Source of the DNA: a virus
DNA length: 42,808 bases
IMG/VR virus record: IMGVR_UViG_3300031973_001126
Location: 1 to 42,808 of that record
Strand: one strand, 5' to 3'
Shown: in pieces, positions 1 through 42,808 of the stretch
Layout of the letters: every line of letters starts with the position of its first letter
How positions within the stretch are numbered: the first letter of the stretch is position 1
Translations under genes and position numbers: made by a program
The notes under the pieces: model-generated
Databases searched by the model: none
What the model was told of the DNA's origin: nothing
What the model saw: the letters and a program-made list of their open reading frames with translations, nothing else

Positions 1-10
1 CTTCCGATCT
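1..10. other. residual Illumina adapter bases
   Basis: The ten bases CTTCCGATCT are identical to the 3' end of the standard Illumina TruSeq adapter. The phage sequence that would be expected here, judged from the repeat at the other end, differs. They are most simply a sequencing artefact at the contig edge, and they add false residues to the reading frame of the minus-strand gene crossing this end. Confidence 0.85.
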
Positions 11-386
11 CGGCCCCTGCGGCGTCCCATGCGGCGTCCCATGCGGCGGCCCGTGCGGCGGCCCCTGCGGCGGCCAGCTTGCCTTTGGTCGCCTTCCCGG
101 CCAGAAACCGCTCGGTCGTGTCGTTGCATTCCTTGACGCGCGGATCGGTATTCAGATGCTCGACCCGCCGAGCGCAGTCGAGCGCGAAGCGGCGGGCGAA
201 GAAATCGACATCGGGCACCGCGCGCAGGCACCAGATCGCGTCTTCGATCCCGTTGCTTTTCAGGATCGCGGCGAGGGACAGCTTCTTGTCGTCGGCCTTC
301 GTCTTGCCGAGGCTTTTCAGCAGCTTTTCCCAGCCGTTGGAGCAAGGGCCGTGAGCGCGGATCGCGTTGAGCGTGGTGTACAGCAT
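1..386 (-). CDS. Ala-rich tetrapeptide-repeat phage protein, N-terminal part
   Basis: This is the N-terminal part of a conserved phage protein of unknown function. It begins MLYTTLNAIRAHGPC and has a folded region of about 100 residues with Trp and Cys, followed by four-residue repeats rich in Ala with Trp-Asp or Arg. The frame is open to the contig edge and continues in frame at 42808, where the repeats end in a short basic tail. With the 55-base overlap merged, the whole protein is about 151 residues. The last few codons at the edge are adapter bases. It is one of the first genes after the leftward early promoter. No enzymatic motif is visible. Confidence 0.8.
   Translation of the reverse strand, partial: MLYTTLNAIRAHGPCSNGWEKLLKSLGKTKADDKKLSLAAILKSNGIEDAIWCLRAVPDVDFFARRFALDCARRVEHLNTDPRVKECNDTTERFLAGKATKGKLAAAGAAARAAAWDAAWDAAGAEIG
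11..65. repeat. contig-end overlap repeat, left copy (12-bp tandem units)
   Basis: This 55-base stretch recurs at 42754-42808 with a single difference (A at 41, C at 42784). It is built of imperfect 12-base units of the type GCGGCGTCCCAT, which encode four-residue units (WDAA, RAAA, GAAA) on the minus strand. Joining the copies restores one open frame across the ends, so this is most likely the overlap of a circular assembly rather than a biological terminal repeat. Short-read assembly may have changed the number of units. Confidence 0.75.
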
Positions 387-451
387 GGGTGATCCTGGGT
401 GATTGGGTGCGGGCGTTGTTGTGCTTCGCCGTGCCCGCTAGGCGCATGAAT

Positions 452-817
452 TCAGTTGCCGTCGTCGGCCTTGCATCCGAACCGGCTGTCCGCCTCGCGT
501 TCAAGGATGCGGAAAATCTGGTCGTGCTCGGCGCCGCGCAGGTAGCCCTCGATCATCGGCCACAGGTGATCGTTGGCGTACAGGCTGGTGCCGTCGTGCC
601 AGCACGGAGCGTGGAGCAGCCAGCACGGCACCTGAGACGGCGCATCATCGCCCTGCTTCTTGAGGTAATGGATTTCGAGGCCGCAGCTTGGCGGGTATTT
701 GTCGTCGAGGCTGGCGTGGAAGTGGATGCCGCCATCGGGGCCGATCAACTGCCACTGGTGGCGGACCGAACCGAACCGCTTCTGCCAAGTGTACTTGTGG
801 TGCTTGTAGCGACTCAT
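452..817 (-). CDS. conserved hypothetical early phage protein
   Basis: A 121-residue soluble protein, rich in His, Trp and Cys, with an aromatic N-terminus (MSRYKHHKYTWQKRFGSV). A good ribosome-binding site (GGAGGG) lies about 6 bases before the ATG. It follows the next leftward gene by two bases in the pL operon, so it is expected early in infection. I do not recognise the family. The His/Cys content would allow metal binding, but there is no clear CxxC pair. The 65 bases between its stop and the next gene hold no obvious signal. Confidence 0.75.
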   Translation of the reverse strand: MSRYKHHKYTWQKRFGSVRHQWQLIGPDGGIHFHASLDDKYPPSCGLEIHYLKKQGDDAPSQVPCWLLHAPCWHDGTSLYANDHLWPMIEGYLRGAEHDQIFRILEREADSRFGCKADDGN

Positions 818-819
818 AA

Positions 820-1017
820 TCAGCCCTCCGGGTTGATCGGGACGAGCGTGAAAACCGGCCCCGCCCCGCCGCCGATATAGATCGTCTCGCCGTCGCGCAG
901 GCGGTCCGCGGTCTCCGCGATGTCGTCGCCCTCGTTGCCCTCTTCCCAGTGGGTGATCGGGCCGGACCAGAGAACCTTGCCGCGGAAGGTGATCTGCATG
1001 TGGGTGCAGTGCTTCAT
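820..1017 (-). CDS. small hypothetical early protein
   Basis: A 65-residue protein with a mixed beta pattern (ITFRGKVLWSGPI, ETIYIGGGAGPVFTLVPI) and an acidic middle. Its start codon lies one base before the stop of the upstream membrane-protein gene, which implies coupled translation in the pL operon. The family is unknown to me. The tight packing and codon use like its neighbours are the main support. Confidence 0.7.
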   Translation of the reverse strand: MKHCTHMQITFRGKVLWSGPITHWEEGNEGDDIAETADRLRDGETIYIGGGAGPVFTLVPINPEG

Positions 1018-1018
1018 G

Positions 1019-1144
1019 TCAGCGGCCCCGGATGCCGCGAACGATGTCGCGCACGAGGCCGACGGCCATGTAGAGGCAGCCGCCGTAGACGATGGCGGCG
1101 GCGAGGGTCATGAGGATCGCGGTGGCGGGGTGGCTGTAGGTCAT
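1019..1144 (-). CDS. 41-residue single-pass membrane protein
   Basis: First gene after the putative leftward promoter. The peptide MTYSHPATA leads into one hydrophobic helix (about residues 8-30) and a basic cytoplasmic tail (VRDIVRGIRGR). A GGGAGA ribosome-binding site stands about 7 bases before the chosen ATG. Its start is about 40 bases downstream of the predicted transcript start. The longer frame starting further upstream would run through the operators and is rejected. Function unknown. Tiny membrane proteins at this position in temperate phages are often accessory or exclusion factors, but nothing here proves that. Confidence 0.65.
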   Translation of the reverse strand: MTYSHPATAILMTLAAAIVYGGCLYMAVGLVRDIVRGIRGR

Positions 1145-1187
1145 CGCCCGTCTCCCGGGCGGCCTGTCCGCCCTGTTGATGGACGGG

Positions 1188-1216
1188 AGATTTGCACGGT
1201 CCGTGTAATTTGTCAA
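1188..1216 (-). promoter_or_regulatory. putative leftward early promoter pL
   Basis: On the minus strand a perfect -35 hexamer TTGACA (1211-1216) is followed by a 17-base spacer and a weak -10 AAATCT (1188-1193). The spacer contains one 13-bp operator, and a second operator touches the -35 box. This matches the architecture of the rightward promoter, so the repressor could shut both. The poor -10 lowers certainty about the exact start. Confidence 0.55.
1194..1206. promoter_or_regulatory. operator OL1 (13-bp repressor site)
   Basis: GCACGGTCCGTGT matches the dyad ACACGG-N-CCGTGT at 11 of 12 arm positions. It lies in the spacer of the putative pL promoter, where a bound repressor would block RNA polymerase. 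Confidence 0.7.
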
Positions 1217-1228
1217 CACGCTCCGTGT
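1216..1228. promoter_or_regulatory. operator OL2 (13-bp repressor site)
   Basis: ACACGCTCCGTGT matches the dyad at 11 of 12 arm positions and overlaps the edge of the pL -35 box. Its centre is 22 bp from that of OL1, about two helical turns, suited to cooperative binding. Both left operators are followed by AATTTG. Confidence 0.7.
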
Positions 1229-1270
1229 AATTTGGCGATGTTATTTTTCATCCATGCTGCGACAATCTGT

Positions 1271-1600
1271 CTAGCCGCGGCGAGTATGCTTAATTTGGCT
1301 GTGGGAATCCGTACCGGAATCGTTCGACGCGGCCCGCACGGGAACGGCCATCGCGTCGCTAAGGCCGAGTATATAACTCGGGTTAATTCCGGCACGTTCT
1401 GCGATTATGGGAATGACCTCGGGAGGCAATCCGCGTCGCTTCCAATTCGTTAAAACGTTCGATTCGATTTGTAGCAGTTCGCAGGCGCGTTTGCCATGCC
1501 CATGCACGTCCAGGTCAATGGCGTGTAGGTGAAACAGCGCATTTTGGAATCGCTGAAAGCGATCCTGCCGCACCGCAGCATTGCTGATGAACGTGCCCAT
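1271..1600 (-). CDS. CI-type prophage repressor, N-terminal-domain-only
   Basis: Probable lysogeny repressor of 109 residues. Residues about 30-75 form a helix-turn-helix like the phage CI repressor N-domain (CELLQIESNVLTNWKRRG, then PPEVIPIIAERAGINPSYIL). It has no LexA/S24 self-cleavage domain, only a hydrophilic Ser/His-rich tail, so RecA-driven autocleavage is not expected. It is transcribed away from the Cro-like gene, and operators lie on both sides of it. I chose the internal ATG because a TAATAT -10-like box at about 1653-1658 would start transcripts downstream of the earlier ATG at 1654, which also lies between operators. The alternative start adds 18 residues. Confidence 0.75.
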   Translation of the reverse strand: MGTFISNAAVRQDRFQRFQNALFHLHAIDLDVHGHGKRACELLQIESNVLTNWKRRGLPPEVIPIIAERAGINPSYILGLSDAMAVPVRAASNDSGTDSHSQIKHTRRG

Positions 1601-1631
1601 GCCCCCAACTTTAGGAGCGGGCTGCAATAAG

Positions 1632-1644
1632 TCACGATCCGTGT
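1632..1644. promoter_or_regulatory. operator OR3-like (13-bp repressor site)
   Basis: TCACGATCCGTGT has one perfect half-site (CCGTGT) and a 4-of-6 left half. It is the most repressor-proximal of three sites between the divergent repressor and Cro-like genes, so it may control the repressor's own transcription. Confidence 0.6.
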
Positions 1645-1657
1645 ATGTTCTCATATT

Positions 1658-1670
1658 ACACGGAGGGTGC
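1658..1670. promoter_or_regulatory. operator OR2-like (13-bp repressor site)
   Basis: ACACGGAGGGTGC has a perfect left half-site and a degenerate right half. It is the middle of the three sites; centres are 26 and 33 bp from its neighbours. It is flanked by ATT on the left, as the left operators are on the minus strand. Confidence 0.6.
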
Positions 1671-1680
1671 AAAATACCGC

Positions 1681-1708
1681 TTGCCAAAAAACACGGCCCG
1701 TGTATTAT
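1681..1708 (+). promoter_or_regulatory. rightward early promoter pR
   Basis: TTGCCA (1681-1686), a 16-base spacer and TATTAT (1703-1708) make a good sigma-70-type promoter. The spacer holds the perfect operator. The expected transcript start is at about 1715-1717, at or within two bases of the ATG of the Cro-like gene, so the message appears leaderless. Confidence 0.75.
1691..1703. promoter_or_regulatory. operator OR1-like, perfect dyad
   Basis: ACACGG-C-CCGTGT is a perfect 6+1+6 inverted repeat and the best match among the five sites. It fills most of the pR spacer and reaches the first base of the -10 box, so occupancy should silence rightward early transcription. Confidence 0.8.
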
Positions 1709-1716
1709 GCCGCCCC

Positions 1717-1956
1717 ATGACAACTGTATCGTCTCTCATCAAGGACTTGGGCGGCCCCACCGTCGTCGCTCGTGCTCTCGGTTGTGCGGTCAACGTGATC
1801 GGCAACTGGCCGGCACGCGGAAACGTGCCGTGGCACCACCATGATGCACTGCTCAAATTCGCCGCGAGCCTGGGGAAGCCACTGACGCGCGAGGACCTGC
1901 GGAAGCTCGCGCCCGTGCCCGGCAAGAAGCGCTCTACGCGCAAGCGGGCGGCCTGA
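1717..1956 (+). CDS. Cro-like HTH protein
   Basis: A 79-residue basic DNA-binding protein, first in the rightward operon. Residues 5-55 have the pattern of Cro/carph-isopro HTH proteins: LIKDLGGPTVVARALGC (turn), then VIGNWPARGNVPWHHHDALL (recognition helix and following helix). It ends in a basic tail (KKRSTRKRAA). By position and fold it should compete with the repressor for the ACACGG-N-CCGTGT operators and favour lysis. The ATG is at or next to the predicted transcript start and lacks a Shine-Dalgarno, suggesting leaderless translation. The longer frame starting at 1645 would begin upstream of the promoter and is rejected. Confidence 0.8.
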   Translation: MTTVSSLIKDLGGPTVVARALGCAVNVIGNWPARGNVPWHHHDALLKFAASLGKPLTREDLRKLAPVPGKKRSTRKRAA

Positions 1957-1958
1957 AC

Positions 1959-2012
1959 ATGCTTCGTCATGAACCGTACCGTTCGGCCGACTTCTACAAG
2001 GATGCGGCGTGA
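1959..2012 (+). CDS. 17-residue coupled leader ORF
   Basis: A tiny frame (MLRHEPYRSADFYKDAA) starts two bases after the Cro-like stop. Its stop overlaps the GTG start of the next gene as GTGA, the overlap style used across this genome. It may be a real micro-protein or only a translational coupler. Evidence is positional only. Confidence 0.35.
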   Translation: MLRHEPYRSADFYKDAA

Positions 2013-2626
2013 CCATGTCTGTCCCTGACAAGACGGAGCGGAACGCCGCGATCATCAAGATGCGCCTTGGTGGCGCGTCGTATCAGGAAATCGGGGACAG
2101 CCTTTCCGTCTCTCGTCAGCGTGTTCAGCAGCTTTTGTGGCGGCTTGAAAAGCAGGGTAAATGCCCCCCGCTCGGCGGTCGAAGCCTGCGCGTCCACGGC
2201 GCTTCCGGGGTCGGCTGGTGCGAGGAATGCGGCGCTGCTTTCAAGCGCCGGCCGTGCATAGAGCGCGTATATTGCTCGCTGAACTGCTTCGGATCAGCGC
2301 GGACGAAATGGGAGCGCGCCGAGGCCGTCGTTCGCGCTCGATTTTCCGGCGAAAAGTGGAACACCATCAAAAAGCGCATGGGCGTCGATTTGCCCGCTCT
2401 ACACAAGAGCGCCTTTATGTGGTGCCGGAAAAAGAACATCACAGACATTTCCGTGCTTCGTCAGATATGGCCTTGGGGCAGCAAATTCGTTGATCGCCTG
2501 AAAGGTCAAAACACCGGCTCGTCGCCAAACTCGCCGGCAATTCTATCGCCAAATTCAACACTAGATCACGCAGGACCCGCGCCAACGGGACCGGCTGATT
2601 GTAACGGCGCTCGTCGTCATGGATAG
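2009..2626 (+). CDS. HTH/zinc-finger regulatory protein
   Basis: A 205-residue probable DNA-binding protein. Residues 14-50 form an HTH of the sigma-70 region 4 kind (MRLGGASYQEIGDSLSVSRQ, then QQLLWRLEKQG). A zinc-binding segment follows (CEECGAAF and YCSLNC, about 70-95), then a second HTH-like stretch (EKWNTIKKRMGVDLPALHKS). The C-terminal 40 residues are Pro/Ser/Asn-rich and probably disordered. The GTG start has AAGGA six bases upstream, a better fit than the ATG two codons later. It sits where lambdoid phages carry cII, so a role in the lysis-lysogeny decision is possible but unproven. Confidence 0.65.
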   Translation: MTMSVPDKTERNAAIIKMRLGGASYQEIGDSLSVSRQRVQQLLWRLEKQGKCPPLGGRSLRVHGASGVGWCEECGAAFKRRPCIERVYCSLNCFGSARTKWERAEAVVRARFSGEKWNTIKKRMGVDLPALHKSAFMWCRKKNITDISVLRQIWPWGSKFVDRLKGQNTGSSPNSPAILSPNSTLDHAGPAPTGPADCNGARRHG

Positions 2627-2650
2627 CGCCGCCCTGCATTTCGACCTCCT

Positions 2651-2686
2651 CCCCGTGTGTGAGCGCGAAACTCACACACACAGGGG
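2651..2686 (+). promoter_or_regulatory. RBS-sequestering stem-loop
   Basis: GTGTGTGAG (2655-2663) and CTCACACAC (2671-2679) form a perfect 9-bp stem with a 7-base loop. CCCC at 2651 can extend it by pairing with GGGG at 2683-2686 across a three-base bulge. That GGGG is the Shine-Dalgarno of the gene starting at 2691, so the folded RNA would hide it. As DNA, the dyad could instead be a regulator's binding site. Confidence 0.55.
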
Positions 2687-2690
2687 CGAT

Positions 2691-3008
2691 ATGAATATCC
2701 GTCACGAACGACAAGGTTGTATCGGCGAGCGGGCTTGGCGCTGGATCGAGCTGCGGTTTCCGCGGCGGAGCGACAAGGAGCTTGCGGGGGCCATCGGCGA
2801 GTCGCCGCATGTCGTGCGCTCGTACCGGACCGGCACGGTGCTGCCGAGCCAGCGGAAGATCACGGCCTGGTTCGTGCGGTTTCCGGAAATGGTGCCGTTC
2901 GTCGTGCTGCCTTGGCTGCCGGAAGATCATTTCCAGCGTGCAGCGAGGCGGCTCGAAGAAGCGCGGAAGATCATCGACGAAGTGACGACGTGGGAGGCGA
3001 AGCGATGA
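2691..3008 (+). CDS. HTH DNA-binding protein
   Basis: A 105-residue protein with a Cro/CI-type HTH. The motif SDKELAGAIGESPHVVRSYR (about residues 27-46) reads as helix-turn-helix, and a helix with REARK-like basic character closes the protein. I chose the ATG with AGGGG at a 5-base spacing; an ATG at 2619 adds 24 residues but would run through the stem-loop. The hairpin over the Shine-Dalgarno suggests controlled translation. Its stop overlaps the next gene as ATGA. It may be an early transcription regulator; the target is unknown. Confidence 0.65.
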   Translation: MNIRHERQGCIGERAWRWIELRFPRRSDKELAGAIGESPHVVRSYRTGTVLPSQRKITAWFVRFPEMVPFVVLPWLPEDHFQRAARRLEEARKIIDEVTTWEAKR

Positions 3009-3145
3009 TTACGGCTGGCGTCTGGTTACTCGCATTTGGATTGTTGATCGCGTGCGAAAGGGATCGTGACTCCAGCACATCCGGCTCGGGCGCGCTCATG
3101 ACGATTGTTGCGTGCGTCCTTTTGACGATCGGCATCAACCGATGA
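3005..3145 (+). CDS. small two-helix membrane protein
   Basis: A 46-residue peptide with hydrophobic stretches at residues 2-17 (ITAGVWLLAFGLLIAC) and 30-44, separated by a charged Ser-rich loop. It is joined by ATGA overlaps to genes on both sides. Function unknown. The inner membrane is the likely location. Confidence 0.6.
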   Translation: MITAGVWLLAFGLLIACERDRDSSTSGSGALMTIVACVLLTIGINR

Positions 3146-3282
3146 CCCGCCTCTATCTCTACGCAGCCTACCACTTCCACGCGTCGATGGCATGGCTTCT
3201 GGCCCGCACGATCGGCCGGTGGATGCAGTGGCACCAGCGACGCGCGGATGCGATCGCCGTCAAGCTCGCGAGCGGCAAATGA
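3142..3282 (+). CDS. small basic amphipathic protein
   Basis: A 46-residue peptide beginning MTRLYLYAAYHFHASMAW, with an aromatic amphipathic N-terminal half and a basic C-terminal half. It overlaps both neighbours by four bases (ATGA). No family recognised. Support comes from its place in an unbroken chain of coupled genes. Confidence 0.5.
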   Translation: MTRLYLYAAYHFHASMAWLLARTIGRWMQWHQRRADAIAVKLASGK

Positions 3283-3470
3283 CCGACGCCCTCTCATTTA
3301 CCGCCTTCCACGCCGCGCTCACGGACTCCCGCATGACGGGAGACGGGCGGAAGCGTGCCGAGTTCCAATCGAATATCCCGGCGGCCCCGACCCCTCCCCT
3401 CGCCGGGATCACTGGCGGCGCCTGCGATCCCCCTCCGGGCGCCGCCTTTTTTATTCCGGGTGCGCGATGA
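3279..3470 (+). CDS. small hypothetical ORF ending inside a terminator
   Basis: A 63-residue frame (MTDALSFTAFHAALTDSR) coupled to the previous gene by ATGA. Its last 20 residues are encoded by the intrinsic terminator hairpin and U-tract, which gives the odd Pro/Gly/Phe tail. Only the N-terminal 40 residues look like protein. The gene may be real with a terminator overlapping its end, or the frame may be accidental. Its stop overlaps the next ATG. Confidence 0.4.
   Translation: MTDALSFTAFHAALTDSRMTGDGRKRAEFQSNIPAAPTPPLAGITGGACDPPPGAAFFIPGAR
3414..3452 (+). terminator. strong intrinsic terminator within the early operon
   Basis: GGCGGCGCC (3414-3422) pairs perfectly with GGCGCCGCC (3438-3446) and is followed by six T residues. 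It stands about 1.7 kb downstream of pR, before the rest of the early genes, like lambda tR1. Genes beyond it need read-through, antitermination or another promoter. Confidence 0.75.
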
Positions 3471-4048
3471 AAATCGTTTGCGCTCATTGCGGTCGCGAAA
3501 GCGACAAGCCGTCCGGTGGCGTCAACCGCGCCCGCCGACGCGGCTTGAAGATTTACTGTGGCCGGACGTGCTCCGGTTTCGGCCGGCGCCTCGGCAAATC
3601 GCTCGCCGAGCGCCGCAAGGAGAAGCGCGCGTATGACGCCGAATATCGGCGCCTCAACCGAGAGGCGATCAAGGCCAAGAAACGCGCCCATCACACCGCG
3701 ACTTACGACCCCGTCGCTGCGGCGGCAATTCGGAAAGAGCGCATGCCCCTGCACGTCGCCTATTGCCGCCGGCCCGAATATCGCGCCTGGAAGGCCGAGT
3801 ACGACCGCAAGCTGCGCGCGAAGGAATACGGAGAGTTCGCGGAAGCCTATTTGCTCCTCCAAAGCGTCGATCGCGAGATCGCCACCCGAATGACGCGACA
3901 AGAAATCTACGCGGCGAACGGCACCCTCAACAAACGCCTACAACGGAGACGAGATCATGACGGAACTTTCGGCGTCCACCCTCAAGCAGGCGCTGTGGGA
4001 AACCCTCACCGACATCAAGAGCGACAAAATGCAGGCGAGCCAGGGTGA
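3467..4048 (+). CDS. zinc-finger phage protein, possible nuclease-associated
   Basis: A 193-residue very basic protein. An N-terminal zinc motif (CAHCGRESD and YCGRTCSG, residues 4-40) is followed by a long Arg/Lys/Tyr-rich helical region and the conserved-looking block RMTRQEIYAANGTLNKRLQ. I recognise the overall type from other alphaproteobacterial phages, where it is annotated as hypothetical. The last 30 residues run 92 bases out of frame into the next gene and look unstructured, so an ancestral stop near the RRR may have been lost. It starts directly after the early terminator. Confidence 0.65.
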   Translation: MKIVCAHCGRESDKPSGGVNRARRRGLKIYCGRTCSGFGRRLGKSLAERRKEKRAYDAEYRRLNREAIKAKKRAHHTATYDPVAAAAIRKERMPLHVAYCRRPEYRAWKAEYDRKLRAKEYGEFAEAYLLLQSVDREIATRMTRQEIYAANGTLNKRLQRRRDHDGTFGVHPQAGAVGNPHRHQERQNAGEPG

Positions 4049-4172
4049 CGCCATCGCAGCCCAGGCGCGCGAAATTCTGCGCACCGTGAAGGTCCAGCTT
4101 CAAATCGCCGCGCACACGAAGCGCAGCGTGCCGGTCGAGATCATCAACTTTTCGGAAGTGACCGGAAAGTAA
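3957..4172 (+). CDS. small helical hypothetical protein
   Basis: A 71-residue protein, mostly helical by pattern (STLKQALWETLTDIKSDKMQ), ending VEIINFSEVTGK. A GGAGACGAG ribosome-binding site precedes the ATG. It overlaps the end of the preceding gene by 92 bases in another frame; the better RBS and composition argue that this frame is the real one there. No function recognised. Downstream, to 4282, lie two short hairpins (GCCGGGG/CCCCGGC and CCGGCGA/TCGCCGG) without U-tracts. Confidence 0.6.
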   Translation: MTELSASTLKQALWETLTDIKSDKMQASQGDAIAAQAREILRTVKVQLQIAAHTKRSVPVEIINFSEVTGK

Positions 4173-4282
4173 CCGAGAATCGAAGCCGGGGTGGCCCCGG
4201 CGATCCTGGCGCGGCCCCTCCCTTGCGCGCCCCGCTCCGGCGAATCGTCGCCGGCGGCTTCGAAACCACTGTAGGAGCGATC

Positions 4283-4645
4283 ATGCTTGACCTCACGAAG
4301 CCCGTGCAGACGCGCGATGGACGCCGCGCCGAGATATTGGCGAAGGGGCTGAAATTGGAGCGCGGGGAAAGCATCGTCGGGCTGATCTGGCCGAAGGACG
4401 GCGGCCGAGCGGAGGTCGCGTCGTGGCAAGAAGACGGTCATTACCTCCGCCTCGCCGATACTGACAAGGACCTCGTCAACGTCCCCGAGACGCTGAAGAC
4501 GTGGCATGTGTCGGGATTCGATGCGAAGGGCGATGCGGTTGCGCATAGCTGCTTGAGTGAGGCCGGGGCCATTTCCCGCGCCGGCATCATCCGTCAGAGC
4601 GGCGGCCGCGCCCTCATCACCCCCGTCGAAGGCATCCCCACATGA
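4283..4645 (+). CDS. hypothetical early protein
   Basis: A 120-residue protein beginning MLDLTKPVQTRDGRRAEILA, a pattern common in small phage proteins where a beta-strand 'DLTKPV..RDG' module recurs. The middle is beta-rich (ESIVGLIWPKDGGRAEVASW). TAGGAG precedes the ATG by about 6 bases. The function is unknown. It starts a new run of coupled genes extending to the replication genes. Confidence 0.65.
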   Translation: MLDLTKPVQTRDGRRAEILAKGLKLERGESIVGLIWPKDGGRAEVASWQEDGHYLRLADTDKDLVNVPETLKTWHVSGFDAKGDAVAHSCLSEAGAISRAGIIRQSGGRALITPVEGIPT

Positions 4646-4806
4646 AGCCGAAGAAGATCACGGCGTATGTGGTGTTCTGGCGGTGGCCTAAAGACCCGCC
4701 CATGTGGCGCGAGCGTTCGAGCAAGAAAGATGCGGAGACTGACGCGCGCTGGTATCGCAAGCATGGCGCCAAGGTCGTCGTGAAGACCGTGACGGTGACG
4801 CTGTGA
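4642..4806 (+). CDS. small hypothetical protein
   Basis: A 54-residue basic protein (MKPKKITAYVVFWRWPKDPP) with predicted beta-alpha-beta pattern: VVFW, a helix with KKDAETDARWY, then KVVVKTVTVTL. ATGA overlap at its start and GTGA at its end link it to both neighbours, including the nuclease gene. No family recognised. Confidence 0.6.
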   Translation: MKPKKITAYVVFWRWPKDPPMWRERSSKKDAETDARWYRKHGAKVVVKTVTVTL

Positions 4807-5180
4807 GACGCCAGGACGAATACCGCCTCCAGGTGGTCATCGCCGACGCGCTGGCCAAGGTGCTGGACCCGCAGCAATGCTTCTGGCGGTCGAGCCTGGA
4901 CGGCGCGCGGCTGCACATCGTCACGGCGGCGCGGCACCGGCGGGTCAATGCGGTGGTCAAGGGCTGGCCGGATATTGCGTTCTATCCGCGCAACGGACGC
5001 CCCTTCTTCTGCGAATTGAAGCGGTCCGCCAAGATCAAGCCCGGCGCGGATCAACTGGCCCTGCACGAATACCTCCGCGGCCTCGGGTACCCGGTCTACG
5101 TCGCCGCCACGCTCGATGACGTGCTGGCCGCGCTGGAGAAGCAGGGCGTGCCGACGCGGATTGCGAGGGCAGCCGCATGA
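4803..5180 (+). CDS. VRR-NUC-type PD-(D/E)XK nuclease
   Basis: A 125-residue protein matching the VRR-NUC fold of restriction-type nucleases. The catalytic pattern is visible as GWPDIAFYP (Asp), FFCELKRS (E-x-K) and GADQLALHEYL (Gln), ending with the strand YPVYVAATLDDVLAAL. It starts with GTG, whose bases overlap the preceding stop. Stand-alone VRR-NUC proteins are common in phage early regions and probably act on branched or replicating DNA. The substrate is not shown by the sequence. Confidence 0.75.
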   Translation: MRRQDEYRLQVVIADALAKVLDPQQCFWRSSLDGARLHIVTAARHRRVNAVVKGWPDIAFYPRNGRPFFCELKRSAKIKPGADQLALHEYLRGLGYPVYVAATLDDVLAALEKQGVPTRIARAAA

Positions 5181-5365
5181 CCCCGGACCCGCCCAATACC
5201 CCGTCCACGCATCCGGACGATCACCCGGTCATCGACCTGCACCATGTGTACCCGGAAGGCCTCCAGGACGCGCTGGCGATGGGCTGGCAGACGTATCCCG
5301 GTGCCGAGCCTAGGGCGGCAGGGTCCGGGTGGCTGGTGCCCGTGTGGAGGCCCGTGGAAGCATGA
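5177..5365 (+). CDS. small Pro-rich hypothetical protein
   Basis: A 62-residue protein with a Pro/His-rich N-terminus and a Trp-rich C-terminus (GSGWLVPVWRPVEA). Four-base overlaps join it to the nuclease gene and the SANT-like gene. No family or function recognised. Confidence 0.5.
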   Translation: MTPDPPNTPSTHPDDHPVIDLHHVYPEGLQDALAMGWQTYPGAEPRAAGSGWLVPVWRPVEA

Positions 5366-5826
5366 AGACGGCGAGTCAAATCCCTGCCCCGATGTCGTGG
5401 ACGCCGAAGGAAGACGAAGCCTTGCGCCGGGCGTGGAAGCGCGGCTTGGAGCGACGGCAAATCGTGGAACTGCCGATCTTTGCGGGCCGGCGGACCGTCA
5501 AGAGCATCGAACACCGGACGCGCCTTCTTCGGGGGAAAGGTCCCCGGCGAGGAGGGCCGCGCGTGGCCTGGACCGCCGCGGAGATTGCTGCCTACGAGGA
5601 GGCGCGGCGCCAGCACATGCCGGCAACGGCCATCGCCAATCTGCCGATCTTCAAAGGCCGGCGCACACTGGAAGCTATTTCCAGACGAAGCGCGGAACAG
5701 GAAGTCGCGTTGCGTGAGAAGGCCCGCCGGCACGGGACTGAGCGCAAATGCCTGTGTTGCCCGCGGCAATTCTTATCCGAAGGGCCGCACAACCGGATGT
5801 GTTGGCAATGCAGGACATCGGCATGA
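5362..5826 (+). CDS. SANT/Myb-like DNA-binding protein with zinc ribbon (paralogue 1)
   Basis: A 154-residue protein with two repeats of a Myb/SANT-type HTH. Repeat 1 (about 12-55) has WTPKEDEALRRAW and ELPIFAGRRTVKSIEHR; repeat 2 (about 68-115) has WTAAEIAAYEEA and NLPIFKGRRTLEAISRR. A C-terminal zinc ribbon follows (CLCCPRQF and CWQC). The next gene encodes a shorter relative with one repeat and the same ribbon. A sequence-specific DNA-binding role, perhaps in early or replication control, is likely. Confidence 0.65.
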   Translation: MKTASQIPAPMSWTPKEDEALRRAWKRGLERRQIVELPIFAGRRTVKSIEHRTRLLRGKGPRRGGPRVAWTAAEIAAYEEARRQHMPATAIANLPIFKGRRTLEAISRRSAEQEVALREKARRHGTERKCLCCPRQFLSEGPHNRMCWQCRTSA

Positions 5827-6107
5827 GCGAGGTCATTACTCAAATGAAGAAGTGGTCCCGCGAAGAAGTCGAGACGCTGGCGTTCGCCCGGCGGCACGGC
5901 CTCAGCATGAAGCAAATCACCAGCCTGCCGATCTTCCACGGGCGCACCAAGCGCTCGATTTACAAGCGCTGCCGCGACGAGGATGGGGGGCTGGTCTACG
6001 TGCCTAATCCTCGCTGTGTCGAGCGCAAATGCCTTTGCTGCCCTCAGAAGCTCCAGAGCGAAGGGCCGCACCATCGCCTGTGTGACGACTGCCGGAGTCA
6101 AGCATGA
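5823..6107 (+). CDS. SANT/Myb-like DNA-binding protein with zinc ribbon (paralogue 2)
   Basis: A 94-residue relative of the preceding protein. It has one SANT-like repeat (WSREEVETLAFARRHG, then SLPIFHGRTKRSIYKR) and a nearly identical ribbon (ERKCLCCPQKLQSEGPH). It keeps the domain order of paralogue 1 with one repeat missing, which points to duplication within this operon. ATGA overlaps bind it to both neighbours. Confidence 0.65.
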   Translation: MSEVITQMKKWSREEVETLAFARRHGLSMKQITSLPIFHGRTKRSIYKRCRDEDGGLVYVPNPRCVERKCLCCPQKLQSEGPHHRLCDDCRSQA

Positions 6108-6247
6108 AGCCGAACACGCGAGATTTCCACAGGTTTAGCAATAACCCTGGGGACAAGCTGGCGAAACCAAAGGGAAACGGTGGAGTAATGGCCGTGAGCG
6201 CGCAAGTATTCGAAGATTTTTCACTTGCACATCGCCTTTTGAGGTAG
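6104..6247 (+). CDS. small ORF upstream of replication genes
   Basis: A 47-residue frame (MKPNTRDFHRFSNNPGDK) starting by ATGA overlap. Its DNA carries a DnaA-box-like sequence, and composition drops in G+C here, so it could be coding or simply an open frame over origin DNA. Weakly supported. Confidence 0.35.
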   Translation: MKPNTRDFHRFSNNPGDKLAKPKGNGGVMAVSAQVFEDFSLAHRLLR

Positions 6248-6443
6248 ATTGGCGATGACGACTTTTCCGCGAAATGCCTTGGCGACATCCGGTGCGATAA
6301 GCCCGGGCGCTGGCGGTATAGTTATCCACGGAAGCAGCATTTAATGGCCTCTTCGTGCGCTTTTTCGAAACGTCGATTTCCCATCAACACGATGGGCGAT
6401 GAATATAGCGGCTGTCCGCAACAGATGCTCATGCATTTCCACA
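6123..6443. other. cluster of DnaA-box-like sites
   Basis: Three matches to the DnaA box TTATCCACA lie within 320 bases just before the initiator gene, all in the same orientation: ATTTCCACA at 6123, TTATCCACG at 6322 (8 of 9) and ATTTCCACA at 6435. The stretch is also less G+C-rich than its surroundings. Host DnaA binding near the phage origin is possible. The two weaker boxes could be chance. Confidence 0.4.
6255..6344 (+). CDS. 29-residue ORF, possible coupler
   Basis: A short frame (MTTFPRNALATSGAISPG) whose stop overlaps the next ATG as TAATG. It contains the best DnaA-like box. No protein features are recognisable. The chain of overlapping starts and stops up to the initiator gene is the only support. 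Confidence 0.25.
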   Translation: MTTFPRNALATSGAISPGAGGIVIHGSSI

Positions 6444-6457
6444 GCGAGGCTGCCTAG
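6344..6457 (+). CDS. 37-residue ORF abutting the initiator gene
   Basis: A short frame (MASSCAFSKRRFPINTMGDE) ending in TAG immediately before the initiator ATG. It may couple translation of the initiator, which has no strong Shine-Dalgarno of its own. No family recognised. Confidence 0.3.
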   Translation: MASSCAFSKRRFPINTMGDEYSGCPQQMLMHFHSEAA

Positions 6458-7186
6458 ATGGCGCGTTTCTTCTCCGTGAAGAATTACGAGGCGTTCCAGC
6501 ACTACAAGGACCGCTCGCCGCCGTGGATCAAGTTCTACAACTCGGTCCTGGACGACTACAACTTCACCTGCCTGCCCGATGCTAGCAGATCGCACCTTGT
6601 TGCTATCTGGTTGCTAGCAAGTCGCACCGACAACCGAATTCCCTATGATGCGGAATGGGTGCGGATGGCGATCAAGGCCACGTCGCCGGTCAATCTCTCC
6701 GAACTCGAAAAAGCTGGTTTTATCGCGACAATTCAAGACCGTAGCGAGCCGCTAGCAGATTGCAAGCAAGATGCTAGACCAGAGGGAGAGAAGAGACAGA
6801 GTAGAGACAGAGAAGAGAATATAGATTCAGATGCTAACGCATCTGGCGCTGTCGCGCCGTGCTCTGCCGAGGTCTTGGAACCCGAAGAGCCTGCGAACCC
6901 GAGGGCCACGATCTTCCGCGAAGGTCTTCGGTGGCTCTCGAAAACCAGCGGCGTGCCGGAAACAAAGCTGCGCAGCCGTGTCGGCAAATGGATCAAGGCG
7001 CGTGGTGACCCGGATGTTTGCGCGGCCATCGTCGCCGCACAGCAGGCCAACATCGTGCAGCCGCTCGACTGGATTGAAAAAAGGCTTCAAGGCAATGCCC
7101 AGCGAAAACCTTCCGACTTTGACCGACGCGAAGAGCTTGCAAGCGCGTTTCGATTCGTGGCGAACGAAAGTCAACGCCGACAGTGA
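6458..7186 (+). CDS. replication initiator (lambda O-like role)
   Basis: A 242-residue protein. The N-terminal domain (1-95: MARFFSVKNYEAFQHYKDRS, PPWIKFYNSVLDDY, then SHLVAIWLLASRTDN) is the winged-helix module seen in phage replisome organisers. A polar linker encoded by the iteron and purine-tract DNA follows, then a C-terminal helical domain (about 150-225). Like lambda O, it probably binds the origin lying within its own gene and recruits the helicase loader. It is followed by an overlapping second replication gene. The linker's Glu/Arg/Asp composition is dictated by the origin sequence. Confidence 0.75.
   Translation: MARFFSVKNYEAFQHYKDRSPPWIKFYNSVLDDYNFTCLPDASRSHLVAIWLLASRTDNRIPYDAEWVRMAIKATSPVNLSELEKAGFIATIQDRSEPLADCKQDARPEGEKRQSRDREENIDSDANASGAVAPCSAEVLEPEEPANPRATIFREGLRWLSKTSGVPETKLRSRVGKWIKARGDPDVCAAIVAAQQANIVQPLDWIEKRLQGNAQRKPSDFDRREELASAFRFVANESQRRQ
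6581..6845. other. candidate phage replication origin inside the initiator gene
   Basis: Three copies of a 14-base iteron (consensus GCTAGCARRTYGCA) lie at 6581, 6612 and 6751. They are followed by a purine tract (6781-6820, 36 of 40 purines on the plus strand), an AT-rich step, and a perfect inverted repeat CAGATGC-TAAC-GCATCTG at 6828-6845. Additional GCTA-containing half-copies occur at 6772 and 6832. The order iterons, low-melting purine tract, palindrome within the initiator gene is that of lambda ori. Confidence 0.65.
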
Positions 7187-7787
7187 GACCGAGGCCGCGA
7201 CGATCGTGCCGGCGGCGCTGTTGCCGAGCCTCGGCGCTGCGGTGGACACGGCCTATGCGGCGCTCAAGAACCGTGTGTCGCTGGACGAACTCGCGGGCAT
7301 CATGGGGCGGCTGGCGGTCGCCTGCAAAGGACAAAGCGCCGATAACGAGCGCATGGTGAAGGCCCGCGCGGCGATGCACTTGCAGTACCTCGGCGACTAT
7401 CCAGGCGACGTGATCGCGCTGGCGGCGGACGAGTGGATCAGGGGCAATGTCTGGTTCCCGGCGATCTCGGAATTGCGCGCGATCTGCGACCGAATCCAGG
7501 GAGAGCGGACCCGGATCTGGAATCGGCTGAAGCGGGCGCACCAGGCGTCGTGGGAAGCCGAGCGGCAGCGGCAGCGTGAGGCGCAGATCGCGGCCGATCT
7601 TGCCGATCCTGAAAAGCGCGCGATGGTTGACCGCGCCTTGGCCGATGCGAAGGCCCGATTGATGCAGCCCGCCCCCGCTCCTCGCCGCCCGACCCGCGCC
7701 AACCACGTCACGATGACCGACGAGGAACGTGACCGGGCATTGGCGAACGTCCGTCCCGGCGTGGTCCCCATGAAAGCGAGGGCGTGA
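7095..7787 (+). CDS. putative replication protein / helicase-loader-like
   Basis: A 230-residue, mostly helical protein overlapping the initiator gene by 92 bases. The central motif YPGDVIALAADEWIRGNVWF followed by PAISELRAICDRI resembles the small loader-inhibitor type of phage replication proteins. A long charged coiled region follows (AERQRQREAQIAADL). There is no Walker A motif, so it is not a DnaC-type ATPase. Position after the initiator, as lambda P follows O, suggests it interacts with the replicative helicase. Confidence 0.6.
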   Translation: MPSENLPTLTDAKSLQARFDSWRTKVNADSETEAATIVPAALLPSLGAAVDTAYAALKNRVSLDELAGIMGRLAVACKGQSADNERMVKARAAMHLQYLGDYPGDVIALAADEWIRGNVWFPAISELRAICDRIQGERTRIWNRLKRAHQASWEAERQRQREAQIAADLADPEKRAMVDRALADAKARLMQPAPAPRRPTRANHVTMTDEERDRALANVRPGVVPMKARA

Positions 7788-7996
7788 TGACGGAGGTGTT
7801 GCCGAAGGCGGTTGCCGAGAACACGATGACGATGCTTGGCGTCACTCTGCGCTGCTACGTGCTCGATGACGGCCGGCGAGTGTTCAATCAGGAGGATTGC
7901 GAGCGGTTTTTCGCGATCCTGTTCGACGAAGCGACGCCCGCACTCCCGGAGAGCGAAATGATGAAGCTGGTCGCCTTCGTGAAGGGACTCAATTGA
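7787..7996 (+). CDS. small hypothetical protein (Bro/antirepressor-like start)
   Basis: A 69-residue acidic protein. Its core LGVTLRCYVLDDGRRVFNQEDCERFFAIL has the beta-hairpin plus helix pattern seen at the N-terminus of some phage antirepressors, but the rest of such a domain is absent. The ATG overlaps the previous stop (TGATG); a GTG one codon earlier is an alternative. Function unknown. Confidence 0.55.
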   Translation: MTEVLPKAVAENTMTMLGVTLRCYVLDDGRRVFNQEDCERFFAILFDEATPALPESEMMKLVAFVKGLN

Positions 7997-8541
7997 TGAC
8001 CCGCCTCACCCCCGAGCGCGTGGCGGAGATTGCGGCGCGTGCCCTGAACGTGCTGAGCGTCGATGGTACCGTGATTTCCAAGATGCTGGCAGATGACGCC
8101 ACCGCCCTCTGCGCCGACTGGCAGGCGATGGCGGCGGAGATCGAGCGGCTGAGGGCGGAGGTTCTCAGCCTCAAAGACGGCTGGGATGAAGCCGTTCATG
8201 GGATTGAGGCCGAGGAGGCCCGCGCCCTCTCCGCCGAGCGCCGGCTTGCCGAGGCGGAGAAGGTGGTGGGGGAGCTTAGGGCAGCGCTTGGGAAGTCCTA
8301 CGTCGCCGAGCGTCATTGGCGGCGCGCAGCCATCGATGCCGAGCGCCAGATGTGGGCCGCCGAAGGGCTGGCTCAGGCGATCAGGGTTTGGATGCGCACG
8401 CCGAATCGGGGCACGCCGGCAGACAGCGCCCTCGTGGACGCATTCGATCTGTTCAACGGCGCCCGCCAATCCCCGGAAACGGCCCCTGCGAGCGATTTAC
8501 CCGAGGGGGCCGCTACCCACGTAGCCGGAGAGGCTAGATGA
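7996..8541 (+). CDS. coiled-coil hypothetical protein
   Basis: A 181-residue protein dominated by a coiled coil (about residues 38-105: MAAEIERLRAEVLSLKDG onward), with a C-terminal helical region and a Pro/Ala tail. Such 'Ead-like' coiled proteins are common in temperate-phage early regions. It is linked by a stop-start overlap to the gene before. No function can be assigned. Confidence 0.55.
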   Translation: MTRLTPERVAEIAARALNVLSVDGTVISKMLADDATALCADWQAMAAEIERLRAEVLSLKDGWDEAVHGIEAEEARALSAERRLAEAEKVVGELRAALGKSYVAERHWRRAAIDAERQMWAAEGLAQAIRVWMRTPNRGTPADSALVDAFDLFNGARQSPETAPASDLPEGAATHVAGEAR

Positions 8542-8563
8542 CGATCCTGGAGACGATGGCCCC

Positions 8564-8668
8564 ATGATGCCCGCCCGCACCCGCCCCTGGATCAAGCTGG
8601 CCAAGCTGCTGTGCATCGGGCTCGCCCGTCTCGCAAAATGGATATGGAAAAAATGGAAATCGCGTTGA
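8564..8668 (+). CDS. 34-residue cationic amphipathic peptide
   Basis: A peptide (MMPARTRPWIKLAKLLCIG) with alternating hydrophobic and basic residues and a Trp/Lys-rich end (KWIWKKWKSR). Its stop overlaps the next ATG (TGATG). It would associate with membranes. It could be a real micro-protein or just the coupling frame of the regulator gene. Confidence 0.35.
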   Translation: MMPARTRPWIKLAKLLCIGLARLAKWIWKKWKSR

Positions 8669-9129
8669 TGCCCAAGATCAAGATCACGCCCGACTGGACC
8701 CTCGTGCAGGACAACAAGGGCCGCGTCACCGAGGCCTATCGCCGGCACAAGAGCCCGCTCGACAAACTGCGGGGTCACGACGGCTTCGTGGACGAAATGT
8801 GCGACGCGGGCGAGAAATACGCCACCACCTGGCGCGAGGCCGGCTGCGAACCCCGCATGGCCTACAGCGACACGACCCGGATCATCGTGGACAGCGACCG
8901 CCGCGTCATCGAGCCGATCCAGGGCAGCGAGGACGCCCGGAAGACCCTGGACGACATCGAGCGGCAGGTTCTCGGGGCCAAGGGCCGGATGCTCATCGAG
9001 GCGATCTGCGGCCGGGAGGTCTCGATCCGCCGCTACGCATGGTCCACCGGCCAGGACCGCCGGGCGGTGCGCTACGCGCTGCGCAAGGCGCTCCAGGGGC
9101 TGGCGGCATGGTATCGGAGGCGGGGATGA
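8668..9129 (+). CDS. DUF6456-like late regulator candidate (Q position)
   Basis: A 153-residue protein with two parts: an N-terminal region (KSPLDKL, then DEMCDAGEKYATTWREAGCE) and a C-terminal HTH-like region (about 110-150: LIEAICGREVSIRRYAWSTG, then VRYALRKALQGLAAWY). This layout resembles alphaproteobacterial DUF6456 HTH proteins. It is the last long gene before the late promoter and terminator, exactly where lambdoid phages place the antiterminator Q. A role in switching on late genes is inferred from position and fold only. Confidence 0.55.
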   Translation: MPKIKITPDWTLVQDNKGRVTEAYRRHKSPLDKLRGHDGFVDEMCDAGEKYATTWREAGCEPRMAYSDTTRIIVDSDRRVIEPIQGSEDARKTLDDIERQVLGAKGRMLIEAICGREVSIRRYAWSTGQDRRAVRYALRKALQGLAAWYRRRG

Positions 9130-9320
9130 TGACGACCGAGATGGTGGCCGAAGACATTGGCCTTGAGCCGCCGTATGTCGAGTGGCGCTGGAATCCAGAT
9201 GTTTACCAGCGGACGGTGTGGCCATTCGCCGGATTCTATGCCGTCGTCCGTCACTCCGCCTTGACCGTAACCGGCATCGCGGTCATGAACCTCGATAGCG
9301 ACTCGAAACAACCCCCTTGA
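9126..9320 (+). CDS. small hypothetical protein at the end of the early operon
   Basis: A 64-residue protein (MMTTEMVAEDIGLEPPYVEW) with an aromatic central strand region. It overlaps the preceding gene by four bases. Its TGA stop lies within the -35 hexamer of the putative late promoter, which supports its end as a transcription-unit boundary. Function unknown. Confidence 0.5.
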   Translation: MMTTEMVAEDIGLEPPYVEWRWNPDVYQRTVWPFAGFYAVVRHSALTVTGIAVMNLDSDSKQPP

Positions 9321-9345
9321 CACCCGGTGCACCACAAAATAGGCT
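9317..9345 (+). promoter_or_regulatory. putative late promoter (pR'-like)
   Basis: A perfect TTGACA (9317-9322), a 17-base spacer and TAGGCT (9340-9345) precede the terminase genes. The transcript would start near 9352 and meet a terminator within about 15 bases, an arrangement typical of antiterminator-controlled late promoters. Confidence 0.55.
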
Positions 9346-9366
9346 CTTCCGCGAGTTGTGAAGTCG

Positions 9367-9396
9367 CGCCCCGAGCCCTCCCGGCCGGGGCGTTTT
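9367..9396 (+). terminator. leader terminator before the late operon (tR'-like)
   Basis: CGCCCCG (9367-9373) pairs with CGGGGCG (9386-9392), followed by TTTT. It ends the early operon and would also stop transcripts from the promoter just upstream unless polymerase is modified. The short U-tract makes it moderate in strength. Confidence 0.6.
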
Positions 9397-9432
9397 GATT
9401 CCAGCTTGAAAAACAATCAGCGGATTTCAAGA

Positions 9433-9705
9433 ATGTCAGTCGGTGGCGCCCGCCCTGGTGCCGGCCGCAAGAAGGGCGTGCCGAACAAACGCACGGCGGC
9501 CAAGATCGCCGAAGTCGAAGCCTCCGGCCTCACGCCCCTCGACTACATGCTGTCCGTGCTTCGCGACACGACAGAGTCGCCGGATCGCCGCGCATGGGCC
9601 GCCAAGGAAGCCGCCCCCTACGTCCACCCCAAGCTCTCGAATATCGAGCACAAGGGCGATCAGGACAAGCCGATAAGGATGGAGTTCGTGTGGGCCGATG
9701 GCTGA
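9433..9705 (+). CDS. terminase small subunit
   Basis: A 90-residue small protein with the Gly/Ala/Arg-rich N-terminus typical of podovirus small terminases (GGARPGAGRKKGVPNKRTAA) and a helical core. The motif RRAWAAKEAAPYVHPKLSNI is shared by this family. It should recognise phage DNA at the packaging start and regulate the large subunit. It overlaps the large-subunit gene by eight bases. First gene of the late operon. Shorter than many small terminases (about 140-180), but the N- and C-terminal motifs are present. Confidence 0.8.
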   Translation: MSVGGARPGAGRKKGVPNKRTAAKIAEVEASGLTPLDYMLSVLRDTTESPDRRAWAAKEAAPYVHPKLSNIEHKGDQDKPIRMEFVWADG

Positions 9706-10996
9706 GGCGCTGCGGGTGCTCATACCGTACCGGCCGCGCCCGATCTTCATGCCATGGCACCAACGCACGCAGCGCTGGTCCGCCACCGTCGCCCACCGAA
9801 GGGCCGGCAAGACCGTCTGCCGCATCAACGGGCTGCTGAAAGCCGCCCTGACGCTCAACAAAGCCGAGCCTCGCTTCGCCTACCTCGCCCCGACGTTCAC
9901 GCAGGCCAAGGACATCGCGTGGGCCTACCTCAAACATTTCAGCGCCAACATACCGGGCGCCGAATCGAACGAATCCGAGCTGAGGGTAGACTTGCCGAAC
10001 GGCGGCCGGGTCCGGCTCTACGGCGCCGAGAACTATAGCCGCATCCGCGGTATCTATCTGGACGGCATCGTCATCGACGAGCCCGCCGAGATCGACCCGC
10101 GGGCCTGGCCGGAGGTCATCCGCCCCGCCCTGTCCGACCGCAAGGGATGGGCGGACTTCATCGGCACGCCGAAGGGCCGAAACCACTTCTACGACCTCTG
10201 CTACGGCGACACCGAGGGCCGCTCCCCGGGAGCCGCCAACGACCCCGATTGGTTCTTCTCCATCCACCGGGCCTCGGAAACTGGCATTCTGGACGACGCC
10301 GAGCTTGCCGACGCTCGCAAGACGATGTCGCCGGAGCAGTACGCCCAAGAATACGAGTGCAGCTTCACTGCGGCGATCGTCGGGGCATATTTCGGCAAGG
10401 AAATGTCCGACGCCGATCTCGAGGGGCGCATTACGCGCGTGCCCCACGATCCCGGCCTTCTGGTGCAGACGTGGTGGGACCTCGGCTACGACGACTGCAC
10501 CGCCATCTGGTTCGTCCAGTACGCCGGCCGTGAAATCCGGGTGATCGACTACATCGAGGAATCGGGCGGCGACGCGGCCTACTTCGCCAAGAAGCTGGGC
10601 GAACGGCGGTACAATTACGGCGACTGCATCCTGCCGCATGACGCCGGCTCTCATTCGGCCATCGTCGGCAAGAGCTACGCCAACATCCTGGACAGCCTTG
10701 GATACCGCAAGCAGGTGGTCGTGCCGCGGACGGACGACCTCATCGGGTCGATCAATCAGGCTCGCCTGCTGATCCCGCGGTGCATCTTCGACGCCACCAA
10801 ATGCAAGCGCGGCATCGAAGCGCTGAGACAGTACCGCCGCGAATGGGACGACAAGCAGAAGACGTTCAAGGCGCGCCCGCTGCACGATTGGGCGTCGCAC
10901 GGCGCCGACGCTTTCCGGCAGGGCGCGATGCACGCCGACGCCCCGCGACAAGCCCGCAAGGCCAAGTTTGCCGGCGAAGGCTCATGGATGGGATGA
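9698..10996 (+). CDS. terminase large subunit
   Basis: A 432-residue DNA-packaging motor. The ATPase has a Walker A variant AHRRAGKT (32-39), a coupling region (YLAPTFTQAKDIAW) and Walker B GIVIDE (123-128, Asp127-Glu128). The nuclease domain starts with WWDLGYDD (about 258) and contains further acidic sites near HDWASHGADAF at the C-terminus. It packages DNA through the portal and cuts it. The start overlaps the small subunit. The type is close to the enzymes of P22-like alphaproteobacterial podoviruses; headful versus site-specific cutting cannot be decided here, though the lack of biological terminal repeats favours headful. Confidence 0.93.
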   Translation: MAEALRVLIPYRPRPIFMPWHQRTQRWSATVAHRRAGKTVCRINGLLKAALTLNKAEPRFAYLAPTFTQAKDIAWAYLKHFSANIPGAESNESELRVDLPNGGRVRLYGAENYSRIRGIYLDGIVIDEPAEIDPRAWPEVIRPALSDRKGWADFIGTPKGRNHFYDLCYGDTEGRSPGAANDPDWFFSIHRASETGILDDAELADARKTMSPEQYAQEYECSFTAAIVGAYFGKEMSDADLEGRITRVPHDPGLLVQTWWDLGYDDCTAIWFVQYAGREIRVIDYIEESGGDAAYFAKKLGERRYNYGDCILPHDAGSHSAIVGKSYANILDSLGYRKQVVVPRTDDLIGSINQARLLIPRCIFDATKCKRGIEALRQYRREWDDKQKTFKARPLHDWASHGADAFRQGAMHADAPRQARKAKFAGEGSWMG

Positions 10997-10997
10997 C

Positions 10998-11498
10998 ATG
11001 CCGATAATCCGCGCTTCCGCCCCGCTGCTCACCCGGCCCGGCAACGGCACGCAGTACGCTGTCGGGGACCTCGTGGCCAACGACACGGCCGCTGCGTCCG
11101 TGACCAATCGCATCTTCACATTCGAGCGCTTCCGCGGTCCGCTGCGCATCCGCAAATGGCTGTTGCAGAAAACCGACAACGACGTGACGGCAGCCGCCTT
11201 CCTGCTCCACCTGTTCACGACCGCGCCGACCTACGCCACCAACGGCGACAACGACCCCGTGTCGGGCAACGCCACCACGAGCGGCTATATCGGCACGATG
11301 AGCATTGCGGCCATGTACGGCTTCGTCACGCATTCCCGTGGCCAGGGCGTGCCCGTGGTGGGCGACTACGTGACCTGGGAACCGGATTGGGGCACGGCCG
11401 GCACCCTGGCGCTCTACGGCATCATGGTCGCCAACGGCACGTATACCCCGACCTCATCCGGCACGTTCGCGAACACGCTCGAAGGCGAGATCGACTGA
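10998..11498 (+). CDS. beta-rich putative virion protein
   Basis: A 166-residue protein without charged coiled regions. It is rich in Thr/Gly and predicted beta strands, ending in a pattern common to phage decoration or head-associated proteins (LALYGIMVANGTYTPTSSGT). It lies between terminase and portal and overlaps the portal start by one base. A capsid or neck decoration role is likely but not proven. Confidence 0.6.
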   Translation: MPIIRASAPLLTRPGNGTQYAVGDLVANDTAAASVTNRIFTFERFRGPLRIRKWLLQKTDNDVTAAAFLLHLFTTAPTYATNGDNDPVSGNATTSGYIGTMSIAAMYGFVTHSRGQGVPVVGDYVTWEPDWGTAGTLALYGIMVANGTYTPTSSGTFANTLEGEID

Positions 11499-13723
11499 TG
11501 TCCGACGACGCCGTTGCCGAGGCCAAGGAGGCATTCAAGGCAGCGCAGGACGCCGAGAACGACAACCGCACCAATTTCATTGCCGACATCAAGTTCGGCC
11601 GGCTTGGGGAACAGTGGCCGGAGGCCATCGAGACGCAGCGCAGGCACGAGCGCCGCCCGTGCCTGACGATCAACAAGATGCCCGCCTTCATGCGGCAGGT
11701 CGTCAACGACGCGCGCATGAACAAGCCGCAGATCAAGGTGCGGCCGATCGACGGCGGCGCGGACAAGGACACCGCCGACATCATGTCGGGCCTGATTCGC
11801 AACATCGAGCAGGCCTCGGATGCGGACGTTGCCTACGACACCGCGGCGGAGTTCGCCGTGGGCGGCGGGTTCGGGTACATCAAGATCGAATTCGACTACG
11901 CCCACGACGACACCTTCGACAAGGAACTGAAAATCTGCCGCGTCGCCGATCCGCTGGCGATCTATGGCGATCCACACTCCCGCGCTGCCGATTCGTCGGA
12001 CTGGAATACGGCTTTCGAGCTGTTCCCCATGACGCCTGCCGAATTCGAGCGGCAGTACAAGGGTGCGGACAAGGTCTCGTGGGAGAACGACGCGCCGGTC
12101 AACCGCGATGACGAGGAAATCACCATCGCTGCGCAGTGGGTGCGCGATCTTTACGACCGCAAGCTCCTGAAACTGTCGGATGGCACAGTGATCGCCGCGG
12201 ATGTGTTCCTGCGCAAGGAAAGCGGCGTCTCGGCGGCGGATATCGCGGCAGCGCAGGGCATCACGGTCGTCGGCGAGCGATCGACGCGCAGCTACAAGGT
12301 CAAGCGCCGGCTGTTGAGCGGCGCCGCGGTCCTGGAGAACGAGGACTGGCCGGGCAGGTACATCCCGATCATCCCGGTCTACGGCGACGAGATCAACATC
12401 GAGGGCAAGCGGCATTTCCAGTCGCTGATCTGGCACGCCAAGGATGCACAGCGCGCGTTCAATTTCCAGCGCAGCGCCAGCACCGAGGCCGTGGGGCTGG
12501 AGCCCAAAGCCCCATGGATCGTGCCGAAGGGCTCGGTGGACGAAGACGAGAATTGGGCGACGGCCAACACGATCTCGCACGCCTACCTGGAATACGACCC
12601 GGGCAAAGGCCCGCCGCCGCAGCGCACGCAACTCAATCTTTCGGCTGGTGCCGCTGCCATGCAAGAGGCCATGGCCGCCAATGACGACATGAAGGCGATC
12701 ATGGGCATCTACGATGCCTCGCTCGGCCAGCGATCGAACGAGACCAGCGGCAAGGCCATCATGGCCCGGCAGCGCGAAGGCGATATTTCGACGTTCCACT
12801 TCATCGACAACCTGTCCCGCGCCATCAAGCACACCGGGCGGGTGCTCATCGACCTGATCCCGTCCGTGTATTCGGGCGAGCGGGTCATTCGCGTGCTTGG
12901 CGAGGACGGCGAGGCGGACAATGCCCAGCTTGGGCGCGAGCCGGTCCGCGGCCCGCAAGCGCCGCCGGGACAGCCCGAGCCGCAGGTCAAGAACATCTAC
13001 AATCTCGGCATCGGCAAGTACGACCTCGCCGTCGAGGCCGGCCCGTCCTTCACCACGCGGCGCGCCGAGGCGGCGGAGCAGATGACCGAGTTTGTCCGGG
13101 CGTTCCCGGAAGCCGCCCCATTGATCGGCGACATCCTGGTGAAGTCGCTGGACTGGCAGAACGCGGACGAGATCGCTGATCGCATCAAGGCCGCCCGGGA
13201 AGGGGCCGCGCAGAACAACCCCGAGGCGCAGAAGCTCCAGATGGAGCAGCAGAAGCTCGAATTGCAGGCCAAGAACGACGAGCGCAAGGCCGCGCTCAAC
13301 ATCGAAGTCGAGCGGCAGAAAATGGAGATCGAGCGCCAGAAGGCGGCGATGGAGATCGAAATCGAGCAGATGAAGGCCCAGGCGCAGATCGAGATCGAGC
13401 GCATGAAGGCCGGCGCACAGATGCAGATGGCGCAACAGAAGTCCGAATCCGACATCGCCATGAAGCAGCATGAGGCCAAAGCGATCAAGCCGCAGCCCGC
13501 GGTAGGGCTGAACGTGCCTGAAAGCGTGGCGCAGGCGATCGCCGAGACGGTGGCCCCCGCCATGGCGGCTGCGATGCAGGAAGCGGCGAAGCAGATGGTG
13601 GGCACGCTGGGGAATATGAAGCTCAGCGTTGCTATGCCGCGCATGAAGCGCACGGCAGTTCGCGACCGTGCCGGCAACATCACGCACGCGATTGACGAGC
13701 CGATCGAAGAGACGCTGCAATGA
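11498..13723 (+). CDS. portal protein (P22-like)
   Basis: A 741-residue dodecameric portal through which DNA enters and leaves. N-terminal motifs typical of the P22-type family are visible (FIADIKFGRLGEQWP, RRPCLTINKMPAF, VVNDARMNKPQIKVRP), then the wing and stem regions. Residues about 577-664 form a very regular charged coiled coil (KLQMEQQKLELQAKNDERKA onward), longer than in P22, followed by a Met/Pro-rich tail (residues about 665-741). Its stop overlaps the next gene. The coil would form the barrel extension inside the head. Confidence 0.92.
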   Translation: MSDDAVAEAKEAFKAAQDAENDNRTNFIADIKFGRLGEQWPEAIETQRRHERRPCLTINKMPAFMRQVVNDARMNKPQIKVRPIDGGADKDTADIMSGLIRNIEQASDADVAYDTAAEFAVGGGFGYIKIEFDYAHDDTFDKELKICRVADPLAIYGDPHSRAADSSDWNTAFELFPMTPAEFERQYKGADKVSWENDAPVNRDDEEITIAAQWVRDLYDRKLLKLSDGTVIAADVFLRKESGVSAADIAAAQGITVVGERSTRSYKVKRRLLSGAAVLENEDWPGRYIPIIPVYGDEINIEGKRHFQSLIWHAKDAQRAFNFQRSASTEAVGLEPKAPWIVPKGSVDEDENWATANTISHAYLEYDPGKGPPPQRTQLNLSAGAAAMQEAMAANDDMKAIMGIYDASLGQRSNETSGKAIMARQREGDISTFHFIDNLSRAIKHTGRVLIDLIPSVYSGERVIRVLGEDGEADNAQLGREPVRGPQAPPGQPEPQVKNIYNLGIGKYDLAVEAGPSFTTRRAEAAEQMTEFVRAFPEAAPLIGDILVKSLDWQNADEIADRIKAAREGAAQNNPEAQKLQMEQQKLELQAKNDERKAALNIEVERQKMEIERQKAAMEIEIEQMKAQAQIEIERMKAGAQMQMAQQKSESDIAMKQHEAKAIKPQPAVGLNVPESVAQAIAETVAPAMAAAMQEAAKQMVGTLGNMKLSVAMPRMKRTAVRDRAGNITHAIDEPIEETLQ

Positions 13724-14277
13724 CCACGATCACCGTTGGCAGCACGGGCGGCGGGGCCTGGACGGTCATCGAGCGCAAGACCGGATCGAGCGTCGCCAGC
13801 TACGACTTCACGACCGGGATCACCGGCTATCGCACCTACAAGCTGATCGGCTGGCTCCGGCCGGCGACGGACAACGTGTTTCTGTATGCCCGCACCGACG
13901 ACGCTGGCGGTGCCAGCTTCGACTCCGGCGCCTCCGACTACAAGTATTCTTCGTTTCTTCGCGGCACGGGCAGCACCGCCGACAACAGCAACGCCGCAGC
14001 CCAAATCTCGTTTTTCAACAATACTTCTGGCCTGCGGGCGGGCAGCGACAGCGATCAGCGCGTTACGTTTGAAATCACCTTCGAGCCTAATAGCGGCGCG
14101 TATCAGTCGATAACGGCTCTGGGTGGATTTGAGCAGGCCGACGACAGTGGCGCCGCTGTGTTCATGAGTTGCGGCTTGCGCGTCTCAACCACAATCGCCA
14201 ACGCCCTACAGCTTCTGTTCAGCAGCGGCAACATCGCCGCCGGCGACGTGACCCTTTACGCCCTGGCCAACTCATGA
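13720..14277 (+). CDS. beta-sandwich virion-associated protein
   Basis: A 185-residue protein with Thr/Ser/Gly-rich strands (MTTITVGSTGGGAWTVI, YKLIGWLRPATDNVFLYART) resembling jelly-roll carbohydrate-binding or decoration domains. No signal or membrane segment. It is linked by four-base overlaps to portal and the next gene. Probably displayed on the particle; ligand unknown. Confidence 0.55.
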   Translation: MTTITVGSTGGGAWTVIERKTGSSVASYDFTTGITGYRTYKLIGWLRPATDNVFLYARTDDAGGASFDSGASDYKYSSFLRGTGSTADNSNAAAQISFFNNTSGLRAGSDSDQRVTFEITFEPNSGAYQSITALGGFEQADDSGAAVFMSCGLRVSTTIANALQLLFSSGNIAAGDVTLYALANS

Positions 14278-14528
14278 CCGAGAACATCTACGTCCGTGTC
14301 GAAGGTGGCCTCGTGTTCAATGGCACGAAGCGTGTGGACGGAAAGCGCTATTCCGACATCGGCAAGGAGCCTGACGGCACGCAGAAGCTCCGCGAGTGGG
14401 ACGACGCCGAGAACGCCGCCCGCGACGCCGAGGAAGCGGCATGGGCTGCACGAGTGGAGCGGCCGCCCGCGAAGACCCTGGAGCAGCGCATCGCAGACCT
14501 GGAGGCGAAGGTCGATGTATCTCGGTGA
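14274..14528 (+). CDS. small virion-region protein
   Basis: An 84-residue acidic protein with an N-terminal strand pair (IYVRVEGGLVFNGTKRV) and a C-terminal coiled coil (TLEQRIADLEAKV). The coil suggests oligomerisation, perhaps as a base for the following repeat protein. It overlaps both neighbours. Confidence 0.55.
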   Translation: MTENIYVRVEGGLVFNGTKRVDGKRYSDIGKEPDGTQKLREWDDAENAARDAEEAAWAARVERPPAKTLEQRIADLEAKVDVSR

Positions 14529-15732
14529 CTTCGCCGCCGGCGCCACGATCGATTTCAAATGGAACACGGTCAGCCTGTCGTCGGGCTCGATCACCCGTTC
14601 GACGGACGGCTCGATCCGCATCTACAAGACCAACAGCGCCACGCAGCGCACATCGTCGGCCGGCATCACCGATACCGAGGACTTCGATTCTCTGACGGGC
14701 GTGCATCACTGCCGCATCGACCTCTCCGATAACACCGACGCGGGCTTCTACGCCGCGGGCAATGACTATCAGGTGGTCATTCAGGGTGCCGTCATCGGCG
14801 GCCTCACGATCAACGCCGCGCTCGCCCATTTCAGCATCGCCAACCGGCCGGTACAGGGTCTGGCCGCCAGCGTCATCACGGCAACCAGCATCGCGGGAGA
14901 CGCCATCACCGCCGCCAAGATCGCCGACGGGGCCATCGACGCCGCCACCTTCGCTGCTGGCGCAATCACGGCAGCGTCGATAGCCGCCGACGCGATCACC
15001 GATGCCAAGGTGGCGAGCGATGTCACGATAGCATCCGTGACGGGTGCGGTCGGTAGCGTCACGGGCAGCGTGGGCAGCATCGCCGCGGGCGGCATCGCCT
15101 CTGCTTCGTTCGCAGCGGGCGCTATCGACGCATCGGCCATCGCCACAGACGCTATCGGCGCCCTGGAACTGGCAGCCGGGGCCGCTTCCGAGATCGCGAC
15201 CGCGGTGCGTACCGAATTGACGACCGAGCTTGGCCGCATCGACGTGGCCGTGAGCACGCGCCTTGCGACCGCTGGATACACCGCCCCGGACAACACGTCG
15301 ATTGCCGCGATCCTCGTGGACACGGCAGAGATCGGTGCTGCGGGCGCCGGCCTGACCGCCCTCGCCACGCAGGCCAGCGTCAACACGATCGACGATTTCC
15401 TGGACACCGAGGTTGCCGCGATCCTCGCCGCGGTCGATACCGAAGTGGCCGCGATCAAGGCCAAGACGGACAACCTGCCGGCAGCCCCTGCTGCTACGGG
15501 CGATATCCCCACAGCGGGCGCTATTGCCGATGCAGTCCACGACGAGGTCGTTGACGGCACACTCACCTTCCGCGAGGCCACGCGCCTGCAAGACTCGGCT
15601 CTGTTCGGCAAGCTCTCCGGGGCCGCAACAACCTCGATCGCCATCCGCGACGCGGCCGACACGAAGGACCGCATCACCGCCACGGTAGACACTGACGGCA
15701 ACCGCACCGCGGTCACGCTCGACGGCGCCTGA
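14515..15732 (+). CDS. Ala-rich repeat head-fibre-like protein
   Basis: A 405-residue protein. The N-terminal domain (MYLGDFAAGATIDFKWNTVS, about 1-120) is a beta module found in related phages. The middle (about 125-235) is a run of short repeats such as DAITAAKIADGAIDAATF, in which Ala-Ile/Ala-Thr pairs recur about every 6-8 residues, consistent with a trimeric beta-helical or fibrous shaft. The C-terminal third ends with a strand-rich DGNRTAVTLDGA. It lies between portal and scaffold, so it may be a head fibre. Confidence 0.6.
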   Translation: MYLGDFAAGATIDFKWNTVSLSSGSITRSTDGSIRIYKTNSATQRTSSAGITDTEDFDSLTGVHHCRIDLSDNTDAGFYAAGNDYQVVIQGAVIGGLTINAALAHFSIANRPVQGLAASVITATSIAGDAITAAKIADGAIDAATFAAGAITAASIAADAITDAKVASDVTIASVTGAVGSVTGSVGSIAAGGIASASFAAGAIDASAIATDAIGALELAAGAASEIATAVRTELTTELGRIDVAVSTRLATAGYTAPDNTSIAAILVDTAEIGAAGAGLTALATQASVNTIDDFLDTEVAAILAAVDTEVAAIKAKTDNLPAAPAATGDIPTAGAIADAVHDEVVDGTLTFREATRLQDSALFGKLSGAATTSIAIRDAADTKDRITATVDTDGNRTAVTLDGA

Positions 15733-16082
15733 TGTTCGGCAATCGGTACTTTCCGCAACGGTACTTTGCGGATCGGTACTACCCGCAAGGGGGCGGTGCT
15801 GCCCCGCCACAGCCCGCCCCGGCGCCATCGTCCGGCGGCTGGCCGATCAGTTACGAAGAGTGGAAGCGTCGCCGCAAGCGCGACACGGAAGACGAAGAGG
15901 TCAAGCCGCTCGTTGCCGAATTCCTCGGCCCGGCAACACCGAAGATCGAAGCGAGAGTCCAGACCAAGCCACAACCCGCCCCCGACCTCAGCGTCCGGTC
16001 ATGGGAGCGGGAAATGCGCGCCCTTGAAGCCGCTCGGCAACGCCGTCGCCGCCAAGACGACGAATGGTTTTTGATGAACTGA
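15732..16082 (+). CDS. small Tyr/Arg-rich virion-region protein
   Basis: A 116-residue protein starting MFGNRYFPQRYFADRYYPQG, a repeated [RY][YF]-P pattern seen in small proteins of alphaproteobacterial phages and prophages. A Pro-rich linker and a basic helix (EAARQRRRRQDDEWF) follow. It overlaps the upstream gene by one base. Function unknown. Confidence 0.6.
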   Translation: MFGNRYFPQRYFADRYYPQGGGAAPPQPAPAPSSGGWPISYEEWKRRRKRDTEDEEVKPLVAEFLGPATPKIEARVQTKPQPAPDLSVRSWEREMRALEAARQRRRRQDDEWFLMN

Positions 16083-16084
16083 CA

Positions 16085-16098
16085 GCGTCGTGAGACGC
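16085..16098 (+). promoter_or_regulatory. GUGA-loop hairpin upstream of scaffold gene
   Basis: GCGTC-GTGA-GACGC forms a 5-bp stem closed by a GNRA-type tetraloop, about 22 bases before the scaffold ATG. A matching hairpin with compensating base changes stands upstream of the coat gene. Possibly an RNA processing or stability element. Confidence 0.5.
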
Positions 16099-16120
16099 CG
16101 TGCCCCCTGAAGGAGCCACG

Positions 16121-16987
16121 ATGCCCGACGAACTCGCACCGCCAGGTGCCGAGGCGACCAACCCTGCCCCGGGAGTCGCGCAACCACCCCCCGAACTCGA
16201 TATCGCGGACCTCGATCCGAACGCCGAACCTCAGCCGGAAGGCCAAGAGATAGCGGCACAATTGGACGATTCCGAAGAGATCGAATACGAGGGCAACAAG
16301 TACAAGGTGCCGAAGGCGCTGGCCCCCGCGGTCATGCGCCAGAAGGACTATACGCAGAAGACCCAAGAGGCCGCCGCGATCCGGCGCGAAGCCGAGGCCC
16401 GCTATCAGCAGGCGCAGGAATTCGCGCAAGCCGTGCAGCAGGACCTCAACGAGCACGCCCAACTGCACGCCATCCGGCAGCAGGTGGAGCAATACAAGAA
16501 CGTGAACTGGCAGCAGCTCGAAGCGGAAGACCCGCTCGGGGCGCAGAACCATTTCCGCCGCTATACGATGCTCAAGGACGCCGCCGGCGAAGTTGAGCGC
16601 GCGATCCAAGCCAAGCACCACGACCGCACCTCCAAAGCCGCAGCCGAGCAGGCCAAGCAGCGGGAGCAAGCGCGGGCCACGCTGGCGAGGGAGATTCCCA
16701 ACTTCAGTCCGAAGCTGGAAAGCGATCTTGTCGCCTACGCGAGCAAGCACGGCGTCCCCGCCGAGAACGCGAAGGCAGCAATGGACGGCGACCCCGTGTC
16801 CATCAAGCTCCTGCACAAGGCTTTCCTCTACGACCAGTTGGTCGAAAAGCAGCGTGCCGCCAAGCAGGCCCCGCCGGCAGAGCCGGTGCGGCCGATCAAT
16901 GGCCGCGGCGCCGTCCCCCAGGGCCTTTCGGACAGCCTGTCCATCGAAGCCTGGATGGAGCGCCGCGCCAAGCAAGCGGCCCGCTAA
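16121..16987 (+). CDS. capsid scaffolding protein
   Basis: A 288-residue protein directly before the coat gene, the standard place for a podovirus scaffold. The acidic, Pro-rich N-terminus (1-55) is followed by a strand motif EIEYEGNKYKVPKAL and a long helical, Gln/Glu-rich coiled region (70-200), as expected for internal scaffolds. The C-terminus has a basic helix (SIEAWMERRAKQAAR) suited to binding coat. AAGGAG precedes the ATG by five bases. It should direct procapsid assembly and then leave. Confidence 0.8.
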   Translation: MPDELAPPGAEATNPAPGVAQPPPELDIADLDPNAEPQPEGQEIAAQLDDSEEIEYEGNKYKVPKALAPAVMRQKDYTQKTQEAAAIRREAEARYQQAQEFAQAVQQDLNEHAQLHAIRQQVEQYKNVNWQQLEAEDPLGAQNHFRRYTMLKDAAGEVERAIQAKHHDRTSKAAAEQAKQREQARATLAREIPNFSPKLESDLVAYASKHGVPAENAKAAMDGDPVSIKLLHKAFLYDQLVEKQRAAKQAPPAEPVRPINGRGAVPQGLSDSLSIEAWMERRAKQAAR

Positions 16988-17003
16988 CCCTCAACCGAAT
17001 GCA

Positions 17004-17017
17004 GCGCCGTGAGGCGC
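17004..17017 (+). promoter_or_regulatory. GUGA-loop hairpin upstream of coat gene
   Basis: GCGCC-GTGA-GGCGC is the same hairpin as at 16085 with one base pair changed on both sides (T-A to C-G), which preserves pairing. A second GNRA-type hairpin, GCCC-GAAA-GGGC, follows before the coat ATG. The coat leader is about 65 bases, unusually long for this genome. Confidence 0.5.
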
Positions 17018-17054
17018 CGCGTCCCAGCGCCCGAAAGGGCCAGATGGAGCTACC

Positions 17055-18248
17055 ATGTCGAGCACGTATCTTACGCCCACCATCATCACCCGTGAGGCTC
17101 TGCGCATCCTGCACCAGAAGCTGAACTTCATCGGGTCGATCAACCGCCAATACGATTCGCGCTTCGGGAACACCGGCGCGAAGATCGGCGACACGCTCAC
17201 CATCCGCCTGCCGAACAAGTACACCGTGACGACCGGCGCCGTGCTCAGCGCGCAGGACGTGACCGAGCCGAGCACCACGCTGACGGTTTCGACGCAGAAG
17301 CATGTCGGCATGCGGTTCGGCATGGCCGATCTCACGCTGAAGATCGACGATTTCAGCAAGCGGTATCTCGAACCCGCGATGGCCGTTCTCGCCGCGTCCA
17401 TGGAGGCCGATGCCTGCTCCATGTACAAGGACGTGTACAATCAGGTGAACAACCTGAACGCCGCGGCCACGCACGCCAAACTGGCCGAATGCGACAAGAA
17501 GCTGTTCGACAACCTGACCCCGGAAAGCGACCGGGTCATGAACCTGGACAGCCAGACGCACATGGACCTGATCGACGCGTGGAAGGCCCTCTTCCACGAG
17601 GACAAGACGGTGTCCAGGGCGTTCAAGGAAGCCCGCATCGGCCACGCGATGGGCTTCGATTTCTTCCGCAACACCCACTGGAATCGCCACACGTCCGGCA
17701 CCGAGAACGGCGCGTCCCTGACGCTCACCGTCAGCGGCGCCAACCAGACCGGCGCGTCCGTCACCGTGACCAACGGGTCGTCCAAGACGCTCAAGAAGGG
17801 CGACATCATCACCTTCCCGGGCGTCAACCGCGTGCACCCGGAAACCAAGGTCGATACCGGCGTCAAGCAACAGTTCGTGGTCACGGCCGATGTCGGCTCG
17901 TCCGGCACGTCGATCCCGATCTCGCCGAGCATCATCACGTCCGGCGCGACGCAGAACGTGAGCGCCTCGCCCACGGACTCGACGGCGATCGACACGAAGA
18001 TCGGCGGCGCATCCGAGGACTACGGCATCTCCCTCGCCTACCATCCCGACGCGTTCACCTTCGCCACCGCCGATCTCGTCATGCCCAAGGGCGTCGATTT
18101 CAGCGCACGCGAAGTCTACGACGGCATCTCCATGCGCGTGGTCCGTCAGTACGACATCAACAACGACCAGCTCCCCTGCCGCATCGACGTTCTGTACGGG
18201 TACAAGACCATCCGTCCGGAAATGGCGACGCGTTGGGCCAACAACTAA
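17055..18248 (+). CDS. major capsid (coat) protein, P22 gp5-like
   Basis: A 397-residue coat protein. The N-arm and first strands (STYLTPTIITREALRILHQK, YDSRFGNTGAKIGDTLTIRL) and the spine helix region (MEADACSMYKDVYNQVNNL) match the P22 coat family within the HK97 fold. A beta-rich Thr/Ser insertion at about 218-302 is in the place of the P22 I-domain. It ends with a strand pair and Arg-Trp tail. It makes the icosahedral shell. No N-terminal delta domain is visible, matching the separate scaffold gene. An AGATGGAG sequence lies upstream of the ATG. Confidence 0.92.
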   Translation: MSSTYLTPTIITREALRILHQKLNFIGSINRQYDSRFGNTGAKIGDTLTIRLPNKYTVTTGAVLSAQDVTEPSTTLTVSTQKHVGMRFGMADLTLKIDDFSKRYLEPAMAVLAASMEADACSMYKDVYNQVNNLNAAATHAKLAECDKKLFDNLTPESDRVMNLDSQTHMDLIDAWKALFHEDKTVSRAFKEARIGHAMGFDFFRNTHWNRHTSGTENGASLTLTVSGANQTGASVTVTNGSSKTLKKGDIITFPGVNRVHPETKVDTGVKQQFVVTADVGSSGTSIPISPSIITSGATQNVSASPTDSTAIDTKIGGASEDYGISLAYHPDAFTFATADLVMPKGVDFSAREVYDGISMRVVRQYDINNDQLPCRIDVLYGYKTIRPEMATRWANN

Positions 18249-18263
18249 GCGGAGTCCACGCAC

Positions 18264-18533
18264 ATGCCCACGAAGCAGCTTTCCGACAACAACCCGGACG
18301 GCACCGTGCTCGGCCAGAGCACGTCCGACCTCATCGGCTTCTACGGGGCGACCCCCGTGGACAAGCCGGATGGCGCGGCCGTCGTCACCGCCACCATTGT
18401 TTCGGCGCAGTCGGCGCAAATCTCCAACACGATCTGGGGATTTGCGTCGCAGGCCGGCATGAGCGCCCATCTCGCGCTCGTGACGACCATCCGCGCCGCG
18501 CTGGTGGAACTCGGACTGATGAAGTCCTCGTGA
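18264..18533 (+). CDS. small capsid-associated protein
   Basis: An 89-residue protein (MPTKQLSDNNPDGTVLGQST) with a short beta N-terminus and two C-terminal helices. Proteins of this kind follow the coat gene in many phages and act as head fibres or decoration. It has a GGAG site upstream and overlaps the next gene's GTG start by four bases. Confidence 0.6.
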   Translation: MPTKQLSDNNPDGTVLGQSTSDLIGFYGATPVDKPDGAAVVTATIVSAQSAQISNTIWGFASQAGMSAHLALVTTIRAALVELGLMKSS

Positions 18534-19312
18534 AGATCGTCTTCAGGGAAGCCGAGGAATCCAAGTCGGCACGGCTGCCGCGGCTCCTGGAGAACATTCG
18601 CCACGCCGAAGCCCTCGGGATTCCGCTCATCCCGAGGGTGCTTGCACCGGTCCCCCGCCCGCTGGCGATCGTGGGTGGCGGACCATCGATACGGCACCAG
18701 ATCGACCGCCTCAAAGCCTGGCCCGGCGACATCTGGGCCATCAACGGCACATGGCGGTATCTGGCGGATCGCGGCATCGACGCGACGTTTCTCTCTGTGG
18801 ACCCCGCCCCCGCGGTCGAAACTCTCTGTCGTGGGGCTAAGCGGGCCATCGTCGCGTCATGCTGCGATCCCGCCGTCTTTCGTGCCTTGGAAGGCGCTGA
18901 TGTTCATCTCGTGAACATAGCCCCTCACCCCCAACCGATGGGCTCCGGCCCGACCACGGCGACGGCCAGCCCGCACCTTGCGGTATATCAGGGCTACGGC
19001 GATCTGACGTGGTTCGGGTGCGAATCGTCCTACGAGCACGATCCGCGCGCACAGCGGATGATCGGCGGCACCCACGCCTATATGGCGGAGACGGTGCCCG
19101 ACCTGATCCGCGTCGAATGCGGCGGGGCCGAATACCTCACCGAGCCGGAATATCTGATGCAGGCCGAAGCGCTGGCCGGGATCATCCGCGACTGCCGGCC
19201 CTTCCTGAAGGAAGAATCCGGCGGGCTGCTTCGCGCGCTCATCGAGCACGGCGATTACGACATCGTGGCCGTCGCCCCGGGAATCTATGCCGAAATCACA
19301 CAGGCCGCGTAA
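18530..19312 (+). CDS. MptE-like (DUF115-type) protein in the head gene cluster
   Basis: A 260-residue protein starting at GTG. The core reads LAIVGGGPSIRHQIDRLKAW, then IWAINGTWRYLADRGIDATF and SVDPAPAVE, the nucleotide-binding Rossmann-like pattern of the MptE/DUF115 family (6-hydroxymethylpterin diphosphokinase-like, also found beside glycosylation genes). The rest has Cys, His and Gly motifs (SSYEHDPRAQRMIGGTHAYM). It is not a usual structural gene; it may modify a virion or host component, or bind a nucleotide-sugar. Activity cannot be deduced. Confidence 0.6.
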   Translation: MKIVFREAEESKSARLPRLLENIRHAEALGIPLIPRVLAPVPRPLAIVGGGPSIRHQIDRLKAWPGDIWAINGTWRYLADRGIDATFLSVDPAPAVETLCRGAKRAIVASCCDPAVFRALEGADVHLVNIAPHPQPMGSGPTTATASPHLAVYQGYGDLTWFGCESSYEHDPRAQRMIGGTHAYMAETVPDLIRVECGGAEYLTEPEYLMQAEALAGIIRDCRPFLKEESGGLLRALIEHGDYDIVAVAPGIYAEITQAA

Positions 19313-19581
19313 TGGGACACCTGACCTACGGCTACCGCAAGAATGAACAGGGGCGCATCGAGCATCGCTCGTTCGATATCGACAGCCTCCTGTACGGGGA
19401 GGCCGCCCGCAACGGCTGGGTGGACAGCCCGGACAAGGTTCCCGGCGCCGCCAAGATTCAAGAGGCCATGGCAGCGGAGCGCCGGGCGACCGAGACGCAG
19501 ATCGCCCCGGAGCCGAAAGGGCCTTCGGAATTCCACGGCGAGAAGCGCAAAGGCTGGCCCAAGGGGAAGCCGCGTAAATGA
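19312..19581 (+). CDS. small basic virion-region protein
   Basis: An 89-residue protein (MGHLTYGYRKNEQGRIEHRS) with aromatic N-terminus and a Lys/Pro-rich C-terminal tail (GEKRKGWPKGKPRK) that may bind DNA. It overlaps both neighbours. No family recognised. Confidence 0.55.
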   Translation: MGHLTYGYRKNEQGRIEHRSFDIDSLLYGEAARNGWVDSPDKVPGAAKIQEAMAAERRATETQIAPEPKGPSEFHGEKRKGWPKGKPRK

Positions 19582-20255
19582 CGACCTATGTCACGCTGCG
19601 CAACCGCATCGCCAATGAAGTGCGGTCGATCGCCACCGCCGCAGCGACCGACATTTCGGCCGACATCGCCGCCGCCGTCCAATCCGCCGTCAAGCACTAC
19701 GAGCGCGAAGAGTTCTACTTCAACACCAAGACCAACACGTTCAGCACCGTCGCGGACCAGGAATATTACTCGTCCTCCGATCTCGCCGACATCGCGACGC
19801 TGATCAACATCCGGTCGATGACGGCGACGATTTCCGGGGTCAAGCTGCCCGTGAAGCCGCTGGATTTCGGCAAGATCGATCATGCCCAGAACGGCGAGGT
19901 CAAGGCGCATCCCGAGTATTTCGCCTATTACAAGCGGAACCTCCGCTTCTACCCAATCCCGGACGCGGTCTACACGATCACGCTGGCGTACCATTATCGC
20001 CTGACGGCTCTTTCCGAGGATGCCGATTCGAACGCCTGGACCACGGACGCCGAAGAACTCATCCGGGCACGGGCGAGCTATGACCTGTATCGCCGGGTGA
20101 CGCAGGACCACGAGCGGGCCGCGTTCGCCAAGGCCGACGAGGCCGACGCGCTGTCCGCGCTTCGCCGCGAGACCGCCAAGCGGCGATCCAACAACATCCT
20201 CCGCCAGGACGACGCCATGGTGTCGCGCGGCGGCTACAACATCAATTACGAATAA
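19578..20255 (+). CDS. head-tail adaptor (P22 gp4-like)
   Basis: A 225-residue protein whose helical N-terminus (MTTYVTLRNRIANEVRS, then AVQSAVKHYEREEFYFN) and following strands (LRFYPIPDAVYTITLAYHYR) match the P22-type head-completion/adaptor family. The C-terminal helix ends in a basic, flexible tail. It should bind under the portal and close the filled head. It lies directly before the gp10-like gene, the same order as in P22. Confidence 0.8.
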   Translation: MTTYVTLRNRIANEVRSIATAAATDISADIAAAVQSAVKHYEREEFYFNTKTNTFSTVADQEYYSSSDLADIATLINIRSMTATISGVKLPVKPLDFGKIDHAQNGEVKAHPEYFAYYKRNLRFYPIPDAVYTITLAYHYRLTALSEDADSNAWTTDAEELIRARASYDLYRRVTQDHERAAFAKADEADALSALRRETAKRRSNNILRQDDAMVSRGGYNINYE

Positions 20256-21742
20256 TGTACGCGCCCTTCTCCGAATGGACCCCGGACCAAGCGGTCCTGG
20301 GGCAGACAGGCGCGTCCGTGGCGTTGAACGTGGTTCCCCACGAGGCGCGGTCCTACGCCCCGTTCTCCGGGCTGACGACGATCACCGACGCGCTGTCGGC
20401 GCGGTGCCAGGGCGCTTACGCGGTGCGGCAGTCCTCCGGCGTGGTCCGCATCTTCGCCGGGGACGCGACGAAGCTCTATCAGATCATCGGCGCGGCGTGG
20501 GAGGACGTGTCCGGGGCGACCTACACGACCGATGCCCAGGCTATTTGGGCCTTTGCGGCGTTCGGCGACCGGGTACTGGCGACGAACTATAGCGATGCCA
20601 TCCAATCGTACCTGATGGGCACGAGCACCGATTTTGCCGATCTTTCCGTCGATGCACCGAAGGCCCGGTACATCTGGACCGTCAAAGACTTCGTCATGGT
20701 CGGCGACACGGTCGATGGCACGGACGGGCAGCGACAGAACCGCGTGTGGTGGTCCGCGATCGCAGATCCCACGTCCTGGCCCACGCCGGGAAGTGCCGCG
20801 GCGGAAGCGGTGCAATCCGATTTCAACGACCTGCCCTATGGCGGACAGGTTGTGGGTGGGGTCGGTGGGTTCAACGGCTGCGATGGCGCCATCTTCTGCC
20901 GGGACGCGATTTACCGCATCGCCTATTCCGGCACGGGCACGGTGTTCGATTTTCTCGACGCGGAACGCGGTCGTGGGTGTGCGGTTCCCGGGTCGATCAT
21001 CGAATTCGGCGACGGCGTGTTCTTCATCGCGGAAGACGGCATCAAGGTCTTCAACGGCGCGAATTCGATCAGCATCGGCGATGGGAAGGTCGATCACTGG
21101 TTCTGGAACAACGTCAACCAGGACCATTTGAGCCGCATCAACGCCGGGTACGACGCGCGAAACAAGCTCATCTATCTGGCCTTCCCGTCCACGGAATCGA
21201 CGGGCACGCCGGACATGATGCTGGTGTGGAACATCCGGCTCAATCGGTTCTCTGTTGCCGAAGAGAACGTCGAATACCTGCTGCGGGCCTACAGCCTCGG
21301 GTACACGCTGGAGGAACTGGACGCCTTCGGCACGATGGAGACCCTGCCCTACTCGCTCGACAGCACGAACTGGATGGGCGGCCGGCCGGGTCCCGCAGGG
21401 TTTGGCGACGATCACAAGCTGGGGTTTTTCTCGGGCTCGACAAAGGCGGCCACAGTCGAGACCGGCGAGGTCCACGACACTTCCGGGCGACGCGCTTTCG
21501 TCTCCCGCGCCCGCCCGATCTGCGATCTGTCCGCCGGCACGCTTTCGACCCAGATCGGCTATCGCGATTCGCAGGGCGGGACGGTGTCGTACACCACGGC
21601 CACGACGCAAGGCCTGGACGGCACCTGCCCTCATCGGATCGACGCCCGCTACATGCGCGCCCGGGTGTCGGTGTCTGCCGGGGCGACGTGGACGCATCTT
21701 CAAGGCGTTGAGATCGACGCGCGACAGACGGGGCGGCGATGA
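20255..21742 (+). CDS. packaged-DNA stabilisation / tail hub protein (P22 gp10-like)
   Basis: A 495-residue beta-propeller-like protein. Motifs such as NVVPHEARSYAPFSGL, WAFAAFGDRVLATNYSDAIQ, FNGCDGAIFCRDAIYRI and IIEFGDGVFFIAEDGIKVF repeat the beta-blade pattern of the P22 gp10 family. It forms the tail hub to which fibres and needle attach and keeps DNA inside. It abuts the adaptor gene by one base and ends in ATGA overlap with a small gene. Confidence 0.85.
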   Translation: MYAPFSEWTPDQAVLGQTGASVALNVVPHEARSYAPFSGLTTITDALSARCQGAYAVRQSSGVVRIFAGDATKLYQIIGAAWEDVSGATYTTDAQAIWAFAAFGDRVLATNYSDAIQSYLMGTSTDFADLSVDAPKARYIWTVKDFVMVGDTVDGTDGQRQNRVWWSAIADPTSWPTPGSAAAEAVQSDFNDLPYGGQVVGGVGGFNGCDGAIFCRDAIYRIAYSGTGTVFDFLDAERGRGCAVPGSIIEFGDGVFFIAEDGIKVFNGANSISIGDGKVDHWFWNNVNQDHLSRINAGYDARNKLIYLAFPSTESTGTPDMMLVWNIRLNRFSVAEENVEYLLRAYSLGYTLEELDAFGTMETLPYSLDSTNWMGGRPGPAGFGDDHKLGFFSGSTKAATVETGEVHDTSGRRAFVSRARPICDLSAGTLSTQIGYRDSQGGTVSYTTATTQGLDGTCPHRIDARYMRARVSVSAGATWTHLQGVEIDARQTGRR

Positions 21743-21900
21743 AAGACGCTTACGACATTCTCGCCGAGTACATAGCCATGCTCCAGGGCAAATACCGGCC
21801 TCTATTTGACGCCGAGAAAGAGCAGCTTCGCCCCGAAGACAATCCGTGGCGGCAAATTATGCGGACTCCGAGGCGGCCCGCGCCGGATTGGGAAACATGA
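21739..21900 (+). CDS. small helical virion-region protein
   Basis: A 53-residue acidic protein (MKDAYDILAEYIAMLQGKYR), with a helix and a Pro/Arg-rich end. It is coupled on both sides through ATGA overlaps. No function recognised. Confidence 0.55.
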   Translation: MKDAYDILAEYIAMLQGKYRPLFDAEKEQLRPEDNPWRQIMRTPRRPAPDWET

Positions 21901-22448
21901 GCGGTCCCGCCGCCGTCCCGCACGACTCTGCCGACGACACGCCGAAATCGATCCGCCAATGGCTGCGCCGCGCCTCCGTTGCCATAAACTTCCTGCTGAA
22001 AGGGGCGACCACGACCACGGCGGGAATCGGCAAAATCAAGCCGATGTCCGTGACGTTTCACGCCAACATAGCGGGCACCCTGCAGCACGCATCTTTCCCC
22101 GCCGCCCTCACCGCGCTCGGCAACCAAACCCGCGCCTATACCAAGGTCGATCTGACGAACTTCACCCAGGCTCGGCTGATCGTGAACAAGCAGGGGTCGG
22201 CGGCAAACACGGGCGCGAAGCTGGTGCTGCGCTACTACACCGCCAGCAGCTTTACTGCCTCCAACTACGTCGCCATGGGCTCGTCGGAAATATCGGTTGC
22301 CGTGGACACGACCAACGCGGTGCTCGATAGCGGGTGGGTTGATCTGGTGGCAGGCGCCAGGGCGGACGTGTTCGTGAACGTCTTCGGCATCGACGGCGAC
22401 AACGCGGCGAGCCCGTTCTTCGGCAGCGTAAGTGCGCAGTTTCGATGA
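21897..22448 (+). CDS. beta-rich tail/virion protein
   Basis: A 183-residue protein. A short N-terminal helix (SIRQWLRRASVAINFLLKGA) is followed by a jelly-roll-like region with strands such as ARLIVNKQGS, AKLVLRYYTASSF and ADVFVNVFGIDGDN. The pattern is like other small receptor- or decoration-type domains in this late operon. I chose the ATG that overlaps the previous stop over an upstream GTG. Confidence 0.55.
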   Translation: MSGPAAVPHDSADDTPKSIRQWLRRASVAINFLLKGATTTTAGIGKIKPMSVTFHANIAGTLQHASFPAALTALGNQTRAYTKVDLTNFTQARLIVNKQGSAANTGAKLVLRYYTASSFTASNYVAMGSSEISVAVDTTNAVLDSGWVDLVAGARADVFVNVFGIDGDNAASPFFGSVSAQFR

Positions 22449-22861
22449 GGCTGGTCTTCGTTTCCCGCGAAACCCTCCCCGAATGGCTGGGGAAGGCCGC
22501 CGGGCACCTTGCCAAGATCGTCGAGGGATCGGGCGGGCGGCTGTCGGAAAGCACGCTACGCGCCGCGCTGGAGGCCGGGGATTACTGGCTGGCGGTGGTG
22601 GAGGATGGGGCTTGCCGAGCCGTCATTGTCTGCCAGCCGATCAATTGGGCGACCGGACTCAGCGAGCTTCACATTCTCGGTCTCACCGGCGAAGGCATGG
22701 CGGATTGGCTTTGGCTTCGGCCCGAACTTGAAGCCGCCGCGAAGGCACGGAATTTCGACATTGTCTCCGCCGGCGCGCGCCCGGGCTGGACCCGCATCGT
22801 CAAGGATTGGGCGGTAACGCACGTGACCATTGAGAAGGATTTGCGCAATGCCGCAGCCTAA
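22445..22861 (+). CDS. GNAT-fold-like virion protein (T7 gp13-type position)
   Basis: A 138-residue protein with the alternating strand-helix order of a GNAT fold (MRLVFVSRETLPEWLGK, YWLAVVEDGACRAVIVCQ, LSELHILGLTGEGMADWLW, FDIVSAGARPGW). Similar proteins lie just before the ejection genes in short-tailed phages. The acetyl-CoA pyrophosphate loop (Q/RxxGxG/A) is not evident, so catalysis is doubtful. Confidence 0.6.
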   Translation: MRLVFVSRETLPEWLGKAAGHLAKIVEGSGGRLSESTLRAALEAGDYWLAVVEDGACRAVIVCQPINWATGLSELHILGLTGEGMADWLWLRPELEAAAKARNFDIVSAGARPGWTRIVKDWAVTHVTIEKDLRNAAA

Positions 22862-23810
22862 GCCACAGGTCCAAACCGTCGAATCGACGCAGAAGACCGC
22901 GCCGTGGGAAGCCCAGCAGGAGTACCTGAAGAAGGGCTTTGCCGGCGCCGAGAGCCTGTACAACCAAGGCCCGTCCCAATTCTACCCCGGCCAGACCTAT
23001 GCCAACCCGGATGCAGCGACGCTGGCGGGCCTGGACGCCACGGCGAACCGTGCGACTGCCGGCAACCCCCTTTTGGGCCAAGCGCAGGGCGAACTGAGCA
23101 AGACGCTCAACGGCGATTACCTCTCTGCTGGCAATCCGTACTTCCAGCAGATGGCGGATCGCATCCGGGGGCAGGTCCAGCCCGGCATCGACGCGCGCTA
23201 TTCCGCCGGGAACCGGCTGGGCTCGGGCCTCGCCTCGCGCGCCGTGAGCATGGGCTTGGGCGATGCTGTGGGGGCTCTGGCCTACCAGAATTACGGCGAC
23301 GAGCGGAACCGCATGACGGCCGCGACGGCCGCTGCTCCCGGGCTGGCCGCGGCGGATTACCTGGATCCTCAGATGCTGGGGCAGGTCGGGGCCGCACGGG
23401 AAGCCATCGCGCAACAGCCAATCACGGAAGACGTGGCCCGCTACGAATACAACCAGGCCGCCCCGTGGGACAATCTCGGGCGGTACATGCAGATGGTGCA
23501 GGGCAATTACGGGTCCTCGGGCACCAGCACGGCGCAGCAGCTCATCCCGCAGCAGAACCCGTGGGCGCAGATTCTCGGCCTGGGTCTTCAAGGCGCCGGC
23601 GCTGCCGGGCAAATCTTCTCCGACGAACGCCTGAAAGAGAACATCGAGCGCGTCGGCCGGACCGACGATGGCCTGCCGATCTACACCTACGACTACAAAT
23701 GGGGCGGCCCGAAACAGATGGGCGTCATGGCGCAGGATGTCGCCAAGGTGAAGCCGTGGGCCGTGGGCAAGGTCGGGCCGTGGATGACCGTCAATTACGG
23801 TGAACTCTGA
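22848..23810 (+). CDS. virion protein with C-terminal S74 intramolecular chaperone
   Basis: A 320-residue protein. Residues 1-255 are Gln/Gly/Ala-rich and helical, like a tail or ejection protein (YLKKGFAGAESLYNQGPSQF). The last 63 residues are a short peptidase S74 domain: SDERLKENIERVG, TYDYKWGG and MGVMAQDVAKVKP. In this family the domain trimerises the protein and cuts itself off before the Ser-Asp, predicted at Ser258. An internal trimeric protein or fibre is expected. It overlaps the preceding gene by 14 bases. Confidence 0.75.
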   Translation: MPQPKPQVQTVESTQKTAPWEAQQEYLKKGFAGAESLYNQGPSQFYPGQTYANPDAATLAGLDATANRATAGNPLLGQAQGELSKTLNGDYLSAGNPYFQQMADRIRGQVQPGIDARYSAGNRLGSGLASRAVSMGLGDAVGALAYQNYGDERNRMTAATAAAPGLAAADYLDPQMLGQVGAAREAIAQQPITEDVARYEYNQAAPWDNLGRYMQMVQGNYGSSGTSTAQQLIPQQNPWAQILGLGLQGAGAAGQIFSDERLKENIERVGRTDDGLPIYTYDYKWGGPKQMGVMAQDVAKVKPWAVGKVGPWMTVNYGEL

Positions 23811-24139
23811 TGCTTCCTTGGATGCCGGGCTTCAAGCCGAACATGCCGGGGCTGAGCTTCAAGCCGCAAACCGGCCCCGCCCCGCAGATGAACGTCCCCC
23901 AGCCCCCGCCCCTTCAACCGCCTCAAATGCCGATGGGGAACATGGGTGGCATGGCCGGCCTGATGGGCATGATGGGCAATGCCTACAAGAACCGCGACCT
24001 GCCCCAGTGGGCGCCGACGAACGACGCGGCGGGACTGATCAATGACGGGCAGTACGCCGATCCGCTGCTGAGACAGTCGGCACAGTGGAACGCGCCCGAT
24101 CTTGGGTTCGGCGGCTGGCTGAAAGGGCTGTTCCGATGA
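23810..24139 (+). CDS. Met/Pro-rich small virion-region protein
   Basis: A 109-residue protein of very unusual composition: Pro, Met and Gly make up much of residues 1-55 (for example GNMGGMAGLMGMMGNAYK). It ends WLKGLFR. Low complexity and position before the ejection proteins suggest a flexible, perhaps membrane-active, particle component. Starts at the overlapping ATG of a TGATG. Confidence 0.55.
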   Translation: MLPWMPGFKPNMPGLSFKPQTGPAPQMNVPQPPPLQPPQMPMGNMGGMAGLMGMMGNAYKNRDLPQWAPTNDAAGLINDGQYADPLLRQSAQWNAPDLGFGGWLKGLFR

Positions 24140-26262
24140 ATTGGTGGGATCAGTTTATGCCCGGCCCGTCCAACGCGTGGATATCGCCGTTCGGCTATCC
24201 CATGCCCCCCGGACAGGGCCAGCCACCCCCTCCGCCTGCCCCGTTCCCGCCGAACGTGCCGCCCATGGCCGATATGTGGAGCGGTTCTCCGGGGCAAATC
24301 CCTGGCGGGAAAATGCCGTGGGATTCCCTGCCGGGACCGGGCGGGTTCGACATCTACGGCGGCTCGCACCCGGCCGCGATTCCTCCCGACGCGCCGCGCC
24401 AGGCCCCGTCCGTCCCGCCCATGCCCGGCATCGGCATCCCCAATTCCACGAACGGCCTGCCCGACATCTTCGGTGGCAGCCTCTCGCCGATCATGCCCCG
24501 CCGCGCCCCGAACGATATGCAGCGCCCGGCATCGCCGCCCGACCTCCCGCAGATGCCGACGCTCCGCCAAGCGCCCCTCCCGGCGGTTCCGGAATTGAAC
24601 AGCAACACCGAGCAGGTGCGCCCCGTCTCGCCGATGGGACGACCCGTCGCGTGGAGCGATTCGCGCCCCCTGCCCGGCCCGTCCGCCGATGTCGATCGCC
24701 CCAATCCGCTTCCGACCGAGCGGTTCGGCTACGCGCCCGGCGCCGCCCCGTCCACCGGCGAGCGCGTGCATTTCGGCGTGCGCAACAACAACCCGCTCAA
24801 CATCATGGGCGACCCGGCGAAGCTGTCCGGGGTCTATAAGGGCGTCACCGGGAATTACGAAACCCGGCCCGGCATGTCGTATCTCAAATTCGACACGCCG
24901 GAAGCCGGTATTGCCGCGGCAGCGCAGACGATCCGCTACCATGCCGGCAAGGGCGCCGACACGCCGGCGAAGCTGATGCAAATCCTGGCTCCGGACGTTC
25001 CGGGCCACGGCAACAACCCCGCGGCCTATGGCAACATCGTCGCCAAGGCGTTGGGCGTCGGGCCGAACGACAAGGTCGATTTCCGCGATCCTGCGGTTCT
25101 GCAAAAGGTGCTGCCGGCGATCTTCCAGACCGAGACCGGGATGCGGAACCTGCCGTACACCCCGGAAATGTACGCCTCGGCCCTCAGCGGGCAGCCAGGA
25201 ACGCGCAACATGGTCGGGCTGCGTGATGCCCCGTCCGCTACGTCTAGCGCTGCTCCTGAGGCTTCCCCGGCGGCCCCAGCGGCATCGCCTGAAGCGACCG
25301 GCCTGTCCGCCGCCGCACCGACGCAGCCCGGATGGATGGAGCGCAACGGCCTTGGCAAGGATTCGTCGTTCTGGGGCTTCCTCTCGCAAACCGGGGCGGG
25401 CCTCGGGTCGGCTGCTCCCGGCGAAAACTTCCTCGGCGCCGCGAACCGCGGCCTGGCGATGGGCAATCAATACCTTCGCGAAGGCCCGCGCCGGCAGCTT
25501 GAACAGAAGCTGCTTGAAGCGCAGGTCGGTAAAGTTGAGGCAGACGCTGACACCCGCAAAGCCTTGAAGGCGGTCTACAACGACAAGAGCCTGCCCGGCG
25601 CGCTCCGTCTGATCGCCAGCACGGGCAACGTTGATAAGTTCATTGACGCCTTCATGAAGCTGGACCCGGCCACGCAGCAGGTTCTTGCGCAGAATGAAGC
25701 CGTCAAAGCGGCGATGACCACCACCGCCACGGAGAAGGCTAAGAAGGCAATCGACCTCGCCCCCGAGACGGTTGCGGCGGAAGCCACCAAGGTGGGCGAG
25801 ATCGAAAAGGCGAAGACGCTCGCGCAGGGCGGCAACGAAGGCCAGCGCAAGGCGGCGGCGTTCGCCGCCCGCGCCGAGGGTGCGGAGAAGAACCTTGCGG
25901 GCATCAATGCGCAGGGCTTTACGTCGCCGCGCCTCATGACGTGGATGACCTCCGAATCGCCCTACGCCGCCTTCGTCGCGTCCGGTCCAGAACAGAAATA
26001 CTTCCAAGCCGCACGCGAGTTCATTTCCGCCGTGCTCCGCCAGGATTCTGGCGCCGCCGTCCCCGAGGTCGAGTTCAAGCGGTACTTCTCCACCTACTTC
26101 CCGGTCCCCGGTGACGGACCCGACGTGATGCAGGCCAAGCAACAGGCCCGGCAGCGCGTCATTGCCGAACTGAAAGCCTTGGGCGGTCCGGCGAACGCGA
26201 ACATGCCGTCTTCCGCGCCTTCGCAGGGCATCCCCGCCGGCTGGAAAGTCACGCAGCGATGA
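24136..26262 (+). CDS. ejection protein with muralytic domain
   Basis: A 708-residue protein. Residues 1-205 are Pro-rich and probably unstructured. Residues about 213-355 carry a peptidoglycan-hydrolase-like domain (VRNNNPLNIMGDP, PEAGIAAAAQTIRYHAGKG, LAPDVPGHGNNPAAYGNIVA) of the type in phage internal virion proteins, with Glu347 or nearby acids as possible catalytic residues. The C-terminal half is helical and Ala-rich. It is likely expelled with DNA to open the cell wall locally. It is coupled to the next ejection gene. Confidence 0.7.
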   Translation: MNWWDQFMPGPSNAWISPFGYPMPPGQGQPPPPPAPFPPNVPPMADMWSGSPGQIPGGKMPWDSLPGPGGFDIYGGSHPAAIPPDAPRQAPSVPPMPGIGIPNSTNGLPDIFGGSLSPIMPRRAPNDMQRPASPPDLPQMPTLRQAPLPAVPELNSNTEQVRPVSPMGRPVAWSDSRPLPGPSADVDRPNPLPTERFGYAPGAAPSTGERVHFGVRNNNPLNIMGDPAKLSGVYKGVTGNYETRPGMSYLKFDTPEAGIAAAAQTIRYHAGKGADTPAKLMQILAPDVPGHGNNPAAYGNIVAKALGVGPNDKVDFRDPAVLQKVLPAIFQTETGMRNLPYTPEMYASALSGQPGTRNMVGLRDAPSATSSAAPEASPAAPAASPEATGLSAAAPTQPGWMERNGLGKDSSFWGFLSQTGAGLGSAAPGENFLGAANRGLAMGNQYLREGPRRQLEQKLLEAQVGKVEADADTRKALKAVYNDKSLPGALRLIASTGNVDKFIDAFMKLDPATQQVLAQNEAVKAAMTTTATEKAKKAIDLAPETVAAEATKVGEIEKAKTLAQGGNEGQRKAAAFAARAEGAEKNLAGINAQGFTSPRLMTWMTSESPYAAFVASGPEQKYFQAAREFISAVLRQDSGAAVPEVEFKRYFSTYFPVPGDGPDVMQAKQQARQRVIAELKALGGPANANMPSSAPSQGIPAGWKVTQR

Positions 26263-28319
26263 CGACGTTCACGTTTACCTCACCCGAGGGCAAGACGTAC
26301 GACGTTGAAGGCCCGCCCGGCGCGACTGCCGAGCAGGCGTTCAAAATCCTGCAGGGCCAGTTGGGGCAGCCGACGATGCCCCCGGAGACCACCCCGGAAA
26401 CCACGTTCGGCGAAGACGTGCTCGGCACGGCCACGACCACGGCCGGCGGGCTGGCCAAGGGCCTGAACAGCGCCCTCAACCCGGTGAAGATGGTGCAGAC
26501 GGGCGCTGCCCTCAGCCCGTTCTCCGGCCTGATGGACATTGCCGCCGCACGCAGTCCGGAAGTGAAAAAGGCGCGCGAGGAAGCGGATGCCCGCCTGAAC
26601 CGTTACGCCGATCACACGCAGCCGGCCGATCTTGCCGAAGGGATTTTGCGCCGCTCGCCAATGGGGCCGCTGCTGCCCGACAAAATCCCGCGCTCGGCAG
26701 AGGAAGCCGCCAAGCAGCAGGGCCTCGAAATGACGCCGACGCGGCGCATTCTTGGTCGCGCCGCGGAGGTCGTGGGCGAGAGCGTGCCGTTCCTCGCTGC
26801 CGGCCCGATCGGTTCCGGCTTGAAATGGGCGGGCCTGTCCGGCCTTGGCGCCGGCATAGGCCGTGAGGTTGGCGGCGAGACGGGCGACATCATCGGCGGG
26901 CTGTCGCCGCTGCTGAAACCCGCGGGGGCGATGGCGCTCCGCGGCCTTCTCCGCGGCGGCGATCCGACGACGATGCGCACCGCCATTGTAGACTCCAACT
27001 TGGCCGGGATGCCCACGTCGGCGGGCCAAGCCGGCGAGAAACGCTTCGCCAACATGGTCGAAAGCGGTACTGGCAAGTTTGGCGGCACGACCGCGGCTGC
27101 CAAATTTGCCGAAAGGCAGGTGGCGGGCGCCAAGGAAACCGTGCGCACCACGGCGGAATCCTTCGCCCCGGTGCGCGGCGACTATGCCGCTGGCACCGAC
27201 CTGGTGTCCGGAGCGCGCGACGCGACGCGCCGCCTGGACGATCTCGGCACAAAGCTGTTCCAGCGTCGCGCGGCTGCCATTCCGGACACCACGCTTGCCG
27301 ACGCATCGAATACGATGGCGTTCCTCAAGAACAAGGTGACGCCCCCGCCCGGCGCGGAAGCGACTGTCAATCCCGTGCTTCGCCGGCAGTACGAGGCGCT
27401 GAGCAAGGCGGCCCCGCGGAATGACCCGATGGGATTGTTCCCCGGGCAGACGATGGCGCCCGTTGGCGCACTTCGCCAGATCAAGACGAAGGTGGGCGAA
27501 CTCACGAGCCCAACGAATGTCATCGGCACCATCGCCAAAGGCGACGCCAAGCAACTCGGACAGAAGCTGAAAGCCGACATCATGGCGGCGGCTCCGTCCC
27601 CGCGCGCGGCTGACATCGCCCGCCGGGTGGACCGCTGGTACGCCGGCAGCCCCAAGCAAGGCGTTCTCGGCGCACGGGAACGGGCGAACCAGCTTTACAA
27701 CAAGCCCATCCTGGATTTTGCCGGCGACCCTGCGAAGGCTCTCGACAATGCCCGCCGGATGGCGATGGGCGCGCCAGAGCAGTTTCGCAACATGCTCCGC
27801 GGCCTGCCAGTGCCGGCACAAAATTCCGTGCGGTCGCAAATCATTGCGGAACTCGGCGTATTGCCGTCAGGCGAATTCACCATCGGCAAGTTTGTGCGCG
27901 ATTGGAATTCGATTCCCGACCGCACGAAGCACGCTTTGCTTGACGCAGCCGGTCGGCAGGACTTGCGCAAGAAGCTTGACGCCATCGCCCGCAACTATGC
28001 CCGCATTCAAAAGGGCAGCCGCGTGATGGCCAATCCCTCGGGCACCGCCGGCACGCTTGCGAATATCTCTGCGGCCACGGCGTTCGGGGGCGCTCTTATG
28101 AGCGGAAACCTGCTCATTGCCGCCAAGATCGCCACGGTTTTCGGCAGCGCGTATGTCACGCAGCGCCTCATGACTTCGCAGGCGTTCATCAAATGGCTGG
28201 CGAACACCACTAGCTTGCCGCCGCGCAATATCGCGATCTCGCTCAACGCGGTCATCAAGGAAGAAGATGACCCGGAAACGAAGGCCGATCTAATCCGGCT
28301 TCGCGACAGCCTGCGCTAG
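26259..28319 (+). CDS. internal virion / DNA ejection protein
   Basis: A 686-residue protein. It starts with a short beta domain (MTTFTFTSPEGKTYDVEGPP, about 1-40) of a type often found at the start of internal virion proteins. Hydrophobic or Gly-rich segments follow (about 175-225), then long basic helices. A hydrophobic pair near the C-terminus (about 590-635, including AATAFGGALMSGNLLIAAKI) could insert in the host membrane. Being second of the pair after the muralytic protein, it probably builds the DNA-transfer channel. Confidence 0.7.
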   Translation: MTTFTFTSPEGKTYDVEGPPGATAEQAFKILQGQLGQPTMPPETTPETTFGEDVLGTATTTAGGLAKGLNSALNPVKMVQTGAALSPFSGLMDIAAARSPEVKKAREEADARLNRYADHTQPADLAEGILRRSPMGPLLPDKIPRSAEEAAKQQGLEMTPTRRILGRAAEVVGESVPFLAAGPIGSGLKWAGLSGLGAGIGREVGGETGDIIGGLSPLLKPAGAMALRGLLRGGDPTTMRTAIVDSNLAGMPTSAGQAGEKRFANMVESGTGKFGGTTAAAKFAERQVAGAKETVRTTAESFAPVRGDYAAGTDLVSGARDATRRLDDLGTKLFQRRAAAIPDTTLADASNTMAFLKNKVTPPPGAEATVNPVLRRQYEALSKAAPRNDPMGLFPGQTMAPVGALRQIKTKVGELTSPTNVIGTIAKGDAKQLGQKLKADIMAAAPSPRAADIARRVDRWYAGSPKQGVLGARERANQLYNKPILDFAGDPAKALDNARRMAMGAPEQFRNMLRGLPVPAQNSVRSQIIAELGVLPSGEFTIGKFVRDWNSIPDRTKHALLDAAGRQDLRKKLDAIARNYARIQKGSRVMANPSGTAGTLANISAATAFGGALMSGNLLIAAKIATVFGSAYVTQRLMTSQAFIKWLANTTSLPPRNIAISLNAVIKEEDDPETKADLIRLRDSLR

Positions 28320-28585
28320 AATATCCACTTCTTCTTTTGCTCATCCCAAACCGGCTTGGGTGGCGGCGGTTCCGGCTCGGCTTTCGGTGGCTCCCCGAGG
28401 CTTGAATCGAACAGATAGTCCCAGCCGAATGCCAGCCAAATCAGCGTTGGAAACAATAGCACGGCGCCAAGCACGATACTGAGGACGATTCCGAAAACGC
28501 TGCCGCCGACAAAAACCAAGTACCAGCCGGCCGCGAGAAAAGCGGCGACGCCAACACTGATCACCAGTCTTCGAAGAAATCCCAT
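28316..28585 (-). CDS. opposite-strand small membrane protein (moron candidate)
   Basis: An 89-residue protein on the strand opposite to all late genes, fitted between the ejection and fibre genes and overlapping the former by four bases. Two hydrophobic helices (about 4-26 and 28-50) are followed by an acidic Pro-rich cytoplasmic tail (PPKAEPEPPPPKPVWDEQKK). A GGGGG stretch precedes the chosen ATG. It should be expressed separately from the late operon, perhaps in the lysogen, where such genes can alter the host surface or exclude other phages. No clear promoter found. Confidence 0.6.
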   Translation of the reverse strand: MGFLRRLVISVGVAAFLAAGWYLVFVGGSVFGIVLSIVLGAVLLFPTLIWLAFGWDYLFDSSLGEPPKAEPEPPPPKPVWDEQKKKWIF

Positions 28586-28662
28586 CCCCCGCTCATACCA
28601 GAGCGCGGGCCGCATAACTATGCCCGAATCGGGGCAAGAACTTGTCGTGAACGAGGAAGCCC

Positions 28663-29961
28663 ATGGCCGAGATCGCATCCCTGAACGTGCTCGATGCCAG
28701 CAATACAGATCGCTTCCCAAGCAATATGCCACCTTCCAACGTGGACAACGGGATGCGTGCCCTAGAAGGCATCCTTGCCCGCTGGCACAAGGACACCAAC
28801 GCCAGCATCACGGCGGCCGGCACGGCGAACGCCATCACGGTTGCGGCCAATCAAACCCTGACCGCCTACTATGACGGCCTCGTCATCGCGTTCAACGCGG
28901 CGAATGCGAACACGACCGCGACCACGCTCAATGTCGATTCCGTGGGCGCCAAGAAGCTGTTCAAGAACTTCAACGCGGAGCTCGTCGCCAACGATATCAA
29001 GGTCGGGCAGAAGGTCATCGCGATCTACGACATCGACGGCGATTCGTCTGCCGGCGCGTGGCAGATGGTTTCCCAGCTTGGGAACGCAAGTGTTCAGGCC
29101 GGCGGCGCGCTGACGATTACCGAAACCACGGGCACGGGCACCCTTGCCGGCACGACCGGCCTGCTCACGGTGCAGCGCAACGACAGCGGCGCAACGGGCG
29201 CGGGCCTGCATCTGTATCAAAATTCTGGCACCGTTGCTGTCAACGACACGCCGTCCTTCATCAATCACATCGGGATGGACAGCGGCGGCAACATCACGAT
29301 CTACGCGCAGGATTCCTCGACGATCCTGGACGCCACGAACGGGTCCGAGGACGGCATGCGGACCGTCTCCACCATGGTTGCCGGCACATTTGCCGCCCGC
29401 TGGAACGTGGCCCAAGGCTCGTGGATGGCCGGCGCCACCAGCACGGACAAGGGCGTCGGGACAATCAACGCGGTGGGCGTCTACGCCAACGGCATTCCCG
29501 GCATCTTCCGGCTTGGCAGCGCGGTCAAGACCGATACCGCGTCGATCTCGATTACCGGCGGCACGTTCTCCGCGCTCACCGGCATGTCGGTTGCGTCCTG
29601 CACCCTGGCGGCGGGCGAAAGCGCGATCATCGAGGCGTGGGTTTCGCTCGGCACCAACACGTCATCGACCAACGTGGGCATCCGGGTCAAGCGCGACAGC
29701 ACCGTGATCGGGGCTGGCGATGCCGCAAGCAGCCGCTCCCCCGTGTCCGCGGTTGCCGTCCTTGGCGATAACGCGGGCGGCTACACCGTCCCTGTTTGCG
29801 TGGTCGATTCCAATCCCGGGGCCGGGACCTACACCTATTCGCTGGAAGCGACCTGCGAAAGCAGCGTCACGCTCTACATGAACCGCGAGGGCTCGGACGC
29901 CGACGCGAATACGACGTTCCGCGCGGTGTCCCGGATCGAAGTCAGAAAGGTGGTCGCATGA
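28663..29961 (+). CDS. tail fibre / receptor-binding protein
   Basis: A 432-residue fibre-like protein. The N-terminal segment (MAEIASLNVLDASNTDRFPS, then GMRALEGILARWHKDTNASI) is of the type that attaches fibres to particles. A long region of short Thr/Ala/Gly/Asn-rich beta repeats follows (about 55-290), then a C-terminal beta sandwich (about 305-430) likely to bind the receptor. GAGGAAG lies before the ATG. Codon use and repeats match the late operon. Confidence 0.75.
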   Translation: MAEIASLNVLDASNTDRFPSNMPPSNVDNGMRALEGILARWHKDTNASITAAGTANAITVAANQTLTAYYDGLVIAFNAANANTTATTLNVDSVGAKKLFKNFNAELVANDIKVGQKVIAIYDIDGDSSAGAWQMVSQLGNASVQAGGALTITETTGTGTLAGTTGLLTVQRNDSGATGAGLHLYQNSGTVAVNDTPSFINHIGMDSGGNITIYAQDSSTILDATNGSEDGMRTVSTMVAGTFAARWNVAQGSWMAGATSTDKGVGTINAVGVYANGIPGIFRLGSAVKTDTASISITGGTFSALTGMSVASCTLAAGESAIIEAWVSLGTNTSSTNVGIRVKRDSTVIGAGDAASSRSPVSAVAVLGDNAGGYTVPVCVVDSNPGAGTYTYSLEATCESSVTLYMNREGSDADANTTFRAVSRIEVRKVVA

Positions 29962-30317
29962 TCTGGATAGCCCTCTCCGCCCTCGCGGGTGGCGCCTGGA
30001 GGCGTTGGTGGGGCGACGAGCGCCCTGCCTATGCCTTCCGTGGTTTCCGCGCTCTACAGGCTTCCGCAGGCGTTCTGGCGCTGGGCCTGTTCTGCTACTT
30101 GGCCGGCGCTCCGATCTGGCTTGCTGCCGTCAAGGCAGGGCTGGCCATCGGGTTCCTGACGACCATGGCCGAATCGATCCCGCACATCTGGCGCGCGTGG
30201 GAGGCGGCGGATTACCGCTGGGGCACCCCTCGGTGGGGAAGGATGCTCACGGGCTACACCGCTTATGCCGAGGCGACGTGCGGCGCGGTGGTGTGGGCAA
30301 TAGCGACGATGATCTGA
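29958..30317 (+). CDS. polytopic membrane protein, holin candidate
   Basis: A 119-residue protein with about four hydrophobic stretches: residues 1-15, 31-50 (LQASAGVLALGLFCYLAGA), 52-70 and 101-118. A basic Trp-rich loop (RRWWGDERPAYAF) follows the first. It overlaps the fibre gene by four bases and starts the lysis cassette. It could be a holin or antiholin. A second candidate lies just before the endolysin. Confidence 0.55.
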   Translation: MIWIALSALAGGAWRRWWGDERPAYAFRGFRALQASAGVLALGLFCYLAGAPIWLAAVKAGLAIGFLTTMAESIPHIWRAWEAADYRWGTPRWGRMLTGYTAYAEATCGAVVWAIATMI

Positions 30318-30392
30318 GGCGGCCCCAACCGGCGGTGATGACGCCGGCCAGGGCCTAACCCGCGACTGGACTGACAATCGAGGGCTGGCACG

Positions 30393-30662
30393 ATGAGAGC
30401 ACTGGCAGCGTTAATAATTTGCATGGGGGCCGGGCCGGCCTTGGCCGATGCGCGGCAGGACTGGATACACAAGAACCGGCCCTCGTGCTGCGATCACCGC
30501 GACTGCTTTCCGGCCAAGGTCGACTACACCGTCAACGGCTGGAAAGTCGAAGGCGCGGAGAAGCTGGTCACGGAGATTGTGCCATGGCCCTTCGGAGAGC
30601 CCTTCGCATGCTGGAACGGAAAAACCGTCCGGTGCCTGCTCATGCGCGAAAGCGGTCAGTGA
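30393..30662 (+). CDS. secreted Cys-rich periplasmic protein
   Basis: An 89-residue protein with a signal peptide (MRALAALIICMGAGPALADA, cleavage after Ala-Asp-Ala or just before). The mature part has five Cys (CCDHRDC, then two near the C-terminus) and motifs FPAKVDYTVNGWKVEG and FACWNGKTVRCL. Related small exported proteins are common in alphaproteobacterial phages and prophages; the role is unknown. The 75 bases before it contain one hairpin (CCGGCG/CGCCGG). It could act on the cell envelope in lysis or exclusion. Confidence 0.6.
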   Translation: MRALAALIICMGAGPALADARQDWIHKNRPSCCDHRDCFPAKVDYTVNGWKVEGAEKLVTEIVPWPFGEPFACWNGKTVRCLLMRESGQ

Positions 30663-30775
30663 TGCGCATGAAGACGCATTGGTGCTGGGACAGAGATACC
30701 CGCCGGCGCATCGCGGTCATTGCCGGGTGCGCCTTCCTCGCGGTCCTCGCATGGTATTGGTTTGGGGGCGCGTGA
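30662..30775 (+). CDS. 37-residue single-pass membrane peptide
   Basis: A short peptide with a basic N-terminus (MRMKTHWCWDRDTRRR) and one C-terminal membrane helix (VIAGCAFLAVLAWYWF). Its start overlaps the previous stop and its end the next ATG, so it is probably a real part of the lysis cassette. It could modulate the holin. Confidence 0.5.
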   Translation: MRMKTHWCWDRDTRRRIAVIAGCAFLAVLAWYWFGGA

Positions 30776-31152
30776 TGGAGCCGGAAGCCAAGAGTTTCGC
30801 AAAGTGGTTTCTGGACGTGTTCGGCGTGTCGTTCGCCTACATGGTGGCGGCGTTCTTCGGTGGCGTTGCCGGTGTGAAGCTCGCGGAGCGTCCCGGTATC
30901 TGGCAGGGCGCGGCCGTCATCACGGTCGGGCTTGGCCTTGGCGGGTACTCGGCAGCGGCCGCGACGGCCTATTGGCAGATGGCGCCTTCCACCGGTGCGC
31001 TGGTGGCGTTCATCGTCGGCGCGCTCGCCATGCCGCTGCTGGTGCTGCTGTTCGGCATCGTCAAAAACTTCAATGCCAGCCGGATCGCGCGCCGGCTCGA
31101 ATCCAACATACCCGGCAGGGACGATATCCCCAAGCCCCCGGAGACGCCATGA
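30775..31152 (+). CDS. probable holin (three membrane helices)
   Basis: A 125-residue protein with three hydrophobic helices: about 14-38, 43-67 (GAAVITVGLGLGGYSAAAAT) and 71-95, and a charged C-terminal tail. Size, three-helix (class I-like) layout and place directly before the endolysin with ATG overlap fit a holin that forms inner-membrane holes. Sequence families of holins are diverse, so the call rests on context. Confidence 0.65.
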   Translation: MEPEAKSFAKWFLDVFGVSFAYMVAAFFGGVAGVKLAERPGIWQGAAVITVGLGLGGYSAAAATAYWQMAPSTGALVAFIVGALAMPLLVLLFGIVKNFNASRIARRLESNIPGRDDIPKPPETP

Positions 31153-31799
31153 TGAAAGGTTTCGATTGTGCCGCCGTCGCCACGTCCTACGCGCGTCAGG
31201 TCGCCGATGCGGGCTACCAGTTCTTCGCCCGCTACTACCGCCGCACGCTGGTGAGCCGGTGGGCCGTCTCGCCCGACGAAGCCAAGGCCATGTTCGACGC
31301 CGGGCTGTGGATGTTGAGCGTGTTTCAAAACACGTCGAACGTGCCGAGCTATTTCACGGTCGAGAACGCCGTGGCTGATGTCAACGCCGCGCTCGCCAAG
31401 GCGGATCAGATGGGGCAGCCGGAGGGATCGGCCATTTACTTCGCCGTCGATTGCAACCCCGGCAAGGGGCCGGAGCTTGACGCAGTGAAGCGGTATTTCG
31501 AGCGCGTCATGGGCGCCGTCACCATCGGCGGCTACCGCGCCGGCGTCTACGGCTCCGGCCTCGTGCTTGATACGATCCTCAGCGCCAACCTCGCCGAATG
31601 CGGCTGGCTCGCCAATGCGACCGGCTGGTGGGGCACCAAGGGCTATGACGGGTGGGCGGTCAAGCAGACCAGCCTGCCCAAGAAGCTGCCTTTCGGCCTG
31701 GAGGTTGACGACAACGAGGCGCGCGACACCGGCCGGGCCGGGCTGTGGCGGCTTGGCGGCGGGAAAGGCGAGGCGTCGTTGGTGGAGGCTGGACGGTGA
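31149..31799 (+). CDS. endolysin, DUF1906 glycoside-hydrolase-like
   Basis: A 216-residue soluble lysin. The TIM-barrel-like domain has KGFDCAAVATSYARQ (Asp6), FFARYYRR, WMLSVFQNTSNVPSYF and IYFAVDCNPG (Asp residues at strand ends), and GYRAGVYGSGLVLD, the pattern of the DUF1906 glycoside-hydrolase-like family related to GH25 lysozymes. No signal peptide, so it needs a holin to reach peptidoglycan. It overlaps the holin-like gene by four bases. Confidence 0.8.
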   Translation: MMKGFDCAAVATSYARQVADAGYQFFARYYRRTLVSRWAVSPDEAKAMFDAGLWMLSVFQNTSNVPSYFTVENAVADVNAALAKADQMGQPEGSAIYFAVDCNPGKGPELDAVKRYFERVMGAVTIGGYRAGVYGSGLVLDTILSANLAECGWLANATGWWGTKGYDGWAVKQTSLPKKLPFGLEVDDNEARDTGRAGLWRLGGGKGEASLVEAGR

Positions 31800-32011
31800 T
31801 CTGCGGGACATGCGGCGGCCCATGCGAATCCAAGCCATTCTTTTATCAGCCGGACAAGGGTGTGCCGGGCGCGTGGTATGATGCGCCCCTGTATTTCTCG
31901 AAGCCGAATCAGAGCAAGGCGGACTACGCCGGCCCGGCAGGAAGGGTCGATTTCTGCACACCAGTGTGCGCGACGGCGTTCATGGCGCCATCAATGAGGA
32001 TTGCAGCATGA
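31796..32011 (+). CDS. small zinc-binding protein in the lysis region
   Basis: A 71-residue protein starting at GTG by overlap with the endolysin stop. Cys pairs CGTCGGPC (residues 3-10) and CTPVC near the C-terminus suggest one zinc site, with aromatic residues between. No family known to me; other Cys-rich small proteins follow it. Confidence 0.5.
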   Translation: MICGTCGGPCESKPFFYQPDKGVPGAWYDAPLYFSKPNQSKADYAGPAGRVDFCTPVCATAFMAPSMRIAA

Positions 32012-32274
32012 CCACCGGTTGGACCTGCCCCTCCTGCGGCCGCGGCGTCGCGCCTACGGAGAAGACCTGTGACCATGGCGCGCCGGCCGACGTGATGCCG
32101 CCGTCGCCTTACGCGCGGCGGTTCGTTTCTCCGATCTACGAATTCGGCCGGGCGCGGATGCCGATCTGCGGCTGTCCGATCGGCTCCGCCTGCGGCAGCA
32201 CCGCCTGCCCGCACCGACTTGAGGTCACCTGCGGAGCCGGCGTGCCCGACTTTCCGGCCGCGAGCACCGGCTGA
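32008..32274 (+). CDS. small Cys-rich protein
   Basis: An 88-residue protein with CPSC near residue 7, CDHG at 21, CGCPIGSACGSTACPH at about 54-69 and one more Cys. This spacing suggests one or two zinc knuckles. It is joined by a four-base overlap to its predecessor and abuts the spanin-like gene. Function unknown. Confidence 0.5.
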   Translation: MTTGWTCPSCGRGVAPTEKTCDHGAPADVMPPSPYARRFVSPIYEFGRARMPICGCPIGSACGSTACPHRLEVTCGAGVPDFPAASTG

Positions 32275-32576
32275 TGTTCGGCCTCAGCAGCATCCAAACG
32301 GCGATCGGCGGCGCCGTGGTGGCCGTCATCGTGGGCCTCGGGGCCTACGCCTACGATGCCGACAAGGCCGTGCGCCGGGAGACCGCCAGGGCCATCAAAT
32401 CCGAGCGCGATCTGGCGGCCGTGACCGAAACCCTCCGCCGGGAGCGCGAGGACGCCCGTGCGCGGCGGGAGAGCGATGCGCGGGTGCGGATGCTGCCGGA
32501 GGAGCGCGTTCGATTGTGCGCCGTGAGGGGGCCGGCTAGCCCGTGTTGCACGGCGGCGGGGGAGTGCAAGCCGTGA
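32274..32576 (+). CDS. Rz-like inner-membrane spanin
   Basis: A 100-residue protein with one N-terminal membrane helix (residues about 6-27: IQTAIGGAVVAVIVGLGAYA) and a periplasmic coiled coil (about 30-75, rich in Arg/Glu/Ala), ending in a Cys-containing tail. This is the layout of Rz i-spanins, which join inner and outer membranes in the last step of lysis. It follows the endolysin, as expected. The outer-membrane partner may be the lipoprotein gene 164 bases downstream. Confidence 0.65.
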   Translation: MFGLSSIQTAIGGAVVAVIVGLGAYAYDADKAVRRETARAIKSERDLAAVTETLRREREDARARRESDARVRMLPEERVRLCAVRGPASPCCTAAGECKP

Positions 32577-32743
32577 TCTCGCCGCTCTGCTCTTGCGCGT
32601 GCCATTTGCATGGCGACGAGCATCGCCCCGGCTGTGTGTTCGAGGAAATCGACAAGGCCGCCCAAGAGCGACTCGAGGCAATGGACCGCGCGCCCAATCG
32701 CCACGAGCGGCGGAAGGCATGGGCGCAATCGAGGAAGGCATGA
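32573..32743 (+). CDS. small Cys/His protein
   Basis: A 56-residue protein starting at GTG in a GTGA overlap. CSCACHLHGDEHRPGC (about residues 6-21) is a likely metal-binding cluster, followed by a charged helix (EEIDKAAQERLEAM) and basic end. Function unknown. It lies between the two spanin candidates. Confidence 0.5.
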   Translation: MISPLCSCACHLHGDEHRPGCVFEEIDKAAQERLEAMDRAPNRHERRKAWAQSRKA

Positions 32744-32994
32744 CCCATTTCACATTTCCCGCCTTCGGTGCAATCGCGGCCGCGCTGGTTGCACTCTCCG
32801 CCTGCGCCGACAAGGCCCCGCCGCCACTGGCCTCGCCCGATCCGTCGTACTGCGCGTGGTACTCCCCCTTCGCGTACAGCCCGGCTGCCGCAGCGGTGGA
32901 GAATGTCGAGAGCCTGCGGGTGCACATCGGCAACGAGAGCCGGTACGCCGATAGGTGCCTCTCGCGGCAGGATGCGCCGGGCGGGCCGCGGTAA
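32740..32994 (+). CDS. lipoprotein, possible outer-membrane spanin (Rz1-like)
   Basis: An 84-residue lipoprotein precursor. The signal (MTHFTFPAFGAIAAALVALS) ends in a lipobox LSAC with Cys22 as the lipidated residue; residues +2 and +3 are Ala-Asp. The mature part is Pro/Ser-rich with Tyr and two Cys. Size, Pro-rich start and place after an Rz-like gene fit an o-spanin, but it is separate rather than nested and longer than typical Rz1. An exclusion lipoprotein is the alternative. It is the last late gene. Confidence 0.6.
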   Translation: MTHFTFPAFGAIAAALVALSACADKAPPPLASPDPSYCAWYSPFAYSPAAAAVENVESLRVHIGNESRYADRCLSRQDAPGGPR

Positions 32995-33118
32995 CGATTC
33001 TGCATTGCGGTCGCCGTTGAGTTGTGTTACTCAAAACCGCACGGTTTACGGAAGCGCCAAGCGCCCTGCGCAATGGAGGCCGCCATGTAATCCGACGGGT
33101 AATGCCGTCACGAGCAGC

Positions 33119-33159
33119 AGCCGCGGCCTCGGTTAATTCCGGCGCCGCGGCTTTCGTTT
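33119..33159 (+). terminator. late operon terminator
   Basis: AGCCGCGGC (33119-33127) and GCCGCGGCT (33144-33152) make a perfect 9-bp stem followed by TTCGTTT. It lies 124 bases after the last late gene and should end rightward transcription. Confidence 0.7.
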
Positions 33160-33235
33160 GTCGGGCCGCGGTGAACCCTCCGGAATTGCCGGATAGTTGA
33201 CGGCGGCTCCCAATTTTTGCGTCGCTACGCCGGAA

Positions 33236-33249
33236 ACCAGTGCACTGGT
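33236..33249. repeat. perfect 14-bp palindrome
   Basis: ACCAGTGCACTGGT reads the same on both strands. In this non-coding stretch it may be a protein-binding site, for example for a host regulator or an arm site of the integration complex. It is about 380 bases from the attP core, farther than usual arm sites. Confidence 0.45.
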
Positions 33250-33506
33250 GGGGCCGCCCGAGGCGCGCCGCCGTCACGAACGGTCTACCATTTCGGCGGG
33301 AATCGCGCTATAGGGATGAGTGTCAGGGCCGCCCTGATTCCGCCGCGCGAGGCTGGAGTATGTCGGGGTGCGGTTCCGGGCCTGGAGGGTCGCGGTGTGG
33401 TCCGAACGCGCTGCGGCAACAATCCAGGTGACGAGGCGCCTCCGGTCGGACGGTAAGCGCCTCCCCCATCGCACGCCAGTGTGATGGTGTCGCCCCGGCG
33501 TCACAG

Positions 33507-33546
33507 AGCCCCGCTCGCCCTCACCGGCGGCGGGGCTTTTGCTTTG
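33507..33546 (+). terminator. second rightward terminator
   Basis: AGCCCCGC (33507-33514) pairs with GCGGGGCT (33530-33537), followed by TTTGCTTT. Nothing coding lies between it and the first terminator, so it is either a back-up or the end of a small RNA transcribed within the region. Confidence 0.6.
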
Positions 33547-33627
33547 TCGGCATGCCCCGGTCCTGAATAAATCAGTCCGCCGGACCGACATTCACTCTGA
33601 AAACATCAACAAATTCAATGGCGAAGA

Positions 33628-33650
33628 TGGTGGGCGCGACAGGGATTGAA
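33628..33650 (-). other. attP core: 3' end of a tRNA gene
   Basis: Read on the minus strand, these 23 bases are exactly the last part of a tRNA: T-loop TTCAATC (7), T-stem CCTGT (5), acceptor CGCGCCC (7), discriminator A and CCA. Upstream bases (CTCT) do not complete the T-stem (ACAGG expected), so no whole tRNA is present. It is 77 bases from the integrase stop. Integration here would restore the 3' end of a host tRNA whose 5' acceptor strand should read GGGCGCG. Confidence 0.85.
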
Positions 33651-33726
33651 AGAGTAGCGCCGTTGTCTACGGCTTTGTAAATGCTCAATTGCTATCAGCG
33701 TTTTCGCGCGAACGGGTCCAGAACGT

Positions 33727-34770
33727 CTACCCCTTTCGACGGGTTTCTCGCGCCACTGGACTGATTTTCAATGCGTCCCCGAGATCGCCCGCAAGCTCAC
33801 GTAGCGCGCCCGGATTCACGCGCCGATAGATGCGGCGGACGGTCTTGGGGTCCGTGTCTGTCAGGTCGCTGATCTGGTCCACCGATCGATCGTTCTCGGC
33901 AAGCCAGGAGATCGCGCTGTGCTTCATGGCGTGCGGGCTGAACGCCGGCTTGAAGTCCTTGCCCTCGCCCTCCCCCAGCCCGGCACGCTTCATCGCCCAC
34001 CACCACGCTTTTCGGAAGTCGGTGACGGGCTCGCCGGCGGGCGTCTCGATGACGTGCGCGGACTTGGCCCATTCCCGTTGCGCCGCCAGGGCGGCCTTGA
34101 CCTGCGGCGCCATCGGGGAGAAGCCGCGGCGCTTGTTCGACTCGCCCTTGGCCGGGTTCCTGAAATCGATCACCCCGCGGCGCATGTCCACGCGGTCCCA
34201 TGTCAGGTCCAGGATCGCCCCGACGCGCCGGCCGGTGGTGAGCGCGATGATGATCAGCAGGCGGAGATAGCCCTTGCTGGCGGCGATGAGTCTCTGCCCG
34301 TCCTCGCGGTCGAACGCGCGCACCGCCGCCGGCCGCTTGCCGGGCATCTGCACCTTGATGCCGGTGGCGCCGCGGAGAAGGCTGAGTTCGTGCCGGCAGG
34401 CGGTGATGCGCTCGCCGCGGGCCTTGATGTAGTCGGCCACAAGCTGCGGCGTGACGTGCTCTGGACGGGTCGCCCCAAGCGCGGCGAGGCGTGCTTTCAG
34501 CCGGCGGGCGTCAGCGGCAAGGTGTCCGTGGCTGGCCTTGTGGGCGCGGCTGGCGACGCGGGTGTCAATGAGCCCTGCGAGCGTGCCGGCAGGCTCACGA
34601 TTTTCCCGCCCGAATTCGCGCGCGAACCGCTCCGCATCCGCCCTTTCATCCGCGCCCGTGCTAGCAGTTTGGCTTCTGCCGTCCGGTCCGGTCCAGCGGA
34701 TGTACCAGGCGTTTCGGCCTGGCCGTTGGAAGAGCCGATAGACCGGCGTTTCGAGGCGGGGCCGCGGCAT
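33727..34770 (-). CDS. int: tyrosine site-specific integrase
   Basis: A 347-residue phage integrase. It has an N-terminal arm-binding region (YRLFQRPGRNAWYIRW), a SAM-like core-binding domain (about 60-145) and the catalytic domain (150-330) with TTGRRVGAI (Arg182), SPHAMKHSAI (His280) and RRIYRRV (nucleophile Tyr315). The usual HxxR reads HxxK (Lys283), and the Gly-His before the nucleophile (LGHSD in relatives) reads LTDTD. It recombines attP with a host tRNA gene. It is last in the leftward operon, next to attP, with the excisionase-like gene overlapping its start. Confidence 0.9.
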   Translation of the reverse strand: MPRPRLETPVYRLFQRPGRNAWYIRWTGPDGRSQTASTGADERADAERFAREFGRENREPAGTLAGLIDTRVASRAHKASHGHLAADARRLKARLAALGATRPEHVTPQLVADYIKARGERITACRHELSLLRGATGIKVQMPGKRPAAVRAFDREDGQRLIAASKGYLRLLIIIALTTGRRVGAILDLTWDRVDMRRGVIDFRNPAKGESNKRRGFSPMAPQVKAALAAQREWAKSAHVIETPAGEPVTDFRKAWWWAMKRAGLGEGEGKDFKPAFSPHAMKHSAISWLAENDRSVDQISDLTDTDPKTVRRIYRRVNPGALRELAGDLGDALKISPVARETRRKG

Positions 34771-34934
34771 AGGTTGCGATTCTCGTAGGCGTCAATGTCT
34801 TCGGCCCGGATGCGGATCGCGCCGGACGGGTGGCGGATGGCGGGCAGATCTCCGTCATCAAGCATCCGATAGACCTTAGCGCGACACAAGCCCATCTTGG
34901 CGGCGGCCTCGCGGACGGTGAGGCGGGCGGTCAT
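34497..34934 (-). CDS. excisionase-like HTH protein
   Basis: Residues 1-50 form a MerR/HTH_17-type winged helix (LTVREAAAKMGLCRAKVYRM, then GDLPAIRHPSGAIRIRAEDI), the type of phage excisionases and recombination directionality factors. The remaining 95 residues run 274 bases into the integrase gene in another frame, are low in complexity, and are probably a read-through tail. Position between early genes and integrase supports control of excision. The start overlaps the previous stop. Confidence 0.65.
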   Translation of the reverse strand: MTARLTVREAAAKMGLCRAKVYRMLDDGDLPAIRHPSGAIRIRAEDIDAYENRNLCRGPASKRRSIGSSNGQAETPGTSAGPDRTAEAKLLARARMKGRMRSGSRANSGGKIVSLPARSQGSLTPASPAAPTRPATDTLPLTPAG

Positions 34935-35314
34935 TCGATCCCCCTGGCCCGGGCGATGGCGATGCAGAGGGCGAGTGCGGGGGTTGGGGCGAAACCGCGA
35001 TGTATTGGGTCTGTGACCCGCTCTTTGTGCAGAATGCCGCAATACTGAGACGGGTCCTGGCGCATTTGCCACCGCCACCCCTCCGGCATCCACGACAGGG
35101 CGGCGTCGATCGAGGCGGTGTAGCGCGGCACCAGGGCCAACGGGCCGCCCGACCCAGGGAGATCGACAATCAGCCCGTCAGCGTCGATCCTCGCGAGCAC
35201 GTAACCGCGCGGTCCATCGTGCGTGCGAACAAACCGCTTGGCCGCAATCCCGATCTCCGCATCCAACTCCCGATCCGGCCCCGTGGCAGCTTCCAGGCGC
35301 GCGAGGAGGGTCAT
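34931..35314 (-). CDS. conserved hypothetical phage protein
   Basis: A 127-residue protein beginning MTLLARLEAATGPDRELDAE, a signature I recognise from many alphaproteobacterial phage and prophage proteins of unknown role. Aromatic motifs follow (PRYTASIDAALSWMPEGWRW), and a C-terminal helix (PALALCIAIARARGIE). Coupled by ATGA to the excisionase gene. The ATG with GAGG just upstream is preferred to an in-frame start seven codons earlier. Confidence 0.7.
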   Translation of the reverse strand: MTLLARLEAATGPDRELDAEIGIAAKRFVRTHDGPRGYVLARIDADGLIVDLPGSGGPLALVPRYTASIDAALSWMPEGWRWQMRQDPSQYCGILHKERVTDPIHRGFAPTPALALCIAIARARGIE

Positions 35315-35892
35315 GGCTGCACCGCCAGAACGCATGTTGGCTTATGCACGATGCTGGCCGGATCGTTCGTGGGGCCGTCGCCATCACAGACGCCGCACCA
35401 GCATCCGGGCCGCCCGTAGTTGGGCATCGTCGATTCCTTGATGAGCGCCTCCCGCAGCCGCTTGTTCTCGGCTTCGGCGGCGGCCAGTTTTCGTTCCGCG
35501 CCCTGCCGCCGGCACCGCTGGCAATCGCCTTTCTGAACCTTGTCGCGGCAATCCGGACACGGACACCAACGGTCAGCGGCTCGACTCTTGGCCTCCGCGA
35601 CAAGCTCCGCCTGCTCCACCCTCTCAATGAGGGCCAGGACGGTGGCGGGGTTTGCGGCGGCGATGAAGGCCATGTCATTGGAAGACACGCCGGGGCCATC
35701 CTGCGCCATTGGTATGACTGTCTTTGTGTGGGCCGGCGCCGATCGCGTGGACACGAAATCAACCCGCCATGCCGGCACGGGGCCGTGGACCGTCCGCGTC
35801 TTCGGAAGGGTCATAAACGGCTGACAGTGGTACCACGGCCCCGGCGTTGCTTTCTCCGCCAGCCGCTTGAGCGCGGGGATGTCGATCTTCAT
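35311..35892 (-). CDS. Ea22-like protein with zinc motif
   Basis: A 193-residue protein. The start (KRLAEKATPGPWYHCQPF) and NDMAFIAAANPATVLALIER at about 80-100 are typical of the lambdoid Ea22/ead family. An inserted Cys cluster (CPCPDC and CQRC, about 115-135), a short coiled coil (AAAEAENKRLREAL) and a second Cys group (CWCGVC) follow. Family members are accessory early proteins without known activity. Confidence 0.65.
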   Translation of the reverse strand: MKIDIPALKRLAEKATPGPWYHCQPFMTLPKTRTVHGPVPAWRVDFVSTRSAPAHTKTVIPMAQDGPGVSSNDMAFIAAANPATVLALIERVEQAELVAEAKSRAADRWCPCPDCRDKVQKGDCQRCRRQGAERKLAAAEAENKRLREALIKESTMPNYGRPGCWCGVCDGDGPTNDPASIVHKPTCVLAVQP

Positions 35893-36176
35893 GGCAGCTT
35901 TTCCTTCCGGTATTGGGCGAGCATGTCTTGCCATGCCATTCCGAAGTGGTGGTCCAGCATGTCGCGCATGTCTTGCGGCGCCCTATCCCAGGCCACGGCG
36001 CACATTGCGTGGCTGGGCCGCTCCATATCCGCGAGCACGGCGGCGATGATCTTTCGCGCATTGGCCCGATGGCCTTCGCGGTTTTCTCGGCAGAGGTCAC
36101 AATCGTCTGTGTGACCGTTATCGAAATCATGCGGCCTCAACATCCGCGCCACAGTCTCCACCAGGGATGCGGTCAT
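35889..36176 (-). CDS. small hypothetical protein, His/Cys-containing
   Basis: A 95-residue helical protein (MTASLVETVARMLRPHDFDN) with CDLC near residue 26 and several His. It overlaps both neighbours by four bases. Phage early proteins of the form 'LVETVARALR...' are common; function unknown. Confidence 0.6.
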   Translation of the reverse strand: MTASLVETVARMLRPHDFDNGHTDDCDLCRENREGHRANARKIIAAVLADMERPSHAMCAVAWDRAPQDMRDMLDHHFGMAWQDMLAQYRKEKLP

Positions 36177-36355
36177 CGCCCCAGCCCCTTGGCCGCCAGC
36201 GTGGCGATGGCGAACAGTGCGGCGGCGGCGACTGAGTCCGTGGAGGATGTTGTCCGCGCCCTGTTCTCGATCACGGCCAGCGCGTCGATAGCGGCCTGCC
36301 CGCGCGCGATCTCGGCGGCGAGCTGCTCCTTGAGGGCGGCTTTGGTGGTTTTCAT
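36173..36355 (-). CDS. small helical hypothetical protein
   Basis: A 60-residue, Ala-rich protein of two helices (MKTTKAALKEQLAAEIARGQ, then a C-terminal hydrophobic helix AAAALFAIATLAAKG). I chose the ATG after which the helix begins rather than an earlier in-frame one. No function recognised. The 61 bases before it contain a GC-rich inverted repeat (GGGGCCGG/CCGGCCCC). Confidence 0.5.
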   Translation of the reverse strand: MKTTKAALKEQLAAEIARGQAAIDALAVIENRARTTSSTDSVAAAALFAIATLAAKGLGR

Positions 36356-36416
36356 GGTTGTGGTCCTTGGTGGGGCCGGCCCTGCATTCAACCGGACCGG
36401 CCCCGCCCCGCGCTTG

Positions 36417-36671
36417 TTACTTCGTGATGTGCTTCACGGCCCACATGACCGCTTCCTCGATCTTGGTCGAGGCGACGGACAACTCGCGGGACGCCGCGGT
36501 CGGGGAGTCGGGGGACTGTCCGGCGACCGTGCGCAACAAGCGCCAGAACTCCAGGCCCTTGTCCTTGACGGCCTGCATCGCAGCCTTCTCGTCCTCGCTG
36601 AGAACGCGGTAGCCGTGGCGCATCACGTTGTTGATGGTGCGTTCGTCTGACGTACTGGCGATTTGTGCCAT
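36417..36671 (-). CDS. Acb2/Tad1-hairpin-type anti-CBASS sponge candidate
   Basis: An 84-residue all-helical protein. The pattern GYRVLSEDEKAAMQAVKDKG (20-39) then SRELSVASTKIEEAVMWAVK and HIT (61-83) matches the Acb2/Tad1 helical-hairpin family (former DUF7681), whose characterised members sequester cyclic di- and trinucleotides made by bacterial CBASS and so block abortive infection. AGGAG precedes the ATG. It lies in the pL operon, so it would be made early, when such a sponge is needed. Nucleotide specificity cannot be read from the sequence. Confidence 0.7.
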   Translation of the reverse strand: MAQIASTSDERTINNVMRHGYRVLSEDEKAAMQAVKDKGLEFWRLLRTVAGQSPDSPTAASRELSVASTKIEEAVMWAVKHITK

Positions 36672-36687
36672 AGGTTTCTCCTGTGAT

Positions 36688-36960
36688 TTACGCGCGGCCC
36701 TTGAGTTCCGGCTGGCCTTCGAACCGGGCAATCATCTCCTTGAACAGCACGACGATTTCTCGCCGGTCCGCGCCGTTGGAAATGAAGTTGCATCGCTGCC
36801 CCTCGGCATCGCCGAACGGGAAGACGAGAAGGACGAAGCCCGTCTTCCGTTCGGCGCCGCGGGCGGTGCCGTTGAAGACATCGTCCAAGCCGCGGGCTAC
36901 GGCGTTCATCCGCGCCGCGTACTCGGGCTGAATCGGTCGGTCGCCAAGTTTGTCGCTCAT
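36688..36960 (-). CDS. conserved hypothetical phage protein
   Basis: A 90-residue protein with the motif KTGFVLLVFPFGDAEGQRCN followed by FISNGADRREIVVLFKEMI, a combination I have seen in many phage early operons next to recombination genes. Mixed alpha/beta. It lies 16 bases upstream of the Acb2-like gene in the transcript, which makes an accessory or counter-defence role worth testing. No known activity. Confidence 0.65.
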   Translation of the reverse strand: MSDKLGDRPIQPEYAARMNAVARGLDDVFNGTARGAERKTGFVLLVFPFGDAEGQRCNFISNGADRREIVVLFKEMIARFEGQPELKGRA

Positions 36961-37008
36961 CCGTGCATCGCTCCATTGCGCCCGCGCGGCGGGACGCGGC
37001 CCCGTGGG

Positions 37009-37332
37009 TTAGGCGAAGGATCGGGCGATCCGCTGCATCACGAACGCCCTCCCCTGTCGCGATTGGTTCATCAATGCCAGCCAATCTTTCCAGAACTTCG
37101 CCTCGCCGATCCGGTGTTGCATGTCATGGTGGCGATGGCACAGCGGGATCGCCGCATCGTCGCCCGGCTTTTGTCCGATGCCGCCATCCCCGCCGAACCG
37201 GATATGAGCAGGCTCGCTCGGCAGCGAGTTGCACAGCAGGCACGGTATGTCCCGCAGGCTATCCAGGTGCTTCCGGTCTCGTAGCGGAGGCTGGCGCTGG
37301 CGGACGGGGATGGTGGTGGGGACGGCGGTCAT
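37009..37332 (-). CDS. HNH-like / DUF968-type recombination protein
   Basis: A 107-residue basic protein. IPCLLC (zinc), PAHIRFGGDGGIGQKPGDD, then PLCHRHHDMQHRIGEAKFW is the His/Cys pattern of small phage HNH-like proteins related to DUF968 and NinG-type recombination factors. The His-rich HRHHDMQH is the likely metal centre. It is coupled to the DUF1367 gene and lies beside SSB, Erf-like and YqaJ-like genes, supporting a role in recombination. Confidence 0.65.
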   Translation of the reverse strand: MTAVPTTIPVRQRQPPLRDRKHLDSLRDIPCLLCNSLPSEPAHIRFGGDGGIGQKPGDDAAIPLCHRHHDMQHRIGEAKFWKDWLALMNQSRQGRAFVMQRIARSFA

Positions 37333-37751
37333 TGCGCGAACTCCATCAATTCCCGTTCCAAATCCGCCCTGTCGAGGCCTGGCACCACTTCGGCCAGCAC
37401 GAAATCCACCGCGCGATTGTAGAAGGCGTCGAATTCGTCCTGGTCCATGGCGGCGAACGATATGGACAGCGGGACCTCGATTTCCCCGCGCTTGGTTCGC
37501 ACCTTCTCCGTGTAGCCGAGCGCGAATTTCATCGCGGCCAGGATGTGATCGACCGAGCGGTAATGCTTCTGGTTTTGGTAGATCAGGTTGAGCATGGCGA
37601 AGAACTTCCGGTGGTGCATGACGTTCCGGGGCTTCCCGGTGAATTCGACCTTGACCAGCGCCCCCAGCTTGACTTTGCGCAGCGCTTCCTCGCCCGCTTC
37701 GTCGGTCGGGCGGAGGCAGCCAAGGTCTTTGCGGAGGATGAGGGTGGTCAT
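37329..37751 (-). CDS. DUF1367-family protein
   Basis: A 140-residue protein with LGCLRPTDEAGEEALRKVKL, then RNVMHHRKFFAMLNLIYQNQ and AAMDQDEFDAFYNRAVDFV, the features of phage DUF1367 proteins that accompany recombination genes. It is coupled to the HNH-like gene downstream and touches the SSB gene upstream by one base. The molecular role is unknown. Confidence 0.7.
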   Translation of the reverse strand: MTTLILRKDLGCLRPTDEAGEEALRKVKLGALVKVEFTGKPRNVMHHRKFFAMLNLIYQNQKHYRSVDHILAAMKFALGYTEKVRTKRGEIEVPLSISFAAMDQDEFDAFYNRAVDFVLAEVVPGLDRADLERELMEFAQ

Positions 37752-38197
37752 CAGAAGGGCACTTCGTCGTCGAAGGCGTCGCGCTGCTTCGGCGGGGCCT
37801 TATCCGGCGCCTGGAAATCCCGCGCGGCCTGCTTCGTGTCGGTCTTCGGCCCATCCAATATCTGCAATTCGCCGCGGAACTTGGTCAGCACGATCTCGGT
37901 CGAGAGCTTCTCCGCCCCGTCCTTGTCGGTCCATTTCCGGGTTTGAAGCTGCCCCTCGACATAGACCTTGCTGCCCTTGCGCAGGTATTGAGCGGCAACG
38001 TCAGCGATGCGGTCATTGAAAATCACGACGCGGTGCCACTCGGTCTTTTCCTTGCGCTCACCCGATGATTTGTCCTTCCAGCTTTCGGACGTGGCGATAT
38101 TGAGGTTGGCGATCTTCTCCCCGGCCTGCGTGTTGCGGACTTCCGGGTCACGGCCGAGGTTGCCGATGAGAATGACTTTGTTGACGCTGCCGGCCAT
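37751..38197 (-). CDS. ssb: single-stranded DNA-binding protein
   Basis: A 148-residue SSB. The OB fold (about 5-110) shows [38 protein letters not shown] and [19 protein letters not shown] short linker leads to the acidic tip DDEVPF, the hook for partner proteins. It coats single strands in phage replication and Erf/YqaJ recombination; the adjacent gene encodes the annealing protein. ATG overlaps that gene's stop; a GTG one codon upstream is an alternative. Confidence 0.92.
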
Positions 38198-38829
38198 CAC
38201 GCGGCCTCATTCATTTGTTGCAGGCAGCTTCCGTACATGCTCCGCACGCGGCTGCGGAGTTCGTCCGACATGGCGTCGATATGAGCCTTGTTGTCGGCGA
38301 CGATCTGATCCATTGCGGCCTTGGTCTTCGCCGCGCGGAAGCCGGATTCAATCTCCTGCGCTTTCTTCTCCGAAGGCGTCGGCGCGAGGTTCGTGACCTT
38401 GGCCGATGGCTTGCGCTCGGTCTGCTCGGTGATCGTATTGCCGTCCGCCGCGTTGGCGTCGTCGTCGTCATCGGCCGAAATGCCGAGCACCGATTGCAGC
38501 GTGTACCGCTTCTTGTACGTGAGTTCGCTGCCCTGCTCTTGCATCTTGCCGGCCAGGCTCAGGGGCATCCGGCTTTCGACCGTCTCGCCGCTGCTGTGGG
38601 CCAGGACCGCCACCAGTTCCGGCTTGCCGTTCGGCAGTTCGATCCGGTGAAACACAGCCAGTTCGTTCGCGGCGAGCGCCGGCCGCACCGCCTCCAGGAT
38701 GCTTTCGAGCGGCGCATATTTGAATTTATACGAGCCCTTGTCCGACCGGACTGTGACCTCTTTCGAGCGGGGAACCGCCGGAAACTTCGCCTGCGCCTTC
38801 GCCAGCGCGCCGTAGATTGCGCCCGTCAT
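38197..38829 (-). CDS. erf: Erf-family single-strand annealing protein
   Basis: A 210-residue recombinase. The Erf signature is clear: [59 protein letters not shown] and [20 protein letters not shown] followed by an Asp-run. The C-terminal 80 residues are charged and helical. It anneals complementary strands, with a YqaJ-type exonuclease (next gene) making the ends and SSB covering them. All three are coupled by overlaps. P22 Erf has this role in genome circularisation. Confidence 0.88.
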
Positions 38830-39602
38830 GCCGCCAACTCCTTGATGGTGATGCTGCCGTTCTTGGCCTTCTTGGCCTCGACGCCGTGGCCGTAGACGCG
38901 CTTGGCGTCCGCCGGCACCGCGCCCTTGATGGCCTTCGTCGCTTGCTCGAAAATCTTGGCCGCCGGGCGATTGTCCTTCCAATCGGCGGCCCAATTGGCC
39001 CACTCGTTGTTGCCGGTCATATCGACCTCGCGCATTTGGTCGATGGCGATGGCCGCTTCTGCCGCCGGTTGGTCCGGGGGCGCGGTATCTGTTTCGACAT
39101 AGCGCCAGAATTGAGCCGCGCGGGATTCGAGTTCGGCGATGTAGTCCGCGTCCGGCTCAATCCGGTAGCTGTTCCACGAGGGCGAGCCCGTGATGACGGA
39201 AAGATGCACGGCCGGCGCGCCGATGATCGCAAGTTGCGCCTGACATTGCGGGTAATACCGTGCTAGTATCTCTTCCTCTTTGTTGAAGGCGCCGCAGAAC
39301 TTCGCCTCCACCAATTCGCGATTGAGAAGCGAAGCGTCCGGGTGGCAGCGGAGGAACGGCAGCCGCTTGTGCGTCCATTCGTCGGGGGCCTGCGGGTCCT
39401 GGGCATTACCGGTCCGCTCGCAAAACCAGCGGACGTTCAGCGCCTCGGTCGCGATGCCAAGCTGGACCGCGATGTTGCTCGACAGGTCCGGAAATTCTTC
39501 GCGCCCGGTCTTTTGCTGCCAGAGATAGTACCAGTCGCCGCGCATGACGTAGCCCATGTCGGACGCGCCAAGATATTTCGTTCGGTCGCCGAGAATGGCC
39601 AT
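38826..39602 (-). CDS. YqaJ-like viral exonuclease
   Basis: A 258-residue PD-(D/E)XK exonuclease of the YqaJ/lambda-Exo type. Motifs: YLGASDMGYVMRGDWYYLW at the start, a helix with GIATEALNVRWF (Glu), RCHPDASLLNRELVEAKFCG (Asp and E-x-K) and PQCQAQLAIIGA (Gln). The C-terminal helix-rich tail is basic. It resects double-stranded ends for the adjacent Erf-like protein. It is coupled to genes on both sides. Confidence 0.85.
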   Translation of the reverse strand: MAILGDRTKYLGASDMGYVMRGDWYYLWQQKTGREEFPDLSSNIAVQLGIATEALNVRWFCERTGNAQDPQAPDEWTHKRLPFLRCHPDASLLNRELVEAKFCGAFNKEEEILARYYPQCQAQLAIIGAPAVHLSVITGSPSWNSYRIEPDADYIAELESRAAQFWRYVETDTAPPDQPAAEAAIAIDQMREVDMTGNNEWANWAADWKDNRPAAKIFEQATKAIKGAVPADAKRVYGHGVEAKKAKNGSITIKELAA

Positions 39603-39823
39603 CACGCGGCTCCATCGTTCTGAGTGTCACAGGGCGCCATGCATCGCCTGGGGAATTGCAGGACAATGGCCGGCTCCGGCCTCAACTCCCGGGCCAGCGC
39701 CCGCAACCATTGAGACAGGTCCGCCATTTCTTCGAGCGTGAGCGTACTGCCGGCGGCAAGCAGAAGGTCTACCCGCTCGCGCAGGGCATCGACCTCGTCA
39801 CGCAACGGACGGGCAAGCAGCAT
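39602..39823 (-). CDS. small coiled hypothetical protein
   Basis: A 73-residue protein with two helices (LRDEVDALRERVDLLLAAGS, then LTLEEMADLSQWLRALAREL) and a basic, Cys-containing end. Starts at an ATG overlapping the previous stop. Function unknown; it shares the recombination transcript. Confidence 0.55.
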   Translation of the reverse strand: MLLARPLRDEVDALRERVDLLLAAGSTLTLEEMADLSQWLRALARELRPEPAIVLQFPRRCMAPCDTQNDGAA

Positions 39824-39939
39824 CACCGGCCCTCCCAATCGCTGTTGTCGATGCGTGCCGATAGCCCCACGAGAACACCCGCGCCGAAAGTCGCGAAGCA
39901 CAAGACGCCCGCAGGGATGAGCCACCATGCGGAGATCAT
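39823..39939 (-). CDS. 38-residue membrane peptide
   Basis: A peptide of one membrane helix (MISAWWLIPAGVLCFATFGA) followed by a short polar tail (SARIDNSDWEGR). It overlaps both neighbours, supporting reality. Function unknown. Confidence 0.5.
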   Translation of the reverse strand: MISAWWLIPAGVLCFATFGAGVLVGLSARIDNSDWEGR

Positions 39940-40289
39940 GGGGACACCGGGGGTGCGGGCAGAGGGCGGCTGGCGACGTAGTGCGTGGGTTGCGTCTGGT
40001 GGGGCAGCGCGACGCCGTGAACCACTCCGCAGAAAGCCCAACGACCGGCGTTCGGCGAATACATCCATGCGAGCGGCTCTAGAATTCTGCCCGGGATTGC
40101 GGTGTGAACGTAATCGCCATCGAACGGCGCCTTGCTCGTATCGACCTCGTCCGGGATGCGCAGCCACTCGCCCCGCGCAGCCTTGAGCGCGGCGGCTATG
40201 TCGTCGGCGCATTGGCACGGAGGGGAGTCGCACGTTTCGCTGCACGCTCGCCACAAAAGATTAAACGCCGTCTTCATGTCGTCGGTCAT
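39936..40289 (-). CDS. hypothetical early protein
   Basis: A 117-residue protein. An N-terminal helix pair with Cys residues (MKTAFNLLWRACSETCDSPP) is followed by a beta-like WLRIPDEVDTSKAPFDGDYV and an aromatic, Pro-rich end. The WIPI..APxDG pattern resembles small phage proteins of unknown role. Coupled to both neighbours. Confidence 0.6.
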   Translation of the reverse strand: MTDDMKTAFNLLWRACSETCDSPPCQCADDIAAALKAARGEWLRIPDEVDTSKAPFDGDYVHTAIPGRILEPLAWMYSPNAGRWAFCGVVHGVALPHQTQPTHYVASRPLPAPPVSP

Positions 40290-40546
40290 TTGAACCGCCC
40301 CAGCGCATCATTGCGCATCGATTGAATTTCGCCGTGCCGATCCCACAATTCAGGCGTGATGATTGGCATGCCGCTCGGGTCGCGCCAGCAATCATCGTTC
40401 ATGATCAGATCGGCTTCCCAAAGCTCGTAGGCGACGGCAACGGCCTCCAACGCACGGCAGCGGGCGATGAGGCGGATGACCTCATCGTTCGGCACCATCA
40501 GCCCTTTCCGGGCGGCGGCTTCGAGCGCGTCCAGGGCGTCGGTCAT
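40286..40546 (-). CDS. small helical hypothetical protein
   Basis: An 86-residue protein; helices MTDALDALEAAARKGLMVPN and VIRLIARCRALEAVAVAYEL, then an aromatic region with Pro. Coupled by ATGA overlaps. No function recognised. Confidence 0.6.
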   Translation of the reverse strand: MTDALDALEAAARKGLMVPNDEVIRLIARCRALEAVAVAYELWEADLIMNDDCWRDPSGMPIITPELWDRHGEIQSMRNDALGRFK

Positions 40547-40896
40547 GGCTTCAGGCTCCTGATGGCGGTGGCGTGCTCGCGATGGAGATTGGCCGATTCA
40601 TCGCACATGCCAGCGAAAGATTTACTGACGCCGTATGTGCGCTCGTGGCTGGCATTGGCCTCTTGTCTTTGCGCCATCGCCTCATGCCACCGCGCCGCCT
40701 CTTCCCGCCCCTCAGCCCGTCCTTGTGCCAGGCCGGCGGCGTGGGCTTGGGTGAGGGCGGCGGCGAGACTTGGGCGCCTCGTGGCGGGGCAGCCCTGCGC
40801 ATGGGTGAAGCCGTGCCCGTACTCGGTCGGGATTTCGTACCCGCAATCGCACGGCAGCAGCTCCCTCACCTTCGCGCCGGCTTCGGTGGGGGTCAT
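40543..40896 (-). CDS. hypothetical protein with zinc-like start
   Basis: A 117-residue protein. LLPCDCGYEIPTEYGHGFTH and CPATRR give a possible Cys/His metal site near the N-terminus; a long charged helix region follows (AQGRAEGREEAARWHEAMAQ). GGAGGAAG lies before the ATG. Function unknown. Confidence 0.6.
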   Translation of the reverse strand: MTPTEAGAKVRELLPCDCGYEIPTEYGHGFTHAQGCPATRRPSLAAALTQAHAAGLAQGRAEGREEAARWHEAMAQRQEANASHERTYGVSKSFAGMCDESANLHREHATAIRSLKP

Positions 40897-41039
40897 GGCT
40901 TCCTCCGTTTCGCCAGTACCGCCGGGCCGAACTGGACGCGGACACCAGCGCCGACACACGCAGGGCACGGCCACCATTCAGGCGAGCCCTTCGGAAAGCA
41001 CGCGAGATTGCCGGAGCCTCGGCACAAAGCGCAGATCAC
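40893..41039 (-). CDS. DnaJ-type zinc-finger micro-protein
   Basis: A 48-residue protein from a GTG start. CALCRGSGNLAC and CPACVGAG match the CxxCxGxG repeat of DnaJ-like zinc fingers. Stop overlaps the next ATG. A second such protein is encoded at 41926. Such domains bind zinc and sometimes unfolded protein or RNA; no specific role can be given. Confidence 0.55.
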   Translation of the reverse strand: MICALCRGSGNLACFPKGSPEWWPCPACVGAGVRVQFGPAVLAKRRKP

Positions 41040-41176
41040 GACATCACCCCCATAAACGCGAGCAGGAGAACGAGCAGGATCGACACCAGGACAATGCCGC
41101 CGAGGATGGGCATGGGGCGGCGCTGGATCGTGTGCGGGTTGAAGCGGCTGTGGCGGCGCCGGCGGAGGGTCAGCAT
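41036..41176 (-). CDS. 46-residue membrane protein
   Basis: A basic N-terminus (MLTLRRRRHSRFNPHTIQRR) followed by one strongly hydrophobic helix (PILGGIVLVSILLVLLLAFM). Overlaps with both neighbours (GTGA at its end). The Arg-rich side should face the cytoplasm. Function unknown. Confidence 0.55.
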   Translation of the reverse strand: MLTLRRRRHSRFNPHTIQRRPMPILGGIVLVSILLVLLLAFMGVMS

Positions 41177-41517
41177 GGCTTGCCTGCCAGGCCGCAATAC
41201 CCCGTGCGCTGGCCGCCTTCCTTCAGGCGATGGAGTAGATCGAACGCGCGGCCGCTGGCGTCGATATCGGTGTGATCGTATTGCCAGCCGGCTGGGTACA
41301 CATGTCCGGCGCCGGGCACCGGGACGACCGTAAGGGCGTCGTGATAGTTACGGATCGTCTCGCGTTCTTCCCCGGCCCACCGCCACGACATGCACTCGGA
41401 TGCGATGCAGCGGCACCGTCCGTCGCTGTCGCCGCGATTGTTCCATAGGCCGCCTCCCGCCGGGTCGAACCGTATCTGCGGACACCACTTCGTCTTGGCC
41501 TCGGCTTCGGTCAGCAT
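41170..41517 (-). CDS. hypothetical early protein
   Basis: A 115-residue protein. TEAEAKTKWCPQIRFD is the start of a small-protein type found in phages, with CRCIASECMSWRW giving several Cys for metal binding, and a second Cys at GYCGLAGKPC. It overlaps the neighbouring genes. Function unknown. Confidence 0.6.
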   Translation of the reverse strand: MLTEAEAKTKWCPQIRFDPAGGGLWNNRGDSDGRCRCIASECMSWRWAGEERETIRNYHDALTVVPVPGAGHVYPAGWQYDHTDIDASGRAFDLLHRLKEGGQRTGYCGLAGKPC

Positions 41518-41939
41518 TTGTTGGCCTCCGCGAGCGCCTTGCGAATTGCCTCGGCTCCCGTCTGATAGACGCCCGCCAACTCAAACTGCATTGCGTTCTT
41601 GAAACCGTCCGCGCGGCTTTGCAGGAGATCTACCGCCCGCCTCATCCCGCGCTGCTCGGCCGCGGTGATCTCGGCGGCGATGGCGTGGGGCAAAGACCAG
41701 TCGGGCGATACCACGCCGAAGTGACGGGCCAGGATTTCCTCCGCCCTCTCCCGCGCATCATCGCTCGGCGGCGGGGCGGTGAGGGCGGCGATGCGCGGTT
41801 CGCGCTCGAGGATGAAGCGCAGAGCATCGGCAACATCGGCGTCGCCGCACGCTTCCTCAGCCTCTGCGGTCTCCGCCAGTCGTTCACGGGCTTTCTGGCT
41901 CAGCATCGGAAAGCGCGCCGCAGCCTCAACCCTGTCCAT
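41511..41939 (-). CDS. helical hypothetical early protein
   Basis: A 142-residue, mostly helical acidic protein (MDRVEAAARFPMLSQKARER, ADALRFILEREPRIAAL, AIAAEITAAEQRGMRRAVDL). The C-terminal 'ITAAEQRGMRRAV' pattern recurs in phage early proteins of unknown role. Start chosen at the ATG before the helix; longer frames enter the neighbouring gene. Confidence 0.6.
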   Translation of the reverse strand: MDRVEAAARFPMLSQKARERLAETAEAEEACGDADVADALRFILEREPRIAALTAPPPSDDARERAEEILARHFGVVSPDWSLPHAIAAEITAAEQRGMRRAVDLLQSRADGFKNAMQFELAGVYQTGAEAIRKALAEANKC

Positions 41940-42189
41940 CGCTCGCCTCCCGCTTGCCGGTGCCGTGGCAGGTGGGGCAGGCGTCCCGATGGGAAAATTC
42001 GTAATCTCCCAACACAAGAGTTTTGAGATTCCATCCCCGCCCCTCGCACGTCTCGCATTCATCGGGCGGCGGCGTACAAGACCGCGCCCAACTCTCGCGC
42101 TGCGCCTGCATTTCCTCGGGCGTCATCTTGTGATGACGAGCGCGCTCGATGAGGGCGTCCAGGTGGGGACGCTTGGGGCTACCGGACAT
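41926..42189 (-). CDS. DnaJ-type zinc-finger protein
   Basis: An 87-residue protein. An N-terminal helical part (RPHLDALIERARHHKMTPEE) is followed by two CxxCxGxG motifs, CETCEGRGW and CPTCHGTGK, with about 21 residues between, making one DnaJ-like zinc site. It overlaps genes on both sides. Role unknown; compare with the micro-protein at 40893. Confidence 0.6.
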   Translation of the reverse strand: MSGSPKRPHLDALIERARHHKMTPEEMQAQRESWARSCTPPPDECETCEGRGWNLKTLVLGDYEFSHRDACPTCHGTGKREASDGQG

Positions 42190-42412
42190 CGGTGGCGCCG
42201 ATCTTCTTGAGCGCGAACCCGCAGCCCTCGACAGCCGCATCGATGTTGTAATCGATGTTGCCGATCTGCTGCGCCACGCTGCCGGGGAACTTCGCGGCGA
42301 CGAAGATGTCCTGCGCTTTTTTGAGGAGGTCGCGAACCTTGTCGAGCGCATGAGCCGCGTCGTCTTCGTTGATGCTGGCGGGCGCGATGTTCAGGGTGCC
42401 GTCCATGGTCAT
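42179..42412 (-). CDS. small helical hypothetical protein
   Basis: A 77-residue protein with helices DAAHALDKVRDLLKKAQDIF and QQIGNIDYNIDAAVEGCGFA. A four-base overlap couples it to its upstream neighbour. Function unknown. Confidence 0.6.
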   Translation of the reverse strand: MTMDGTLNIAPASINEDDAAHALDKVRDLLKKAQDIFVAAKFPGSVAQQIGNIDYNIDAAVEGCGFALKKIGATDVR

Positions 42413-42651
42413 TCTCCGTACAGTTTGTTGAGCTTGCCTTCGATGTCGCCCCAGGCGTCCTTGAGCGCAGCGGCGAGAATGTCAGCCTCCTTGGGCCAGC
42501 CATGAATGCGGAGGGTGCTGATCGCGCAGGCGATCCGACCCCGCTGGACCGAGGCTTTCATCAGCGCGTCGTGGTATTCGTCCTCGCGCTTCTGGCGGTC
42601 TTCGTCGCGAGCCTGTTCGACGCGGGAGGGCCAAGGGCCATTGCCGTCCAT
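42409..42651 (-). CDS. small charged hypothetical protein
   Basis: An 80-residue protein. The charged helix RVEQARDEDRQKREDEYHDA is followed by ALKDAWGDIEGKLNKLYGE. AGGAG stands before the ATG. It is second in the transcript after the contig-spanning repeat gene. Function unknown. Confidence 0.6.
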   Translation of the reverse strand: MDGNGPWPSRVEQARDEDRQKREDEYHDALMKASVQRGRIACAISTLRIHGWPKEADILAAALKDAWGDIEGKLNKLYGE

Positions 42652-42673
42652 GTCCGTTCTCCTGGGTGATGGG

Positions 42674-42808
42674 TTACTTCGTGACCGGCCACTTGCTCTT
42701 CGGCCACGCCTTGAGGCAGGCCGCAAAGTGACGGGACTGCCACTTCTTTGCGGCGGCCCCTGCGGCGTCCCATGCGGCGTCCCCTGCGGCGGCCCGTGCG
42801 GCGGCCCC
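42674..42808 (-). CDS. Ala-rich tetrapeptide-repeat phage protein, C-terminal part
   Basis: The frame is open at the window edge and continues the minus-strand gene that starts at 386. It encodes units GAAA, RAAA, GDAA and WDAA, then the tail KKWQSRHFAACLKAWPKSKW before the stop. The position 42784 difference changes one Trp to Gly relative to the other copy of the overlap. Confidence 0.75.
   Translation of the reverse strand, partial: GAAARAAAGDAAWDAAGAAAKKWQSRHFAACLKAWPKSKWPVTK
42754..42808. repeat. contig-end overlap repeat, right copy
   Basis: Identical to 11-65 except at one base. It consists of 12-base units inside the repeat gene, and is best read as the circularisation overlap of the assembly. 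Confidence 0.75.

Follow-up and report, generated by a model that had tools for sequence, protein, structure and literature searches.

Proteins of the Acb2 family soak up the alarm molecules that trigger the suicide of infected bacteria. Residues of the T4 member, Vs.4, have been linked to cGAMP or to the hexamer by structure, mutants or natural variants (PMC10097602, with T68 taken from PMC12657230). Tad1, which carries the same hairpin, is defined by an N-terminal antiparallel β-sheet ahead of it (PMC12043709). The activator of NucC is cA3, for which Acb2 has a higher affinity than for dinucleotides (PMC12043709).

In the current analysis we have examined the whole of a virus record of 42,808 bases (IMGVR_UViG_3300031973_001126; referred to as the window), which encodes a protein of this family. 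An original prediction, made from the sequence alone, had placed an Acb2/Tad1-type anti-CBASS sponge at 36417-36671. The coordinates are exact, with an ATG at 36671 and a stop at 36417 on the minus strand, and the three motifs quoted are all present, at residues 21-39, 61-78 and 80-83 of the 84. This is an already known kind of gene, common in phages of alphaproteobacteria.

The gene belongs to the Acb2/Tad1 hairpin family. The profile search set beforehand as a check gives a strong match to the Pfam family Acb2_Tad1_hairpin (PF24729; 69.4 bits, E 3.1e-19, curated cut-off 27 bits), and the proven sponges T4 Acb2/Vs.4 and P. aeruginosa phage Acb2 (p26) score 71.4 and 62.4 bits in the same test. 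The protein also matches phrog_1454 and phrog_717 (E 6e-9), the latter being the PHROG from which Jenson et al. collected Vs.4 homologues (PMC10097602). When a profile of 31 relatives is compared with the PDB, the nine top distinct sequences are Vs.4, p26/Acb2, 'Acb2 homolog 43' and five Tad1, with modest E-values. Relatives are encoded in 203 IMG/VR contigs, the median dN/dS over 191 pairs of them is ~0.10, and 9262 of the 14295 differences among 37 relatives of equal length (65%) fall at codon position 3; because of this spread, constraint and third-position bias the ORF is a real gene.

The AlphaFold2 monomer model, built from 31 sequences, has two helices of high pLDDT (residues 26-49 and 62-83) and a stretch of low confidence at residues 1-19. 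This helical hairpin, the fold that the prediction had called for, finds Vs.4 (7uq2) and Acb2 (8h2x) as its top folds in a Foldseek search of the PDB, well clear of others, with probabilities of 0.97-0.99 and E-values of only ~0.2, which are weak taken alone. Among the 12 top matches of a fold search against BFVD, 10, including the top five, are named Acb2/Tad1 hairpin (probability up to 1.00); the matches come from phages of Streptomyces, Microbacterium, Arthrobacter, Bacillus, Mycobacterium, Lactococcus and others. Tad1 proper has been considered and rejected, as the model contains no β-strands in its 84 residues and the N-terminal antiparallel β-sheet domain is absent.

The protein shares with T4 Vs.4 the Pfam domain, the two long helices and the M-W-A motif; it differs in a longer N-terminal extension bearing NNxMRH, in a shorter loop between the helices and in its location, a lambda-like early operon of a temperate podovirus as against the accessory region of T4. 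With the Pseudomonas phage Acb2 (p26; 8h2j, 8ixz) it has in common the hairpin fold, GYR-LS at the start of helix 1, a Tyr and a Lys 15 residues apart and an R that starts helix 2, whereas identity in the structure alignment is ~27% and the C-terminal EEAVMWAVKHIT is not shared. The C-terminal helix motif SRE..A.T..EEA.MW is shared with Tad1 (7uav, 8smd), whose β-sheet domain, missing here, contributes to the gcADPR pocket. Much closer are AUSSIE_37 of Sinorhizobium phage Aussie and DVVG_00015 of 'Dunaliella viridis virus SI2', both labelled hypothetical protein, which are 50-52% identical along their full length, the N-terminal motif included, and match PF24729 at 68 bits; their positions in the genome differ from that in the window. 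AUSSIE_37 (L113:7983-8219) belongs to a late operon, where it is flanked by the head-tail adaptor and stopper genes. The record of virus SI2 (HQ332136 / NC_023841), reported from a green alga, encodes an ERF gene besides an Acb2 hairpin gene of bacterial-phage type; the virus most likely infects an alga-associated bacterium, and the record is probably mislabelled.

The residues known from Vs.4 have been followed through 102 distinct relatives. The segment from G7-Y8 to K23-D24 of Vs.4 aligns without a gap, and Y8 and K23 correspond to Y21 (Tyr in 94%) and K36 (Lys in 98%), and R79 to K80 (Lys in 97%). The alanines of the hexamer, A66, A73 and A77, are matched by A67 (100%), A74 (99%) and A78 (99%), T68 by T69 (Thr in 90%) and the helix cap T12 by S25 (Ser or Thr in 83%). 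Two contacts are replaced, H11 by L24 (Leu in 97%) and F82 by T83 (Thr in 98%), as is S74, next to the ligand, by V75 (Val in 100%). As Y8, K23 and R79 are matched and H11, S74 and F82 are replaced, the dinucleotide pocket appears from the alignment to be kept in part, with the stacking residue uniformly changed; with Leu and Thr in place of H11 and F82, the ligand preference may differ from that of Vs.4. The pocket residues are better conserved than the inter-helix loop in the same relatives. A conserved N-terminal extension, S-T-S-D-E-R-x-x-N-N-x-M-R-H (residues 6-19), lies outside the Pfam domain. Across the subfamily this stretch reads S-T-S-D-x-R-x-x-N-N-x-M-R-H directly before Y21, with N14, N15, R18 and H19 invariant, and, lying beside Y21, it may contribute to closing the pocket or supply other contacts. 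The subfamily offers a ready test of whether the ligand of the Acb2 pocket changes upon loss of Phe82. Profile, predicted fold and most of the key pocket residues agree that the gene very probably encodes an Acb2-type sponge, a function inferred from these likenesses.

The exonuclease (39605), the integrase (33727) and the recognised genes of the window between them are all read in one direction (Table 1). The leftward order of YqaJ exonuclease, ERF, SSB, NinB/Orf, HNH, phrog_35296, sponge, small ORFs, Ead/Ea22, HTH_17 and integrase fits, by analogy, a lambda-like left early operon. This order agrees with the placement in a pL operon suggested earlier, but in the promoter scan sites were no commoner than in shuffled sequence. 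The hairpin behind the sponge gene, as stable as which 3 of 200 shuffles fold, has no clear T-run and is a possible terminator or attenuator. Searches of the small neighbours of the sponge with PADLOC, NCBIfam and Pfam gave nothing useful except Ead/Ea22.

Table 1. Features around the predicted sponge gene of the window
Feature	Coordinates	Strand	Evidence or remark
YqaJ/RecE-type exonuclease	38826..39605	(-)	PF09588 E 5e-9, phrog_434 E 7e-38
ERF recombinase, true start probably further in	38197..39003	(-)	PF04404 E 1e-20
Single-strand DNA-binding protein	37751..38200	(-)	PF00436 E 1.5e-36
NinB/Orf recombination mediator	37329..37751	(-)	phrog_319 E 6e-26
HNH endonuclease	37009..37335	(-)	PF06147, phrog_131
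phrog_35296 neighbour, 90 aa, candidate cassette partner	36688..36960	(-)	phrog_35296 E 4e-35
Shine-Dalgarno AGGAG	36679..36683	(-)	7 nt 5' of sponge ATG; from sequence
Acb2/Tad1-hairpin (PF24729) protein, 84 aa, predicted cyclic-oligonucleotide sponge	36417..36671	(-)	Pfam, PHROG, PDB profile, AF2, Foldseek, conservation, dN/dS
GC-rich hairpin, sponge stop to next gene	36373..36404	(-)	-32.6 kcal/mol, z -2.0
Small ORF, 60 aa from its ATG	36173..36355	(-)	no Pfam/PHROG match
Small ORF, 95 aa	35889..36176	(-)	4-nt overlap with preceding stop; weak PHROG matches only
Ead/Ea22-like protein	35311..35934	(-)	PF13935 E 1.6e-7
HTH_17 protein, Xis-like	34497..34934	(-)	PF12728 E 4e-12
Tyrosine integrase	33727..34770	(-)	PF00589 E 1.5e-10

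A P22-type coat protein, terminase, portal and integrase are encoded in the window, which supports the assignment to a temperate podovirus made in the original prediction. An alphaproteobacterial host is likely. The portal protein found two weak matches only in 190 genomes of the class, and the only similar DNA in public phage records is a 333-bp SSB segment of Caulobacter phage Sansa.

Genomes with close relatives of the sponge are almost all from Alphaproteobacteria. A PF24729 protein above the cut-off occurs in 16 of 297 genomes (~5%) of the order to which the Xanthobacteraceae member belongs, a figure perhaps slightly raised by the five genomes pre-chosen for carrying the gene. The idea that this sponge would widen the host range known for the strategy is not supported, since Sinorhizobium phage Aussie and many alphaproteobacterial genomes already carry such genes; it is further undercut by the Acb2/Tad1 proteins named in phages of Streptomyces, Microbacterium, Bacillus, Lactococcus and Mycobacterium. 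Relatives have been identified in the late head-tail operons of Aussie and of Mu-like loci (L085, L102, L105, L106 and L112), and near replication genes in L038, L076 and their kin, while in the window the gene is part of an early recombination block; the neighbour clusters were classed by eye from the sequences and not by profile. The commonest neighbour family is common to only 11 of the compared loci. Because the gene sits in such unrelated positions, an accessory counter-defence gene fits better than a part of the virion.

A sponge frame without a stop has been found in one locus (L060:6001 onward), where it continues into membrane-protein-like, possibly holin-like sequence. Either the two are fused, or the read-through stems from a frameshift or an error in sequencing.

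CBASS operons comprising two HORMA proteins, a CD-NTase and NucC have been identified in three alphaproteobacterial genomes that carry the sponge (loci L083, L101 and L105; CBASS operons L119, L118 and L124), TRIP13 also being seen in L119 and L124. NucC-type CBASS thus occurs in alphaproteobacteria whose phages or prophages hold this Acb2 subfamily with its own N-terminal motif. A plausible target of the sponge exists in such hosts, which does not imply that it is the actual target. Within the one order sample SMODS cyclases show no significant association with the sponge (3/16 carriers against 25/281 other genomes, p 0.18), and they occur in 0/11 carriers when the pre-chosen genomes are left aside. 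An excess of cyclases among carriers (6/17 against 7/289 in a class sample) has been rejected as functional proof, because the genomes of the two samples are unlike in size and kinship and the order sample is non-significant.

By analogy with the solved Acb2 proteins, the sponge would form a hexamer of hairpins early in infection or induction, with inter-protomer pockets for cyclic dinucleotides and a site at the trimer axis for cyclic trinucleotides. The signal of the CD-NTase would be withdrawn from effectors such as NucC, and cell suicide would be averted until the phage has multiplied. The NucC-type CBASS operons of the three sponge-carrying genomes make cA3 a reasonable guess for the preferred ligand.

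The same fold could also serve mainly another pathway, such as the cA3 of type III CRISPR, the gcADPR of Thoeris or an undescribed signal. The loss of H11 and F82 of Vs.4, the invariant N14, N15, R18 and H19 adjoining Y21, the C-terminal motif common with Tad1 and the non-significant co-occurrence with SMODS cyclases all suit such a sponge, but the β-sheet domain and the loops that aid gcADPR binding in Tad1 are absent here and NucC CBASS is present in several hosts, and we consider this reading unlikely. More improbable still is the reuse of the hairpin hexamer in a non-immune role, in virion assembly or as a lysis-linked accessory, with the sponge activity given up. The gene of Aussie amid head-tail genes, several loci where the gene follows portal or coat genes and the membrane-protein-like continuation in L060 point towards it; against it stand the window and other loci, where the gene lies among recombination or replication genes with no general neighbour, and the better conservation of the pocket than of the inter-helix loop.

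A short helical reading frame in a GC-rich genome might moreover arise by chance or from composition, with no relation to the family. This is refuted by the Pfam E-value of 3e-19, the 203 relatives, the dN/dS of ~0.1 and the fold match, and its probability is negligible. The Acb2-type sponge is the reading we retain.

The gene directly upstream of the sponge, whose stop lies 16 nt before the sponge ATG, encodes a protein of phrog_35296. It has no Pfam match and a fold search gave no match. Viral relatives number 119 by single-sequence search and 216 by profile, and their C-terminal part is almost invariant (EMIARFEGQP). In 10 phage contigs (L134, L136, L142-L146, L157, L164 and L168) a different PF24729 protein (51.7 bits) directly precedes phrog_35296, with a 4-nt ATGA overlap in nine of them and a 22-nt gap in the remaining one. 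Most of these contigs are otherwise unrelated, and the DNA similarity between them is limited to ~500-570 bp at 70-96% identity, which corresponds to both genes as a cassette of roughly 0.55 kb; in some pairs more distant blocks of DNA are shared as well. The pair is carried by 10 of the 45 loci found for this second hairpin subfamily. The order of the two genes is reversed in the window, where the sponge is of another subfamily. The association of phrog_35296 with hairpin genes is recurrent, not obligate.

This recurrent pairing elsewhere lends indirect support to the suggestion that 36688-36960 forms part of a counter-defence island, and is a new lead, which marks phrog_35296 as a possible counter-defence partner and a concrete candidate in the search for new counter-defence genes. 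The Panoptes defence is set off when Acb2 takes its decoy nucleotide (PMC12657218, PMC12657230), and one may speculate that for this reason, among others, a sponge might require a partner. A bolder proposal, which we regard as doubtful, is that the sponge and phrog_35296 make up a two-gene counter-defence module, in which phrog_35296 would be a second, undescribed anti-immune factor acting jointly with Acb2-type sponges, for instance by shielding the phage from sponge-responsive systems such as Panoptes. It would have become associated in separate events with two or more hairpin subfamilies, perhaps three, one form being mobile between phages as a 0.55-kb cassette.

A third Acb2-like hairpin type (VRMSFNPSANQDVENIK...AAMWAVKG) has been observed ~0.5 kb downstream of phrog_35296 in one locus only (L326:2976-3786).
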